In this document: positions 1 to 64,000 of the stretch, piece after piece
How the letters are laid out: every line of letters begins with the position of its first letter
Numbering within the stretch: position 1 is the first letter of the stretch
NCBI RefSeq assembly: GCF_030166655.1
Contig: NZ_CP126446.1
Span: forward strand, 310,001-374,000
Source: Pontibacillus chungwhensis
GTDB taxonomy: Bacteria; Bacillota; Bacilli; Bacillales; BH030062
DNA length: 64,000 nucleotides
Direction: 5' to 3'
Translations under genes and position numbers: made by a program
The notes under the pieces: model-generated
Told to the model about the DNA's origin: nothing
Seen by the model: the letters and a program-made list of their open reading frames with translations, nothing else
The model's database searches: none

Positions 1-774
1 GATGTCTTGCTTTTGGAATCTGTAGAAACCAATGACGGCTAATACGAGAGAGTATACAAAGATGATCGTCAGCGAAAACAGTAAACCTTCTCCAGCCCCC
101 ATCACCATTTCCCCAGGGTTATTGATAAGCGTATTATCGCTATATACCTGGAGCGTAAGGTTTGGGTAAATAAAGTAACTTGTGTTCCAGTTTAGTAATT
201 CGAGAATGCCTGTCACCATGCTACCTGCTGTATCGATGACAAAGAATAAGACAACCGCCACGACAGTGCTCTTAAACAAGGTTCCAACCAGAACAGAAAG
301 GCAAAGGTAAAACACGTAGACAGGAATTTGATAGAGACAACTTAATACAGCTGTCATGAAAAGATTCTCAGATGCTTGTGATGCATCAAACATTAACACT
401 GAGACAAGGAAGATCACAATGTTAAAGACGACCATTAGAAGTAATGTAGCCAGGAACCCACTTATAAGTTTGGACCCTAGAAGTGAAAGGCGTGAAATGG
501 GTCGAATAGCCAGTTGCTTGATCGTCCCTTTATGAAATTCACTTGTAATGGAAGAGGTGGTTATAATGACGCCATAAAACAGCAGAAACAATCCGTTAAT
601 GAAAGACTGGGAAAGCGTAAGGAATGTCCCGGCTGTCGGTAATGCATTTTCATCCAAGAAGATGCGAAGAGAAATGGATAGAATGAGGTACAAGCCAATT
701 ACAATGATCAGGAACCATTTCACTCGGTTTCGATACCAGGTCTTTAACAGCTCATTATAAATTAAAGAACTCAT
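1..774 (-). CDS. ABC-2 type transporter permease subunit (3' end off the window)
   Basis: This is the membrane subunit of an ABC exporter. Reading leftward from the ATG at 774 gives MSSLIYNELLKTWYRNR, followed by several long hydrophobic segments with the layout of ABC-2 (NatB/YhaP/bacitracin-export) permeases. The frame stays open to the left edge. The last visible residues (YRFQKQDI) resemble the usual C-terminus of such proteins, so little is probably missing. The ATG overlaps the stop codon of the ATPase gene upstream (ATGA at 774-771), so the two are translationally coupled and act as one exporter. The substrate cannot be told; related systems carry lantibiotics, bacitracin or sodium, or have unknown roles. 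Confidence 0.85.
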   Translation of the reverse strand, partial: MSSLIYNELLKTWYRNRVKWFLIIVIGLYLILSISLRIFLDENALPTAGTFLTLSQSFINGLFLLFYGVIITTSSITSEFHKGTIKQLAIRPISRLSLLGSKLISGFLATLLLMVVFNIVIFLVSVLMFDASQASENLFMTAVLSCLYQIPVYVFYLCLSVLVGTLFKSTVVAVVLFFVIDTAGSMVTGILELLNWNTSYFIYPNLTLQVYSDNTLINNPGEMVMGAGEGLLFSLTIIFVYSLVLAVIGFYRFQKQDI

Positions 775-1688
775 GCGTCTTCACCTCCTGTTAGTTCTAG
801 GAATTGATCTTCAAGGGTATCTTTCAGGATGACTTCATATAACAAGATCCCACGGTCTGTAGCTGCTTTAATAATGGTTGGAATCTGATCTTGCTCAATT
901 CCTGAGAGCGTTATGTACTTTTTATCTTCTTCGACTCTCCCGTATTCCTCGAGTATAGGGATAAGGTCCGCGTTAGAAGTAGCACGGAATAAAGCTTTCA
1001 CTTTCTGCTGTTCCGACTTAGAGGAATCAGTCATGGAGAACTGTTTTACAAATTTTCCATCCTGGATAATCAATACTTCATCGCACATCATCTCTGCTTC
1101 TGATAAGAGGTGAGTGGACACCAGTACTGTAACTCCTTCTTCGTCTGCTAAGGTTCTGAGGTAGCTACGCAATTCCCGAATTCCTTTTGGATCGAGCCCA
1201 TTGGTCGGCTCATCAAGGATAAGGATAGACGGTTTGTGAAGAAGTGCCTGTGCAATGCCGAGCCTTTGCTTCATACCTAAAGAATACGTCTTTACTTTAT
1301 CCGTAATGGCCTTTTCCAACTCTACGAAACTTACAAGCTCGTTGATTCGTTCTCGTGAAATCTTAGGCGTGTGCATACGGCTGAAGTGCTGCATGTTCTC
1401 GAGTCCTGACATGAGATTGTACATTTCAGGATTTTCAACGACAGCCCCGATGTTTGAAAGAGCTTTGTTTCGCTCTGTCTTCATGTTCGCTCCGTTTACG
1501 ATAATTTCTCCTTTGTCAGCGTGGAGAAGACTGACAAGCATACGAATCGTTGTTGTCTTCCCGGCTCCATTTGGCCCAAGGAATCCATAGATTTTCCCTT
1601 TATCGAGTTCGAAGGAAAGGTCATCAATAATCGTTTTTTTCTTAAACGACTTTGATAGATTTTTAACTATAAGTGGTTTAGATGACAA
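771..1688 (-). CDS. ABC transporter ATP-binding protein (BcrA/NatA-like)
   Basis: The 305-residue protein is a cytoplasmic ATPase that powers the downstream permease. It has Walker A GPNGAGKTT near residue 39, a signature SLGMKQRLGIAQ near 137 and Walker B ILILDEPTNGLDP near 155. The C-terminal 80 residues carry the extension typical of bacitracin/sodium-type exporter ATPases. The start is a TTG at 1688 with an AAGGGG ribosome-binding site eight bases upstream. The gene overlaps the permease by four bases and forms a two-gene operon with it. No adjacent two-component system or peptide gene hints at the substrate. Confidence 0.92.
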   Translation of the reverse strand: MSSKPLIVKNLSKSFKKKTIIDDLSFELDKGKIYGFLGPNGAGKTTTIRMLVSLLHADKGEIIVNGANMKTERNKALSNIGAVVENPEMYNLMSGLENMQHFSRMHTPKISRERINELVSFVELEKAITDKVKTYSLGMKQRLGIAQALLHKPSILILDEPTNGLDPKGIRELRSYLRTLADEEGVTVLVSTHLLSEAEMMCDEVLIIQDGKFVKQFSMTDSSKSEQQKVKALFRATSNADLIPILEEYGRVEEDKKYITLSGIEQDQIPTIIKAATDRGILLYEVILKDTLEDQFLELTGGEDA

Positions 1689-1944
1689 ACAATCAGCCCC
1701 TTTTTATTTTCCTGTCTTCCTTTACGGTTGTGGTAAATAAAAGGTTTCAAACCAATTTAAGGAACACAACTCCAACCGTACCATAAACTTACATTTTGTG
1801 GAATGAAAATTGGTAGATCAAGAGGAAACAGTGGCTCGGAATGGAGGTTATATCCAAGGGGACTGGAGTTCTCACTCGTTTTACTGTTTGCTCCCTGTAG
1901 TATATAATGGAGTGTCAAAGAAGAAGAAAAGTTGGGAAGTGCCT

Positions 1945-3444
1945 ATGAATAAACGAAAGAATAACGGATACAAGAAGTCTGGGAATAAACCTAGAAACAA
2001 ACCCAATAGATCTGAGAAGCCGTACGGTAAACATTCACAAGGAAGTCGTGGAGACAGCAAGTCAAAAGGAAAGCGCAATGCGCCTGATAAGCGTAAGCGT
2101 GGCGGCGGGAAAGCTGTAACAGCTGAAGTCACCTGTTCTGGCCTGACTGCTGAGGGGAAAGGGATTGCTCAGTGGGAAGGGAAAGAGCTTGAAGTCCCGC
2201 ATCTCTTACCTGGAGAGAAGGCTGAAGTCCTTGTTTCGAAACAGGGCCCCTATGTAAATGCGGAAGTGAAGCGGGTCGTTACCCCGGCAAAAGAACGGGT
2301 GGAGCCACCTTGTCCGTATTACTATCAGTGCGGAGGCTGTCAGCTTCAGCATATGACCAATAACGCACAAGACCGTTTCAAGCAGAGAACGATTGATAAG
2401 CTAATGAAGCCATTTGGCAAGCCCCAACCGATTCTGACGATGGACCACCCGTATGATTATCGAAACAAGAGCCATACAACATTTGGTCTGAATCAAAATC
2501 GTCAGGTCATTGGCGGACTGTATGCCCAGAACAGCCATGAGATCATTCCGATGGACCGTTGTCTCATTCATGATCCGAAAGCTGATGAGATTGTGAACAC
2601 GATTAAAGACTATCTCAAGAATTCAAAAATGCAGCCTTACAATGAAGACACTGGACAAGGGTTTCTGCGTCACGTGCTCATTAAGGTCGGTAAGGTCAGC
2701 GGAGAGATTATGGTCGTACTCGTTACTGCGTCGTCTGAGTTTAAAGGGAAGAACAATTTCGTGAAAGCTTTACGTAAAGCTCACCCTGAAATCACAACCC
2801 TTCTGATGAACGTGAACAATAAGAAAACGTCTATGGTTCTTGGTGATCAGGAGAAGGTTCTGTTTGGTAAAGGGACGATTACAGATACGCTTGGTGGAAT
2901 GGAGTTTGAGATCTCGGCGAAGTCGTTCTATCAAATTAATCCGGTTCAGACGGAGAAATTGTATGGAAAAGCCATTGAAATGGCTGAACTTAAAGGGAAT
3001 GAAACCGTGATTGATGCCTATTGCGGAATTGGTACAATCGGTCTTATTGCCAGTCAGAAAGCTGGAAACGTTATTGGCGTTGAACTGAACAAAGACGCTG
3101 TCCGTGACGCGATTCGTAACTCGAAGCGTAATGGTGTGAAGAATGCCAGGTTCTATCAGGGCGACGCTGGTGAATTTATGGTAAACATGGCTTCAAAAGG
3201 TGAGAAAGCCGATGTTGTCATCATGGACCCGCCACGAAGCGGTAGTGACGAAGCGTTCTTATCAAGTGTCGTGAAGCTAAAGCCCAAACGCGTCGTGTAT
3301 GTATCGTGTAACCCAGAAACACAAGCTCGTGATCTGAAATACTTGGTGAAGAACGGGTATCAGGTGGATGGCATTCAGCCAGTCGACATGTTCCCACAAA
3401 CGTACCACGTAGAATCAGTTGTGAAATTAGTACGGAAAGATTAA
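1945..3444 (+). CDS. rlmD: 23S rRNA (uracil-5-)-methyltransferase, RlmD/RlmCD family
   Basis: The enzyme transfers a methyl group from SAM to C5 of uridine in 23S rRNA. About 50 N-terminal residues are rich in Lys, Arg, Asn and Gly. A TRAM-type RNA-binding segment follows (about 55-110). The iron-sulfur cysteines are CPYYYQCGGC with a fourth in MDRC. The SAM motif is DAYCGIGTIGL, followed by DPPRSG and the catalytic cysteine in YVSCNP. The frame is open upstream to about 1810, but ATG 1945 is the likely start because it opens the basic tail. The resulting 499 residues are longer than typical RlmD proteins (about 455) because of that tail. It is monocistronic, with a terminator directly after the stop. 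In B. subtilis the orthologue methylates two uridines. Confidence 0.9.
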   Translation: MNKRKNNGYKKSGNKPRNKPNRSEKPYGKHSQGSRGDSKSKGKRNAPDKRKRGGGKAVTAEVTCSGLTAEGKGIAQWEGKELEVPHLLPGEKAEVLVSKQGPYVNAEVKRVVTPAKERVEPPCPYYYQCGGCQLQHMTNNAQDRFKQRTIDKLMKPFGKPQPILTMDHPYDYRNKSHTTFGLNQNRQVIGGLYAQNSHEIIPMDRCLIHDPKADEIVNTIKDYLKNSKMQPYNEDTGQGFLRHVLIKVGKVSGEIMVVLVTASSEFKGKNNFVKALRKAHPEITTLLMNVNNKKTSMVLGDQEKVLFGKGTITDTLGGMEFEISAKSFYQINPVQTEKLYGKAIEMAELKGNETVIDAYCGIGTIGLIASQKAGNVIGVELNKDAVRDAIRNSKRNGVKNARFYQGDAGEFMVNMASKGEKADVVIMDPPRSGSDEAFLSSVVKLKPKRVVYVSCNPETQARDLKYLVKNGYQVDGIQPVDMFPQTYHVESVVKLVRKD

Positions 3445-3479
3445 ACAGGAAACCGATTAGGGTTTCCTGTTTTTTTATG
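3443..3479 (+). terminator. Rho-independent terminator after rlmD
   Basis: A perfect 12-bp stem (AAACAGGAAACC / GGTTTCCTGTTT) with a 6-base loop is followed by a T run. It starts within the rlmD stop codon. Confidence 0.92.
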
Positions 3480-3574
3480 CCTACAATTCCTCTATAGCCG
3501 TTTTGTCTTTTAAGCATGTTCTATGATGCTCTTCATACACTAAATTATGAATCTGTGTATAAAGGGGGAGAGGT

Positions 3575-4090
3575 ATGAGTTATACCGTTCCAGGAGGGCA
3601 GCCGCAGGGGAAGTCAGGCTTTGTGACGAGCAAGATCAGAGAAGCGATGGTTGCAGAATTAACGGCCATCAATGAGTATGCTTCTCATATTGCGAACTCA
3701 AAAATGGAAAAGGTGAATAGGGTCTGGAGAATGATCATGTTAGATGAGAAAAAGCACTACGGCATGTTTCTAACGCTTTTGCGGAAATATGACCCGATGC
3801 AATATGAAGCGTATCTCTATTATCAGAATCACCCCATGAAAGGCGATGGACCAATTCAGCCTTATACACCCGATTATAATGATCAGATGATCTTGAATCT
3901 TGTTAGAAATGATATTAAAGGTGAGCTCGAAGCAGCCATTCTTTATGATGACTATGCTTCTAAGATTCCTTATGCTGATGTGAAGCAAGTCTTTCAGGTT
4001 ATTAGCCGGGATGAGAAATATCATGTCGAGCATTTAACCCAACTGTTACTTCATTATGATCCCGATCCTTATAATGGATTGAAGGAATAA
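3575..4090 (+). CDS. Ferritin-like (rubrerythrin-type) four-helix protein
   Basis: The 171-residue soluble protein has the paired carboxylate/histidine pattern of the ferritin-like superfamily. Helix one has AELTAINEYASHI and helix two has LDEKKHYG. After a linker the pattern repeats as IKGELEAAILYDDYA and SRDEKYHVEH. These Glu and ExxH residues could bind a di-iron or manganese centre. It has no rubredoxin domain, so it is not a full rubrerythrin. Bacillaceae homologues include small ferritin-like and spore-associated proteins, and the precise role is unknown. The start at 3575 has a strong AAAGGGGGAGAGG ribosome-binding site. It stands alone between rlmD and the methionine importer. Confidence 0.75.
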   Translation: MSYTVPGGQPQGKSGFVTSKIREAMVAELTAINEYASHIANSKMEKVNRVWRMIMLDEKKHYGMFLTLLRKYDPMQYEAYLYYQNHPMKGDGPIQPYTPDYNDQMILNLVRNDIKGELEAAILYDDYASKIPYADVKQVFQVISRDEKYHVEHLTQLLLHYDPDPYNGLKE

Positions 4091-4177
4091 TTTTTTGATG
4101 GAAAGTTCAGAATATTATTTACAAAAGTAGATACATGCGTTAAAGTGATAAAGTATAACTGAATAGACGATTTCAAT

Positions 4178-4282
4178 TCTTATCAAGAGTGACCGAGGGA
4201 TAGGCCCGTTGACGTCACAGCAACCTTCCTAATGGAGTGGTGCTAAATCCGGCAGAATGAAGAACATTCTGGGAGATAAGAG
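4178..4282 (+). promoter_or_regulatory. SAM-I (S-box) riboswitch controlling metNIQ
   Basis: The element opens with CTTATCAAGAG and closes with the complementary GGAGATAAGAG (P1). Between them are the conserved S-box blocks: GACCGAGGGA, GGCCCG, ACAGCAACC and GTGGTGCTAAATCC. It lies about 115 bases before metN and is followed by an intrinsic terminator. Binding of SAM is expected to favour the terminator, so methionine import is switched off when SAM is plentiful. Confidence 0.95.
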
Positions 4283-4303
4283 TTTTGCAGGTCTTACATT
4301 AGC

Positions 4304-4338
4304 GAAACTCTCTTCCAAATGGAAAAGAGTTTTTTTAT
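4304..4338 (+). terminator. Riboswitch-controlled terminator of the met leader
   Basis: The hairpin AAACTCTCTTCC / GGAAAAGAGTTT (one mismatch) is followed by a run of T. It lies between the S-box aptamer and metN and is the likely expression platform. Confidence 0.88.
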
Positions 4339-4397
4339 TTTTACAAGACTTATCTAGGGCAATGAATAAACAACAGTTAAGAAATGGGGGGAGATCG

Positions 4398-5441
4398 ATG
4401 ATTTCAATACAGCAGTTGAGTAAAACGTATGAATCGAAAGAAGGTACCGTTGTAGGGGTAGACAATGTATCGCTACATATCAATCAAGGAGAAGTGTTTG
4501 GGATTGTTGGATATAGCGGAGCTGGAAAAAGTACGCTCTTGCGTTGCCTGAATATCCTAGAGCGTCCAACAAGTGGCACGGTGACGATAGATGGAATCGA
4601 TCTCATGTCTCTATCATCTAAAGAACTAAGGAAAGCACGTCAATCAATTGGAATGATCTTTCAGGGATTTCACCTTGCAATGGCCAAAACCGTAGCAGAA
4701 AATGTAGGGTTTGCCTTAAAGGCGGCTGGGGTGGGGCGTGTTGAGCGTCAGCAACGAGCGGAGGAGCTGCTCGAGCTTGTTGGTTTATCTGATAAAGCCA
4801 ACCAATATCCAGCACAGCTGAGCGGAGGTCAAAAGCAGCGGGTGAGTATTGCTAGAGCTCTTGCGAATAATCCGAAAGTGCTACTGTGTGATGAAGCGAC
4901 TTCAGCTCTTGATCCAAATACAACCCAGTCCATTCTTCAGCTTCTGAAGAAGATTAATCGGGAACTAGGACTCACCATTGTATTGATTACGCACGAAATG
5001 GAAGTTGTGAAAGAAATCTGCGACCGATGTGCCGTTATGGAAGAGGGCAGGGTCGTTGAAGAAGGAAACACCTACGATATCTTTGCTCATCCAAAGAATG
5101 AGCTGACCGAGCGGTTTATCAAGACCGTCATCGACTTTACGATTCCTGAGGCCCTTCTTAAGAAGAGTCAGGGGACGATTGTGTTATTGAAATTCACGGG
5201 AGAGCTAGCTGGTGAAGCGATCGTATCTGATCTGCTGCAGGAACATAGGATTCGAGGGAATATCCTTCACGGAAAGATTGACTATATTCAGGAGAAACCG
5301 CTTGGCACCTTCGTCATGGAATTAAAAGGAGACGACCAGGAAGTGAGCCTGGCCCTCGCAAGTTTACGAGAAACATTAGGTGAAGTGGAGGTGATAGAGA
5401 ATGATCGATCAACTGATTACACTATGGCCAGAGCTGAGTAA
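4398..5441 (+). CDS. metN: Methionine import ATP-binding protein MetN
   Basis: The 347-residue ATPase energises D/L-methionine uptake by the MetNIQ ABC importer. Walker A is GYSGAGKST (about residue 38), the signature is LSGGQKQRVSIARAL and Walker B is VLLCDEATSALDP. A C-terminal NIL/ACT-like domain (about 265-347) is typical of MetN and senses methionine in characterised family members. ATG 4398 follows a GGGGGGAG ribosome-binding site and gives the family's usual N-terminus. An upstream open frame back to 4257 runs through the riboswitch terminator and is not coding. The 3' end overlaps metI by 41 bases, so translation is coupled. The S-box leader places it in the SAM regulon. Confidence 0.95.
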   Translation: MISIQQLSKTYESKEGTVVGVDNVSLHINQGEVFGIVGYSGAGKSTLLRCLNILERPTSGTVTIDGIDLMSLSSKELRKARQSIGMIFQGFHLAMAKTVAENVGFALKAAGVGRVERQQRAEELLELVGLSDKANQYPAQLSGGQKQRVSIARALANNPKVLLCDEATSALDPNTTQSILQLLKKINRELGLTIVLITHEMEVVKEICDRCAVMEEGRVVEEGNTYDIFAHPKNELTERFIKTVIDFTIPEALLKKSQGTIVLLKFTGELAGEAIVSDLLQEHRIRGNILHGKIDYIQEKPLGTFVMELKGDDQEVSLALASLRETLGEVEVIENDRSTDYTMARAE

Positions 5442-6063
5442 GTCTTTCGTTGATACATTAATCATGGTAGGCATTGGATTAGTCGTCTCATTTATCGTTG
5501 GATTACCACTCGGGTTACTCTTATTTGTAACGGATCGAGATTTGTTCCTTCAGAATAAATGGGTGAAGAGTATAACTGGTGTCATCGTTAACCTTGTTCG
5601 TTCGGTTCCGTTTATTATTCTATTAGTCTTTTTGTTTCCGTTTACCGATCTCTTATTAGGAACAACGACAGGGCCAGTCGCAGCTTCTGTTTCATTATCA
5701 GTAGCCGCAATTCCGTTCTATGCACGAATCGTGGAGTCGTCCGCTAGAGATATAGACCGAGGTGTGATTGAAGCCGCCATCTCTTGTGGAGCGTCCCCGT
5801 GGTTAATTATTAAAGACATCATCTTCCCTGAGATTAAATCAGGGCTGATCAGCGGGTTAACGATTACCGCAATCAGTCTCGTTGGCTATTCAGCCATGGC
5901 CGGAACGATTGGAGGCGGTGGTATCGGGGATTTAGCGATCCGATATGGATATTATCGTTATGACAACTTCGTTATGTTTACGACGGTTATTCTCTTAATT
6001 GTCATGGTTCAGGTTATTCAATACGTGGGAGATTTCACAGCAAAATCAGTCAAAAAGAGCTAA
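5401..6063 (+). CDS. metI: Methionine ABC transporter permease MetI
   Basis: The 220-residue integral membrane protein has five to six hydrophobic helices. The inner-membrane-component EAA loop (IEAAISCGASPWLIIKDIIFPE) couples to MetN. The length matches the B. subtilis orthologue (MetP/YusB, about 222). ATG 5401 has GGAGGTGA upstream and lies inside the 3' end of metN. The gene is followed after 17 bases by the binding lipoprotein gene. Confidence 0.95.
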   Translation: MIDQLITLWPELSKSFVDTLIMVGIGLVVSFIVGLPLGLLLFVTDRDLFLQNKWVKSITGVIVNLVRSVPFIILLVFLFPFTDLLLGTTTGPVAASVSLSVAAIPFYARIVESSARDIDRGVIEAAISCGASPWLIIKDIIFPEIKSGLISGLTITAISLVGYSAMAGTIGGGGIGDLAIRYGYYRYDNFVMFTTVILLIVMVQVIQYVGDFTAKSVKKS

Positions 6064-6080
6064 TAAAGGAGAAGATTCTA

Positions 6081-6905
6081 ATGAAAAAATTATTCGCACT
6101 AGGTATAGCCCTATTAACCCTTACCGTGTTAGCAGCTTGCGGAGAAGACGAAGGTGCAGACGCTTCTGGGAAAGAGACGATTCAATTCGGAGCAACCTCA
6201 GGTCCATACAGTGATATGGTCACAAAAGCGATCGCTCCCCTTCTAGAGGAAAAAGGATATGAAGTGAAAAACAAGGAATTTACAGACTATGTACAGCCTA
6301 ATAAAGCATTAGCAAGCGGCGATCTTGATGCAAACCTCTTTCAACACGGGATTTATTTAGAATCCTTTGCAAAAGAACATGATCTAGATTTATCTGAAGT
6401 GATCATTGTTCCTACAGCCCCGATGGGGATTTACTCCAATAAATATGAAGACATCGAGAGTATTGAAAAGGGAAGCTCCATGGCCCTTCCCAATGATCCG
6501 ACCAATTTAGCCCGTGCCTTAATCATTTTAGAAGATGAAGGGTTAGTGAAGATCAAGGAAGACGTAGACCCTCTTCGCGCTTCGTTAAGGGATATTAAAG
6601 AGAATCCGAAAGAGCTAGAATTTGTTGAAGTAGAAGCGGCTCAGCTTCCGCGACTTGTGGATAGTGAAGACTTATCCCTTGTTCCAGGGAACTACGCTCT
6701 TGCAGCGGACATGGATCTATTAAATGCGTTAGCGCTTGAGGACATGCCGGATCAGTATCGTAACCGGGTAGCGGTGAAAACAGAAGACTTAGATTCTCAG
6801 TTTGTGAAAGATATTAAAGAAGTGATTGAGTCGGATGAGTTTGAGGAGATTATTGATGAGGAGTTTCAAGGGTTTGGTAAGCCGCAATGGATGAAAGAAC
6901 AGTAA
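6081..6905 (+). CDS. metQ: Methionine-binding lipoprotein MetQ
   Basis: The 274-residue extracellular solute-binding lipoprotein captures methionine for MetNI. The N-terminal signal peptide ends in the lipobox LAAC, so Cys 20 would be lipidated. The NlpA/MetQ fold is recognisable from IQFGATSGPYSDM, YVQPNKALASGDLDANLFQH and LVPGNYALAADM. The GGAG ribosome-binding site sits just after the metI stop. A strong terminator follows the gene and ends the operon. Confidence 0.95.
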   Translation: MKKLFALGIALLTLTVLAACGEDEGADASGKETIQFGATSGPYSDMVTKAIAPLLEEKGYEVKNKEFTDYVQPNKALASGDLDANLFQHGIYLESFAKEHDLDLSEVIIVPTAPMGIYSNKYEDIESIEKGSSMALPNDPTNLARALIILEDEGLVKIKEDVDPLRASLRDIKENPKELEFVEVEAAQLPRLVDSEDLSLVPGNYALAADMDLLNALALEDMPDQYRNRVAVKTEDLDSQFVKDIKEVIESDEFEEIIDEEFQGFGKPQWMKEQ

Positions 6906-6912
6906 GGGGTGG

Positions 6913-6946
6913 AAGACTACTTTCCGGATGGAGAGTAGTCTTTTTT
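6913..6946 (+). terminator. Terminator of the metNIQ operon
   Basis: A 13-bp hairpin (AAGACTACTTTCC / GGAGAGTAGTCTT, one G-T pair) with a 4-base loop is followed by TTTTTT. Confidence 0.92.
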
Positions 6947-6967
6947 GTGCAATCTATTAATGTTAAT

Positions 6968-7142
6968 TCGGCCGTTACGTTTAATGAGTGGTTGGGGTGG
7001 CTGGGGAACGACTCGCTTTCCGCGGGCGAGCTGTCGAGCCTCCTCGCTCACTTCGTTCCCTCCGGGGTCTCGTCGACCTCTTTCTCCCGCAGGAGTCTCC
7101 CCGTTCCCCAGCCACCCCTGGCTATTATTTTTGTGAACGGCC
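6968..7142. repeat. Long GC-rich imperfect inverted repeat in an intergenic region
   Basis: The arms GGGGTGGCTGGGGAACG (6994-7010) and CGTTCCCCAGCCACCCC (7102-7118) are perfectly complementary. Outer bases (GGCCGTTAC near 6970 and GTGAACGGCC near 7133) can extend the stem. The 90-base inner part is GC-rich (CTTTCCGCGGGCGAGC, CTCCCGCAGGAGTC) and can also fold back. Its base composition is unlike the AT-rich flanks. Small open frames cross it but have no ribosome-binding site. It looks like an interspersed palindromic element of the kind scattered in Bacillaceae genomes; no transposase is present. Confidence 0.7.
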
Positions 7143-7336
7143 TAGTAGCTTAAAGCTTACGGAAGTTATCTTAATAATTCTTTGAACAGCTAAGAGACGT
7201 GGGAGGATTTATTCTACTTAACATTTATTAAAATTTTGCAAATATTCAATATTATTAATATAATATACAGTATCTTCCTTATATGTACCGCGTTGTAAGA
7301 GGGAGGATGAATATTTATATGGAGGGATGTTTTGGC

Positions 7337-8752
7337 ATGAGTTCACCAGAGAGGGGTTTGGAGAGTCAAACGGAGAGAAATGGGAAGTGGGAGATGCCGG
7401 ATACGTATGTGATTTTATTTGCGGTATTAATTGTAGCGTCGATTGCGACTTATCTGGTTCCATCTGGTTCTTTTGAAAGGGAAACGATTGAGGGGGTAGA
7501 GCGGGTTATACCTGGTACATATAGTGAGGTGGATGGGAATCCGGCTGGTTTTATGGATATCTTTCTTGCCTTACAAGAAGGGATGGTTCAGTCTGGAGGG
7601 TTAATCTTTCTTGTTCTGTTTGCAGGAGGGGCGTTTGAAGTGATTGAGCGTTCTGGTGCGATTAAAGGTGGAATTATCAGGGCTGTGAACAAGACGAGAG
7701 GGAAAGAGTTCTGGCTCATTGCGATTGTATCTACCTTGTTCGCTCTTGGTGGAGCTGTTGGGGCTGTTGCGAATTCGGTTATTCCTTTTGTGGCAATCGG
7801 GGTGATCATTGCCAGAGCCTTGAAGCTGGATGCGATTGTAGCGGTGTCTATTACATTTGGAGCAACGTTTGCCGGGTTTAATGTTGGCTTCTTAAATCCA
7901 TATACCGTAGGAATTGCCCAATCTATAGCGGATATTCCGCTTTTCTCGGGGATGCTTTTACGAATTATCGCTTTTGTCTTTATTGTAGGAGCCACGATTC
8001 TTTATACATGGGGTTATACGAAGAAACTGCTCCATGATCCTTCAAAGAGTCTGGTCGGGATACTAGATGAGGAGGAGGCGGAAGAAGATTTAAAGGCGCC
8101 CTTTACCGGGCGACATAAGTGGATCCTTGGGTTCGTTGGGGCTGCGCTATTGTTCTTTATATTTGCGACGATTCAGTTTAAATGGACGATCAATCATATG
8201 GCTGCTTTCTTTATTATCATCGGGCTTGTAGCCGGAATCATAGCAGGGATGAATTACAATAAGGTGGCACTCACCTTTCTAGAAGGATGTCAAAAGCTTG
8301 TTTATGGTGCGTTGATTATCGGGGTGGCTCGGGCCATTTTAATCGTTATGGAGGATGCGAGCATACTCGATACAGCTGTAAATGCTTTATCTGTTCCACT
8401 GGAGGGACTAACGCCTGTTCTTTCTGCGCTCGGGATGTTTGTGGCCAATGGGGTCTTGAATTTCCTCGTTCCATCTGGGAGTGGACAAGCTATGATCTCT
8501 ATGCCGATCTTGTCTCCATTAGCGGATATGGTCGGTATTACGAGGCAAGTAGCTGTACAGGCCTATCAATTCGGTGATGGCTTCACGAATAGCATCTTCC
8601 CGACGTCAGGCCCACTGATGGCCAGTCTAGCCGTAGCGGGAGTTCCATGGATTAAATGGGCGAAATGGATGCTTCCGTTATTGCTGATATGGGTTGTTAT
8701 TGCGGTGATTATGCTAACAGTAGGGGTCTTGATCAATTGGGGGCCGGTTTAA
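7337..8752 (+). CDS. YfcC family membrane permease (C4-dicarboxylate/amino-acid type)
   Basis: The protein (471 residues) is an integral membrane transporter with about twelve hydrophobic segments. It opens with MPDTYVILFAVLIVASIATYLVPSG after a short polar lead. It has a re-entrant-like loop FVANGVLNFLVPSGSGQA and a second half DGFTNSIFPTSGPLMASLAVAGV. These are hallmarks of the YfcC/ArcD-like group of the IT superfamily. Members are annotated as anaerobic C4-dicarboxylate carriers or arginine-ornithine exchangers, and the substrate cannot be decided here. ATG 7337 is preferred because GGAGGG lies ten bases upstream; earlier in-frame starts (back to 7283) lack a good site. It is monocistronic with its own terminator. 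Confidence 0.85.
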   Translation: MSSPERGLESQTERNGKWEMPDTYVILFAVLIVASIATYLVPSGSFERETIEGVERVIPGTYSEVDGNPAGFMDIFLALQEGMVQSGGLIFLVLFAGGAFEVIERSGAIKGGIIRAVNKTRGKEFWLIAIVSTLFALGGAVGAVANSVIPFVAIGVIIARALKLDAIVAVSITFGATFAGFNVGFLNPYTVGIAQSIADIPLFSGMLLRIIAFVFIVGATILYTWGYTKKLLHDPSKSLVGILDEEEAEEDLKAPFTGRHKWILGFVGAALLFFIFATIQFKWTINHMAAFFIIIGLVAGIIAGMNYNKVALTFLEGCQKLVYGALIIGVARAILIVMEDASILDTAVNALSVPLEGLTPVLSALGMFVANGVLNFLVPSGSGQAMISMPILSPLADMVGITRQVAVQAYQFGDGFTNSIFPTSGPLMASLAVAGVPWIKWAKWMLPLLLIWVVIAVIMLTVGVLINWGPV

Positions 8753-8800
8753 TGGAGAATCCTGCTGCTTAACATGTAGAGGAAGATCACTTAATCGTTA

Positions 8801-8832
8801 GAGAAGACCACCTGAGTAGGTGGTCTTCTTTA
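8801..8832 (+). terminator. Terminator after the YfcC-type permease gene
   Basis: The 12-bp stem AGAAGACCACCT / AGGTGGTCTTCT with a 4-base loop is followed by a short T-rich tract. Confidence 0.85.
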
Positions 8833-8949
8833 TGTTGGTTTGGAAATTGGAGAACTTCCTGATATCAATGGTAAAATTATGAAACCACGAGAGGGATACG
8901 GACGTATATAAGGAAAGAGAAGTATTCATTGATGCAAGGGGCAATAATT

Positions 8950-9459
8950 ATGTTTTTCTCACGCTGGACGCTTTTGCAAGTTATTCTCGTCGTATTGTTA
9001 GGGATACTGGCATTCATAGCAGAACAATTCAACCAGGCGATTGCTGTGCCTATGACTTCTTCAAAAATTCATAGTCTGGGCCCCACAGTTCTGATGATTC
9101 TATTTCTCGCTTTAACCGTCGGGGTTTTCAGTCTGATCATTCGTCTACAATTAAAAAAGAGTCCGACCATTTTTACATCTCATTTTTGGAGCAGTGCACC
9201 ATTGACTTTGGCTCTTTTCTTAGGTGCATCTCTCCTCTTATTTATTACTGGATTCATGACGGACTCATTTAGGGAAGTAATTCAACAGCATCGCCTGAGT
9301 CTTTATCTCATCTTTTACTACTTTCTCTTTCTAGTATACCTTCTTGTGTTAGCCATTGTTCAAAAGGTTAAAGGAAATACGTTGAGTGCTGAGAAGAAAG
9401 TTGGTGTGTCGTTCTTTGGCACGCTAGCTTTCCTGGTGTTGACGATCTTTATGATATAA
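8950..9459 (+). CDS. Hypothetical four-helix membrane protein
   Basis: I do not recognise the family. The 169-residue product has four clear hydrophobic segments: about 5-25, 35-60, 75-100 and 110-165, the last probably two helices. Short basic loops separate them. ATG 8950 is chosen because AAGGGG lies eight bases upstream; the frame is also open from ATG 8932 (175 residues). Two small genes, also with membrane segments, follow in the same direction, and together they may form an operon closed by the terminator at 9849. Confidence 0.6.
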   Translation: MFFSRWTLLQVILVVLLGILAFIAEQFNQAIAVPMTSSKIHSLGPTVLMILFLALTVGVFSLIIRLQLKKSPTIFTSHFWSSAPLTLALFLGASLLLFITGFMTDSFREVIQQHRLSLYLIFYYFLFLVYLLVLAIVQKVKGNTLSAEKKVGVSFFGTLAFLVLTIFMI

Positions 9460-9471
9460 GGGGGCGGAGAA

Positions 9472-9567
9472 ATGCTTGACGTAATGGGCTTTGTAGGGAT
9501 GTTTATCCTTTTCGGTGTCATTTTAACAGGGATGGCATGGGGTTTTTGGCGGATCTACAGAAAGTGA
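9472..9567 (+). CDS. Small single-pass membrane protein (31 aa)
   Basis: The frame from ATG 9472 to TGA 9567 encodes MLDVMGFVGMFILFGVILT followed by GMAWGFWRIYRK. This is one transmembrane helix with a positively charged C-terminal end. The ribosome-binding site AAGGGGGCGGAG is strong and well spaced. The gene begins 12 bases after the preceding membrane protein gene, so co-expression is likely. No function can be assigned. Confidence 0.6.
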   Translation: MLDVMGFVGMFILFGVILTGMAWGFWRIYRK

Positions 9568-9630
9568 AGTTTCTGTTTCAGAATCGGTCGGTTTGATTGA
9601 TAAACACGGTAGAAAGGAGAAGTCTCTGGT

Positions 9631-9837
9631 GTGGTGGATTTTCTTACTATATGGGGGGCGCTGTTAGCTGTGGGACTCGTTTTATTTTTGGGTTTTATCG
9701 GGCCAGGTTGGAGGGACCGGAATAACAGGGTGTTATGTGGCGAGGAAATCGAGAAGGACAAGCAAAAGGTATACAAGGTATTGTTTCATGCAGCTATGGA
9801 AGGAGAAACAACGTGTAAGCGATGCGGAATGAAGTAA
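9631..9837 (+). CDS. Small membrane-anchored protein with C-terminal Cys pair (68 aa)
   Basis: A GTG start at 9631 follows GAAAGGAGAAG. One transmembrane helix (about residues 5-27, ending GFIGPGW) is followed by a charged cytoplasmic tail that ends in CKRCGMK, a possible half metal-binding or thiol site. A third cysteine lies at VLCGEE. The family is not recognised. It is the last gene before a terminator and sits with two other membrane protein genes. Confidence 0.55.
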   Translation: MVDFLTIWGALLAVGLVLFLGFIGPGWRDRNNRVLCGEEIEKDKQKVYKVLFHAAMEGETTCKRCGMK

Positions 9838-9848
9838 TAATTGCATGT

Positions 9849-9881
9849 CAAAAAGCGCCATTATTCATGACGCTTTTTTTA
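9849..9881 (+). terminator. Terminator after the small membrane protein cluster
   Basis: The stem AAAAAGCG / CGCTTTTT with a roughly 13-base partly paired loop is followed by T residues. The next 210 bases, up to the convergent gene ending at 10094, show no feature I can support. Confidence 0.75.
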
Positions 9882-10093
9882 TGTCGTTCATAACAATAAG
9901 GCGGTTGTAAGCGGGTTTATTCATGTTGATTTCTTTGGGGTGAATTCTGAGTTAGTAGGGAGCGTGTGTCGAATGGAACGTGTAGGTTCAACAATTTCCG
10001 GGGAAATATTACCGGGTTAGACGTTGTGGTGCAACTCTTGGTCCTTGGTGTCCCCTTTTAAAATGATTTGTGGAATTCTGTAACAGTCTTGAA

Positions 10094-10624
10094 TTAGTAA
10101 TGATCAGGATACATAGATTTATTTTCCGTGTGGTTGGTTCGAAAGATTCGGTGAACGTCATCTTGCATATTTCCGATTGCTTCTACAAGCACAATTATCT
10201 TCCCATTCTCTACCTCGTCTTCGTACTTTTGAGCCTCTTCCGCGGGTACGCCGGAATCTTGAAGGGAACGAGAGACTCCATCTTTACGTCCCTCTGAGTT
10301 GAAGGCGATGGGGCCAGCTGAGGTTAAGTTTCCGCCACCGGGTACAGATATGAGACCAATGTTTGTGAGTAAGCCGCCAATCCCGCCTAAGCTTCTTCCG
10401 GCAATGGCTCCTAATCCAGTGGCGCTGCCAGCACCATCTGCAATTTCGTCTTCATTTGAAGATATGGACTTCTCCTTTTCATCCTCTAATCGATTTACCT
10501 TCTCTTCTTCCTTCGCAAAAATAGAAATATCTTTAGAATCGTATCCGAGGTGTTGCAATTCTGATATTGCGCTTTCTGCATGATTAACCTTTGAGAAAAC
10601 GCCTCCTATAATCTTTGCATCCAT
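10094..10624 (-). CDS. General stress protein 17M-like (YflT-type) protein with glycine-rich core
   Basis: The 176-residue soluble protein begins MDAKIIGGVFSKVNHAESAI and SELQHLGYDSKDISIFAKEE. This matches the N-terminal domain of the YflT/GSP17M stress family. A glycine-zipper-like hydrophobic centre (GAGSATGLGAIAGRSLGGIGGLL) and a second conserved part (VSRSLQDSGVPAEEAQKYEDEVENGKIIVLVEA) complete the usual architecture. ATG 10624 has AAGGAGGATG upstream; the frame is open further upstream but without a site. Relatives in Bacillus are sigma-B induced. A GGGTAT lies about 40 bases upstream of the start, but no matching GTTTAA is at the right spacing, so sigma-B control is unproven. Confidence 0.75.
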   Translation of the reverse strand: MDAKIIGGVFSKVNHAESAISELQHLGYDSKDISIFAKEEEKVNRLEDEKEKSISSNEDEIADGAGSATGLGAIAGRSLGGIGGLLTNIGLISVPGGGNLTSAGPIAFNSEGRKDGVSRSLQDSGVPAEEAQKYEDEVENGKIIVLVEAIGNMQDDVHRIFRTNHTENKSMYPDHY

Positions 10625-10849
10625 TGTTTCATCCTCCTTCATCGTCTTATAGGTTGTATACCCGAATAATTGGGAGATGACCCTTTTTATAAGCAGAAAT
10701 AAAGCAGTCAGGGTTGAGGGGAAGAGAGCGGAAAGAACATTCATTCGTTTCTTTTTTTGTATTTTGGGTTATAGATAAGGGTGCACCCATTATGGTTAGA
10801 AATGTTTAGGATAAGAATAAAGAAGAATGTATAGAAAGGATGAATCAGA

Positions 10850-11500
10850 ATGAAAGTACTTGTAGTAGGAGCAAATGGTCAAGTTGGGAAACATCTTGTG
10901 AAGAAGATCCAGGATACAGAAGGTCTTCAAGCGAAGGCAATGATACGTAAAGAAGAACAAGCATCTTACTTTAAAGACTTAGGTGCGGAGCCTGTTGTTG
11001 TCGATTTAGAAGGAAACACAGACGAGATTACGAAAGCCACTGAAGGTGTGGACGCTGTTGTATTCACTGCAGGTTCAGGACCTAACACAGGACCTGACAA
11101 AACAATGCTAATTGACTTAGACGGTGCCGTGAAAACCATTGAAGCCGCTAAATCTGCAGGAGTGAAGCGCTACGTCATGATTAGTTCATTTGATACGACA
11201 CGTGAGGCGATCCAGGAAGCTCCATCTTCCTTCTCCCCTTATGTAGCTGCGAAGCACTATGCGGATGATTGGTTACGCCGAACAGACCTGGATTATACCA
11301 TTATCCATCCAGGTATGCTGACAAATGATGAAGGAACAGGCCAGATTCAAGCAGCTGAAAAGGTAGAAAGAGGCGAGATTCCACGTGAAGATGTAGCAAG
11401 TGTGATCTTAGCGAGTCTGCAAGATAATTCTACAGTCGGCAAAGAGTTCCAAATTGTTGGCGGATCCACATCCGTTACAGGTGCCGTGAAATCAGTCTAA
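10850..11500 (+). CDS. yhfK: NAD(P)H-binding SDR-type oxidoreductase (YhfK-like)
   Basis: The 216-residue cytoplasmic protein is an atypical short-chain dehydrogenase/NmrA-like NAD(P)-binding protein. The Rossmann motif VVGANGQVGKH is at residues 5-15. Later landmarks are VVFTAGSG, YVMISSFD, PYVAAKHYADDWLRRTDLDYTIIHPGMLT and DVASVILASL. Length and motifs match B. subtilis YhfK (about 214). The physiological substrate of this group is unknown. ATG 10850 has AAAGGATG upstream. It is transcribed divergently from the stress protein gene and closed by a strong terminator. Confidence 0.85.
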   Translation: MKVLVVGANGQVGKHLVKKIQDTEGLQAKAMIRKEEQASYFKDLGAEPVVVDLEGNTDEITKATEGVDAVVFTAGSGPNTGPDKTMLIDLDGAVKTIEAAKSAGVKRYVMISSFDTTREAIQEAPSSFSPYVAAKHYADDWLRRTDLDYTIIHPGMLTNDEGTGQIQAAEKVERGEIPREDVASVILASLQDNSTVGKEFQIVGGSTSVTGAVKSV

Positions 11501-11523
11501 AACGACAATAAGAACTTTCCTAG

Positions 11524-11560
11524 TAAACCTCTCAAGGTTAAATCCTTGAGAGGTTTATTT
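11524..11560 (+). terminator. Terminator after yhfK-like gene
   Basis: A 13-bp stem AAACCTCTCAAGG / CCTTGAGAGGTTT with a 5-base loop is followed by a T-rich stretch. Confidence 0.9.
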
Positions 11561-11616
11561 TATGTCTTCTCATTCGTCCTCCTCTTCACTACAAGCACTT
11601 CAACGCCTCTTAGGAA

Positions 11617-11640
11617 TCTTGATCAAACGTTTGATCAAGA
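11617..11640. repeat. Palindrome copy 1 (core TTGATCAAACGTTTGATCAA)
   Basis: This 24-bp perfect palindrome contains a 20-bp core that recurs at 15607-15634 and 20690-20713. It lies in the 255-bp gap between the yhfK terminator and the CcdA cluster, about 180 bases before the cluster's first gene. Being perfectly symmetrical, it suits a dimeric DNA-binding protein. No T run follows, so it is not a terminator. Confidence 0.85.
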
Positions 11641-11815
11641 CACCAAACCGCATGGGAGAAACGGTCTAATCGTTTTATTCTTACCTAGATTCTCCTCGTG
11701 AGACCCTTCCGTAATTCATTTACAAATGAAGAACGAACTTTATTCCTTTCATCAAATTTTCACATTCGTTTTATAGTGTGATGGTAAACAGAAGAAAAGG
11801 AGGGGGATTCAAAAG

Positions 11816-12463
11816 GTGGTATTAGGTCCTCTTGTTTTACCGGTTCACCTCGTGGTCTTAACCATTTCCCTTGGAAGTGGTGTGTTCTTCTTTATGTTGA
11901 CAAGTCCGTTTTCTAAAACGAGGACACGTCATGTACTTAGTGAAATGATTGGACTGTTTGTTTGGCTGGTCGTTTTTGTTTGGATAGGGAAGGTCTTATT
12001 GAAATGGAGGTTATTCTTTGAGGATCCTGTGTCGATACTTATTTATCCTAGTAATCATCAAGCGCTCTATATAGGTATTGTTTTCACCGTTTTATATAGC
12101 TTATGGGCGTACCGGGATCGAGAGAAACTTCAGGGGATAGGCTTATCCGCGCTTGTCATGCTGAACTATGCTTCCTTTGTTTATTTCTTTATTTCGGTAA
12201 TTTGGGCATCAGGCAGAGCGGTTTACTTAGGAGAAATGGCCCTCGGGGTCGTCCTTGTGATCTGGCAAGTTGTAGTAATCAACAGAGATTCAGCGACAAG
12301 TGGATGGGCGGGAATAGCGGGGGCGCTTAGTGTTGGAAAGCTTATACTGGCTTTACAATTTGGTGAAACGTTTTTCTTTCATTACAAAGTCGATCTATGG
12401 TTTTGGATTTTCATTGGAATGTTGTTCATTCCGTTATTCTATAAAAAGAAGGTGAGAATATGA
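11816..12463 (+). CDS. Six-helix membrane protein of the CcdA/TlpA cluster, unknown family
   Basis: I do not recognise the family. The 215-residue product has about six transmembrane helices and ends in the basic cytoplasmic tail YKKKVRI. The GTG start at 11816 has AAAGGAGGGGG nine bases upstream. The gene overlaps the ccdA start by four bases (ATGA), so its product is made with CcdA in a fixed ratio. It contains no CxxC motif, so it is probably not itself an electron carrier. It could be a partner or a target of the thiol-redox system. Confidence 0.7.
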   Translation: MVLGPLVLPVHLVVLTISLGSGVFFFMLTSPFSKTRTRHVLSEMIGLFVWLVVFVWIGKVLLKWRLFFEDPVSILIYPSNHQALYIGIVFTVLYSLWAYRDREKLQGIGLSALVMLNYASFVYFFISVIWASGRAVYLGEMALGVVLVIWQVVVINRDSATSGWAGIAGALSVGKLILALQFGETFFFHYKVDLWFWIFIGMLFIPLFYKKKVRI

Positions 12464-13206
12464 CAGCTTCTGCAGCAGAGCTTACAATCTGGCTGGCATT
12501 TGGGGCAGGGGTGCTCTCATTTATATCCCCATGTACGCTACCTTTATTTCCTGCTTATTTGTCCTATATCACAGGAGTTAGCGTGAAAGAATTGAAGGAC
12601 TCTTCTTCGTTTGCGATTCGGAAAACATTACTCCTCCACTCCATATTCTTTTTACTAGGTGTGTCCCTGATTTTTATGGGACTTGGAATTGGAGTTTCGT
12701 TGCTTGGTCAATGGATTCAAGGATTGTTAACCGGGAATTCAGGAGTCTTGCTTCAGCGTTTAGCTGGTATTTTTATTGTTTTAATGGGCTTTTTAATAAC
12801 GGGGTGGTTAAGAATTCCGCTCTTTATGAATGAAAAGAGAATGAGGTTGGCCAAAAAGCCTGCGGGCTACCTGGGGACGGTGTTTGTAGGTGTTGGATTC
12901 GCCGCTGGATGGACACCGTGTATAGGACCGATCTTTGCTTCCATACTCGTCGTAGCAGGGACAAATCCAACAGAGGGAACCTTGTATACCCTTATGTATA
13001 TCATCGGGTTCTCTGTTCCGTTTCTTGTACTTTCTTTCTTCCTTGGTTCCACCAGGTGGATTGTGAAATACAGTGAACGTTTCATGAAAATTGGAGGAAG
13101 TATCATGATTGGAATGGGTGTGTTGCTGTTTACTGGACAGATGGCTAGTCTCTCAAACTACCTGTTGCAACTTCTCGATGGAACTTGGTTTTCAAATTTA
13201 GGATAG
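12460..13206 (+). CDS. ccdA: CcdA-type thiol-disulfide electron transporter (DsbD core domain)
   Basis: The 248-residue membrane protein with six or more helices carries reducing equivalents from cytoplasmic thioredoxin to the outer face of the membrane. The two redox cysteines of the family are visible in FISPCTLPLFPAYLSYITG (about residue 25) and AAGWTPCIGPIFASIL (about 150). CcdA proteins support cytochrome c maturation and spore envelope thiol proteins. Here it lies between an unknown membrane protein and a TlpA-like thioredoxin, its expected downstream partner. Start ATG 12460 overlaps the upstream stop. Confidence 0.92.
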   Translation: MTASAAELTIWLAFGAGVLSFISPCTLPLFPAYLSYITGVSVKELKDSSSFAIRKTLLLHSIFFLLGVSLIFMGLGIGVSLLGQWIQGLLTGNSGVLLQRLAGIFIVLMGFLITGWLRIPLFMNEKRMRLAKKPAGYLGTVFVGVGFAAGWTPCIGPIFASILVVAGTNPTEGTLYTLMYIIGFSVPFLVLSFFLGSTRWIVKYSERFMKIGGSIMIGMGVLLFTGQMASLSNYLLQLLDGTWFSNLG

Positions 13207-13216
13207 GAGGAGAACG

Positions 13217-13786
13217 ATGAATATAAAGCGTATCATCATTGTGGCGATCTTCGTAGGGATGTTTGGATGGGCGATTTACGATTTTACTAGTGAGGAGCAA
13301 AATACGTCAGACGTTTTGGAACAGAATTCTAATGGGCAAGGGGAATCTGGAGCTAATATAGAAGAAGGGTTAGAGGTCGGACAGAAAGCACCTGACTTTG
13401 AAGTAAAAACGTTACAAGGAGAGAAAGCCTCCTTATCGAACTATAAAGGAGAAAGGATTATGCTGAACTTCTGGGCTACATGGTGCCCTCCCTGTCGAGC
13501 GGAAATGCCAGATATGGAGAAGTTCTATCAGAATAAAGACGTTACGATCCTTGCTGTTAATTTAACGGGAACAGAAGCAAAGGTGGACGATGTCCATGCG
13601 TTTAAAAAGGAGTATGGGTTAAGCTTTCCCGTTCTTTTAGATCAAGGGAATGAAGTCGCGACTATGTATCAGATCAGGCCCATTCCAACTACATATATGA
13701 TTGATTCAGAAGGGATCATTCAACACAAATCATTGGGGGCTATGAATTACGAACGAATGGTGCAGCAATTTGAGAACATGAAGTAA
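13217..13786 (+). CDS. Membrane-anchored TlpA/ResA-like thiol-disulfide oxidoreductase
   Basis: The 189-residue protein has an N-terminal signal anchor (about residues 5-22), so the thioredoxin domain lies outside the membrane. The active site WATWCPPCRAEMPDM and the cis-proline region RPIPTTYMID are intact. The pattern matches the ResA/StoA/TlpA group that keeps extracytoplasmic cysteines reduced. It follows ccdA by ten bases with a GGAGGAG ribosome-binding site, which supports electron flow from CcdA to this protein. The final substrate (apocytochrome c, copper chaperone or spore protein) is not evident because no such gene is adjacent. Confidence 0.9.
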   Translation: MNIKRIIIVAIFVGMFGWAIYDFTSEEQNTSDVLEQNSNGQGESGANIEEGLEVGQKAPDFEVKTLQGEKASLSNYKGERIMLNFWATWCPPCRAEMPDMEKFYQNKDVTILAVNLTGTEAKVDDVHAFKKEYGLSFPVLLDQGNEVATMYQIRPIPTTYMIDSEGIIQHKSLGAMNYERMVQQFENMK

Positions 13787-13813
13787 GAAAGATACTATAA
13801 AGTGGTGATGCCT

Positions 13814-14497
13814 ATGAAACAAACAATTTTAATCGTAGAAGACGACAAAATGATACGACAACTCGTTGCGATCTATTTAAATAAAGAGGGGTATGAAACG
13901 ATCGAGGCTGCGGATGGAGAAGAAGCCAAAAGAGCTTTCCTGACCTATCATCCTTGCTTGGTGATATTGGATTTAATGCTTCCGAAGGTGAGTGGAGAAG
14001 AGGTTTGCAGATGGATTAGGGAACAGGAGAGAAATGAAGTATCGATTATTATGCTTACGGCTAAAGCAAAAACGAGTGATAAAATCACGGGGCTTCGTAT
14101 GGGGGCGGATGATTACTTAACGAAACCGTTTGAGCCAGATGAATTAGTCGCTCATGTTGAAGCGGTTCTCCGTCGAACAGGGCAGTTTTGCCAAAAAATC
14201 GTGCATGACGGATTGTGTATTAAACCCCGTAAAGGCGAGGTCCTCCTGTATGAAACAGCGGTGAACCTGACGAAATATGAATTTAATATGCTCTATTATT
14301 TTATGACCAACCCAAATCGAGTCTTAACCCGGGAACAACTCTTGCAAAATCTCTACCCATTAGCGGAACAAACCGTGTTAGATCGAACAATCGATGCTCA
14401 TATCAAGAAACTTCGGGAAAAGGTTGAAAAAGACCCATCACACCCTAAGAGAATACAAACGGTTAGAGGAATGGGGTATAAATTTGTCACTGAATAA
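13814..14497 (+). CDS. OmpR/PhoB-family response regulator
   Basis: The 227-residue protein has a receiver domain with the acidic pocket EDD, the phospho-acceptor Asp in LVILDLMLPKVSG, the conserved Thr in IIMLTAKAK and Lys in DDYLTKPFEPDEL. The C-terminal winged-helix domain (about 130-227) ends with VRGMGYKFV. ATG 13814 is preferred; in-frame GTG/ATG codons from 13802 would add up to four residues. It overlaps the kinase gene by 14 bases. The position after tlpA suggests that it controls this cluster. Confidence 0.92.
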   Translation: MKQTILIVEDDKMIRQLVAIYLNKEGYETIEAADGEEAKRAFLTYHPCLVILDLMLPKVSGEEVCRWIREQERNEVSIIMLTAKAKTSDKITGLRMGADDYLTKPFEPDELVAHVEAVLRRTGQFCQKIVHDGLCIKPRKGEVLLYETAVNLTKYEFNMLYYFMTNPNRVLTREQLLQNLYPLAEQTVLDRTIDAHIKKLREKVEKDPSHPKRIQTVRGMGYKFVTE

Positions 14498-15578
14498 ATG
14501 GATCTCCTCTCATTGGCACAAGGGATTCCTGTTTCGGATGACCATATTAAATGTGTTCATTATTACGATCTTTGTTGGCATTAGTGGGTGGTCTATTTAT
14601 AATACGGCGTGCTTCCTGGTGGCGAATATGGATACGGGTACTGTTCGTCAGTCGCATTTTCGTGAAACCCTTTTTCAATATCTGTGGATCTTTAGTTTGT
14701 GCGCCATCATTTTGGGGAGTATGGTCAATTATCTATTTACCAAGAAACTGTTAAGGCCTGTGAGAGATTTAATTGAGACAACCAAAACATTAAAAGAAGG
14801 AAAGTATCCTAAGCCGATCTCGATGAGTAATGGTAGCGAAATGGATGAGTTTATAGGGCATTACAATGAATTGGTCAGACAATTAGAAGCAAATGAACAT
14901 CAACGAAAGAAAATCGTTACTGATCTCTCCCATGAACTTAGAACCCCATTATCGAATATTAGCGGCTATTTAAATGCCCTCAAGTCGGGTGTGATAGACG
15001 GGAGCCAAGAATTATATGGCAGTCTATATGAAGAGTCCAAGCGTCTCACTCATATGATCCAACAGCTTGATCAATTAAAAGAATGGGACAATGGATCTCA
15101 CCAACGCCTGGCTAAAAGGGGGAGGGTGAATATACAGGAGGTGGTCCAAACTTCTGTCTTAACCTTTAAGAGAACCTTAGAGCAACGAGGAATTGAATGG
15201 GAGGTTCAAGTAGAGTCTCAGGAATTGCTTGTGGACCAGGAGGGGGTTCAACAGGTGCTGAATAATCTTCTAGATAACGCCATTCAATATTATATAGATG
15301 GAGCACCCCTAGTAATTGAAGGAAAGATAGATCAGGATGCGTATGAATTATCTATTCGAGGCCCTGGAAGGGTGATAGAAGAAGAGGATCAAGAGAAAAT
15401 CTTTGAGCGCTTTTATCGCTCTGACCCTTCAAGAAGCAGGGAAACCGGTGGTACGGGTCTTGGACTGGCTATTGCAAAAGAGATCGTAGAACGCCATGAA
15501 GGGGAGATTGGCCTGCGATCAGATGGGAACGACCATACCTTTTGGTTTCGGCTACCTAAAGAAGGAGCACTGGATTAA
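14484..15578 (+). CDS. Sensor histidine kinase with unusual G1 box
   Basis: The product is about 364 residues from a TTG start at 14484, inside the end of the regulator gene with GGGG upstream. An earlier open frame is a shadow. Two transmembrane helices (about 17-40 and 68-88) enclose a short external loop of about 30 residues, then HAMP. The H box is VTDLSHELRTPLSNI and the N box is VLNNLLDNAIQYY. The region where DxGxG is expected reads SIRGPGRVIEEED, so the conserved aspartate of the ATP pocket is missing. The F box IFERFYRSD and G2 GGTGLGLAIAKEI are normal. The last codons lie inside a long palindrome. Confidence 0.88.
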   Translation: MSLNKWISSHWHKGFLFRMTILNVFIITIFVGISGWSIYNTACFLVANMDTGTVRQSHFRETLFQYLWIFSLCAIILGSMVNYLFTKKLLRPVRDLIETTKTLKEGKYPKPISMSNGSEMDEFIGHYNELVRQLEANEHQRKKIVTDLSHELRTPLSNISGYLNALKSGVIDGSQELYGSLYEESKRLTHMIQQLDQLKEWDNGSHQRLAKRGRVNIQEVVQTSVLTFKRTLEQRGIEWEVQVESQELLVDQEGVQQVLNNLLDNAIQYYIDGAPLVIEGKIDQDAYELSIRGPGRVIEEEDQEKIFERFYRSDPSRSRETGGTGLGLAIAKEIVERHEGEIGLRSDGNDHTFWFRLPKEGALD

Positions 15579-15595
15579 TCCAGTGCTCCTTCTTT
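15558..15595. terminator. Perfect 38-bp palindrome overlapping the kinase stop (likely bidirectional terminator)
   Basis: AAAGAAGGAGCACTGGATT is followed directly by its exact complement. The kinase stop codon (15576-15578) sits at the centre. The stem ends in TTCTTT instead of a long T run. It lies between convergent transcripts: the kinase on the plus strand and aspA on the minus strand. Confidence 0.75.
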
Positions 15596-15606
15596 ACGTT
15601 GGACAA

Positions 15607-15634
15607 ACCCTTGATCAAACGTTTGATCAAGGGT
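15607..15634. repeat. Palindrome copy 2 (core TTGATCAAACGTTTGATCAA)
   Basis: The palindrome is perfect over 28 bp here, the longest of the three copies; ACCC precedes and GGGT follows the common 20-bp core. It lies 12 bases after the kinase palindrome and 12 bases before the aspA stop codon, between convergent genes. Confidence 0.85.
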
Positions 15635-15645
15635 GGAAAGAAAGC

Positions 15646-17073
15646 TTAAACCGTCATTTTCTCTTTCAAATGCGATCCTGCAATACCTGGGTAAGTCATT
15701 TCATACGTATCTAATATGACTTCAAGGTCTTCGGGATTTAAAATATTGTACTCCTTACATAATTCACGAATGCTTTTGTTCGTTTTGATTCCTTCTTGTG
15801 CGATCTTGGCTGATTGCTCATATCCAATGTGAGGGCTTAGTGCTGTGATAACGCCTAAACTTTTCTCGACATGATCTTTTAAAGCGGCTTCGTTTGCTTG
15901 TATGTCTTTCAAGCATAAATCGGTGAAGACTTGAAACCCGTTCTTCATCACAGTCATCGATTCAAGCAGGTTGAAGATCAGGACAGGTTCCATTACATTT
16001 AAATCTAATTGACCGGCTTCACTAGCCATACTGATGGTTTGATCATTGCCAATCACTTGAAAAGCGATTTGATTGATTACTTCTGGCATCACGGGGTTTA
16101 CTTTGCCAGGCATAATAGATGACCCTGGCTGTCGTGCAGGTAATAGAATTTCACAAAGGCCATTCTTCGGTCCTGAGGCCATGAGCCGTAGATCATTAGC
16201 GATTTTAGAGAGATTGGTCATCGTATTCTTTAAGGCTGATGATAGCTCTGTATAAGCATCTGTGTTCTGAGTGGCATCGACCAGATTCTCAGCGGATTCT
16301 AAAGGTAATCCGCTAATGGAAGATAAGTGCTCAACCACAAGTTTTGTGTACGTAGGATCAGCGTTCAACCCTGTCCCGACAGCAGTAGCCCCCATATTCA
16401 CTTCATAGAAGTTCTCTCTCGTACGCTCAATTCGCTTAAGATCTCTTTTCACCATACGATGATAGCTTTCAAATTCTTGGCCTAATCGAATCGGGACTGC
16501 ATCCTGTAGATGGGTACGTCCTACTTTAACAATGTGATCAAATTCATCTGCTTTGTCCTTGAAAGTCGCTGCCATCTCCTTCATAACATCTTCGAGCTGG
16601 CTCATTACCTGAGATATGGCCAGGTGCATGGTCGTTGGGAAGACATCGTTCGTTGATTGAGACATATTGACGTGGTTATTCGGATTAACCGATTCGTAAT
16701 CCCCTTTTTTCTTTCCCATAATTTCTAACGCTCTGTTGGCGATCACTTCATTGGCGTTCATATTCAGGGAAGTACCGGCTCCACCCTGAATAGGGTCCAC
16801 GAGGAATTGATCATGATGGTCGCCATTAAGGATTTCATCAGTAGATTGAACGATTGCTCTACTAATATCGGCAGGGAGCTGGTGAATGTCCCTGTTGGCT
16901 AGTGCTGCAGCCTTCTTGACTGCAGCGATGCTGTAAATTAACGCTTCATTTAATTTATAACCAGTGATCGGAAAGTTTTCTTGTGCTCGCAATGTCTGGA
17001 TGCCGTAATAGGCGTTTAGTGGTACTTCTTTCTTCCCTAGAGAATCTGATTCTGTTCGAAAATGATGCGTCAT
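15646..17073 (-). CDS. aspA: Aspartate ammonia-lyase (aspartase)
   Basis: The 475-residue cytoplasmic enzyme deaminates L-aspartate to fumarate and ammonia. It belongs to the fumarase/aspartase superfamily. The signature GSSIMPGKVNPVMPE with its catalytic Ser is at about residue 320, and VGRTHLQDAVPIRLGQEF and the N-terminal YYGIQTLRAQENFPITG favour aspartase over fumarase. The gene lies 39 bases downstream of a dicarboxylate/amino-acid symporter gene on the same strand, which fits uptake followed by degradation of aspartate. The ribosome-binding site AAAGGAACGG precedes ATG 17073. The cre site upstream of the symporter would also govern this gene. Confidence 0.93.
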   Translation of the reverse strand: MTHHFRTESDSLGKKEVPLNAYYGIQTLRAQENFPITGYKLNEALIYSIAAVKKAAALANRDIHQLPADISRAIVQSTDEILNGDHHDQFLVDPIQGGAGTSLNMNANEVIANRALEIMGKKKGDYESVNPNNHVNMSQSTNDVFPTTMHLAISQVMSQLEDVMKEMAATFKDKADEFDHIVKVGRTHLQDAVPIRLGQEFESYHRMVKRDLKRIERTRENFYEVNMGATAVGTGLNADPTYTKLVVEHLSSISGLPLESAENLVDATQNTDAYTELSSALKNTMTNLSKIANDLRLMASGPKNGLCEILLPARQPGSSIMPGKVNPVMPEVINQIAFQVIGNDQTISMASEAGQLDLNVMEPVLIFNLLESMTVMKNGFQVFTDLCLKDIQANEAALKDHVEKSLGVITALSPHIGYEQSAKIAQEGIKTNKSIRELCKEYNILNPEDLEVILDTYEMTYPGIAGSHLKEKMTV

Positions 17074-17112
17074 ATATACCGTTCCTTTCCGTGTGTAATA
17101 GTCTTATGTGGG

Positions 17113-18351
17113 TCAACCATAATGGACAGCTGCATATTCTTCTTCTTGGTTTTCGGGCTCTGTTTGGTTTCTTTCTTTTGAACTGACAACAACGGCTGCA
17201 GAAGCATCCCCTAATACATTGACTGATGTTCGGATCATATCTAGTATGCGGTCGATTCCTGCAAGTAAGGCGATTCCCTCTAAAGGAAGTCCGATAGAAG
17301 TCATGACCATGGAAAGCATGATTAGCCCTGCGCTTGGGACACCGGCTGTGCCGATGGAAGCGAGTGTTGCTGTTAATACGACCGTTAGCTGGTCTACAAA
17401 GGTTAGGTTCATTCCAAAGTATTGTGCGACAAACAGCACACAGACCCCTTGATAGAGTGCGGTTCCATTCATGTTAATGGTGGCTCCGAGAGGGAGAACG
17501 AAGCTGCTGATCTTTCTCGGAACTTTTAGTTGTTCTTCGGTATATTTTATAGTCATCGGTAATGTTCCGGAGCTACTCGATGTACTGAAAGCAACCATGG
17601 CTACAGGCATAATGTTTTTAAAGAATACAATCGGGCTCATCTTCCCTAGATATTTAACTGATAAAGAATAAACGATAAGTACGTGAACAAGTGAACCAAT
17701 CAGTAAAGCGAGGATTACTTTTAATAACGGCCATAAAACCGCTAATCCATACTCCCCAACCGTTGGAGCAATCAGACCAAAGATGCCAATCGGAGCAAAT
17801 CTCATAACAACGCCTGTGATCTTATACATGACTTCAGCTAGTTGTTCGAATAACTGGTAGAGAGGGCGGGCTTTCTCGCCGACCATCGTAATCCCAATCC
17901 CTAGAAAGATCGCGAAGAAGATAATTTGAAGCATATTGCCATCTGTTAAGGCGGCAATCGGATTGGTTGGAACGATGTTGAGTAAGGTATCTTTAATCCC
18001 CGGTGTTTCTTGAGCTTCAACAGACGGATTGGAAGATACATCGATGTCTACCCCTGTCCCAGGTGAGAAAAGGGTTCCGAAGAAGAGCCCAATTGAAATG
18101 GCGATGGCTGTTGTGACCATATAATACGATACGGTTTTAAAACTTAATTGACCTAATTCCTTAAGGTTTCCCGTGCTCGCCACTCCGACCACAAGGGATG
18201 AGAGGACAAGCGGAACAATGATAAATTGGATTAAGCGTAAAAAAAGATCGCCTAAAGGCTGTACGATTTCAAGATCAGGACCTACAATAGCACCTAAGAC
18301 AATCGCTAAAACGAAAGCGAACAGTATCTGAATAACAAGATTGTTTTTCAT
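17113..18351 (-). CDS. Sodium/proton:dicarboxylate (DAACS) symporter
   Basis: The 412-residue membrane protein belongs to the glutamate/aspartate/C4-dicarboxylate symporter family (GltP/GltT/DctA). Family motifs are the serine-rich re-entrant loop AFSTSSSSGTLPMTI, the substrate/cation site LPLGATINMNGTALY and AGVPSAGLIMLSMV. ATG 18351 with GGGAGGG six bases upstream is preferred over the earlier open frame to 18393. Together with aspA it forms an aspartate (or fumarate/succinate) utilisation operon. A divergent two-component system likely senses the substrate. The exact substrate is inferred from context. Confidence 0.92.
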   Translation of the reverse strand: MKNNLVIQILFAFVLAIVLGAIVGPDLEIVQPLGDLFLRLIQFIIVPLVLSSLVVGVASTGNLKELGQLSFKTVSYYMVTTAIAISIGLFFGTLFSPGTGVDIDVSSNPSVEAQETPGIKDTLLNIVPTNPIAALTDGNMLQIIFFAIFLGIGITMVGEKARPLYQLFEQLAEVMYKITGVVMRFAPIGIFGLIAPTVGEYGLAVLWPLLKVILALLIGSLVHVLIVYSLSVKYLGKMSPIVFFKNIMPVAMVAFSTSSSSGTLPMTIKYTEEQLKVPRKISSFVLPLGATINMNGTALYQGVCVLFVAQYFGMNLTFVDQLTVVLTATLASIGTAGVPSAGLIMLSMVMTSIGLPLEGIALLAGIDRILDMIRTSVNVLGDASAAVVVSSKERNQTEPENQEEEYAAVHYG

Positions 18352-18381
18352 TCTAACCCTCCCTGAATGATGTAATGAATA

Positions 18382-18398
18382 ATGTAAGCGCATACCTA
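18382..18398. promoter_or_regulatory. Putative CcpA catabolite-responsive element (cre)
   Basis: ATGTAAGCGCATACCTA matches the cre consensus WTGNAARCGYWWWCAWW at 16 of 17 positions. It lies 31 bases upstream of the symporter start, in the gap shared with the divergent sensor kinase gene. This is the expected place for carbon catabolite repression of aspartate/dicarboxylate use. Confidence 0.65.
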
Positions 18399-18475
18399 CA
18401 AGTACATACGAAAAACTACTGAAATCTACGAGAAAAAGTCAGAAAATTTATTTGACTTGGGCAGGAGGTAAGGGA

Positions 18476-19741
18476 ATGAATAAAAAGAAGGTTGGTTTCC
18501 TGCTGTTGGTGATGGTGATGGTTCCATTGGCGGGAGAACTAAAGTTTTATCCAGTGGAAGGAAACTTTCGTGTTAGTTTTGGGACTCCTTTATTTTTCTT
18601 TTTTCTTCTATGGAGAAGAAGTTTGCATCAGTATACGCTTATATTATCGGTAGCTTTGTGTGTGGTGTTGTTTAGAGTAGGGCTTGGAGTAGCTAGTGGT
18701 GAGGTGGGCGTAAGCGAGGCGTTCATGCTTCACTTCCCTGTTTTCTTCTACTACCTGACATACGGTGGATTGTTCCAGCTTCTGAACGTACCTCGTTATT
18801 ACACAAAACCGTTAGTCGTTGGGGGATGCGGGGTTTTATTAGAAGTAATGGCGAGCATGGCTGAGATGGTGATCAGAAGTGGAGTGGCTGATCAAGCTGT
18901 AGGGTTTGACCTTTGGTTACTGTTAGAAGTCGCCGTCGTCCGCAGTTTCTTTGTATTAGGTTTCTTCAATATCTTACTGTATCGACAGGCTAAGATTGAA
19001 GAGGAGCAACATAAGCAGCAATCTGAACATATGATGATGGTGGTCTCAGGCTTGTATGCGGAAGCGGTGCAATTATCGAAATCTATGAAAGATGCGGAAA
19101 TGGTTACGAAAGAAAGTTATGATTTGTATCGAAACATACAAGAGTTACCCGTTACAGAACGTTCTTCAGCGGTTCTTGGTATCGCTAGTCGGGTACACGA
19201 AATTAAGAAAGGCAACCAGCGGATTTACGCTGGGTTATCTCAAGTCATCTCAAGGGAAGGTGAGGCCACTTATTTACATGTGGAGAGGATCGGGAAGATT
19301 GTCAAACAAGCAAATGAACAATATGCAGCGTACCTCGGAAAACAGATTGATATCCGTCTAGTGTATGAGGGGAATCATCCTCCGTATCCTACATATGCGC
19401 TGCTTTCTGTCCTGAATAACCTGATCTCGAATGCAGTTGAAGCAATCGAAGATAAAGGGAGAATAGATCTTGAGGTTAGGGAGCGGAATGGACAAGTTGA
19501 ATGTAAGGTAACAGATAATGGGCGAGGGGTCCCTGAGAAAATGAGAGAAATGATTTTCAAGCACGGGTATACATCTAAATTTGATTCTTCAGGAGAGGCT
19601 TCGACAGGGATCGGACTCAGTTATGTGCAAGAGGTTGTAGAGGGGATGAGTGGGAGCATCAACTTAGTGGATGAAGAGGAAAAGAAGACGACTTTCTTCG
19701 TTCGAATTCCTCAAGCAAAATTGGTGGAAATGGGGCAATAG
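18476..19741 (+). CDS. GlnK/DcuS-like membrane sensor histidine kinase
   Basis: The 421-residue protein starts with six or so transmembrane helices (about 1-190) and no large external domain. A cytoplasmic kinase core follows. The phospho-acceptor region is SRVHEIKKGNQRIYAG (about residue 240). The ATPase boxes are LLSVLNNLISNAVEAI, VTDNGRGVP and STGIGLSYVQEVV. The layout is that of B. subtilis GlnK (YcbA), and the partner regulator gene follows immediately. ATG 18476 has GGAGG eight bases upstream. Being divergent from the symporter-aspA operon, it probably senses an amino acid or dicarboxylate and controls that operon. Confidence 0.85.
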   Translation: MNKKKVGFLLLVMVMVPLAGELKFYPVEGNFRVSFGTPLFFFFLLWRRSLHQYTLILSVALCVVLFRVGLGVASGEVGVSEAFMLHFPVFFYYLTYGGLFQLLNVPRYYTKPLVVGGCGVLLEVMASMAEMVIRSGVADQAVGFDLWLLLEVAVVRSFFVLGFFNILLYRQAKIEEEQHKQQSEHMMMVVSGLYAEAVQLSKSMKDAEMVTKESYDLYRNIQELPVTERSSAVLGIASRVHEIKKGNQRIYAGLSQVISREGEATYLHVERIGKIVKQANEQYAAYLGKQIDIRLVYEGNHPPYPTYALLSVLNNLISNAVEAIEDKGRIDLEVRERNGQVECKVTDNGRGVPEKMREMIFKHGYTSKFDSSGEASTGIGLSYVQEVVEGMSGSINLVDEEEKKTTFFVRIPQAKLVEMGQ

Positions 19742-19742
19742 C

Positions 19743-20666
19743 ATGAATTACTTTCTAGTAGATGATGATGTAACAATTCGAGCCATGTTAACGGAAATGA
19801 TTGAAGATGAGGACCTCGGAGAAGTGGTTGGAGAACGAGAGGATGGGTCGGCTCTTGATGCTCATGTTCTGAAAACCAACAAAGTCGACATTCGTATTAT
19901 CGATTTATTAATGACAAAGAGAGACGGATTGGAAACGCTGCGTCAGATTCAGCATGACTTTACAGGGAAGGTCGTTATGATTTCTCAGGTCGAGTCAAAG
20001 GATTTAATAGGGGAAGCCTATTCCTTAGGGGTAGAATACTATATTACAAAGCCGTTAAACCGTATCGAAGTAACAAGTATTCTTTCTAAAGTAAATGAGA
20101 GAATTGTGTTGGATCAATCCATTCACACAATCCAGCAATCTTTAAATGTTATTTCGGGTCAAAATACTGCCACTGCCACAGCCAGAACATCTGTAGCCAA
20201 TAAAAGTTTGAAAGAGGAAGGTCATTCGATCTTAGTTGAACTGGGAGTCATTGGGGAGATCGGGTCGAGAGATTTACTCGAGATGATCGAATACATGGAT
20301 CAGGATAAGGGGTTAGAAGGGAAAGAGACAATGTCCCTTAAAGGCATCTATCATCAAATCGCAGTCAGTCGCGCTGGGGACGAAGCGAAACATTCTGTAT
20401 TGCAACGTGAGGTGAAAGCGTCTGAACAACGTGTCCGACGAGTGGTCCACCAAGGGCTTTCCTATATTGCATCCTTGGGGCTGAATGATTTCGCCCATCC
20501 TGTCTTTGACAAATATGCGTCGACTTTCTTTGATTATGAACAAGCCCGAAAGAAGATGTTGAAGTTGGATCAGGGGAAGGATAAGAATGTGAATCGAGTC
20601 CGGATTGATACGAAGAAATTTATTTACATGCTGTATTTTGAAGCCAAAAGAAAAAGGATGGAATAA
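19743..20666 (+). CDS. GlnL/YcbB-type response regulator
   Basis: The 307-residue protein has an N-terminal receiver (about 1-120): acidic pocket DDD, phospho-acceptor in VDIRIIDLLMTKRDG and lysine in YYITKPLNR. The C-terminal domain (about 150-307) is the YcbB domain known from B. subtilis GlnL, recognisable from HSILVELGVIGEIGSRDLLEMI and NRVRIDTKKFIYMLYFEAK. GlnL regulates amino-acid uptake genes, and here the neighbour is a DAACS symporter with aspartase. The start ATG 19743 lies one base after the kinase stop. An earlier open frame overlapping the kinase is a shadow. Confidence 0.88.
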   Translation: MNYFLVDDDVTIRAMLTEMIEDEDLGEVVGEREDGSALDAHVLKTNKVDIRIIDLLMTKRDGLETLRQIQHDFTGKVVMISQVESKDLIGEAYSLGVEYYITKPLNRIEVTSILSKVNERIVLDQSIHTIQQSLNVISGQNTATATARTSVANKSLKEEGHSILVELGVIGEIGSRDLLEMIEYMDQDKGLEGKETMSLKGIYHQIAVSRAGDEAKHSVLQREVKASEQRVRRVVHQGLSYIASLGLNDFAHPVFDKYASTFFDYEQARKKMLKLDQGKDKNVNRVRIDTKKFIYMLYFEAKRKRME

Positions 20667-20689
20667 GGGCGAGTAGAGAGTATTTTCAC

Positions 20690-20713
20690 CCTTGATCAAA
20701 CGTTTGATCAAGG
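20690..20713. repeat. Palindrome copy 3 (core TTGATCAAACGTTTGATCAA)
   Basis: A 24-bp perfect palindrome with the same 20-bp core as at 11617 and 15607. It lies 24 bases after the GlnL-like stop and 26 bases before a bidirectional terminator, between convergent genes. Confidence 0.85.
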
Positions 20714-20738
20714 ATTACGAGTGCTGTGAAACCTATAC

Positions 20739-20784
20739 AAAAAAGCTTCCCCCTTCAAGTGGATTGAAGAGAGAAGCTTTTTTT
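20739..20784. terminator. Bidirectional terminator between the regulator and DinB-like genes
   Basis: AAAAAAGCTTC and GAAGCTTTTTTT form the outer stem, and CTTCA / TGAAG extends it inside. There are T runs on both strands between convergent genes. Confidence 0.85.
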
Positions 20785-20812
20785 AATGACTTGTTCAGTG
20801 CGAATCTGTAGC

Positions 20813-21283
20813 TTATGAACGAACAGCGCGTTTCATGCTTTTGATCCAACCGATGTGTTCACTTTCATGCGTTGCTGAGAATAAAAGCATCGCTCCAACC
20901 GATTCAATATTGAAAGGTCCTGGTTGGAAGGATTCCTCTAAGGCATTGTCCATTTTCCCTTCGAAGGTACTTAACAGACGTTTCTTTTGATCTTTCAGCA
21001 GTTCTTTTAATTCACTTAGTTCTGGAGGTGTCGCTTCCCACTGATTTGGGTGTGTGCCACCACCAAAGAAACTTCCGTAGTTTTCTGGGATATTAGTAGA
21101 TTCACCAGCTTTTTTAAACACGAGAAATTCAGTAGATAAATAGACATGACCGAGTTGCCAGCGGATGGAGTTCGGAAAGCCGTCTTGAATTTGATCTGCC
21201 TCTTTTTCTTCAATATCTTCAACTTCTTTAAGGAGTGAAGATCGTGTGATATCGAGCTGTTGAAGGGTGTGTTTTTCGTTCAT
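20813..21283 (-). CDS. DinB/YfiT-like putative metal-dependent enzyme
   Basis: The 156-residue protein has the four-helix DinB fold. The expected metal-binding histidines are visible in WQLGHVYLS (helix two) and in HESEHIGW near the C-terminus. Members of this superfamily include bacillithiol S-transferases and stress-induced proteins; which one this is cannot be told from the sequence. ATG 21283 follows AAAGGAGG, and the upstream in-frame extension lacks a site. It is downstream of fda on the same strand but separated by a terminator. Confidence 0.8.
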   Translation of the reverse strand: MNEKHTLQQLDITRSSLLKEVEDIEEKEADQIQDGFPNSIRWQLGHVYLSTEFLVFKKAGESTNIPENYGSFFGGGTHPNQWEATPPELSELKELLKDQKKRLLSTFEGKMDNALEESFQPGPFNIESVGAMLLFSATHESEHIGWIKSMKRAVRS

Positions 21284-21382
21284 GATTCGCCTCCTTTGAA
21301 TTTCGTTCATGACGTGCCTATTCTATTGTATCAAAATCCATCGTTGTAGACGTCTTTGGGGTTTCAGACTTCTTAATGGTAC

Positions 21383-21416
21383 AAAAAGGCCTGACAAATG
21401 AGTCAGGCCTTTTTTG
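21383..21416 (-). terminator. Terminator after fda
   Basis: A 13-bp perfect stem AAAAAGGCCTGAC / GTCAGGCCTTTTT with a 6-base loop lies directly after the fda stop on the minus strand. T runs occur on both strands. Confidence 0.9.
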
Positions 21417-21418
21417 GT

Positions 21419-22306
21419 TTATTTCTTATTTACAGATGCATCGTAGATCTTCTCGATCGCTTGATCAAGTGATTTGTTGAACTCTTCGTCTGTTTGATTA
21501 GCGCTTAAGTCAGAAACTAACGCGCGAGAGAAACTTGCGATCACGCCTTCGTTTTCTTTAAGCTTCTCATTTGCTTCATCGCGAGAGTAACCGCCAGATA
21601 AAGCAACGACACGAACAACGTGTGGATGTTCGACTAGTTCTTTAAATGCATTTGCTTTAGTTGGAATAGATAGCTTCAACATGACATGTTCATCTTCAGC
21701 TAGGCTGTTTAGGTTCTGAAGAATTTCTTCTTTCAGAATTTCTTCAGACTTCTCTTTGTCCTCACTGTGGATGTTTACCTCTGGCTCGATAATCGGAACA
21801 AGACCGGCTTCCATGATCTTTTTAGCCGCTTCGAATTGTTGATCTACAACAGCTTTAATTCCTGTTGGGTTTGGTTCATGGACCACAGAGCGCATCTTCG
21901 TACCGAAAATATTACGTTCTGTTGCACGGCTTAGGGTTTCATCTAAGTCGTGGATCGGTTTCATGAGCTGAACGCCATTTTCTTTATCTGCTAACCCTTT
22001 GTCCACTTTAAGGAAAGGAGCAATTCCTTTTTCCGCAAGATAGTCAGCAGTATATTTGCCTTCGATTTCACGATCCATTGTTTGTTCGAAAAGGATCGTG
22101 CCTAAAATACGGTCATCAAAAGCAGGGGAAGTAATGATACGAGTACGCATTTGGTGAACACGGTCAAACATTTCATCTTCGCCTGAATAAGCATCTTCAG
22201 GTACCCCGTAGTCAGCTAAAGCTTTAGGTGTACTTCCGCCACTTTGGTCCAGGGCTGCAATAAATCCTTTACCGTTTTTGATCTTATCGAATTGTTTGTT
22301 GTTCAT
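21419..22306 (-). CDS. fda: Class I fructose-bisphosphate aldolase
   Basis: The 295-residue cytoplasmic glycolytic enzyme cleaves fructose-1,6-bisphosphate into DHAP and glyceraldehyde-3-phosphate through a lysine Schiff base and needs no metal. It matches the short bacterial class I type of staphylococci (about 296 residues). Landmarks are [17 protein letters not shown] at the N-terminus, [11 protein letters not shown], the probable Schiff-base lysine in [11 protein letters not shown] and the phosphate loop [15 protein letters not shown] 22306 with AAGGAG eight bases upstream is chosen over the GTG at 22315. It lies 90 bases downstream of the permease gene on the same strand, with no clear terminator between. 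Confidence 0.93.
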
Positions 22307-22397
22307 GATTCCCACTCCTTTTTTTGAAAAAGTCCATTAGTATACTTCCCTTAATTGAGCGTTACATAACATATAGGGGTAGATTTTTAGAGTGTAT

Positions 22398-23693
22398 TTA
22401 ATCTTCTTTCACTTTCCATGCTTGTTCAAAAAGAATGACAAGCCCTGTGCCAATGAGAAGGCCGTTGCTCATTAGGTTTTGAGCGAGGGCTGGGAGGTCT
22501 GAGAATACTTCAGCTGGAAGGAACATCGTTGCCATACCAAATAAGTACGCGACTCCGACAATGGTGCTCTTTCTTGAATCCAACGGTTGCATGGTTACGT
22601 TGTTTAAGGCTAACCCGACGAGCTGCACGAAGGAGGCCATTAAAGCCGCATTGGCGATCGGCGCAGGGATACTTGAAATAAACGCTACGATCGGTGGGAA
22701 GAAAGCAATAATGATAAGTAGGATCGTTGCATAAATAAAAGGTTGCTTTCGCTTTTGGCCGGTTAAGGCGATAAATCCAGCAGAAGTGGCTAAAGGGACG
22801 TTGGCGACGGAAGCAAATACACCGGCAATTCCGTGATTGATCCCGGAGAAGGCTGTTCCTTTATTCACTTCTTCGCCATGGTCTTCTTGTTTCATTCCTA
22901 ACGTCTGCTTCACCGCAACAATGGAAGCGACAATATTAGAAATCGATATGATGGCGGTTATAAATGCAATTGGAATGATACTAAAATCAAAGGCTGGCGC
23001 TCCAAAGGCAAACCATTCAGGTGCAGCAAACAGGCTCACTGAAGCTTGCTCCCCTTGTCCTCCTACTACGATCCGAAAAGCAATCCACCCGATAATGATC
23101 CCGATAAAGACGGCATAACTGCTTAACCATCCTCTCGCAAACGTTGATAAGCCGAGGACGATAAAGAAGGTTAAAAAGGCGAGTAGAGATTGTTCTCCTT
23201 GAATAACACTAGCCTCACCTTGGAGTCCAAGCATTCCTTTTAGAAAGGTTCCGCTTAATTGGACGGTTAAGAGTAGGAAAAATGTCCCTGTAACGAGCGG
23301 TGTGAAGATAGGCAAGATTTTCTGAGAAATTTTAAAAGCACCGAATAGGAATAAAAAGATTCCTGTAACAATCATTGTAGCTTCAAGGGTTTGGAGGGTG
23401 CCTTTATACGTTCCACCCGCTTGGATACCTGTAATGGCCATAACAGAGAAAATGCTGACCCATATTCCGGCTGGTCCTTCAAAAATCGGCAGTTTGTGCC
23501 CGAACAGCGCTTGTAACAAAGAGGCAATTCCTACAGTGAAGAAGGTTCGCTGCATCAGGCCTGATATTTCTATGAAATCTAATTGATAAATGGATCCAAT
23601 AACGATCGGCATAGCGACTGAACTCGCTAGAAGAAAGACAAACCATTGAAAGGTCTCCATCGTATTGGTTGAGAAGGTTGCTTTACTACTCAA
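22398..23693 (-). CDS. Nucleobase:cation symporter-2 family permease (YwdJ-like)
   Basis: The 431-residue membrane protein with about 12 helices belongs to the uracil/xanthine permease family. FEGPAGIWVSIFSVMAITG is the conserved loop after helix three, and GINHGIAGVFASVANVPLATSAGFIALTGQKRKQPF corresponds to the NCS2 signature region. Similarity in layout to B. subtilis YwdJ suggests a purine or pyrimidine substrate, which is not specified. The TTG at 23693 is preferred because AAGGAG lies eight bases upstream; a GTG at 23702 would abut that site. No purine riboswitch or PurBox was seen in front of it. Confidence 0.85.
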   Translation of the reverse strand: MSSKATFSTNTMETFQWFVFLLASSVAMPIVIGSIYQLDFIEISGLMQRTFFTVGIASLLQALFGHKLPIFEGPAGIWVSIFSVMAITGIQAGGTYKGTLQTLEATMIVTGIFLFLFGAFKISQKILPIFTPLVTGTFFLLLTVQLSGTFLKGMLGLQGEASVIQGEQSLLAFLTFFIVLGLSTFARGWLSSYAVFIGIIIGWIAFRIVVGGQGEQASVSLFAAPEWFAFGAPAFDFSIIPIAFITAIISISNIVASIVAVKQTLGMKQEDHGEEVNKGTAFSGINHGIAGVFASVANVPLATSAGFIALTGQKRKQPFIYATILLIIIAFFPPIVAFISSIPAPIANAALMASFVQLVGLALNNVTMQPLDSRKSTIVGVAYLFGMATMFLPAEVFSDLPALAQNLMSNGLLIGTGLVILFEQAWKVKED

Positions 23694-23890
23694 TGTGTAC
23701 ACTCCTTATGATGAATAATCCTAGGTTACATGAATGAATAACTTAAATAGTTTATCATTCTTCTTTGAATCGTTGATAGTTTTAAATTTGAGGAAGCTAC
23801 TGGATTGGGGAGTGATATGCGTTTAACGGATCTACTACATATGATAAAATTGGAAATATGTGAGAGGTGAGGGAGTGTTCATCTCGTAAT

Positions 23891-23917
23891 GAAAAAGGCT
23901 TCCGCTAGGGAAGCCCT
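23891..23917 (-). terminator. Terminator after the GH68 gene
   Basis: On the minus strand GGGCTTCC / GGAAGCC with a short loop is followed by TTTTT, eight bases after the GH68 stop codon. Confidence 0.85.
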
Positions 23918-23923
23918 TTCTCC

Positions 23924-25573
23924 TTATTGATTTCTGCGACGCCGAGGTCGGTGACAATGGGTACAAACATGGCCATTACGATCTACTTCACATTCGCAAG
24001 TAACGTCTCGTTGGCGCCGTTGATTCCCTTGATTTCCATTGCCGCCACGACTTGAACGGCTATTCATTCCATCGTCCGTCAGACCATTATCAGACATGCT
24101 CTCTTCCATAACATCTTCATCCATATTCATGTCCTCATTTGTTACATTTCTTCGACCTCCACAATGATCGGTTCGTTCACACACTGGTGTAAACGGAGCC
24201 CCTTCTGTAGAGGATTCCATCACTAAACCTTGTGCCAATTCATTCACGATCTGTGTTTGTGTCCCGTTAATGGATAGTTGCAGCGTCGGCGCTAGTGTTC
24301 CGCCAAAGTGATTGAAGACGAATTGATCCGGAAGTGATGGTAATTCGTTTAAGCCGATCCCTTCTAGGTTGTAGTAGTTGATAAAGCTAAGCGTTGATAG
24401 GTCTGGAAGGACAATCCATGAGTAAGCTTGGAAGGGTTCTTCTGGTGGGTTCGCTACAACAAGACCGCCTTCCCCTAATGGAACATACGTCCCTCTGAAA
24501 TCGTTAGCTACGAAACCATATAAACCATCTGGACCTTCAAGGCCTGGAGCGAACGTAAATTTGTGACTTACGATAAAGAGGTGGTAACGTCCGCCTACAT
24601 AGACAATGTGAGGGCGCTCAAGCTGTTGGTTTACACAATCTGCTTCAAGAATTGGAGGGAGAAGCTCCCACTCGCGATAGTCGCTGCTTCTTAGAAGAGC
24701 GACACCGACGTTTCCGTTAAATTGAGCAGAACCGTTTGGAACATCGTTACCGCTCCTGAAATCTCCGTCTCCAATATTTTCTGGGTTACATTCACGATTA
24801 ATCGGTTGCTGAGGAGTTGCGGTGTTTCCTTCAAAGATTATATATTCACAGCCGCTTTCTGGGTCAATCCAAAACCAAGGGTCACGGAAGGAATAAATAA
24901 TTCCACCACTTGATTGTTCTTGTGTTTGATAGTAAATTCCATCTGGAACAAGAATAATGGAGTGTTCTTCCCAGTTGCCAAAGAGAACCCCATTTAAATT
25001 TGAGAAGACTTCCCCTTTTGTAAAGGCCATTCGCTGCTCGTAAGTGACCTGGGCCTCATTGCGTCGTCCTGTTGCTGTATAGAAGAAGTAAATCTCACCA
25101 TTTTCAACGAAAGCAGACCCAGCCCATTGGCGAGAACCTAATGCATCCCCTGCAGGGAATACCACTCCGCCTGGAATCCAGTCTTGCCCATCTCGGGAGT
25201 AGAAGTAACGAATGGTTGCGATATCGTGACGTTTACCCGGTAATACACTTCGAGGGGCTGTAAGCGAGAAGATCACGCGCCAGCCTCCAGGAAGAACGGC
25301 AATCGAACCATCTTTCTCACGAAGGGGCCACGTATCCCACACCCAAAGGTCAGGTGCTGTATCTTCAAATGGCTCCTGGATTAGTGGAGCGGCGTTTGCT
25401 GACGTAATTCGAATTTGTTCAGCTTGTTGCCTGGTCCACGGGGTTGGTGTTGCATTTTGGTTTAATTCTAAACAACACTCGAATTTATTACAGAACTTTT
25501 TGCATCTCTGGCAGCGACCATCTGTGTCATGGGAATGATTGCTGTGGCTGCATTGACAGTTACTATGATTCAT
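23924..25573 (-). CDS. GH68 fructosyltransferase/levansucrase-like protein with Cys-rich tails (probably spore-associated)
   Basis: The 549-residue protein has a complete GH68 five-blade-propeller core. The nucleophile is Asp80 (VWDTWP), SRQWAGSA is near 147-154, the transition-state stabiliser is Asp231 (FRDPW) and the acid/base is Glu319 (QLERPHIV). The order and spacing agree with levansucrases that split sucrose and build levan. Unusually there is no signal peptide. The first 34 residues contain eight cysteines and several histidines (NCQCSHSNHSH, CQRCKKFCNKFECC). The C-terminal 80 residues are acidic, then Gly/Arg-rich, with CEC and CTHCH and a basic end. ATG 25573 has GGAAAGGAATTGG upstream; the open frame before it contains the sigma-K-like promoter. 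Incorporation into spore layers by disulfides is inferred. Confidence 0.85.
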   Translation of the reverse strand: MNHSNCQCSHSNHSHDTDGRCQRCKKFCNKFECCLELNQNATPTPWTRQQAEQIRITSANAAPLIQEPFEDTAPDLWVWDTWPLREKDGSIAVLPGGWRVIFSLTAPRSVLPGKRHDIATIRYFYSRDGQDWIPGGVVFPAGDALGSRQWAGSAFVENGEIYFFYTATGRRNEAQVTYEQRMAFTKGEVFSNLNGVLFGNWEEHSIILVPDGIYYQTQEQSSGGIIYSFRDPWFWIDPESGCEYIIFEGNTATPQQPINRECNPENIGDGDFRSGNDVPNGSAQFNGNVGVALLRSSDYREWELLPPILEADCVNQQLERPHIVYVGGRYHLFIVSHKFTFAPGLEGPDGLYGFVANDFRGTYVPLGEGGLVVANPPEEPFQAYSWIVLPDLSTLSFINYYNLEGIGLNELPSLPDQFVFNHFGGTLAPTLQLSINGTQTQIVNELAQGLVMESSTEGAPFTPVCERTDHCGGRRNVTNEDMNMDEDVMEESMSDNGLTDDGMNSRSSRGGNGNQGNQRRQRDVTCECEVDRNGHVCTHCHRPRRRRNQ

Positions 25574-25627
25574 TCTACCAATTCCTTTCCAATATAGAAA
25601 TTTGCTTCTATTTCTAGAAGCTTGATA

Positions 25628-25654
25628 TACCATATGCGAGAGAAAGAGATTGGT
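25628..25654 (-). promoter_or_regulatory. Putative sigma-K promoter of the GH68 gene
   Basis: On the minus strand CATATGGTA (25636-25628) fits the sigma-K -10 consensus CATANNNTA. An AC (25654-25653) lies exactly 16 bases upstream, the usual -35 element and spacing. Transcription would start about 45 bases before ATG 25573. The motif is short, so chance cannot be excluded, but its position is right. Confidence 0.5.
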
Positions 25655-25846
25655 ATAGACAAACTGTTCGCTACAAATGCTCATTTTTCGTAAATGCAGG
25701 CGGGTGTAAGGGGGAGGGCAAAGAGGCAACCTAGATTTTTCCTACGCATTCTATTGCGCATAGCCCGGTAGGATGTAGTATAGTTGGAATAGACAAAAAA
25801 TTCTAATAGATATTAGAAGATCATTTCATAGGAGGAATTGAATTTC

Positions 25847-26806
25847 ATGTCTCAGCAAACCTATTTAGCTCATGGAAAAGTACATGACTTATTTCAAAAC
25901 ATACAGAGTGTCATGATCGGTAAAGAAGAAGTGACAACGTTAAGTATCGTGGCTTTACTTGCCAAGGGTCATGTCCTCTTAGAAGATGTCCCTGGGGTAG
26001 GGAAGACGATGTTAGTTCGAACATTATCCAAGTCCGTCGATTGTGAATTCAAACGTATTCAGTTCACACCAGACTTATTGCCATCTGACGTAACAGGAGT
26101 TTCGATATATAACCCGAAGACACTCGAATTTGAATTTCGTCCTGGACCTATTTTAGGAAATATTGTGCTAGCAGATGAAATAAACCGCACTTCGCCTAAG
26201 ACGCAGTCTTCTTTATTAGAAGGAATGGAAGAAAGTCATATTACAGTCGATGGAAATACAGTCGAATTAAAGCGCCCTTTCTTTGTAATGGCGACGCAAA
26301 ATCCAATTGAATATGAAGGAACCTACCCATTGCCAGAGGCTCAGTTAGACCGTTTCTTACTGAAGTTAAATATGGGGTACCCAACTGCTGCTGAAGAAAT
26401 GCAGATGCTTGATTTAGTATCGAATGATCATCCGATTAATCGTATTCAAGCTGTTATGACCCGGGAAGAACTCGTAGAATTACAGAATCAAGCTGCTGAA
26501 GTGTATGTGGACCCAAATATTCAACGTTACATTGTAAACGTCGTTTCAGAGACGAGGCGTCACCCTTCTGCCTATCTAGGAGTGAGCCCTCGTGGATCGA
26601 TCGCACTCATGAAGGCGGCAAAGGCTTATGCGTTTATGCAAGACCGCGACTTCGTGCTACCGGATGATGTGAAATATTTGGCTCCATTCGTATTATCCCA
26701 TCGTCTGATCTTGAACTCAGAGGCGAAGTTTGAGGGAATGACCTCGAGTGATCTTGTTCATGACATTCTTAGCAAAGTCTCAATTCCTGTGCGTAAGGAA
26801 AAATAA
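25847..26806 (+). CDS. yeaC: MoxR-family AAA+ ATPase (YeaC)
   Basis: The 319-residue cytoplasmic AAA+ chaperone-like ATPase has Walker A DVPGVGKTM (about residue 44), Walker B VLADEINR, sensor 1 FVMATQNP and arginine-finger region LPEAQLDRF. MoxR proteins act with DUF58 proteins in assembly or activation of other complexes. ATG 25847 has GGAGG eleven bases upstream. It heads a three-gene operon (ATPase, DUF58, transglutaminase) that precedes guaA, the same order as yeaC-yeaD-yebA-guaA in B. subtilis. Confidence 0.93.
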   Translation: MSQQTYLAHGKVHDLFQNIQSVMIGKEEVTTLSIVALLAKGHVLLEDVPGVGKTMLVRTLSKSVDCEFKRIQFTPDLLPSDVTGVSIYNPKTLEFEFRPGPILGNIVLADEINRTSPKTQSSLLEGMEESHITVDGNTVELKRPFFVMATQNPIEYEGTYPLPEAQLDRFLLKLNMGYPTAAEEMQMLDLVSNDHPINRIQAVMTREELVELQNQAAEVYVDPNIQRYIVNVVSETRRHPSAYLGVSPRGSIALMKAAKAYAFMQDRDFVLPDDVKYLAPFVLSHRLILNSEAKFEGMTSSDLVHDILSKVSIPVRKEK

Positions 26807-26809
26807 CGG

Positions 26810-28075
26810 ATGAAGCAAACAGTTAATATCGTAGGGAAACTCGTTTTTACGATTGTTCTTTTAGCTATTTTGTATGCTTACGCTATGTTTCAGGGTGGGT
26901 TCGTCAGTTGGTTTCTTTTCTATGGGATGCTGCCTTTTCTCATTTATATGATTGGGGTATTACTGTATCCAATCTCCAAATGGGACGTGCATAGGACGTT
27001 CTCTAAGCATATGTTTCAATCTGGTGATTCGCTATCTGTGGATGTGTATATCGAGAGGAAATTCCCGTTCCCTCTGTATTACTGCGTCATTGAAGAATAT
27101 GTACCCGAAACATTAAATAGGGTAGGGACGAAATCAGAAGGTTATCAATATATGAATAACCCTGATGCCTTGAGGAAAGCGAAGCGAATTAAGAGAGTCG
27201 CGTTTCCTTGGTTTAAACGTTCGATCCAATTTAAATACCAAATTCCCCATTTGCCTCGAGGAGAGCATCATTTTCATAGTGTACGAGTGAAAACAGGTGA
27301 CTTCTTTGGATTCGTTACGAAACAAGCCTATTATACGGTGCCAGGTAGGGTGCTGGTGTATCCTCATAAGAGAGACGTTTCAATGACGAAGCGTGTGAAT
27401 AGCTTCGATGAAGGAGCGGCTCCGTCCTATTCTCAAACCAAAAGGGATACAACGGTTGTAACCGGTGTGAGGGAATATGCCCCTGGTGACCGTTTCTCCT
27501 GGATTGATTGGAAGACTTCAGCAAAGAAGAATGCCATGATGACGAAGGAATTCGAGCAACAGAAGAGTTCTGATGTCTTGCTGGTTCTCGATGCCACAGA
27601 GAGTCCTGATGAGAAGCGAATTGCTTTCGAGGGAAGCGTTGAGCTCACTGCTTCTATTATTCAAAGTTATAAGAGAAGAGAAGCGCAGCTGGCCTTCTTG
27701 GTTCTAGGAAGTGAACATAAGTTCTTCCCCTTTACGAAAAGCAATGTATCGTTTGATGGGATGAACCAATATTTATCAAGAGTAGAACCAGATGGGAAAA
27801 CGACGTTTGCTGAATCTTTGTTGAAACAGCAACAGGGGTTGCCCAACCACTTAATTGTCATGATTGTAACGCGCAATCTAACCCCTTCTTTAAAAACTTC
27901 TGTTATTCGACTTAAGCAAAAGCACGCTCGTGTCGTCTTCTTTTATATAGAAGCAAAGGAACAAATATCAGGTGAACAGAGACAGTTGTTGCGGGAGCTA
28001 GAAGTAAGTGGAGTGGTTGTGAATGTATTATCAGAAGCGGAAATGACACAAGCGAAATTTGAGGTGAGTACATAA
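26810..28075 (+). CDS. yeaD: DUF58 domain membrane protein (YeaD)
   Basis: The 421-residue protein has two transmembrane helices near the N-terminus (about 8-28 and 35-52). A beta-rich domain follows, then the DUF58 motif region VVTGVREYAPGDRFSWIDWKTSAKKNAMMTKEFE and a von Willebrand A-like part (DVLLVLDATESPDE). DUF58 proteins are partners of MoxR ATPases. It starts three bases after the yeaC stop, and its own stop overlaps the yebA start (TAATG). The cellular target of this Bacillus system is not established. Confidence 0.92.
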   Translation: MKQTVNIVGKLVFTIVLLAILYAYAMFQGGFVSWFLFYGMLPFLIYMIGVLLYPISKWDVHRTFSKHMFQSGDSLSVDVYIERKFPFPLYYCVIEEYVPETLNRVGTKSEGYQYMNNPDALRKAKRIKRVAFPWFKRSIQFKYQIPHLPRGEHHFHSVRVKTGDFFGFVTKQAYYTVPGRVLVYPHKRDVSMTKRVNSFDEGAAPSYSQTKRDTTVVTGVREYAPGDRFSWIDWKTSAKKNAMMTKEFEQQKSSDVLLVLDATESPDEKRIAFEGSVELTASIIQSYKRREAQLAFLVLGSEHKFFPFTKSNVSFDGMNQYLSRVEPDGKTTFAESLLKQQQGLPNHLIVMIVTRNLTPSLKTSVIRLKQKHARVVFFYIEAKEQISGEQRQLLRELEVSGVVVNVLSEAEMTQAKFEVST

Positions 28076-30291
28076 TGGCGAACGACCCAATCGAACGAAA
28101 TCAAGCTTTCTTTAGAGGGATCGTTTATCTTTGTGGATTCTTACTGTTTTGGGAGTGGCTCAGACCTTTAGAACAAATTACAGATACAGCGAATATCGCT
28201 GTGTTTGTCGTCTACGCTGCCTTTTGTTTCTTTTTATCGTTCATTCGATTGCCGTGGTTCCTATCGATGCCCCTTAAACTGGTTGGGTTAGCATTTGTGT
28301 TGGATGGATTGTTTATCGGTGAGCGTTTTCTAAGTGGAGAATGGTTCCGGTTTGTCTATGAACATATCCAATTCAATATTGAAGTGATGGTGGCCAATCA
28401 GTGGTGGCAGATGACACCCCTGTTTAGGAGTATGCTCTTCTTACTCCTATTATGGTTAATGAGTTATTTGCTTTACTACTGGTTCGTTGTAGCGAAGCGG
28501 ACAAGCTTCTTCGTCATCTTAACGATTGTGTACGTAACAATTCTTGATACATTCACGATCTACGATGGAAAAGGAGCGATTATACGCACGTTCCTCATTT
28601 CTCTGGTCGTGATGGGGCTGTCTAGTTTCGTGAAAGAAATGGAGAAAGAATCTATTACGATTAAAGGGAGACGCGTGTACCAAGCTTGGATTGTCCCCCT
28701 TGTGGTCGTTATTCTTTTTGCTAGTTTAATTGGTTATGCAGCACCGAAGAAAGCCCCTCAGTGGCCAGACCCCGTTCCCTTCATACAAAGTGCAGCGAAT
28801 GGTGTGGGAGGATCAGGTGGCAAGTCGATTCAGAAAGTCGGCTATGGAACAAATGATGAACGACTTGGGGGTTCCTTCGTGCAAGATGATACCCCTGTCT
28901 TCCAGGCTGTAGCTGATGGGGAACATTATTGGCGTATTGAGACCAAAGACGTTTACACAGGCAAAGGATGGATTCGATCGAGTGAGGGAAATGCCTATGA
29001 ACAAGTAGCCAGTAATGAAATCGATTTAGGCTATTTCAGTGATGAAGTGAAGCGTCTTGATAAGACAGCAACGATTGCCATGAATGATGCAGCGACGTTT
29101 TCGAAGCTTGTCTATCCATATGGTATTCAGAATGTGTTAAATAGTGGGGCGGATACGTTGGTCATTAATCCAACGACAGGGGAGATCATTCCTCAAGTGA
29201 ACGGGGAGACCTTCCAGCTGAAGGGATATGAAATTTCATATGCGCAGCCAAGCTTTTCTTTCTCCCAACTCTCAGAAAGTGGAACAGATGATCCACCAAA
29301 CATTGATCAAGCTTATACACAGCTGCCGGAAAGTTTACCCACGCAAGTCAGGGAACTAGCAGAAGGGATCGTGGAAGGAAGTGAAGACCGCTACGAGAAA
29401 GCGCGGGCGGTTGAAGAATATTTTCAACGAAATGGCTTTGAGTACAGTACGAAAAACGTACCCGTTCCGGATGAGGGCGAAGATTACACTTCTCAGTTCT
29501 TATTCGATTCAAAAGTTGGCTATTGTGATAATTTCTCTACCTCCATGGTGGTTCTTCTAAGAAGTGTAGGAGTACCAGCTCGTTGGGCGAAAGGATTCAC
29601 AGGCGGCGAGCAAATCGATACCGTGGAAGTAGATGGGGAATTAAAGAATGTTTACGAGGTGACAAGTGCGAACGCTCACTCTTGGGTAGAAGTGTACTTC
29701 CCTGACATAGGATGGGTAGCATTTGAGCCGACTAAGGGATTCGGTAACCATACAGACTTCTATTTAGAAGATACAGGAGAAGACGATGAAGAAACTTCCG
29801 ATGTAGATGAGAATCTGCAAGATCAACTCGATCAGAACCAGCAGCAACAACCTGAACTAGATGAACAGGAGATGGCGGGTAAAAATGATGGTTCCGGAGG
29901 AGATGGGTGGAATATTACGATCCCAACCTGGGCTTGGGTCCTTTTCGTTGTCCTTATCTTGGCAGCTCTCTGGATGGCGTACAGGTACCGTTATCATCTA
30001 ATGGCCAAATACTACAGGCGTAAGTATATTCAACACCCAGGCCAGCATAACTATGAAACGGCCTACGAATTCCTCTTGAAAGTATTGGATAAAAAAGAGG
30101 ATTTGAATCGATCAAATGGGCAGACATTACAAGAGTTTGCGCGTTCGGTTGATGAGTATTATCGGAGTCAGGAGATGGGACAGTTAACCTATCATTATGA
30201 ACGGTTAGTTTACCAGAAAGGTACGTCACAGCACCCATGGGCACAAATGCGTGAATTGTGGGAAAATTTAATTAAAAAGACGTTGTCTTGA
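28075..30291 (+). CDS. yebA: Transglutaminase-like membrane protein (YebA)
   Basis: The 738-residue protein has several N-terminal transmembrane helices (about 1-230), a large extracytoplasmic part and a C-terminal helix near 615 (WAWVLFVVLILAALWMAYRY) before a cytoplasmic tail. The transglutaminase-like core has the catalytic Cys in VGYCDNFSTSMVVLLRSVGVPARW and His in SANAHSWVEVYF, with the expected Asp in the strand after it. A Gln/Glu/Asp-rich linker (about 575-610) precedes the last helix. With MoxR and DUF58 genes upstream it forms a standard triad thought to act at the cell surface as a peptidase or crosslinker. The guaA promoter overlaps its last codons. Confidence 0.92.
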   Translation: MANDPIERNQAFFRGIVYLCGFLLFWEWLRPLEQITDTANIAVFVVYAAFCFFLSFIRLPWFLSMPLKLVGLAFVLDGLFIGERFLSGEWFRFVYEHIQFNIEVMVANQWWQMTPLFRSMLFLLLLWLMSYLLYYWFVVAKRTSFFVILTIVYVTILDTFTIYDGKGAIIRTFLISLVVMGLSSFVKEMEKESITIKGRRVYQAWIVPLVVVILFASLIGYAAPKKAPQWPDPVPFIQSAANGVGGSGGKSIQKVGYGTNDERLGGSFVQDDTPVFQAVADGEHYWRIETKDVYTGKGWIRSSEGNAYEQVASNEIDLGYFSDEVKRLDKTATIAMNDAATFSKLVYPYGIQNVLNSGADTLVINPTTGEIIPQVNGETFQLKGYEISYAQPSFSFSQLSESGTDDPPNIDQAYTQLPESLPTQVRELAEGIVEGSEDRYEKARAVEEYFQRNGFEYSTKNVPVPDEGEDYTSQFLFDSKVGYCDNFSTSMVVLLRSVGVPARWAKGFTGGEQIDTVEVDGELKNVYEVTSANAHSWVEVYFPDIGWVAFEPTKGFGNHTDFYLEDTGEDDEETSDVDENLQDQLDQNQQQQPELDEQEMAGKNDGSGGDGWNITIPTWAWVLFVVLILAALWMAYRYRYHLMAKYYRRKYIQHPGQHNYETAYEFLLKVLDKKEDLNRSNGQTLQEFARSVDEYYRSQEMGQLTYHYERLVYQKGTSQHPWAQMRELWENLIKKTLS

Positions 30292-30316
30292 CCGGATTTC
30301 GTTAGATTGATAGAAT
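30288..30316 (+). promoter_or_regulatory. Sigma-A promoter of guaA
   Basis: TTGACC (30288-30293) and TAGAAT (30311-30316) are separated by 17 bases. The -35 box overlaps the yebA stop codon, and the purine riboswitch begins 21 bases after the -10 box. Confidence 0.75.
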
Positions 30317-30336
30317 GATTGCAACTTAATCGTTCC

Positions 30337-30405
30337 CTTCATATATCCTCGATAATATGGTTCGAGAGTCTCTACCGGAGCACCGATAATGCTCTGACTA
30401 TGAAG
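30337..30405 (+). promoter_or_regulatory. Purine riboswitch, guanine class, upstream of guaA
   Basis: P1 is CTTCATA / TATGAAG. Conserved joints are TATCCTCGATAATATGG, GTCTCTACCGG and GCACCGATAATGC. The junction J3/1 reads GACTATG, so the specificity base (position 74 in xpt numbering) is C, which selects guanine/hypoxanthine over adenine. Control by guanine makes sense for GMP synthase. Confidence 0.93.
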
Positions 30406-30440
30406 GCGGGAGTCGTGTATCATTCTCGTGAAATATGAGG

Positions 30441-30488
30441 AGACTTCTGCCTTTCTATAGTCATAGAGGGCAGAAGTCTCTTTTTTTA
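30441..30488 (+). terminator. Riboswitch-controlled terminator before guaA
   Basis: AGACTTCTGCC and GGCAGAAGTCT form an 11-bp stem with a long loop, followed by CTTTTTTT. The bases AGTCTCT of the aptamer can pair with GGAGACT at the start of the hairpin as an antiterminator. Confidence 0.88.
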
Positions 30489-30549
30489 TAGACGAAACCG
30501 ATATTAGGGCGCTAAAGGGCCACGTAAATATAAAGGAGTGAAACGCACC

Positions 30550-32088
30550 ATGATCGAAGTACATGACAAGATTTTAGTATTAGATTTCGGAAGTCAGTAT
30601 AACCAGCTAATCACAAGACGCATTCGGGAGTTTGGCGTATATAGTGAACTCCATTCTCACCGTTTGACCATTGAGGAAATTAAAGAAATGAATCCAACAG
30701 GGATTATCCTTTCTGGTGGACCAAACAGCGTTTATGCCGAAGATAGTTTCCGTTGTGATCCTGCTCTATTCGAATTGGATATTCCGGTACTTGGTATCTG
30801 TTATGGCATGCAGTTAATGACTCACCATTATGGCGGTAAGGTTGAGCGTGCCTTGCAGAGAGAGTATGGCAAAGCCGACCTTAAAGTAGAAGGAGAACCT
30901 TCTCTATTCAAAGACCTTCCTAATGAACAAGTGGTATGGATGAGCCACAGTGACAAAGTTGTAGAAGCTCCCGCTGATTTCTCAGTAGACGCTACGAGCC
31001 CATCTTGTCCTGTTTCAGCGATCAGTAACGAAGATAAGAAAATGTACGGGGTGCAGTTCCACCCGGAAGTTCGTCATTCTGAATATGGAAACGACGTACT
31101 GAAGCGTTTCGTCTTTGATATTTGTGACGTTAGAGGCGATTGGACAATGGAGAACTTCATAGATCTTGAAGTGGAGAAGATCCGTAACCAGGTAGGGGAC
31201 CAGAAAGTCCTTTGTGCTCTTAGTGGGGGCGTTGATTCATCAGTTGTAGCGGCGCTTATTCACCGTGCAATCGGGGATCAGCTTACTTGTATCTTTGTCG
31301 ATCATGGGTTGCTTCGTAAAGATGAAGCGGATACGGTTATGAATACGTTCAGTGAAGGTTTTAACATGAATGTGATTAAAGTGGACGCTGAAGAGAGATT
31401 TATGTCCAAGCTAAGAGGCGTTTCAGACCCTGAGAAGAAACGTAAAATCATTGGGAATGAGTTCATTTATGTGTTTGATGAACAGGCAGAAGAGCTCAAG
31501 GATATGGATTACCTGGCTCAAGGAACTCTATATACGGATATTATCGAAAGCGGAACAGAAACAGCGCAAACCATTAAGTCGCACCACAATGTAGGTGGTC
31601 TTCCTGAGGATATGGAATTCAAACTGATCGAACCACTGAATGCTTTATTTAAAGATGAAGTGCGTGCCTTAGGTACAGAGCTAGGTGTGCCTGACCATAT
31701 TGTGTGGCGCCAGCCTTTCCCTGGGCCTGGCCTTGCTATTCGTGTATTAGGGGAGATCACAGATGAGAAGCTTAAAATCGTTCGAGAATCTGATGCGATT
31801 CTTCGTGAAGAGGTAAAGAATGCCGGACTAGAACGAGACATTTGGCAGTACTTTACAGTATTGCCTGATATCCGTAGTGTAGGGGTGATGGGAGATGCCC
31901 GCACCTATGATTATACGGTGGGTATCCGTGCTGTCACATCTATTGATGGAATGACATCAGATTGGGCGCGTATCCCGTATGATGTATTAGAGCTGATCTC
32001 AACAAGAATAGTCAATGAGGTAGACCATGTAAACCGAATTGTGTATGACGTGACGAGCAAGCCGCCAAGTACAATTGAATGGGAATAA
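30550..32088 (+). CDS. guaA: GMP synthase (glutamine-hydrolysing)
   Basis: The 512-residue enzyme converts XMP to GMP with ATP and glutamine. The class I glutamine amidotransferase domain has the catalytic Cys in [11 protein letters not shown] (about residue 82) and His/Glu in [11 protein letters not shown]. The ATP pyrophosphatase domain has the P-loop [11 protein letters not shown], and the C-terminal dimerisation domain ends with [12 protein letters not shown] 30550 is taken, with GGAG eleven bases upstream; an in-frame GTG at 30538 touches that site. Expression is under a guanine-class riboswitch. Confidence 0.96.
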
Positions 32089-32126
32089 CGAACAATTAAT
32101 GAGTTTATCGTTTTAAATATTCGTTT
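32087..32126. promoter_or_regulatory. Putative PurR operator (inverted PurBox pair) of pbuG
   Basis: CGAACAA (32089-32095) and an inverted TTCG (32120-32123; ATATTCG) are separated by 24 bases, just before the pbuG promoter. The same arrangement occurs before purB and purE. In B. subtilis the PurR dimer binds two inverted CCGAAC-type PurBoxes. Confidence 0.65.
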
Positions 32127-32132
32127 TTGGCG

Positions 32133-32161
32133 TTGACTCAGCTTGATAATACTAGTATGAT
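32133..32161 (+). promoter_or_regulatory. Sigma-A promoter of pbuG
   Basis: TTGACT (32133-32138) and TATGAT (32156-32161) have a 17-base spacer. The aptamer begins 27 bases downstream. Confidence 0.8.
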
Positions 32162-32188
32162 AGATCTAGATAAAATAAAAAACGAACC

Positions 32189-32256
32189 GTCGTATAATAT
32201 TGGGGATAAGGCCCAAGAGTTTCTACCGAATCACCGTAAATGATTCGACTACGATG
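32189..32256 (+). promoter_or_regulatory. Purine riboswitch, guanine class, upstream of pbuG
   Basis: P1 pairs GTCGTA with TACGAT, P2 pairs TTGGG with CCCAA, and P3 pairs GAATC with GATTC. Conserved bases TATAAT, GTTTCTACC and CACCGTAAAT are present. J3/1 reads GACTACG, giving C at position 74 and guanine-type specificity. The aptamer segment CCAAGAGTTTCT is repeated exactly in the 3' arm of the downstream terminator. Confidence 0.94.
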
Positions 32257-32320
32257 GAGGATATGTTTCTGATGGATTGTAAGAAATCTGTCTTTAGCAT
32301 GGATCTCTGTCTATGGACCT

Positions 32321-32354
32321 GAAACTCTTGGCGTAATGCCAAGAGTTTCTTTTT
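32321..32354 (+). terminator. Riboswitch-controlled terminator before pbuG
   Basis: A perfect 11-bp stem GAAACTCTTGG / CCAAGAGTTTC with a 7-base loop is followed by TTTTT. Its 5' arm can instead pair with the identical CCAAGAGTTTC in the aptamer, which would give the antiterminator. Confidence 0.92.
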
Positions 32355-32384
32355 GTATCGACTGGTTTCGGAGAGGGGTAAAGT

Positions 32385-33713
32385 ATGAAGAAATTCTTTC
32401 AATTTGAAGAGCTGGGAACGAATTATCGTACAGAATTCATCGCTGGTTTAACGACGTTTCTAGCCATGGCTTATATATTGGTCGTCAATCCAATTACATT
32501 AGCACTTGTGGGAGTAGAGGAACTTCCGGAAGGGGTAACAAGGATTGATCAGGGGGCAGTATTTACTGCAACAGCGATTGCGGCTGCTGTAGGTTCCTTG
32601 ATTATGGGGGTAATAGCAAAATACCCGATAGCACTAGCTCCAGGCATGGGGCTGAACGCGTTTTTCTCTTTTACAGTCATGCTGCAGTTCGCTATTCCTT
32701 GGGAGGAAGCGTTAGCAGGAGTTCTTGTTTCTGGACTTATCTTTATTGTATTAACCGTAACAGGACTTAGAGAAAAGATTATAAATGCGATTCCAAGTAA
32801 TTTAAAACTCGCAGTTGGAGCAGGGATTGGCCTTTTCATTGCGTTTATCGGTTTTCAAAATGCAGGGATCATAACGGGGGACCCTAACACACTTGTCGCT
32901 TTAGGTGACTTAACTCGTCCCCAAACGCTTCTTGCTATATTTGGTCTTATTATTTCGGTTATTTTAATGTCTCTAAATATTAAGGGTGGCATCTTTTACG
33001 GAATCGTCATTACGACAATCGGGGGCATCCTTGTTAATTTAATTGACACACCAACAGCTGTCATGAGTGCACCGCCTAGTGTTGCTCCAACGTTTGGGGC
33101 TGCGATTGAACATTTACCATCCGTGCTCGTCTCAGGTGAAATGTGGATTGTCATCTTAACGTTTTTATTTGTGGACTTCTTTGATACAGCCGGAACGTTA
33201 GTAGCCGTGGCGACACAAGCGGGTATTATGAAAGAAAATAAATTACCACGGGCCGGCCGTGCGTTGTTTGCTGATTCAGCAGCTACCGTTGTCGGTTCAG
33301 TGGTAGGAACATCAACAACGACATCTTATATTGAATCAACAGCTGGTGTAGCAGCAGGAGGGCGCTCCGGTTTTACATCAGTGGTAACGGCAGGTTTCTT
33401 CCTATTGTCATTATTATTTTCTCCTCTCTTGAGTGTTGTAACAGCTGAGGTTACGGCACCTGCATTAATTATTGTGGGAGTGTTAATGTGTAGTGCTTTG
33501 AAAAATATTGAATGGGATCAATTCGAAATTGCCGTTCCTGCTTTCTTAACGGTGATCGCGATGCCGCTAACTTATAGTATCGCCACAGGAATAGCGATTG
33601 GTTTTATCTTTTATCCCCTTACCATGATCTTAAAAGGACGAGGAAAAGAGATTCATCCTGTCATGTACTTCTTGTTCATTGTCTTCTTAGCATATTTTAT
33701 CTTTTTAATTTAA
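32385..33713 (+). CDS. pbuG: Guanine/hypoxanthine permease (AzgA/PbuG family)
   Basis: The 442-residue, 12- to 14-helix membrane protein takes up guanine and hypoxanthine. Family landmarks are TTFLAMAYILVVNP near residue 25, APGMGLNAFFSF, FVDFFDTAGTLVAVATQAG and SYIESTAGVAAGGRSGFTSV. Length and start agree with B. subtilis PbuG (440). Regulation is layered: a PurBox pair, a sigma-A promoter and a guanine riboswitch lie upstream. The order guaA-pbuG is conserved in B. subtilis. Confidence 0.95.
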   Translation: MKKFFQFEELGTNYRTEFIAGLTTFLAMAYILVVNPITLALVGVEELPEGVTRIDQGAVFTATAIAAAVGSLIMGVIAKYPIALAPGMGLNAFFSFTVMLQFAIPWEEALAGVLVSGLIFIVLTVTGLREKIINAIPSNLKLAVGAGIGLFIAFIGFQNAGIITGDPNTLVALGDLTRPQTLLAIFGLIISVILMSLNIKGGIFYGIVITTIGGILVNLIDTPTAVMSAPPSVAPTFGAAIEHLPSVLVSGEMWIVILTFLFVDFFDTAGTLVAVATQAGIMKENKLPRAGRALFADSAATVVGSVVGTSTTTSYIESTAGVAAGGRSGFTSVVTAGFFLLSLLFSPLLSVVTAEVTAPALIIVGVLMCSALKNIEWDQFEIAVPAFLTVIAMPLTYSIATGIAIGFIFYPLTMILKGRGKEIHPVMYFLFIVFLAYFIFLI

Positions 33714-33732
33714 TAGATGCTCAAACTAGATT

Positions 33733-33766
33733 GAGGGTTGCCATGACAATGGGCAGCCCTCTTTTT
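33733..33766 (+). terminator. Terminator after pbuG
   Basis: GAGGGTTGCC / GGGCAGCCCTC hairpin (one G-T pair) is followed by TTTTT. Confidence 0.87.
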
Positions 33767-33812
33767 ATATGGGTAGGTAAATAAAAAGGTGAAAAAGATT
33801 TTATAAAAACTA

Positions 33813-33842
33813 TTGCATATTTCTTAGATGCCGTGGTACATT
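33813..33842 (+). promoter_or_regulatory. rrn promoter P1
   Basis: TTGCAT and TACATT with an 18-base spacer follow an A/T-rich stretch. It is the weakest match of three promoters before the 16S gene. Confidence 0.5.
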
Positions 33843-33988
33843 ATTAAACGTTGCGTTAACAACAACGCAAACAACAAAACAATCTCTCAGGCAGTGCAGA
33901 CCAATTAGATTTGGTTTCACAAACCTTCCTATTAAATAGGGAAGAGATTGGGTTAATAAAGAGGACAAAAACTTTTTAAAAAAAGATA

Positions 33989-34017
33989 TTGACTCAAAAT
34001 TGACCGCATGATAAGAT
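33989..34017 (+). promoter_or_regulatory. rrn promoter P2
   Basis: TTGACT and TAAGAT have a 17-base spacer and an A-rich block just upstream that could act as an UP element. The segment around it is about 80 percent identical to the one around P3. Confidence 0.85.
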
Positions 34018-34139
34018 ATTTAAGTCGCTGTTAAACGACAGAGACAACAAAAGATCTCGAACGAAGCGCAGAGCGCAACATCCTTAATTGGAACGAGATC
34101 AAGTTGAAAATGAGAACAAAAACTTTTCGAAAAAAGATA

Positions 34140-34168
34140 TTGACTCAAAATCAACCGCATGTTAAACT
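34140..34168 (+). promoter_or_regulatory. rrn promoter P3
   Basis: TTGACT and TAAACT have a 17-base spacer, flanked by the same AAAGATA and TTAAGTCGCTGTTAAACG sequence as P2. P2 and P3 start 151 bases apart and are evidently a duplication. Confidence 0.85.
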
Positions 34169-34231
34169 AGTTAAGTCGCTGTTAAACGGCGGACATAACG
34201 AAGAAACATCAAAATGAAACATTTGATCTTT

Positions 34232-34253
34232 GAAAACTGAACGAAACAACATG
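34232..34253 (+). other. 5' strand of the pre-16S processing stem
   Basis: GAAAACTGAACGAAAC and the following ACATG are complementary, with few mismatches, to 35961-35983 behind the 16S gene. The stalk would bring both ends of the 16S precursor together for RNase III-type cleavage. Confidence 0.7.
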
Positions 34254-34324
34254 TATCGTCAATGTCTTTAAATTGATTTTTAAAGCCAGTAATCATTTAT
34301 TTTGATGCTAGGCAGACTCACATT

Positions 34325-35896
<1,572 letters not shown>

Positions 35897-35960
35897 TACG
35901 GAACTAGCGAGTCCTTCGGGACTTGCTAGCAGGCACATATCGTGCCATTAAACCATTGAC

Positions 35961-35983
35961 CATGTTTGTTTCGTTCGGTTTTG
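35961..35983 (+). other. 3' strand of the pre-16S processing stem
   Basis: CATGTTTGTTTCGTTCGG followed by TTTTG pairs with 34232-34253 upstream of the 16S gene. Confidence 0.7.
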
Positions 35984-36013
35984 AAAGATTGATTCTTCAA
36001 AGATATAAGGAAT

Positions 36014-36090
<77 letters not shown>

Positions 36091-36114
36091 TTTCTGTTTC
36101 CTAATTTAATTTAC

Positions 36115-36190
36115 GGGGCCTTAGCTCAGATGGGAGAGCGCCTGCTTTGCACGCAGGAGGTCAGCGGTTCGATCCCGCTAGGCTCCACCA
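36115..36190 (+). tRNA. tRNA-Ala (TGC anticodon)
   Basis: A 76-base cloverleaf with encoded CCA. The acceptor GGGGCCT pairs with AGGCTCC, the anticodon TGC lies at 36148-36150 and the T loop is GGTTCGATCCC. Ile-Ala in the spacer is the usual Bacillus arrangement. Confidence 0.97.
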
Positions 36191-36201
36191 ATTTTTCAAA
36201 C

Positions 36202-36234
36202 AGTACCTTGAAAACTAGATAAGAATTAGACATC
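36202..36234 (+). other. 5' strand of the pre-23S processing stem
   Basis: The segment around CTTGAAAACTAGATAAGAAT is complementary to 39345-39378 after the 23S gene, forming the stalk that closes the 23S precursor. Confidence 0.75.
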
Positions 36235-36297
36235 AAACCAACGTTAGATTTAACGTAAGCATCATTATGATGCGTCTTTTCACATCTTTATTAGATA

Positions 36298-39211
<2,914 letters not shown>

Positions 39212-39344
39212 CAAAAGCGCAAGCGACCGCCTAGACCCGTACGGATAAGACAGATTTTCGAAAAAGGCTTTAGCCTTTGTAGAAAAGATGACTTATACGC
39301 TAGGGTCTGGGAGCTGGAGCTAGACGTAAAAACGTAAAAGGCAC

Positions 39345-39378
39345 GATGTCGTAATTCTTATCTAGTTTTGAAGGTACT
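39345..39378 (+). other. 3' strand of the pre-23S processing stem
   Basis: The segment around ATTCTTATCTAGTTTTGAAG pairs with 36202-36234. Confidence 0.75.
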
Positions 39379-39397
39379 CCTTCAACAAAACAATAGT

Positions 39398-39512
39398 ATG
39401 GCGGTATTGGCGAAGAGGTCACACCTGTTCCCATGCCGAACACAGAAGTTAAGCTCTTCAGCGCCGATGGTAGTCGGGGTTTCACCCCCGCAAGAGTAGG
39501 ACGCCGCCATGC
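39398..39512 (+). rRNA. rrf: 5S ribosomal RNA
   Basis: About 115 bases, with ends ATGGCGGTATTGGCG and GACGCCGCCAT pairing as helix I. The core CGAAGAGGTCACACC, CCGAACACAGAAGTTAAG and CAAGAGTAGGACGCC is typical of Bacillaceae. It is the last gene of the rrn operon. Confidence 0.97.
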
Positions 39513-39516
39513 ACTT

Positions 39517-39558
39517 AAAATAAACCCAGAAGATAAAAATCTTCTGGGTTTATTTTTC
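39517..39558. terminator. Bidirectional terminator of rrn and the hsp20 gene
   Basis: AAAATAAACCCAGAAGAT and its exact complement are separated by 4 A residues and flanked by T on both strands. The hsp20 stop codon (39552-39550) lies inside the stem. Confidence 0.93.
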
Positions 39559-39984
39559 GTCTAAGGACTTAATCTTAATTTTGTTACGTTTGCCTTCTTC
39601 TTGAATCATACGGTGCAATTGAATGACGACAATTCCATTGCGATAGGTCGCCTGCATGCGATCTCCACGAACAGGGTAAGGGAGTTCTACTTTCCTTTCA
39701 AACGTCCCCTGGAGGATTTCTTCTTGTATACATTGTTTTTGTGAGGATTGAAGAGAGATGATTCCTTTGATTTCTAAGATGGAGTAATCAACGAAGATAT
39801 CTAAATCATCCAGGTTCTCAAGGCCAGGTACGTTAACGAGTAAGAGCAGCTCATTATCAGATTTGTACATATTAATTTGAGGAATCGTTGGTTTCAGAAT
39901 ACCGTCAAATTCACCCCAGAAATCTTCCCCGAAGAATCGATCCATGTTCTGACGCCAATTGTTCATATTTTGAAATGGGTCCAT
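39550..39984 (-). CDS. Hsp20/alpha-crystallin family small heat-shock protein
   Basis: The 144-residue chaperone-like protein has an N-terminal aromatic region (MDPFQNMNNWRQNMDRFFGEDFWGEF) and an alpha-crystallin domain (about 40-130). The domain shows INMYKSDNELLLLVNVPGLENLDDLDIFVDYSILEIKG and the strand pair GTFERKVELPYPV and ATYRNGIVVIQLHR. The C-terminal IxI-like motif is NKIKIKSLDEK. Bacillus relatives are YocM and CotM-like proteins, so a general or a spore role is possible. ATG 39984 is preceded by AAAGGAGTGAG. Its last codon and stop fall within the rrn terminator. Confidence 0.88.
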   Translation of the reverse strand: MDPFQNMNNWRQNMDRFFGEDFWGEFDGILKPTIPQINMYKSDNELLLLVNVPGLENLDDLDIFVDYSILEIKGIISLQSSQKQCIQEEILQGTFERKVELPYPVRGDRMQATYRNGIVVIQLHRMIQEEGKRNKIKIKSLDEK

Positions 39985-40193
39985 CCTAACTCACTCCTTT
40001 TGGATATACTAATTATAATTTGAGTCTTTCTCCTTATTTTTTTCGATTTATTCTTAAGAAGAATGTAGAAATTAATTGAGAATCAATAATGGATTGCGCT
40101 ATAGTGTATGCATAAGCTGTAAAGTGGGTGAATGTCCCGTTTTTGGGGAATAAATCTATATTACGTTTAAAGAGGGGAGTCGGTTTTGTTTTT

Positions 40194-40751
40194 ATGGAAA
40201 ATTTATTAGAGAATAGCTGGGCCATGGTGTTGATTATTTTAGTGGTTAACATTGTGTATGTATCGTTTTTAACCATTCGAACGATCTTTACGTTAAAAGG
40301 TCAACGTTATTGGGCAGCCTTTATTAGTGTTTTTGAAATTACGGTGTACATTGTAGGTCTTGGTCTCGTATTGGATAACCTCGATCAAATCCAAAATGTT
40401 GTTGCCTATGCGCTAGGCTTCGGTTTAGGGGTTATTGTGGGGATGAAAATTGAAGAGAAACTGGCTCTTGGTTATATAACTGTAAACGTAATTTCCTCTA
40501 ATCCTGATATCGAATTTACAAAGCAGCTAAGAGATAAAGGATACGGGGTAACAAGCTGGTTTGCATATGGTATGGAAGGTGACCGTTTGGCGATGCAAAT
40601 CCTTACACCAAGAAAATATGAACTATCCTTATATGAAACCATCAAGAATATTGACTCGAAGGCTTTTATTGTAGCTTATGAACCGAAACAAATTCGAGGT
40701 GGTTTCTGGGTTAAACAAGTACGGAAAGGAAAGCTGAACAAAAATGGGTAA
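40194..40751 (+). CDS. yebE: UPF0316/DUF2179 membrane protein YebE
   Basis: The 185-residue protein has three transmembrane helices (about 8-100) and a C-terminal cytoplasmic DUF2179 domain ([47 protein letters not shown]). The length equals B. subtilis YebE (184). Its function is not established; the domain is fold-related to small regulatory (PII/ACT-like) domains. ATG 40194 is the best start, although the AGAGGGGAG site is 14 bases away. It overlaps yebG by eight bases, as in B. subtilis. Confidence 0.9.
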
Positions 40752-40941
40752 ACAGAAAAAACGATTTATAGTTGAAGATGGGGATTCCATTGATTCTGTT
40801 CTCGATACGATGAAAGAAGAAGGATATATGCCTATTCGGAGAGTCGAAGAACCGATCTTTCAAGAACGCGTTGAAAATGGGGAGAAGAAAGTTGAGCCGA
40901 TAGGAAGTAAAATTATCTTTGATGCCGTAAAGACGAACTGA
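40744..40941 (+). CDS. yebG: NETI-motif small protein YebG
   Basis: The 65-residue soluble, highly charged protein has the family layout [37 protein letters not shown] and a C-terminal [14 protein letters not shown]. It is co-translated with yebE and precedes purB, the order found in B. subtilis. Its function is unknown. Confidence 0.88.
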
Positions 40942-40982
40942 TACGAACAATATAATAATAAACAAATAAAACGTTCGGAAAA
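40942..40982. promoter_or_regulatory. Putative PurR operator (inverted PurBox pair) of purB
   Basis: CGAACAA (40944-40950) faces GTTCGG (40973-40978; complement CCGAAC), 22 bases apart, at the yebG-purB junction. The spacing agrees with the pairs before purE and pbuG. Confidence 0.68.
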
Positions 40983-41027
40983 CGTTGCTTTTTCCCGCTA
41001 CAATTGGTACTATACCAGTAGACAGTC

Positions 41028-41108
41028 ATGCTTTGTCCATAACTTGGACAAGCTTCGAACGTGACAAGTGAGCCTATTATCTTTACCTATAGATAATAGG
41101 CGCTTTTA
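41028..41108 (+). terminator. Structured purB leader with putative attenuator hairpin
   Basis: A first hairpin pairs TTTGTCCA with TTGGACAA near 41035-41055. A second (41069-41098) has the 11-bp perfect stem GCCTATTATCT / AGATAATAGGC followed by GCTTTTATTT, and ends seven bases before the purB ribosome-binding site. This looks like an intrinsic attenuator. No purine aptamer is present. Confidence 0.6.
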
Positions 41109-41129
41109 TTTAACGGGAGGATGATGATA

Positions 41130-42425
41130 GTGATAGAACGTTATACACGACCTGAGATGGGTGCAATTTGGACAGATGAGAATAAATATAAGGCCTGGTT
41201 AGAAGTTGAACTGTTGGCGTGTGAAGCTTGGAGTGAATTAGGATACATACCAGCGGAAGATGTGAAAAAACTCCGACAGCATGCTTCTTTTGACATTAAC
41301 CGCATTTTAGAAATTGAGCAGGAAACTCGTCACGATGTTGTAGCTTTCACACGTGCTGTATCCGAAACCCTTGGAGAAGAGCGTAAATGGGTTCACTATG
41401 GTTTGACCTCTACGGATGTTGTTGATACAGCTTTATCTTATCTATTGAAGCAAGCCAACGAACTCATCCGTCGGGATCTTCAGAATTTCATTGATATTCT
41501 AGCTGACAAAGCGAAAGAACATAAATATACGGTCATGATGGGGCGTACCCACGGCGTCCATGCAGAACCAACTACATTTGGGTTAAAGCTTGCATTATGG
41601 TATGAAGAAATGAGACGAAATTTAGAGCGCTTTGAAATGGCAGCTCATAATATTGAATTTGGGAAGCTATCAGGGGCTGTTGGGACCTATGCCAATATTG
41701 ATCCATTTGTTGAGGAATACGTGTGTAAGGAGCTCGGATTAACGCCTGCGCCTGTCTCAACGCAAACCTTACAAAGGGATCGTCATGCCCACTACCTATC
41801 AACTCTTTCGTTAATTGCGACTTCTATTGAGAAGTTTGCTGTAGAAATTCGTGGTTTACAAAAGTCAGAAACCAGAGAAGTGGAAGAATTCTTTGCTAAA
41901 GGTCAGAAGGGATCTTCAGCCATGCCTCACAAACGCAATCCGATAGGTTCTGAGAATATGACAGGACTTGCTAGGGTTATCAGAGGGCATATGGTTACAG
42001 CTTATGAGAACGTTCCTCTATGGCATGAAAGAGATATCTCTCATTCTTCTGCCGAACGGATCATCTTACCTGATTCTACAATTGCTTTAAACTATATGTT
42101 GAATCGCTTTGGTAAGATTGTGAAGAATTTAACCGTCTATGAAGATAATATGAAGAAGAATATGGACAAGACGTACGGATTAATCTTCTCGCAGCGTGTC
42201 TTGTTATCCCTTATTGATACAGGTATGTCGAGAGAGGACGCTTATGATCTTGTGCAGCCAAAAGCGATGGATGCATGGGAAAGAGGGGTTCAGTTCCGTG
42301 AACTTGTTGAAGGAGACGAGCGGATAACGAATGCTTTAAGTGAGGAACAGCTTGATGGATGCTTTGATGCGACTTATCATTTGAAGAATGTTGATCACGT
42401 ATTTGAGCGTATCGGATTGAGCTAA
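41130..42425 (+). CDS. purB: Adenylosuccinate lyase
   Basis: The 431-residue enzyme of the fumarase/aspartase superfamily catalyses two steps: SAICAR to AICAR, and adenylosuccinate to AMP. The signature [24 protein letters not shown] contains the catalytic serine, and [16 protein letters not shown] the histidine region. The GTG at 41130 gives the B. subtilis N-terminus (M)[16 protein letters not shown] with GGGAGG nine bases upstream; ATG codons at 41121 abut that site. In B. subtilis purB lies inside the pur operon; here it is about 3.5 kb upstream with its own PurBox pair and leader. Confidence 0.95.
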
Positions 42426-42456
42426 ACGAATCACAAGTAGATAGAAAAGAGCACAC

Positions 42457-42489
42457 AAAAAAGCTATGGCTTAGGCCATAGCTTTTTTA
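42457..42489. terminator. Bidirectional terminator between purB and the BCCT transporter gene
   Basis: AAAAAAGCTATGGC / GCCATAGCTTTTTT with a 4-base loop, directly after convergent stop codons. Confidence 0.92.
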
Positions 42490-43989
42490 TTATTTATTCT
42501 TCTTTATATTGGCTGCTTTGGCATCCTGATTAAGTGCGATGAGTAAGGACCAGCACATAAACAGGAGTATAAAGGCGAACGGGAAGGCGGATACGATTGC
42601 GGCGGTTTGTAGCGCATTTAGGCCTCCTGCACCTAGTAGTACTGCTGCCGTAGCTGCTTGAATGACACCCCAGCTTAACTTGACTACGTTAGGTGGGTTT
42701 AAGCTACCATTTGTCGTTTGCATTCCAAGAACGAAAGTAGCAGAGTCAGCAGACGTGATAAAGAATGTACTGATTAGTAAAATACCAATAATCGTTAAGA
42801 TGATCCCCATTGGTAAACCTTCAAATGTACCAAATAGAGCTTGTTCGGTTGGTAAGTCGATTAGACTTGTGTTTCCATCTAATGCTTGTTTAAGGCTTGT
42901 TCCACCGAATACAGCGAACCAAAATGCACTGAAGATACTTGGTCCAAGTAATACACCCATGATAAATTCACGGATTGTACGTCCTTTTGATACGCGGGCA
43001 ATAAATGTACCTACGAATGGAGACCAGGAGATAAACCAAGCCCAGTAGAAGACGGTCCAACCTTGGATCCAGTCGTTCTGATCAGAACTGAGTGGTGCCA
43101 TTTGGAAGGTCATCATTGGTAGGTTCTGAATATAAGAACCTAATGTTGTTGTGAATGTATTCATAATGAATACGGTAGGTCCTAATATAAGCGTCATTGC
43201 AATAAGACCAATTGCTAAGACAATGTTCGTGTTACTTAAGTATTTAATACCTTTACTTAAGCCACTCCAAGCTGAAATCATAAAGAGAACAGTTACGATC
43301 GCAATGATCACAAACTGAGTTAATTTGTTGTTTTCAATTGGTGTAATGTAAGCAAGTCCACCTGCGATTTGCGTTGCGCCAAGTCCAAGGGATGTTGCAA
43401 CACCGAAAATTGTTGCAAATACAGCGATAACATCAATGACTGTACCAAGTGCGCCTTTTGTAGCTTTTTCGCCTAATAGTGGTTCGAATGTGGCACTGAT
43501 GACACCTGGTGCTTTACGACGGAATTTGAAATAACCGATCGCAAGCGCTATGACTGTATAGATGGCCCATACGTGGAAGCCCCAGTGGAAGAATGCGTAA
43601 CGAAGAGCTTTCTTAGCTGCTTCTGTTGTTTCTGCATCTCCTGTAGGTGGGGTTGCAAAGTGTGCTAATGGTTCAGCTGACCCCCAGAATACAAGGCCGA
43701 TTCCCATACCAGCACTGAATAACATAGCGAACCATGTAATCGTATTATATTCTGGCTTTTCATTTGGTTGTCCTAATTTAAGTTTTCCGTATGGACTAAC
43801 CACTAAGTAAATTGAGAAGATAAGAAATATAGCTACAGTTAGTAAGTAAAACCAACCGAATTTGTCGGTAAGAAATCCTTGGATTTCGCCGGATACCGTT
43901 TCTAAGTTACCTGGTGCAATCGTTCCCCAAAGGACAAAGACGGCTGAAATAGCGAGTGATATCCAAAAAACAGGAGTTACCTTATTCAT
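42490..43989 (-). CDS. opuD: BCCT family glycine betaine (compatible solute) transporter
   Basis: The 499-residue, 12-helix sodium-coupled transporter imports betaine-type osmoprotectants. The family motif region HWGFHVWAIYTVIALAIGYF and the tryptophan-rich segment VFYWAWFISWSPFVGTFIARVSKGRTIREF are intact. GMGIGLVFWGSAEPLAHF forms the helix 3 substrate region. ATG 43989 has AAGGAAGGGG upstream; the longer frame has no better site. Its presence fits a halophilic or halotolerant host. Betaine is the most likely substrate, but choline, ectoine or carnitine are possible. Confidence 0.9.
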   Translation of the reverse strand: MNKVTPVFWISLAISAVFVLWGTIAPGNLETVSGEIQGFLTDKFGWFYLLTVAIFLIFSIYLVVSPYGKLKLGQPNEKPEYNTITWFAMLFSAGMGIGLVFWGSAEPLAHFATPPTGDAETTEAAKKALRYAFFHWGFHVWAIYTVIALAIGYFKFRRKAPGVISATFEPLLGEKATKGALGTVIDVIAVFATIFGVATSLGLGATQIAGGLAYITPIENNKLTQFVIIAIVTVLFMISAWSGLSKGIKYLSNTNIVLAIGLIAMTLILGPTVFIMNTFTTTLGSYIQNLPMMTFQMAPLSSDQNDWIQGWTVFYWAWFISWSPFVGTFIARVSKGRTIREFIMGVLLGPSIFSAFWFAVFGGTSLKQALDGNTSLIDLPTEQALFGTFEGLPMGIILTIIGILLISTFFITSADSATFVLGMQTTNGSLNPPNVVKLSWGVIQAATAAVLLGAGGLNALQTAAIVSAFPFAFILLFMCWSLLIALNQDAKAANIKKNK

Positions 43990-44270
43990 CGAATCCCCTT
44001 CCTGATACAAATGTAATAATTTGTTTAGTTTAAACTGTACATTTGGTATAAACGTTTTGTTCCGAATATAAGTGTAACATTTTTTTATGAATCGTCAATA
44101 AATAATTACTTAACTGGTATGCCATTAATAAATATTCAAATAATTGGTAAAAGGGGTAGTGGGAAGCCATCTGTATGTTAAACATACCCTCCCTCTTCGA
44201 AAGTAAACCATCTAGCAAAAATATTTAATATGATAAGATCTATTAAAAAGGAAGAAAGTAGTCAATTGTT

Positions 44271-44308
44271 GGCGAACAAAAATGTATATTTATTTTAAAA
44301 TGTTCGTG
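44271..44308. promoter_or_regulatory. Putative PurR operator (inverted PurBox pair) of the pur operon
   Basis: GGCGAACAA (44271-44279) faces ATGTTCG (44300-44306), with 23 bases between CGAACAA and TTCG, about 65 bases before the purine aptamer. An A/T-rich promoter region with TATAAG/TATAAA follows (44340-44352), but I could not fix the -35 box. Confidence 0.7.
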
Positions 44309-44371
44309 TATTGTTGATTTATCTTATGGTTCTTGTTAGAGTATAAGTATAAAAATTACTAAAAAAGCGTA

Positions 44372-44440
44372 CCTCATATAATCTCGGGGATAAGGCCCGT
44401 AAGTTTCTACCTGACCACCGTAAATGGTCGGACTATGAGG
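44372..44440 (+). promoter_or_regulatory. Purine riboswitch, guanine class, upstream of purE
   Basis: P1 pairs CCTCATA with TATGAGG. Conserved TAATCTCGGGGATAAGGCCC, GTTTCTACC and CACCGTAAAT are present, and P3 pairs CTGACC with GGTCGG. J3/1 is GACTATG with C at position 74, i.e. guanine/hypoxanthine specificity, as at the B. subtilis pur operon. Confidence 0.95.
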
Positions 44441-44496
44441 GAAGACTGGACACAAGTGTACCCTTTGCGATGATCGTGAATGGAACTTACATACGT

Positions 44497-44545
44497 GCGC
44501 CTATGATCTTCTCTCATTAGAGAGTTGTTCATAGGCGCTTTTTTA
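44497..44545 (+). terminator. Riboswitch-controlled terminator before purE
   Basis: GCGCCTATGA and TCATAGGCGC form the outer stem, and CTCTC / GAGAG pairs in the loop. TTTTTT follows. Confidence 0.9.
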
Positions 44546-44598
44546 ATAGGAAGAAACTTGGGGAGAACAGTGACTATTAAGCAGAGAGGAAGATTGAG

Positions 44599-45096
44599 AT
44601 GGCTGATGTAGGTGTCGTCATGGGCAGTCTATCAGACTGGGAAACGATGAAACATGCATGTACGATGTTAGAGCAATTAGGAGTGTCTTATGAGAAAGGA
44701 ATTTTATCAGCTCACCGTACTCCGGAAGATATGTTCGAATATGCGGAAGGTGCCCGTGAGAAAGGGCTTAAGGTCGTCATTGCAGGTGCAGGTGGAGCGG
44801 CACACTTACCAGGAATGGTCGCTTCTAAAACAACACTCCCTGTGATCGGAGTACCGGTTCAATCCAAGTTAGATGGTTGGGACTCTTTGCTATCCATTGT
44901 CCAAATGCCTGGTGGAATACCTGTAGCAACTGTAGCAGTCGGGGCAGCGGGGGCTAAGAATGCCGGAATCCTTGCTGCTGAAATATTGGCTGTATCAGAC
45001 AGGGAACTAGCGAACCGTTTACAAGACTATCGAATGGAACTGAAAGAATCTGTTGAACAAATGAGGGGGGAACTTCATGAATCAAATCTTACCTAA
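44599..45096 (+). CDS. purE: N5-carboxyaminoimidazole ribonucleotide mutase
   Basis: The 165-residue enzyme converts N5-CAIR to CAIR. Class I PurE motifs are [41 protein letters not shown] and [14 protein letters not shown]. It is the first gene of an eleven-gene operon behind PurR and riboswitch control. Its end overlaps purK by 20 bases. Confidence 0.96.
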
Positions 45097-46201
45097 TTCT
45101 ACGATTGGAATACTTGGTGGTGGCCAGCTTGGACGCATGATGGCTCTCTCGGCAAAGCAAATGGGGTATCGGATTGCAGTACAGGATCCCGCTGAGAATG
45201 GCCCTTGCGCTCAAATTGCTGATATCCACATTCCGTATGCTTTAGATAGTATTGAAGGAGCAGAGCGACTGGCGGAAGTAAGTGATGTGATTACGTATGA
45301 ATTTGAGAATGTAGATTTATCAGTAGCCAAGTATTTAGTTGGAAAAGGAAAGCTTCCTCAAGGAACGGAAGGCTTAGAAGTCACTCAAAATCGTGAGCGG
45401 GAGAAGAAACGTCTCGATCAAATCGGTATCCCAGTGGCTCCTTATCAAGTCCTCGAACACGCGGATGAAGCACTAGGAGCCGTTAATGCGATTGGCTTTC
45501 CTTGCGTAATCAAAACGATCGAAGGAGGTTACGATGGAAAGGGGCAAATGCGGTTAGGAAGCATGAATGAGCTCACAGAGGCGCAGACGTTCATTGAAGG
45601 TGTTGGAAGCTGTGTTATAGAGAGTTGGCTGCCATTCGACCAGGAAATCTCCGTCATTATTACGAGAGGAATAGACGGAGAAACGACTGTCTTCCCTGTA
45701 CCTGCTAATCACCATGAACATCATATGCTTCGTGAAAGTATAGTCCCTGCTCCGGTTTCAGAAGAGGTTTTGGAGAAGGCTGAGACCTATGCAGTGCGAA
45801 TAGCCGCTAATTTAAAAGTTGTAGGAACGTTTGCGATTGAAATGTTTGTCGTTGGAGAGGACGTATTCGTGAATGAAATGGCGCCTCGTCCGCACAATAC
45901 GGGTCATTATACGATTGAGGCTTGTAATGTCTCTCAGTTTGACCAACATATTCGAGCCATTTGTGGGCTGCCTTTAATGAAGGTAGACACCCCTTATGCG
46001 GCAGTGATGAGGAATATTATTGGTGAGGAAGCAGAAGCGTATAGCATGAATCCGTACCGGTTTATGGATTGCCATGTTCACTTATACGGTAAAGATCTTA
46101 TCAAGCCGATGAGGAAGATGGGGCATGTGACGGCATTAGGTAAAACGGTAGAAGAGGCACGAGCGAAAATCGATCAAGACCAAGTTGTTTCTGGTCAATA
46201 G
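45077..46201 (+). CDS. purK: N5-carboxyaminoimidazole ribonucleotide synthase
   Basis: The 374-residue ATP-grasp enzyme makes N5-CAIR from AIR, bicarbonate and [19 protein letters not shown] is the N-terminal nucleotide-fold motif, [15 protein letters not shown] the ATP-grasp lysine region and [18 protein letters not shown] the metal/substrate region. Start ATG 45077 lies within the end of purE with AGGGGGGA upstream. Confidence 0.96.
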
Positions 46202-46212
46202 GGGGTAGCGAC

Positions 46213-46932
46213 ATGAAAGGTTCCTTACTATATGAAGGAAAAGCGAAGAAAGTATATTCGTTAGTTGGTGAAGAGTACGAATTAATTCTTGAGTATAAAG
46301 ATGAAGCAACAGCGTTTAATGGAAAGAAGCATCAGACATTTCGAGGAAAAGGTCGCCTTAACAATTTAATTTCAGCCCATGTTTTTTCCTATTTGAAATT
46401 AGCTGGAATTCCTACGCACTTCATTCAGACCCTTTCGGATACAGAACAACTTGTAAAGCAATCTCAGATTATCCCTCTCGAAGTTGTTGTGCGGAATGTA
46501 GCGGCAGGGAGCATGACTCGTCGTCTTGGCTTAGAAGAGGGGACTGTACTGCCTCAGCCTGTTGTTGAATTCTATTACAAGAGTGATGAACTGGATGATC
46601 CCTTCTTAAATGATGAACATGCTCGCCTGCTGGCAAAAGTAGACCAGAGTGATTTAGAGAAGATTAAAGCGTCTGCACTTAAAATTAACCGCCATCTACA
46701 GGTGATGTTCTCAGAAATTGAGCTTCGGTTGATTGATTTCAAATTAGAATTTGGACGTCTGTACGATGGCTCCATCGTATTGTCGGATGAGATTTCCCCT
46801 GATACATGTCGTTTATGGGATCAGGATACGAATCGGAAGATGGATAAAGATGTGTTCCGCAATGATATAGAAGATCTTGTAGAAATCTATGAGATTATTT
46901 TAAAACGGCTGGAGGCGATTGTTCATGTATAA
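46213..46932 (+). CDS. purC: Phosphoribosylaminoimidazole-succinocarboxamide (SAICAR) synthase
   Basis: The 239-residue enzyme joins aspartate to CAIR. Motifs are YEGKAKKVYS, YKDEATAFNGKKH, PLEVVVRNVAAGSMTRR and LIDFKLEFGR. GGGGGTAG lies before ATG 46213. Eight bases overlap purS. Confidence 0.96.
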   Translation: MKGSLLYEGKAKKVYSLVGEEYELILEYKDEATAFNGKKHQTFRGKGRLNNLISAHVFSYLKLAGIPTHFIQTLSDTEQLVKQSQIIPLEVVVRNVAAGSMTRRLGLEEGTVLPQPVVEFYYKSDELDDPFLNDEHARLLAKVDQSDLEKIKASALKINRHLQVMFSEIELRLIDFKLEFGRLYDGSIVLSDEISPDTCRLWDQDTNRKMDKDVFRNDIEDLVEIYEIILKRLEAIVHV

Positions 46933-47176
46933 GGTATATGTTTACGTAACGTTGAAAGAAGGAGTGCTTGATCCTCAAGGAACAGCGATACAAGAGTCTA
47001 TGCATTCATTAGCTTACGATGAAGTAGAACGAGTGCGGGTAGGAAAGTACTTTGAACTGACGATCGAAAACACTGAAGATGTGAATCAGCGTGTCAACGA
47101 ACTGTGTGACAAGTTGCTTGCCAATCCTGTTATTGAAGAATATCGCTATACCATTGAGGAGGTCGTTCCAAATTGA
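46925..47176 (+). CDS. purS: Phosphoribosylformylglycinamidine synthase subunit PurS
   Basis: The 83-residue small subunit bridges PurL and PurQ in the three-part FGAM synthase of Gram-positives. The family pattern [20 protein letters not shown] and [10 protein letters not shown] is present. ATG 46925 has GGAGG nine bases upstream, inside the end of purC; the two extra in-frame codons upstream are not needed. Confidence 0.95.
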
Positions 47177-47856
47177 AGTTCGCTGTGATCGTATTCCCAG
47201 GTTCAAACTGTGATCGAGATATGTTTGAAGCGATACACACCCATGTACAAGAAGAGGTAGAGATGGTGCCTTCTTCTGCTACAGACTTGTCAGGCTATGA
47301 TGCTATTCTTCTACCAGGTGGTTTCTCGCACGGAGATTATTTGCGTTCAGGAGCCATGGCGAGTGTCGCACCAGTGCTTCAGGCGGTTAAAGAAGAGGCG
47401 GGGAAAGGGAAGCTTATTCTTGGGGTATGCAACGGATTTCAGATTCTTTTAGAGGCTGGACTTCTTCCTGGTGCAATGCTTCCGAACCGGAATCTTTCAT
47501 TTATCTGTAAGACAGACCGCGTGCGCGTTGTGAACCAGAAAACGGCTTTTACGAATTTATATCATGAAGAACAAATGTTGAATCTTCCTATCGCACACGG
47601 TGAGGGAAACTACTATTGCGATGAAGTTACTTATCAGAATCTCGTTATGCACAATCAAATTCTATTTACTTATGAAAAGAATCCAAACGGTTCTGTTAAT
47701 GATATAGCTGGTATTTGTAATGAAGAAGGAAATGTACTGGGAATGATGCCACATCCTGAACGTGCAGTAGAATCCTTGCTAGGTTCAGAAGATGGGTTGA
47801 AGTTATTTCAGTCAATGGTAGCAAATTGGAGGGGATCTCATGTACAACACGCTTGA
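47173..47856 (+). CDS. purQ: Phosphoribosylformylglycinamidine synthase subunit PurQ (glutaminase)
   Basis: The 227-residue class I glutamine amidotransferase supplies ammonia to PurL. The nucleophile is Cys in [10 protein letters not shown] (about residue 86), with His/Glu in MMPHPERA. It uses a TTG start at 47173 overlapping the purS stop (TTGA) with GAGGAGGT nine bases upstream. The end overlaps purL by 17 bases. Confidence 0.96.
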
Positions 47857-50062
47857 ATTAAGCCCGTCACGCATTGAAGAAGAGCAACTATATAAAGAAA
47901 TGGGACTGAGTGATTCGGAGTTCGCTTTGATGAAAGAGGTACTTGGCCGTGTTCCTAACTACACAGAAACGGGTCTTTTCTCTGTTATGTGGTCAGAGCA
48001 CTGTAGCTATAAGAATTCAAAGCCGTTGTTAAAACATTTCCCTACCAAAGGACCTCGCGTCCTGCAAGGTCCAGGTGAAGGGGCGGGCGTTGTTGATATT
48101 GGTGACGGCCAGGCGGTTGTTTTTAAAATGGAAAGTCACAACCACCCTTCTGCCATTGAACCTTATCAAGGAGCTGCTACCGGTGTAGGGGGCATTCTGC
48201 GAGATGTGTTCTCTATGGGAGCCCGTCCTATCGCTTTACTGAACTCTCTTCGCTTTGGAGAATTGAGTTCTGAACGAATGAACTATTTGTTCAAAGAAGT
48301 CGTTCATGGCATAGCAGGATATGGGAACTGTGTCGGTGTGCCGACTGTTGGTGGAGAGATCCAGTTCGACCGTTGTTACGAAGGGAATCCCCTAGTTAAT
48401 GCGATGTGTGTCGGATTAATTGATCAAAAAGATCTTCAGAAAGGGATTGCGGCTGGAGTTGGCAATACGGTTATGTACGTCGGGGCGCCGACGGGGCGTG
48501 ATGGAATTCACGGAGCTACATTTGCTTCAGAGGAACTCTCAGATGCGTCGGCTAGCAAACGTCCTTCTGTTCAAGTGGGAGATCCCTTCATGGAGAAGCT
48601 CCTGATTGAAGCTTGTCTCGATGTCATCCACTGTGATGCTCTTGTAGGTATTCAGGATATGGGGGCGGCCGGACTCACTTCATCAGCTAGTGAAATGGCT
48701 AGTAAAGCAGGAACAGGCATTCACATGAATCTAGATCACGTTCCGCAACGTGAGGAGAATATGACAGCTTATGAAATGATGCTTTCTGAATCCCAGGAGC
48801 GAATGCTTCTTGTCGTGGAAAAAGGGCGCGAAGACGAGATTACTGAGGTCTTTGAACCATACGGATTGCATGCAAGTGTCATTGGTGAAGTGATTGAAGA
48901 AAGGGTGCTCAGATTAGAGCATGATGGCAAGATCGTAGCGGATGTGCCTGTTGATGCACTAGCTGAAGAAGCGCCTGTTTATGAACAAGAGGAACAAGAA
49001 CCTGCGTATATCGAAGAATACAAGCAGATTATGTATCGCCCTGAAGTGGAGAACATGGAAGAAACGCTTGTAACGTTACTAAAGCAATCTACCATTGCAA
49101 GTAAAGAGTGGGTGTATGAACAATACGACCATATGGTGCAAACGAATACTGTGGTAGCTCCAGGTTCTGATGCTGCTGTTGTAAGGGTGAAAGGTACGAA
49201 TAAGGCATTAGCGATGACCACGGACTGTAACTCTCGCTATCTTCATCTTAACCCTTATCAAGGTGGGCAAATTGCAGTAGCAGAAGCCGCTCGGAATATC
49301 ATCTGTTCCGGAGGCAGGCCGCTCGCTCTGACAGATTGTTTAAATTTTGGAAGTCCTGAAGTACCAGAAACGTATTGGAAGATGAAGCAAGCGGTGCTTG
49401 GGATGAGTGAAGCATGTACGACTCTCTCGACTCCTGTAATTAGTGGAAATGTTTCGTTATACAACGAATCAAAGGGCATATCCGTTTATCCGACTCCCGT
49501 GGTGGGGATGGTCGGCTTAATTGAAGACCTTTCTCACATTACGCGCCAAAGTTTTCAAGAGCGCGGAGATCTGATCTACGTTGTGGGTGAAGCCTTACCT
49601 GAATTCAGCGGTAGTGAATTACAGAAGGTGCTTGAGGGCAATTATTTTGGTCCTTGCCCTCATCTTAACCTGGAGGTGGAAAAGCGGAGACAAGAGCAAG
49701 TGCTTTCGGCGATTCAAAAAGGATTCGTCCGTTCCGCCCATGACCTCTCAGAGGGAGGCTTAGGTGTAGCGCTTGCCGAGTCATTATTTGAACACGATCT
49801 TGGTTGTGACATTTCGATTGAAGGAGATCCGCTTACAGAACTGTTCAGCGAAACCCAGTCTCGCTACGTTCTCTCTGTTCCTGGCCAGTACCAGGAAGCA
49901 TTCGAAGCGACAGTCAGCGATGCTTCTTATCTCGGTGTCGTCACCGATCATCAGCATTATTGTGTGAAACATGAAGGAGAAGATGTCATCTCTCTCTTCA
50001 CGCCTGATCTTAAAAGAAATTGGAAGGAGGCTATTCCGTGCCAGCTGAAATCAAAGGGTTAA
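47840..50062 (+). CDS. purL: Phosphoribosylformylglycinamidine synthase subunit PurL
   Basis: The 740-residue synthetase subunit converts FGAR to FGAM with ATP and ammonia. Motifs are [43 protein letters not shown] and [15 protein letters not shown]; the second half repeats the fold with DCLNFGSPE and [14 protein letters not shown]. It is the short (Bacillus) type that needs PurS and PurQ. GGAGGGG lies before ATG 47840. It overlaps purF by 25 bases. Confidence 0.96.
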
Positions 50063-51450
50063 ACGAAGAATGTGGAGTATTCGGTGTATGGGGGCATGAA
50101 GATGCGGCTCACCTAACCTATTATGGTCTTCACAGCCTTCAACATCGGGGCCAAGAGGGCGCCGGGATTATTGCGACAGATGGAGAGCAGCTCCGCTTAG
50201 AGAAAGGGCTTGGTCTGATTACTGAAGTGTTTCAGGAGAAGCAGTTCGACCGACTCGAAGGACATGGGGCGATTGGTCATGTTCGATATGCGACCCAAGG
50301 AGGAGGCGGGTACGAGAATGTTCAGCCTCTTGTCTTCCGCTCACAAACGGGAAGCCTTGCCTTAGCGCACAATGGAAATCTTGTGAACGCTCATGCGTTA
50401 AAGCATCAGCTTGAGGCCCAGGGGAGTATTCTGCAAACAACATCGGATACTGAGGTGGTGGCTCACCTTATAAAGAGAAGCGGCTATTTACCAATCAAAG
50501 AGCGCATCATGCAGGCACTTGCGATGTTAAAGGGAGCCTATGCTTTCGTCATGATGACAGAAGAGCAGCTGTTTGTTGCTTTAGATCCAAAAGGGTTACG
50601 CCCTCTGTCGATTGGGAAACTAGGAGATGCTTATATTGTCTCTTCTGAAACGTGTGCACTTGATGTAGTCGGAGCAGAGTATATCAGGGAAGTGGAGCCT
50701 GGTGAATTGGTTACAATTGATGAGGAAGGACTTCATTCTGATCGCTTCTCAGAACCTCTTAAACGAACGCTTTGTTCTATGGAATATGTCTACTTCTCTC
50801 GTCCCGATAGTAATTTAGACGGCGTAAATGTCCACTCGGCAAGAAAACGTATGGGGAAAGAACTGGCCAAAGAGGCTTTCGTGGATGCTGATGTTGTGAC
50901 AGGAGTGCCGGATTCAAGTATCTCAGCAGCAATTGGGTTTGCAGAGCAATCTGGTATTCCTTACGAATTAGGTCTGATAAAGAATCGTTATGTTGGTCGG
51001 ACATTTATCCAGCCCTCACAAGAGCTTAGAGAACAAGGGGTCAAGATGAAGTTATCTCCTGTTCGCGGCATTGTAGAAGGGAAACGCGTAGTGATGGTGG
51101 ATGATTCGATTGTAAGGGGAACAACGAGCCGGCGTATTATTCAAATGCTGAAAGATGCGGGAGCGAAAGAAGTACACGTACGAATTGGCGCACCTCCTCT
51201 TAAGAACCCTTGCTACTATGGAATTGATACGTCAACAAAAGCAGAATTAATCGCCGGACATCATGGCGTTGAGGAGATCCGTGAGATGATTGGAGCGGAT
51301 AGTCTTGCCTTTTTATCTGTTGAAGGACTGCAGGACGCGATTGGATTGCCTGAGGATACCTTGCGTCACGGCCAGTGCCAGGCGTGCTTTACGGGCAACT
51401 ATCCTACAGAAATTTTCCCAAATACGGTTCATCCATATGAGAAAGTATAA
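50038..51450 (+). CDS. purF: Amidophosphoribosyltransferase
   Basis: The 470-residue first committed enzyme of the pathway makes phosphoribosylamine from PRPP and glutamine. An 11-residue propeptide ([11 protein letters not shown]) precedes the N-terminal nucleophile Cys of CGVFGVWG, as in B. subtilis. The PRPP motif is [13 protein letters not shown]. Fe-S cluster cysteines are visible in [21 protein letters not shown] and CQACF. The GTG at 50038 with GGAAGGAGG upstream gives the conserved N-terminus; the earlier in-frame codon at 50020 does not. Confidence 0.96.
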
Positions 51451-51462
51451 CGAGGTGATGAC

Positions 51463-52485
51463 ATGAGAGAGTTATACAAAGAAGCTGGCGTTAATGTGGA
51501 AGCAGGCTATGAAGCGGTAGAAGGGATCAAGAAGCATGTTGATCGTACAAAACGTCCTGGTGTGATGGGGAGCTTAGGTGGTTTTGGAGGCCTGTTTGAT
51601 CTAGCAAAAACCTCTTATCAAAATCCTGTTCTTGTTTCAGGTACAGATGGTGTTGGAACGAAGCTGAAACTAGCGATAGATTTAGATCAGCATGATACGA
51701 TAGGGATAGACGCGGTGGCAATGTGTGTAAACGATATCCTCGTCCAAGGGGCTGAACCACTATTCTTTTTAGATTATATTGCCTGCGGCCGAAATGTTCC
51801 CGCGCGAATTGAGGCCATTGTGAAGGGGATTGCCGATGGTTGTGAACAAGCCGGTTGTGCGCTTATTGGTGGAGAGACAGCGGAGATGCCAGGGATGTAT
51901 AACGATGAAGATTATGATGTAGCAGGGTTTGTAGTTGGGGCTGTCGAGAAGGATGAGCTCATTACAGGAGAAGCCATTCAAGAGGGAGACCAAATCATCG
52001 GACTTTCTTCAAGTGGCATTCATTCGAATGGATATTCTCTTGTTAGGAAGTGGATCGAAGCCTATGACCTGAACCTATCCCACGATTATGATCTCTTTCC
52101 CGTGTCGTTAGGAGACACGCTTCTTACGCCGACAAAGATCTATGCGCAAGCTGTTCAATCGATAAAAGGAAAAGTTGCCATTCAAGGCATGGCTCATATT
52201 ACGGGTGGCGGATTTGAGGAGAACATTCCGAGGATGTTACCGGACGGCTTAGGGGTTACAATTCAAAGGAATTCGTGGGCGATTCCACCTATTTATGATT
52301 TTCTGATGGAAAGGTCCTCTGTTTCCTCTAAAGAGATGTACAGTATCTTCAACATGGGCATTGGCATGGCTATTGTGGTTCGCGAATCCGATGTGGAAAT
52401 GGCGCTTAGTCTCTTAGAAGAAGCTTTGGAAGAGGCTTGGGTAATCGGAAGCGTCACAGGTACAGAAGGAGTGGCTTACGAATGA
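51463..52485 (+). CDS. purM: Phosphoribosylformylglycinamidine cyclo-ligase (AIR synthase)
   Basis: The 340-residue enzyme cyclises FGAM to AIR using ATP. Motifs are [47 protein letters not shown] and [25 protein letters not shown] lies before ATG 51463. Its stop overlaps the purN start (ATGA). Confidence 0.96.
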
Positions 52486-53087
52486 ACAGTGCTCCTGTTT
52501 CAATTGCTGTATTTGCTTCTGGGAGCGGTTCGAACTTTGAAACGCTTGTTCAAAAGGCCCGAGAAGATGAGGTCTACCATGTGGAGCTGTTAGTCTGCGA
52601 TCAACCTGAAGCTTCTGTTGTGGATAAAGCGAAGCGACTCGGTATAGAGGTTTTCGCATTTCGGGCGAAAGATTATCCTAATAAAGCAACGTTTGAAGCT
52701 GCTATTCTGCAGAAACTTCATGCCAAATCCATCAAGTGGTGCGTGCTAGCCGGGTATATGAGGCTGGTAGGACCGACACTCTTAAAAGCGTATGAGGGGA
52801 AAATCTTAAACATTCATCCCTCGTTGCTTCCTGCCTTTCCGGGTAAGGATGCCATCGGGCAAGCTCTTGAGGCGAATGTGCGGGTAACAGGAGTTACTGT
52901 ACACTTCGTCGATGAAGGAATGGATACAGGACCGATTGTGGAACAAGCACCGGTAAAGGTAGAAGGAGACCGAGCGAATCTTCAACGAGCGATTCAACAG
53001 GTGGAACACGAGTTGTATCCGGCCGTCGTCAAACAATGTATTAAAGGGGAGAAAGCAACATGGCAGAGAAAAAGCGTGCATTACTAA
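52482..53087 (+). CDS. purN: Phosphoribosylglycinamide formyltransferase
   Basis: The 201-residue enzyme transfers a formyl group from 10-formyl-tetrahydrofolate to GAR. Motifs are [22 protein letters not shown], the active-site segment [17 protein letters not shown] and [17 protein letters not shown] 52482 overlaps the purM stop; an upstream open frame in purM is a shadow. It overlaps purH by 28 bases. Confidence 0.96.
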
Positions 53088-54598
53088 GTGTTTCAAATAA
53101 AGAGGGAATTGTTGAGTTCGCAACTCAACTCGAATCGATTGGCTATGAACTTGTATCGACAGGCGGCACAAAGCGTGCGCTAGAAGAAGCGGGGCTTTCT
53201 GTTCGATCTATATCGGAAATCACTGATTTCCCTGAAATAATGGATGGAAGAGTTAAAACCCTTCATCCAAACGTCCATGCGGGTCTCCTGGCGAAGCGGG
53301 ATCAAAAAGAGCATCTTGAACAGCTGGACGAATTACATATTGAATTAATTGATCTTGTAGTCGTAAACCTTTATCCCTTCAAAGAAACGATATCGAAAGA
53401 ACAGATCACAGAAGAAGAGGCCATTGAGAATATCGATATCGGCGGACCTACAATGCTACGCGCTGCGGCAAAGAACTTCGAAGGTGTGACGGTTATTGTG
53501 GATCCGAACGACTATGTGGATGTCCTTACGTATTTAAAAGAAGAGACCGTTCCTTACGGGGTTCGTAAGCAATTGGCAGCCAAGGTGTTTAACCACACAG
53601 CGAGTTATGACACCTACATTGCAAACTATTTTAACAGCCTGTTAGAAGAAGACACACCAGCGCAGCAATCCAATACGTATGAGCTTGTGCAGTCGCTCCG
53701 ATACGGGGAGAATCCTCACCAAAAGGCCTCTTTCTATAGAGATCCTCTTTACAAAGGAGCATCTATTGCGAACGCAACGCAATTGAATGGAAAAGAGCTT
53801 TCCTATAACAATATCCAGGATGCGAACGCAGCCCTCTCGATGGTTCTTGATTTTAACGAACCAGCAGCGATTGCAGTGAAGCATATGAATCCGTGCGGAG
53901 TAGGAGAAGGCGAGACGGTTAATGAGGCATTCGAGCGTGCCTATGAAGCAGATCCGATCTCCATTTTCGGTGGTATTATTGCGGTGAATCGAGAAGTAGA
54001 CCGCGAGACCGCTCTTCGTATGAAAGAAATCTTCCTAGAAATCGTGATCGCACCTTCCTTCTCTGAAGAAGCCTTAGAAGTGCTGAAAGAGAAGAAGAAC
54101 TTGCGCTTGTTAGAACTTGATCTTAGTCAAGAAAATGGTGCATCCAAACTCGTGACAAGTGTTCGTGGCGGTGTACTCGTCCAGGATACGGATGAAGGGA
54201 CGCTTAATGATGTGTCTATTACAATCCCGACAGATCGCCGTCCAACCGATCAAGAATGGGAAGACTTACAGCTGGCGTGGAAAGTGGTGAAACACGTGAA
54301 ATCAAACGCGATTGTCCTTGCTAAGAATCATCGTACAGTTGGTGTAGGAGCCGGCCAGATGAACCGGGTTGGGGCAGCTAACATTGCGATTGAACAAGCG
54401 GGTGACCACTGTTATGGAGCTGCTATGGGGAGTGATGCATTCTTCCCGATGCCTGATACCGTAGAAGCAGCAGCCAAAGCGGGTGTAACCGCGATTATCC
54501 AACCAGGTGGATCAAAACGCGATCAGGATTCCATTGATGCGTGTAATGAGCATGGGATTACCATGGTCTTAACAGGCATGCGTCATTTCAAACACTAA
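53060..54598 (+). CDS. purH: Bifunctional AICAR formyltransferase / IMP cyclohydrolase
   Basis: The 512-residue enzyme performs the last two steps to IMP. The N-terminal cyclohydrolase domain shows [28 protein letters not shown] and [16 protein letters not shown]. The C-terminal transformylase domain shows [14 protein letters not shown], the catalytic KHMNPCG and [23 protein letters not shown] 53060 lies in the end of purN with AAAGGGGAG upstream. Confidence 0.96.
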
Positions 54599-54612
54599 TA
54601 AGGGGTGAAGTC

Positions 54613-55884
54613 ATGAATGTATTGGTAATAGGCCAAGGTGGCAGGGAGCATAGTATTGTTCAGAAGCTTGCTCTGAGTAGCCAAGTCGAAACGATCTTCG
54701 CAGCGCCTGGGAATGGTGGGATGACAGAGGCTGAGCTTGTGTCAATCTCAGAAACTGATCATGATTCCCTGATTGCTTTTGTGAAGGAAGCTAATATCGG
54801 CTGGACGATTGTGGGACCTGAAGTTCCTTTGCTTGAAGGTGTGGTGAATTCCTTTAGGGAAGAGGGATTGAACATATTTGGACCGACAAAAGAAGCTGCC
54901 CTTATTGAAGGAAGTAAAGCCTATGCAAAAGAAGTAATGGCTGCAAATGGAATACCAACTGGTGATCACCAGGTATTCTCCTCGATGGAAGAAGCCCTGC
55001 GTTTTATAGAAAGAGCCGAATTTCCAATCGTGATTAAGGCAAATGGACTTGCTGCTGGAAAAGGCGTGGTGATCGCTCAAGATCAACAGGAAGCTGATCA
55101 AGCCATTCGTGAGATGCTAGGCGGGGAACGGTTTGGAGAAGCTGGAGAGACTATTGTAGTGGAAGAATTCTTGGAAGGTGACGAATTTTCATTGATGGCG
55201 TTTGTTCATGGAACAAACGTTTATCCTTTGCTGCCAGCTCAAGACTACAAGCGTGCTTTCGATGACGACCAAGGCCCGAACACAGGAGGAATGGGCGCCT
55301 ACGCTCCCTCTGAGAATATTCCTAGAAGTGAAGTAGACCGTGCGGTTGAAACGATCTTAAAGCCAACAGCGGAAGCCTTGGACCAAGCGGGGCGTCCGTT
55401 TACTGGGATTCTGTACGCTGGTTGCATTCTTACAAACGAAGGCGCTAAAGTGATTGAGTTTAACGCCAGATTCGGGGATCCTGAAACTCAAGTGGTGCTT
55501 CCTTTGTTAGAAAATGACTTGATGCAAGTCATCGAGGACATAGCAGACGGTCGTGACCCTCAGTTAAAATGGAAGCAAGCTTCTTGTGCAGGAGTCGTTG
55601 TCGCCTCAAAAGGATATCCCGGACCTTATGAAAAAGGGCATCCTTTGCCTAGTATGGAAGAAAACGCTCGTACGTTTTCAGTTTATGCAGGGGTGAAAAA
55701 GGATCAAGATTACTTAGTCTCAGCCGGAGGTCGTGTGTTGTTCGTTGGAGCAATCGGTTCGGGAGTGGACGAGGCAATTGAAGACGTATATAGAGCCCTT
55801 CACGCTGCGCCAAATCCGAATTTCTTCTTCCGTACAGATATTGCACGTCAGCGATCTACGTCTTTTTCTTCTGAATATAAATAA
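54613..55884 (+). CDS. purD: Phosphoribosylamine-glycine ligase
   Basis: The 423-residue ATP-grasp enzyme makes GAR from phosphoribosylamine and glycine. Motifs are VIGQGGREHSIVQKL, IKANGLAAGKGVVIA, EEFLEGDEFSLMAF, PNTGGMGAYAP and EFNARFGDPETQ. It is the last gene of the operon. Its 3' end overlaps a convergent micro-gene by 29 bases, and the terminator lies about 100 bases downstream. Confidence 0.96.
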   Translation: MNVLVIGQGGREHSIVQKLALSSQVETIFAAPGNGGMTEAELVSISETDHDSLIAFVKEANIGWTIVGPEVPLLEGVVNSFREEGLNIFGPTKEAALIEGSKAYAKEVMAANGIPTGDHQVFSSMEEALRFIERAEFPIVIKANGLAAGKGVVIAQDQQEADQAIREMLGGERFGEAGETIVVEEFLEGDEFSLMAFVHGTNVYPLLPAQDYKRAFDDDQGPNTGGMGAYAPSENIPRSEVDRAVETILKPTAEALDQAGRPFTGILYAGCILTNEGAKVIEFNARFGDPETQVVLPLLENDLMQVIEDIADGRDPQLKWKQASCAGVVVASKGYPGPYEKGHPLPSMEENARTFSVYAGVKKDQDYLVSAGGRVLFVGAIGSGVDEAIEDVYRALHAAPNPNFFFRTDIARQRSTSFSSEYK

Positions 55885-55960
55885 ACAAAATGGCCACAAT
55901 ACTGCCAACAATTGTAGCAATTACAAACGTCATATCGGTTAAGTATTCCATAATATTCAT
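55856..55960 (-). CDS. EYxxD-motif small membrane protein (34 aa)
   Basis: Minus-strand frame from ATG 55960 to TAG 55856 encodes MNIMEYLTDMTFVIATIVG followed by SIVAILFIYIQKKKT. It is a single transmembrane helix preceded by EYLTD, which fits the EYxxD small membrane protein group of Bacillaceae, with a basic end. AAAGGAGTGA lies ten bases upstream; a second ATG at 55951 is also possible. It is convergent with purD and overlaps its last 29 bases. The function of the group is unknown. Confidence 0.72.
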   Translation of the reverse strand: MNIMEYLTDMTFVIATIVGSIVAILFIYIQKKKT

Positions 55961-55987
55961 GATAGCTTCACTCCTTTATAAGAGGGG

Positions 55988-56024
55988 CTGGCCCAAGCGT
56001 TGTAGCGCTAGGGCCAGTTTTTTT
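55988..56024 (+). terminator. Terminator of the pur operon
   Basis: CTGGCCC and GGGCCAG form the stem, AGCG / CGCT extends it and TTTTTTT follows. The micro-gene's ribosome-binding site lies just upstream on the other strand. Confidence 0.88.
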
Positions 56025-56063
56025 GTTGTGTTCTGGTTGATTAGGGCGATCGGAAACTGTCGT

Positions 56064-56180
56064 GATCTCGCCGTTAGGGGCGGGATTTAGACGTTAGAGA
56101 GCGCAATCTTGTTGTCGCGTTCTGGAATCTGGACGTTAGCGGGCTTAACTCTTCGTCTCAATCTGGAATCTAGACGTACG
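56064..56180. repeat. Degenerate 20/21-bp periodic array, six units
   Basis: Units resembling GAATCTGGACGTTAG begin at 56064, 56084, 56104, 56125, 56145 and 56166, with steps of 20, 20, 21, 20 and 21 bases. The best-preserved units are GATTTAGACGTTAG, GAATCTGGACGTTAG and GAATCTAGACGTACG. It lies between the pur terminator and the DUF2892 gene. No open reading frame explains it. Confidence 0.65.
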
Positions 56181-56197
56181 GCCCCCGCCTACGCTTT

Positions 56198-56449
56198 TCA
56201 TGAAGGATTAAATGTGCTTTCTTCTTCTTCTCTTGTTTCTTGGTTGTGTTTGTTCTGTTCCATCATTGCTACGACTGGGCAGTAGCGGACGATGCCTTCG
56301 GCTACTTTCATGGATGCGAGCATGATCATCATCCAGTTGCCGTCTCTCCATGGTTTTCTTACCATTTTAGCTGTGGAGAAACAGAGCATGGTTAAGCCGA
56401 GTGTGATGCGGATCATTGCGTTGATAATACCGATGTTTGGACGTACCAT
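56198..56449 (-). CDS. DUF2892 (YgaP-type) membrane protein
   Basis: The product is 83 residues from ATG 56449, or 87 from ATG 56461. The family N-terminus MVRPNIGIINAMIRITLG is followed by two hydrophobic helices and an acidic, polar tail. DUF2892 domains are small two-helix membrane units of unknown role, sometimes fused to rhodanese. The 56461 start abuts AAGGGA, so 56449 is preferred. It lies convergent to the pur operon and divergent from yerA. Confidence 0.72.
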   Translation of the reverse strand: MVRPNIGIINAMIRITLGLTMLCFSTAKMVRKPWRDGNWMMIMLASMKVAEGIVRYCPVVAMMEQNKHNQETREEEESTFNPS

Positions 56450-56554
56450 TTTTTTACTCATTCCCTTCAAAACGTTAATGCAGTAAATGTTTGCGTGTGT
56501 TACGATAGTAAAAAGATGACAAGCTTTTACATTCAATAGATGGAGTGATGGACG

Positions 56555-58294
56555 ATGAATGAACACCGTTACCGATGGCGCAATCGACAACTTCGAGAAC
56601 ATGTAGCAGTAGTAGATGGTGCACATGCTCCGTCGATCGTATTAACGAATGCCACGTACTTAAACGTTTACTTAAAACAATGGATAGAAGCAAATATATG
56701 GATTTACGACGATCGCATTGTCTATGTGGGAGATGCCTTGCCGGATTCGAATGAATCGACTGAGGTCGTTGACTGCACTGGACAATATCTTGTACCGGGC
56801 TACATCGAACCACATGCCCATCCGTTTCAGTTATATAATCCCCATCGATTAGCTCAATATGCATTGCAAACCGGAACAACCACGTTAATCAACGACAACT
56901 TAGTGTTGCTTTTTTTATTACACAAAAAGAAAGCGTTTTCTTTATTGGAAAACTTGAATGATGTACCAGCTTCGATGTACTGGTGGAGCCGGTTTGACTC
57001 TCAATCAGCACTTCAGCAAGAAGATCATTTTCTGAGTGATGAAGATGTTCAATCCTGGCTCGAGCATGACGCCGTTATTCAAGGTGGAGAACTAACTTCA
57101 TGGCCGAGTGTACTGAAAGATGATGATCGTGTGTTGCACTGGATGCAAGAAACAAAGCGGAAGCGAAAACCGGTAGAAGGACACTTCCCGGGAGCATCTG
57201 AGAAGACATTAACGAAAATGAAGCTTCTTGGGACCGATTCCGATCATGAATCGATGACAGGGGAAGAAGTGTGGAATCGAATTCGGCTTGGGTATATGAC
57301 AGCGCTCAGGTACTCATCGATTCGACCGGACCTTCCGAAGTTATTGCAGGAAATGAAGGATTGGAATATCAAGGTGTATGATCGTTTGATGATGACAACA
57401 GATGGAGCGACGCCATCCTTTTATGAGCAAGGCATTATGGATCGTTGTATTGAGATTGCATTAGAGAATGGAGTACCGGATTATGAAGCGTACAGCATGG
57501 CCTCGTACAATGCTGCAAAACACTTTGGAATCGATCACCGAATTGGGAGTATCGCCCCTGGTTGCGTCGCTCATATTAACTTTCTAAAGGACCTCGAGCA
57601 TCCAACTCCGGTATCGGTGTTGGCAAAAGGGAAATGGGTGAAACAAGAAGGGCAAGCGGTTGATGGTATGACTACTTTTGATTGGGATAAGCATGATTTA
57701 AGTCCATTGCAAATTGACTGGGAGTTAACCGAACGTGATTTGCAATTTTCTATTCCTCTTGGATTGGAAATGGCGAATGAAGTCATTCTTAGACCCTATG
57801 CTGTGCAAACTGAATTATCCGGGGATTCTGTAGGTACAGATAATGAGGCCTTCTTAATGCTGATCGACCGAGATGGGAAGTGGAAAGTGAATTCAATGAT
57901 TAAAGGGTTTACGCATTCACTTGGTGGTCTTGTCAGTTCTTATTCAAATACAGGCGACTTTATCTTCATTGGGAAGAATAAGTCTGATATGAAGATGGCT
58001 TTCGATCGAATGAAAGAAATCGGAGGCGGGATTGTACTGGCCCACGAAGGTGAGATTGTGTATGAGCTTCCATTACCTGTGGCTGGTATGATGTCTGATA
58101 AAGAAATGGAAACCATCATTTCAGAAGAGCAGGAATTAAAGCGCATATTAGGAAAGCATGGATATCCATTTCAGGATCCTGTTTATACGTTATTGTTCCT
58201 TTCATCTACGCATCTTCCTTTTATACGGATTACACCTAAAGGAATTATGGATGTAAAGAAGAAAGAGGTACTCTTTCCTGCAATAATGCGTTAA
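56555..58294 (+). CDS. yerA: Putative adenine deaminase YerA
   Basis: The 579-residue amidohydrolase-superfamily protein matches the length and layout of B. subtilis YerA (580). The metal-binding segment is VPGYIEPHAHPFQLYNP, followed by QTGTTTLINDN, VEGHFPGASEKTL and MMTTDGATPSFY; the C-terminal part is the adenine deaminase type (MIKGFTHSLGGLVSSYSNTGDFIFIGKN). The family would convert adenine to hypoxanthine, but YerA is not the main adenine deaminase in B. subtilis, so activity is uncertain. ATG 56555 has GATGGAGTGATGG upstream. Its place after the pur genes is conserved. Confidence 0.88.
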   Translation: MNEHRYRWRNRQLREHVAVVDGAHAPSIVLTNATYLNVYLKQWIEANIWIYDDRIVYVGDALPDSNESTEVVDCTGQYLVPGYIEPHAHPFQLYNPHRLAQYALQTGTTTLINDNLVLLFLLHKKKAFSLLENLNDVPASMYWWSRFDSQSALQQEDHFLSDEDVQSWLEHDAVIQGGELTSWPSVLKDDDRVLHWMQETKRKRKPVEGHFPGASEKTLTKMKLLGTDSDHESMTGEEVWNRIRLGYMTALRYSSIRPDLPKLLQEMKDWNIKVYDRLMMTTDGATPSFYEQGIMDRCIEIALENGVPDYEAYSMASYNAAKHFGIDHRIGSIAPGCVAHINFLKDLEHPTPVSVLAKGKWVKQEGQAVDGMTTFDWDKHDLSPLQIDWELTERDLQFSIPLGLEMANEVILRPYAVQTELSGDSVGTDNEAFLMLIDRDGKWKVNSMIKGFTHSLGGLVSSYSNTGDFIFIGKNKSDMKMAFDRMKEIGGGIVLAHEGEIVYELPLPVAGMMSDKEMETIISEEQELKRILGKHGYPFQDPVYTLLFLSSTHLPFIRITPKGIMDVKKKEVLFPAIMR

Positions 58295-58348
58295 AATATA
58301 ACTATGGTAAAGCAGTAAAGTATTCTTAAGGAAAAGGTGTGTATGGAC

Positions 58349-59449
58349 ATGCGTAAGTCGTTAGGCTGGGTGTTTTTACTCATGCTCCTTATCGTGACGG
58401 CCTGCTCGGTCGATCAAATGGCGAACAAAGCGAGCGCAGAAAAGCCTGCAGAAGGCGACGTCGAAGAACACTCAACGAAACAAGTGGAACAAACGGAGAA
58501 AGAAACGCCTGTAAAAGAGCAAGAGCCCGAGTTTGACAATATGTATCCTTTAACAGGTGAGAAAACGAATGACGATGTGAGTCATCGAATTATGGCTGTT
58601 ATGGTTAATAATCATTCCTACGCCAGACCTCAAACAGGGTTGAACGATGCGGATCTCGTATATGAAGTATTGGCTGAAGGAAGTATTACAAGATTTGTAG
58701 CGTTTTATCATAGCAAGCAGCCTGAAGTGGTCGGTCCTGTCCGGAGTGCTCGCGAGTATTACTTTAACATAGCAAAGGGGTACAATGCGATCTACTTGTA
58801 CCACGGGGCGGCTGAGTATATTGAGAACAAGCTAAGAGCAGGCGCAATTGATCATTTGAATGGGATGTACTATGATAATGATCGGAATTTATTTAAACGA
58901 GAGAATTTCCGCAAAGCTCCACACAATTCGTATATTCTTCTAGATGCTGTCTATGATGTAGCTAAACAAAAAGGCTATAGCGTAACGATGAATCATGAGC
59001 CTCTTCCGTTCTTAACAGAAGAAGAGATTCAGTCGCTTGATGGACAGCGAGCATCGAACGTAAAGATTACGTATTCAAACACACCTCAAGAAACAGTCAC
59101 GTTCAAGTATAATCCTGAAGAAGAAACATACGCACGGTTCAATGACGGAGAAGCAACGGTAGATTATCAAACAAAAGAAGCCACTACGGTGGATAACATT
59201 TTTATTGTAGAAACGGGCCATCGGGTAATTGATAGCAAATTGCGCCGCGCCATTGACTTACAATCGGGTGGGAACGGATATCTAATCCAAAAAGGACAAG
59301 TGCAGCAAGTCACATGGAAAAACGAAAATGGCAGACTGTACCCTTTTAAAGACGGCAAAAAGCTAGGGTTCGTCCCAGGCAAAACGTGGGTCAATATCGT
59401 ACCTGAACAACCAGGCTTAAGCCAATCCGTCTCAATCACCTCGCAATAA
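58349..59449 (+). CDS. yerB: DUF3048 lipoprotein YerB
   Basis: The 366-residue secreted lipoprotein has a signal peptide ending LLIVTAC and then an acidic Glu/Lys/Gln-rich linker. The DUF3048 N-terminal domain shows HRIMAVMVNNHSYARPQTGLNDADLVYEVLAEG and VGPVRSAREYYFNIA. The C-terminal domain shows VTFKYNPEEETYARF and GKTWVNIVPE. ATG 58349 is about ten bases from AAGGAAAAGG; two earlier in-frame codons (58337, 58343) would add residues before the signal peptide. The function is unknown. The order yerA-yerB-yerC is as in B. subtilis. Confidence 0.9.
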   Translation: MRKSLGWVFLLMLLIVTACSVDQMANKASAEKPAEGDVEEHSTKQVEQTEKETPVKEQEPEFDNMYPLTGEKTNDDVSHRIMAVMVNNHSYARPQTGLNDADLVYEVLAEGSITRFVAFYHSKQPEVVGPVRSAREYYFNIAKGYNAIYLYHGAAEYIENKLRAGAIDHLNGMYYDNDRNLFKRENFRKAPHNSYILLDAVYDVAKQKGYSVTMNHEPLPFLTEEEIQSLDGQRASNVKITYSNTPQETVTFKYNPEEETYARFNDGEATVDYQTKEATTVDNIFIVETGHRVIDSKLRRAIDLQSGGNGYLIQKGQVQQVTWKNENGRLYPFKDGKKLGFVPGKTWVNIVPEQPGLSQSVSITSQ

Positions 59450-59466
59450 CTAAAGGAGTGTCACAC

Positions 59467-59775
59467 ATGCAAATTGATAAATTAAGAGGCAAGGAATTAG
59501 ACCAATTATTTAAAGCGATTCTAACAATGGAATCAGTAGAAGAATGCTATCAACTATTTGATGACCTAGCGACAATGAACGAGGTACAATCCCTTGCTCA
59601 ACGTCTAGAAGTAGCTCGCATGCTTCGTGAAGGATTCACGTATCACAAAATCGAAAACGACACAGGCGCATCTACTGCAACCATCTCCCGCGTCAAACGC
59701 AGCCTAAACTATGGCAACGACGCCTACGCAATGGCTCTCGATCGCGTTCAAGAATCTGAAAAAGAAAACGAATAA
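59467..59775 (+). CDS. yerC: YerC/YecD family TrpR-related regulator
   Basis: The 102-residue protein has the TrpR-like helical fold: LRGKELDQLFKAILTMESVEECYQLFDDL, then QSLAQRLEVARMLREG and the helix-turn-helix YHKIENDTGASTATISRVKR. It is a predicted DNA-binding repressor whose ligand is unknown. ATG 59467 follows AAAGGAG by eight bases. It is followed by a strong terminator and then the large periodic array. Confidence 0.9.
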   Translation: MQIDKLRGKELDQLFKAILTMESVEECYQLFDDLATMNEVQSLAQRLEVARMLREGFTYHKIENDTGASTATISRVKRSLNYGNDAYAMALDRVQESEKENE

Positions 59776-59782
59776 TGAGTAG

Positions 59783-59812
59783 GAAGACTACCCTTTGTGG
59801 GTAGTCTTTTTT
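59783..59812 (+). terminator. Terminator after yerC
   Basis: AAGACTACCC / GGGTAGTCTT with a short loop and TTTTTTT. Confidence 0.92.
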
Positions 59813-59845
59813 TATGTAGAGATGGGAGAATTTTCGCGGGGGCTA

Positions 59846-60860
59846 GAGTCGGTTTGCATTCCGCTAGAGCCTCTCACGGGGAGCTTGAGCCATGCTTGGC
59901 AAACTTGAGCCGCTCCGCATTACGCGGGGGGTGGACTGGAGCCGGTTTTTCTTGAACTAGAGCCAGAAATGGAAAACAAGAGTCACAAATCAAGAGGAAG
60001 AGCCGGCTTTAGGATATATGAGCCGCTATTTCGGGCGCTTGAGCCAGAAAGAGAAAAAGTAGAGCCAGAACCACCTGAGTATGAGTCACTTATCTCTGAC
60101 TTGAGCCGTTGCCCCCGAACTTGAGTCGCCCCACATTACGCGGGGGAACTGGAGCCGGTTTTTCTTGAACTCGAGCCAGAAATGGAAAACAAGAGTCACA
60201 AATCGAGAGGAAGAGCCGGCTTTAGGATATATGAGCCGCTATTTCGGGCGCTTGAGCCAGAACGAGAAAAAGTAGAGCCAGAACCACTTTCGTATGAGTC
60301 GCTTATCTCTGACTTGAGCCACTGCCCCCGCACTTGAGTCGCCTCCGCACTGAGCGGGGGAACTGGAGCCAGTTTTTCTTGAACTCGAGCCAGAAATGGA
60401 AAACAAGAGTCACAAATCAAGAGGAAGAGCCGCCTTTAGAAAATATGAGCCGCTATATCGGTCGCTTGAGCCAGAAAGAGAAAAAGTAGAGCCAAAACCA
60501 CCTGAGTATGAGTCACTTATCTCTGACTTGAGCCACTGCCCCCGAACTTGAGCCGCTCCGCACTAAGCGGGGGAACTGGAGCCGTTTTATCTTGAACTCG
60601 AGCCAGAAATGGAAAACAAGAGTCACAAATCAAGAGGAAGAGCCGCCTTTAGAAAATATGAGCCGCTACATCGGGCGCTTGAGCCAGAAATAGAAAAAGT
60701 AGAGCCAGAATCACCCGCGTATGAGTCGCTTATCTCTGACTTGAGCCGTTGCCCCCGAACTTGAGCCGCTCCCCTCAAACTTGAGCCGCTCCCCCCGAAC
60801 TTGAGCTACTCCCCCCGAACTTGAGCCGCTCCACCCAAACTCGAGCTATTCCCCCCCAAA
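59846..60860. repeat. Large 20/21-bp phased GAGCC array with four 213-bp higher-order repeats
   Basis: About 48 copies of GAGCC or GAGTC (mostly TTGAGCC) are spaced 20 or 21 bases apart. After four leading units (59846, 59867, 59887, 59907) come four copies of a 213-214-bp block starting near 59935, 60148, 60362 and 60575. Each block contains ten motifs with steps 21,20,20,20,21,21,21,20,20,29. The blocks are roughly 90 percent alike by eye. The end (60749-60850) is five 20-bp units like CCCCCGAACTTGAGCCGCT. TGA in TTGAGCC recurs in all frames on the plus strand, so it is non-coding. Confidence 0.9.
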
Positions 60861-60893
60861 AACATGGGCCGCACCTTCCCTATCTCTGGAAAT

Positions 60894-60909
60894 TGTTTCA
60901 CGTGTAACT
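60894..60909. promoter_or_regulatory. parS-like sequence
   Basis: TGTTTCACGTGTAACT matches the Bacillus parS consensus TGTTNCACGTGAAACA at 14 of 16 positions, with the CACGTG centre intact. It lies 35 bases after the periodic array. Two mismatches are in the right half, so ParB binding is uncertain. Confidence 0.35.
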
Positions 60910-61000
60910 TTTTTAACAATCAAATAATTAGAAAACAAAAGAGATCTAATACAAATAGACAAAAATAGTTAACAAATGATTGATTTCGATTCTAAACACA

Positions 61001-61043
61001 AAAGAACCCCGCATATCGACGTGGTTCGTCGGCATGCGGGGTT
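61001..61043 (-). terminator. Terminator after glyQS
   Basis: On the minus strand AACCCCGCAT and ATGCGGGGTT pair around a 19-base loop and are followed by CTTTT. Confidence 0.82.
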
Positions 61044-61054
61044 TTGAATGCATT

Positions 61055-62443
61055 TTAGTACGTTAATTGATCTTCAAGGAAGCTGCGAAGGTCGCTGATG
61101 TTCAGGCGAGTCTGTTCCATTGTGTCACGGTTACGTACAGTAACTTGACCGTCTTCTTTGGAATCGAAGTCGTACGTGATACAGAATGGTGTACCGATCT
61201 CGTCGTGACGGCGGTAACGTTTACCGATTGAACCAGCGTCGTCGTAGTCGACCATGAAGTGCTTAGAAAGGTCAGCGAATACTTCTTTCGCTTCGTCGCC
61301 TAGTTTCTTAGAAAGTGGGAACACGGCTGCTTTGTATGGAGCCACTGCTGGGTGGAACTTCATAACAGTACGGGAAGAGCCGTCTTCTAATTCTTCTTCT
61401 TCGTAAGCATCAGCAAGGAAGGCAAGAGCTAAGCGGTCTGCACCAAGGGCAGGCTCGATCACATATGGAATGTAACGCTCGTTTGTTTCCTGGTCGATGT
61501 ATTTGAAGTCTTCGCCGGAGTGCTCAGCGTGCTGAGTTAGGTCGAAGTCTGTACGGGAAGCAATGCCCCATAATTCGCCCCAGCCCATTGGGAACTGGTA
61601 CTCGATGTCTGTTGTGGCGTTACTGTAGTGAGATAACTCATCTTCACCATGTTCGCGCAGGCGAAGGTTTTCGCCTTCAATGCCAAGAGACTTCAACCAG
61701 TTGTGACAGAAGTTCTTCCAGTAATCGTACCATTCTAACTCTTCACCAGGCTTACAGAAGAATTCCATTTCCATTTGTTCGAATTCACGCGTACGGAAAA
61801 TGAAGTTACCTGGAGTGATTTCGTTACGGAAGCTCTTACCGATTTGGCCAATACCGAATGGAAGTTTCTTACGCATAGAACGCTGAACGTTTTTGAAGTT
61901 CACGAAGATTCCTTGCGCTGTTTCAGGGCGAAGGTAGATGTCATCCGTTGCGCCTTCTGTAACACCTTGTTGCGTTTGGAACATAAGGTTGAACTGACGG
62001 ATTCCTGTGAAGTTCTTCTCGCCACATGTTGGACAAGCGATGTCATGCTCGTCGATTAGCTTTTCCATTTCTTCAAATGGAAGGCCATCTACGACCATTT
62101 CTTTTCCTTCAGCTTCTAGTTTGTTCTCGATCAGTTTGTCTGCGCGGTGACGAGACTTACATTCTTTACAGTCGATCATTGGGTCGTTGAAGTTACCTAA
62201 GTGACCAGATGCTTCCCACGTTTTTGGGTTCATTAGGATCGCTGCATCAAGACCTACGTTAAGCGGGTTCTCTTGGATGAACTTTTGCCACCAGGCACGC
62301 TTTAAGTTGTTCTTTAATTCAACGCCAAGTGGACCGTAGTCCCATGTGTTCGCAAGGCCGCCGTAGATTTCAGAACCTTGGAAGATAAAGCCGCGATGCT
62401 TTGAGTGTGATACTAATTGATCCATTGTAGTTTTCTTAGACAT
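61055..62443 (-). CDS. glyQS: Glycyl-tRNA synthetase (homodimeric type)
   Basis: The 462-residue class II synthetase charges tRNA-Gly. Motif 1 region [25 protein letters not shown], motif 2 [26 protein letters not shown] and motif 3 [14 protein letters not shown] are present. [11 protein letters not shown] and CPTCG form a zinc-like insert. The length equals that of Staphylococcus GlyQS (463). ATG 62443 has AAAGGAGG eight bases upstream; the longer frame runs through the T-box terminator. It is regulated by a glycine T-box. Confidence 0.96.
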
Positions 62444-62488
62444 TTGTATGTCCTCCTTTATCACTTCAAGATGTCGTCCCATAACAAA

Positions 62489-62700
62489 TAAAAAAATCTC
62501 GTCACTGGGACAATGCCCAGGGACGAGATTAAACCCGCGGTTCCACCCTGATTGATGACTTGCTCGGTTAGCAAGCATCCACTTTATGCGTGCATACTCA
62601 GGAATGCCGTTTCTTTAAACCGTTCTCTGAGCTCGCACCGTCCTCAGATCGCTAGGGGAAGGGGGTTTAAATACTATGTTTCCGTCATCATATGATATAA
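62489..62700 (-). promoter_or_regulatory. T-box leader of glyQS (glycine specifier)
   Basis: On the minus strand the T-box AGGGTGGAACCGCGGG (62549-62534) precedes a terminator with stem AATCTCGTCCCTGGG / CCCAGTGACGAGATT and TTTTTTT (62530-62489). Stem I upstream contains GAAACGGCATTCC, where GGC is the likely glycine specifier codon. Uncharged tRNA-Gly would favour antitermination. Confidence 0.93.
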
Positions 62701-62794
62701 ACTTTTTTGTTTTCTAATAGTAGCATAGCTTTTTTTCATTCACAAGTCTACCCGGAAAAAGCCGAACTCCCTTTCGTTTTGAGGGGGGATTTTT

Positions 62795-62802
62795 GCTATA
62801 AT
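62795..62802 (+). promoter_or_regulatory. Extended -10 promoter of pcrB-pcrA
   Basis: TGCTATAAT (TG extension plus perfect TATAAT) lies about 35 bases upstream of pcrB. No good -35 box is seen at 17 bases, consistent with an extended -10 type. Confidence 0.6.
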
Positions 62803-62837
62803 GGATGAATGGAATATGGTAAACGGAGGCTAGTGCC

Positions 62838-63527
62838 ATGTACGATATGAAAAAGTGGGAGCACGTGTTTAAACTTGATCCCAATAAAGAGATTTCAGAT
62901 GAAGATTTAGAGAAAATATGTGAATCGGGAACAGATGCGGTCATTGTCGGCGGCACAGACGATGTGACGCTCGATCAAGTGTTGTCTTTGCTAGCTGGCA
63001 TACGACGGTATTCGGTTCCTTGTATATTAGAAATATCCAATCTAGAAGCTATTACACCGGGGTATGACTATTATTTTATTCCAATGGTGTTAAATAGTTC
63101 AGAAAAACGCTGGATGATGGATGTCCACCACGAAGCTGTGAAAGAATATGGAGATATTACCGATTGGGATGAGATGATTGCTGAAGGGTATTGTATATTA
63201 AATCCTGAATCGAAGGCGTTTCAGGCAACGAATAGCGTCATGCCTGATGAGGAAGATGTGATTGCCTATGCCAGAATGTCTGAGCACTTGTTCCGCTTGC
63301 CGATCTTTTACCTTGAATATAGTGGGACTTACGGGGACCCAGGGTTAGTTGAGAAAGTTGGTCAAACGCTTGATCAAACCTTGCTGTTCTACGGAGGTGG
63401 CATCACGACCCCTGAACAAGCGAAGGAAATGAAAGCTTATGCTGATGTCATTGTTGTTGGAAATGTCATTTACGATAATATGAAACAAGCTTTACAAACG
63501 GTAGCAGCCGTAAAAGAACGAGAATAA
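62838..63527 (+). CDS. pcrB: Heptaprenylglyceryl phosphate synthase
   Basis: The 229-residue TIM-barrel prenyltransferase transfers a heptaprenyl group to glycerol-1-phosphate, making an archaeal-type ether lipid precursor in Bacillales. Motifs are [26 protein letters not shown] and [17 protein letters not shown] 62838 has AAACGGAGG upstream. It is followed after 15 bases by pcrA, the conserved order. Confidence 0.94.
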
Positions 63528-63542
63528 AGGAGTGTCGCTCTC

Positions 63543-64000
63543 TTGAGCCCGTTAACAAACGACTTGCTAAAAGGATTAAACGAACAACAGCGTGAAGCCG
63601 TAAAAACGACAGATGGTCCGTTACTTCTTATGGCCGGAGCCGGAAGTGGGAAAACCCGAGTGTTGACCCACCGTATCGCTTATTTATTAGGGGAGAAAGA
63701 AGTTGCCCCGCGCAACGTGCTTGCGATTACGTTTACGAATAAAGCTGCACGTGAGATGAAGGATCGTGTTGGTGATCTTGTTGGACCAGAAGCACGAGAC
63801 ATGTGGATTTCGACGTTCCACTCTATGTGTGTGCGTATTCTGCGAAGAGATATTGACCGAATTGGGATTAACCGTAACTTCTCCATTCTTGATACAACCG
63901 ATCAGCTCTCAGTTATTAAACAAGTATTAAAAGATTTAAACTTAGATCCGAAGAAATTTGATCCTCGTGCGATGCTTGGTGCGATTAGTACTGCGAAGAA
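63543..64000 (+). CDS. pcrA: ATP-dependent DNA helicase PcrA (5' part, runs off the window)
   Basis: The first 152 residues of the superfamily 1A helicase are seen: [41 protein letters not shown] with the Q and Walker A motifs, then motif Ia [17 protein letters not shown] and [13 protein letters not shown]. PcrA unwinds DNA in repair and removes RecA. The TTG at 63543 with AAAGGAG ten bases upstream is the best start, giving [13 protein letters not shown]. The remainder lies to the right of the window. Confidence 0.95.

Follow-up and report, generated by a model that had tools for sequence, protein, structure and literature searches.

Helix-phased arrays of a conserved GAGYC motif beyond gene ends in Pontibacillus, with related arrays in other Bacillales

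Introduction

Between a yerC-like and a glyQS-like gene of Pontibacillus chungwhensis lies about a kilobase of DNA in which one short motif recurs every 20-21 bp, always in the same direction. What kind of element is this, is it confined to this junction, and what might its regular spacing serve? The locus was flagged in a stretch of 64,000 nucleotides (contig NZ_CP126446.1, positions 310,001 to 374,000 of the forward strand; hereafter the window) by a first-pass annotation made from the sequence alone, which regarded it as a non-coding array of phased motifs. The genome of the window is designated G000 and seven other genomes of the genus G001-G007; the gene names yerC and glyQS are those of the first-pass annotation.

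Results

The window array and its neighbors

The array is a real feature of the window, occupying 59846..60859 on the forward strand with 48 sites of the motif ACTTGAGYCRNT. A strict scan finds 46 GAGYC sites, which form a single chain from 59846 and all point in one direction, and direct reading adds two GAGCT variants at 60803 and 60843, giving the count of about 48 proposed at first pass. All steps are 20-21 bp except one each of 32, 29, 30, 29, and 40 bp, the last of which has a GAGCT site in between. The 29-32 bp steps occur once per block of about 213 bp, at the block start, and the array is ordered as a short lead-in, four tandem blocks (59902..60772), and a tail of 20-bp units (60739..60846). 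This layout, also as first described, is matched by Tandem Repeats Finder, which reports 213 bp x 4.1 at 59902-60772, 427 bp x 2.0 at 59902-60769, and 20 bp x 5.4 at 60739-60846. Autocorrelation likewise shows the expected peaks, with self-identities of 0.41 and 0.31 at lags 20 and 21, respectively (0.25 expected from composition).

On the left, the yerC-like gene (59467..59775, forward strand; ORF 59458-59775, ATG at 59467) has matches of 78-100% identity in 8/8 genomes of the genus. It is followed by a terminator-like hairpin and T run recognized by eye (59784..59813, forward strand; AAGACTACCC-TTTGT-GGGTAGTCTT-T run), near which the sole entry of the terminator scan is an overlapping minus-strand site. 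The glyQS-like gene on the right is convergent (61055..62578, reverse strand; ORF of 507 aa, its listed start possibly too far upstream), and beyond its end lies a second hairpin of this kind (61005..61044, reverse strand), seen by eye and absent from the terminator scan list.

The array is adjoined at 60894..60909 (forward strand) by TGTTTCACGTGTAACT, a parS-like site that is possibly a chromosomal ParB site. A parS-like site also follows the orthologous array of G005 (L170 2786-2801); a looser parS pattern has a chance expectation of 0.19 per window. None of the other loci scanned (L177-L189, L252-L289) has such a site at two or fewer mismatches to the parS consensus, and a link of the arrays to ParB or Noc was rejected on this account.

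Several mundane readings of the array were also set aside. Short ORFs (51-84 aa) do cross arrays; a coding repeat is unlikely and was rejected because the arrays mix units of 20 bp with units of 21 bp and because blocks elsewhere measure 203, 184, 205, and 233 bp, none of them divisible by 3, which bears out the non-coding assignment. An assembly artefact is unlikely because two other species carry arrays with different blocks at the yerC-glyQS junction. Searches of plasmid and phage collections returned no DNA similar to the array, and a plasmid or phage origin was rejected. Thirty viral stretches match three TTGAGCC; the one read closely (L240) is a different 20-bp repeat.

Arrays across the genome and genus

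The pattern TTGAGCC-N12-15-TTGAGCC occurs 69 times in G000, and its reversed control 0 times. Together with one further array, these pairs define 15 intergenic arrays, the window array included. The same search of relatives, which had been suggested at first pass, found 128 pairs in G005, 116 in G006, a single one in G003 that lies within a coding-looking stretch, and none in the other four genomes. The first-pass annotation had treated a single locus; its array stands, but it is not unique, being one of 15 in its genome, with more in the genus and in other genera.

Some relatives carry other units. G002 and G003 have tandem arrays in which CCCGAGC-type units recur every 21 bp almost unchanged, with a unit-to-unit identity of 80-93%. 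The yerC-glyQS junction itself holds an array of rc-GAGC units in G001 and about three weak units in G004; in G002 a short, GC-rich array lies past a gene that comes after yerC, and in G007 a repeat at yerC-glyQS forms the end of the contig. Long GAGC arrays lie elsewhere in the genomes of G004 and G007. Arrays of G002, G003, G005, and G006 are those among the matches listed; seven of nine G003 regions were used (L278 and L282 gave no chain and were left out), and a match at G005:C4:211986 was not counted as an array.

Arrays are inherited at fixed gene junctions

Comparison of the neighboring genes shows that 12 of the 15 G000 arrays have a counterpart at the same junction and in the same orientation in one or both of the sister species G005 and G006, and one further junction is common to G005 and G006. 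In 13/13 junction groups, the arrays point the same way relative to the genes. Matches that rest on one flank are L178/L257, L179/L255, L261, and L254 (contig ends), and L171 of G006, which has the junction seen in the window, is cut by a contig end. The arrays are thus inherited at fixed junctions with fixed orientation.

Among the 36 arrays of G000, G005, and G006, 13 are at convergent junctions, 18 at tandem junctions with the motif antisense, 3 at tandem junctions with the motif sense, and none at divergent ones (2 have no assigned context). Over 48 arrays, the corresponding numbers are 17, 20, 8, and 1 (in G003), with 2 unassigned. Counted by group, 0/18 junctions are divergent vs. 3/19 intergenic gaps of the window (p = 0.045, with a small baseline), and the motif is antisense in 10/12 tandem groups (p = 0.039), indicating a modest shortage of divergent junctions and a modest excess of antisense placement. 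No element boundary was seen, because almost no 12-mers recur between the flanks of one G000 array and those of another: there are ten, six of which are array units and four a single palindromic pair.

The motif changes less than the spacers

From 261, 144, and 167 distinct GAGYC-anchored units of three genomes, we obtained the consensus A-CTTGAGYCRNT-N8/9, in which GAGYC is fixed by the anchoring but A, CTT, R, and T on either side are not. The 8-9 bases after the core are pyrimidine-rich and weakly constrained, no position from +8 to +13 exceeding 0.42 bits in any of the three genomes; inter-motif GC is 0.50 in 20-bp units and 0.39 in 21-bp units. Neighboring units share little beyond the motif (self-identity about 0.3-0.6), and arrays are built of higher-order blocks of 124-258 bp whose within-array identity shows tandem turnover.

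The claim that the motif is kept while the spacers drift was upheld by two comparisons. Across three high-identity G005-G006 array pairs, with eight core positions taken as motif and the best alignment used per pair, mismatches number 20/400 in the motif vs. 95/489 in the spacer, so that the motif changes about four times less. Between blocks within six arrays, the counts are 96/3046 and 498/3701; as overlapping alignments are not independent, p values are nominal. Mismatches are mostly A/G at +5 and mostly C/T at +3. A wider comparison also places the motif below the spacer, with the contrast inflated by distant copies that are partly aligned through the motif. In 5 of the 22 orthologous array pairs there is no alignable array sequence, and the motif is present in both members.

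Spacing and its occurrence in the order

The 882 sites in 36 arrays are separated by 845 steps, of which 380 are 20 bp and 358 are 21 bp (738/845). Among 17 de-duplicated steps of 22-38 bp, 12 fall at 29-32 bp and none at 25-28 bp (binomial p = 5e-5). Both the dominant steps and this clustering of irregular ones agree with the helix phasing proposed at first pass; steps of 40-42 bp, which often skip a weak site, drive the wider Rayleigh values.

Across 199 genomes of the order, 32 contain 20 or more GAGC triplets with a spacing of 20-21 bp (remainder 0-18), and 2 contain as many at 25-26 bp (remainder 0-5); these counts include some coding chance matches, and 5 of 30 triplet loci (L325, L328, L336, L341, and L342) lie in frames of 174-792 aa. 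When 125,699 non-coding bases from 29 stretches were scanned without specifying a motif, the main period was 20-21 bp (and 40-41), with minority periods of 51-52 bp in two stretches and of 13 and 19-20 bp in one each. The 29 are partly from genomes with high GAGC counts and are not a random sample; four stretches chosen around known matches and one of 187 bp were excluded from them. Shuffled stretches gave no chains; under a looser setting the outcome was in line with this, and the background from shuffling stayed low. Repeat units vary widely by genome, e.g., TGAGTTCGGTTA, TTTTCGCCGGATTA, and GAGCGCTGATAA, and short TTGAGCC arrays at 21 bp are found in Lentibacillus, Fictibacillus, and Terrilactibacillus. 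This class of array therefore extends beyond the genus to other genera of the order, with motifs that vary by species. Outside the order, many of the matches listed lie in long open frames, and several are coding or 7-bp repeats.

Two-turn spacing is not universal, as one genus has units every 25 bp and single genomes have arrays of 51-52 and 13 bp. The 25-bp case is a real exception: in G035 and G077, which belong to one genus, a palindromic TTGAGCCWGGCTCAA unit recurs every 25 bp in many places, combining the same half-site with a different geometry. The 51-52 bp period, about five helix turns, is intergenic at L294 9138-9595 and L298 9850-10171, and one of these arrays has inverted GAAGGACA/TGTCCTTC parts. 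In arrays from another genus or genera (L333, L334, and L335), a common end of about 40 bp, TGAGCGAACGTGTAATAA..AGAACACGTACCGTAAA, directly follows the last unit, whereas the Pontibacillus arrays have no common boundary.

Similarity to IS21 transposon ends

The closest match in design came from one IS21 subgroup of the order, in which TTGAGCCAC(N4-5)TGCGGA forms three to four tandem sites before istA at 21-22 bp. GAGCC-bearing terminal repeats of such elements read TTGAGCCACT, in about four units, with sites like TTGAGCCACTTATGCGGAG. Ten of the 21 istA loci listed have at least three exact GAGYC sites and an eleventh has two exact and two degenerate ones; others from the same search carry other motifs (GTACCA, GATCCA). 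In published work on IS21, each end is described as having at least two direct repeats; every repeat contains a pair of conserved blocks separated by about one turn and is contacted by two HTH domains (PMC10122671).

Array and subgroup ends have in common tandem direct GAGCC sites about two turns apart, and the first IS21 block, TTGAGCCRNT, is nearly identical to the array motif. They differ in number and spacing (about four units at 21-22 bp vs. 5 to 50-odd at 20-21 bp) and in the second conserved block of each IS21 repeat, which the single-block arrays do not have. IS21 also carries istA/istB between inverted ends, unlike the window array, whose sites run in one direction between yerC- and glyQS-like neighbors. 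We did not file the arrays as IS21 elements because the window array has no IS21 genes or inverted ends and the arrays have no common boundary; with respect to IS21, the check for a mobile element proposed at first pass came out negative for the window array.

A search for IstA found no match at E <= 0.001 in G005 and G006. G000 has a broken istA remnant (G000:C1:3740572-3741248), two sub-threshold pieces with no GAGYC repeats adjoining. For IstB, nothing in G000, G005, or G006 scored above matches that we assigned as DnaC/DnaI/DnaA/RuvB-like, and a simple regular expression applied to 149 TTGAGCC loci in other genomes and viruses detected no IstB-type Walker motif within 4.5 kb of any of them. 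The IS21 elements located through the best istB matches in G003 and G008, and through one in G010, carry a different motif at their ends. At L013 1300-1800 of G010, the right end of one IS21 element precedes the left end of an element of a second IS21 type, which has four GAGCC sites and a truncated istA start.

Discussion

With moderate confidence, we read the arrays as phased sites for a putative sequence-specific DNA-binding protein that form a structural or insulating element beyond gene ends. Such a protein, presumably encoded elsewhere in the genome, would recognize each ACTTGAGYCRNT site; as the sites are head-to-tail at two, sometimes three, helix turns, bound molecules would lie on one face of the DNA, where they could touch, perhaps cooperatively, and coat 0.1-1.4 kb of DNA immediately past the ends of genes. 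Blocks of about 6-12 units may be renewed, and their spacers turned over, by slippage or unequal exchange, while selection would remove units with a damaged motif. The most likely role would be an architectural or insulating segment that separates transcription units or organizes the chromosome. In favor of this reading are the low motif change and the same consensus in distinct units of three genomes, with further support from whole-turn spacing, the 32 vs. 2 of 199 genomes, the main period of the motif-blind scan, shared junctions, and a weak context bias. Slower-changing sites and whole-turn spacing are features that the arrays share with phased protein-binding arrays in general. Against this reading are the minisatellite-like arrays of G002 and G003 and the existence of other periods.

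Those arrays, nearly perfect 21-bp repeats, together with the tandem turnover evident from higher-order blocks and within-array identity, could instead mean that all of the arrays are functionless slippage minisatellites in which a mutation or recombination process, not selection, preserves the motif. We consider this quite improbable, and assign it some weight because some arrays look like plain minisatellites. What argues against it is that the motif is kept in high-identity copies whose alignment is not in doubt and recurs at loci with unrelated spacers, and that irregular steps favor three helix turns; ten-base tracts are also too short for ordinary conversion between loci. The resemblance to IS21 suggests a different origin, namely IstA sites that lost their element and were tandemly multiplied, persisting as relics, decoys, or target-immunity zones for IstA-type transposases. 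The subgroup ends do carry the array consensus GAGCCRNT in tandem, and in short Lentibacillus arrays (L103, L144) a second block of the GTGA type, resembling that of IS21 repeats, is retained. This origin is nonetheless unlikely: motifs are conserved where G005 and G006 have no IstA match and G000 only the broken remnant, no IstB scored above the DnaC/DnaI/DnaA/RuvB-like matches in the same three genomes, the simple regular expression detected no IstB-type Walker motif around the TTGAGCC loci, the arrays have no second block and, in G000, no common boundary sequence, and junctions common to species are unlike recent insertions.

The arrays might also act as RNA. They follow gene ends, and since the motif is antisense in 18/21 tandem-junction arrays of three species, read-through transcripts would contain GGCTCAA repeats that could serve as sites for an RNA-binding protein or small RNA. 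A scan found no promoter-like site, however, and no Rfam match reached the gathering score, so that a known structured RNA family was rejected (one weak sub-threshold match, at 60908-61066, is outside the array). Folding z-scores for four 150-nt stretches were -2.3, 0.5, 0.0, and 1.4, only one stretch folding somewhat better than shuffles, and helix phase is not expected of RNA. We regard an RNA role as very improbable.

Interspersed intergenic motif arrays are already known in Firmicutes. STAR elements of Staphylococcus are described as interspersed intergenic direct repeats with a kept motif and locus-specific spacers, in tandem units of about 50 nt; loci expand and contract and differ by species, and their function is given as unknown (PMC3532100). 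Our arrays share the intergenic position, kept motif, and locus-specific spacers, and differ in their motif, 20-21 bp steps, and loci common to species; the 14-bp GC-rich STAR consensus T(G/A/T)TGTTG(G/T)GGCCC(C/A), whose copies are separated by 40 bp or more (PMC3532100), does not describe them. The first-pass statement that no described element of this design was known needs correction, as the IS21 subgroup ends have about four tandem copies of nearly the same site at 21-22 bp and STAR elements share the plan of a kept motif with locus-specific spacers. In the open-access literature, i.e., outside subscription journals and preprints, we found no description of helix-phased, species-variable arrays with a constrained motif at fixed junctions.

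Bacterial minisatellites and VNTRs resemble the arrays in their tandem units and block turnover, but here neighboring units have little in common except a motif conserved over the spacers. Eukaryotic satellite DNA offers another parallel, with short units in homogenized higher-order blocks and a protected protein box; the arrays repeat this organization in a bacterium, at kilobase size and many intergenic sites. The earlier view that the array is not a simple satellite is correct as to motif conservation, and is qualified by the satellite-like higher-order blocks, the turnover, and the nearly identical 21-bp repeats of G002 and G003.

A broader and more tentative proposal, possible though doubtful, is that many Bacillales have a satellite-like layer of chromosome organization: species-specific two-turn sites past the ends of genes, recognized by an architectural protein that co-evolves with them. 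Its specificity would drift like that of a centromere or transposon-end binder, and it may descend from the DNA-binding domain of an IS21-type transposase. Given how similar IS21 ends are, one may ask whether transposon-end sites gave rise to chromosome architecture or the reverse. Low motif change and whole-turn spacing at many fixed junctions are the signature expected of a DNA-coating protein, for which the window array itself is a ready bait, and species with different motifs but the same phase provide a natural series for studying the co-evolution of a DNA binder and its sites.

Two observations concern position on the chromosome. None of the 15 G000 arrays lies in the presumed terminus half (G000:C1 1.56-3.25 Mb), a gap with a largest-gap p of 0.0097, or 0.037 with clusters merged; exclusion from the terminus was rejected, as the test is post hoc and a G003 array at 2.20 Mb does not fit. 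With dnaA placed at C1:448, as inferred from a DnaA-like match, and the terminus assumed opposite, array orientation relative to replication is the same in 12/15 cases (p = 0.035).
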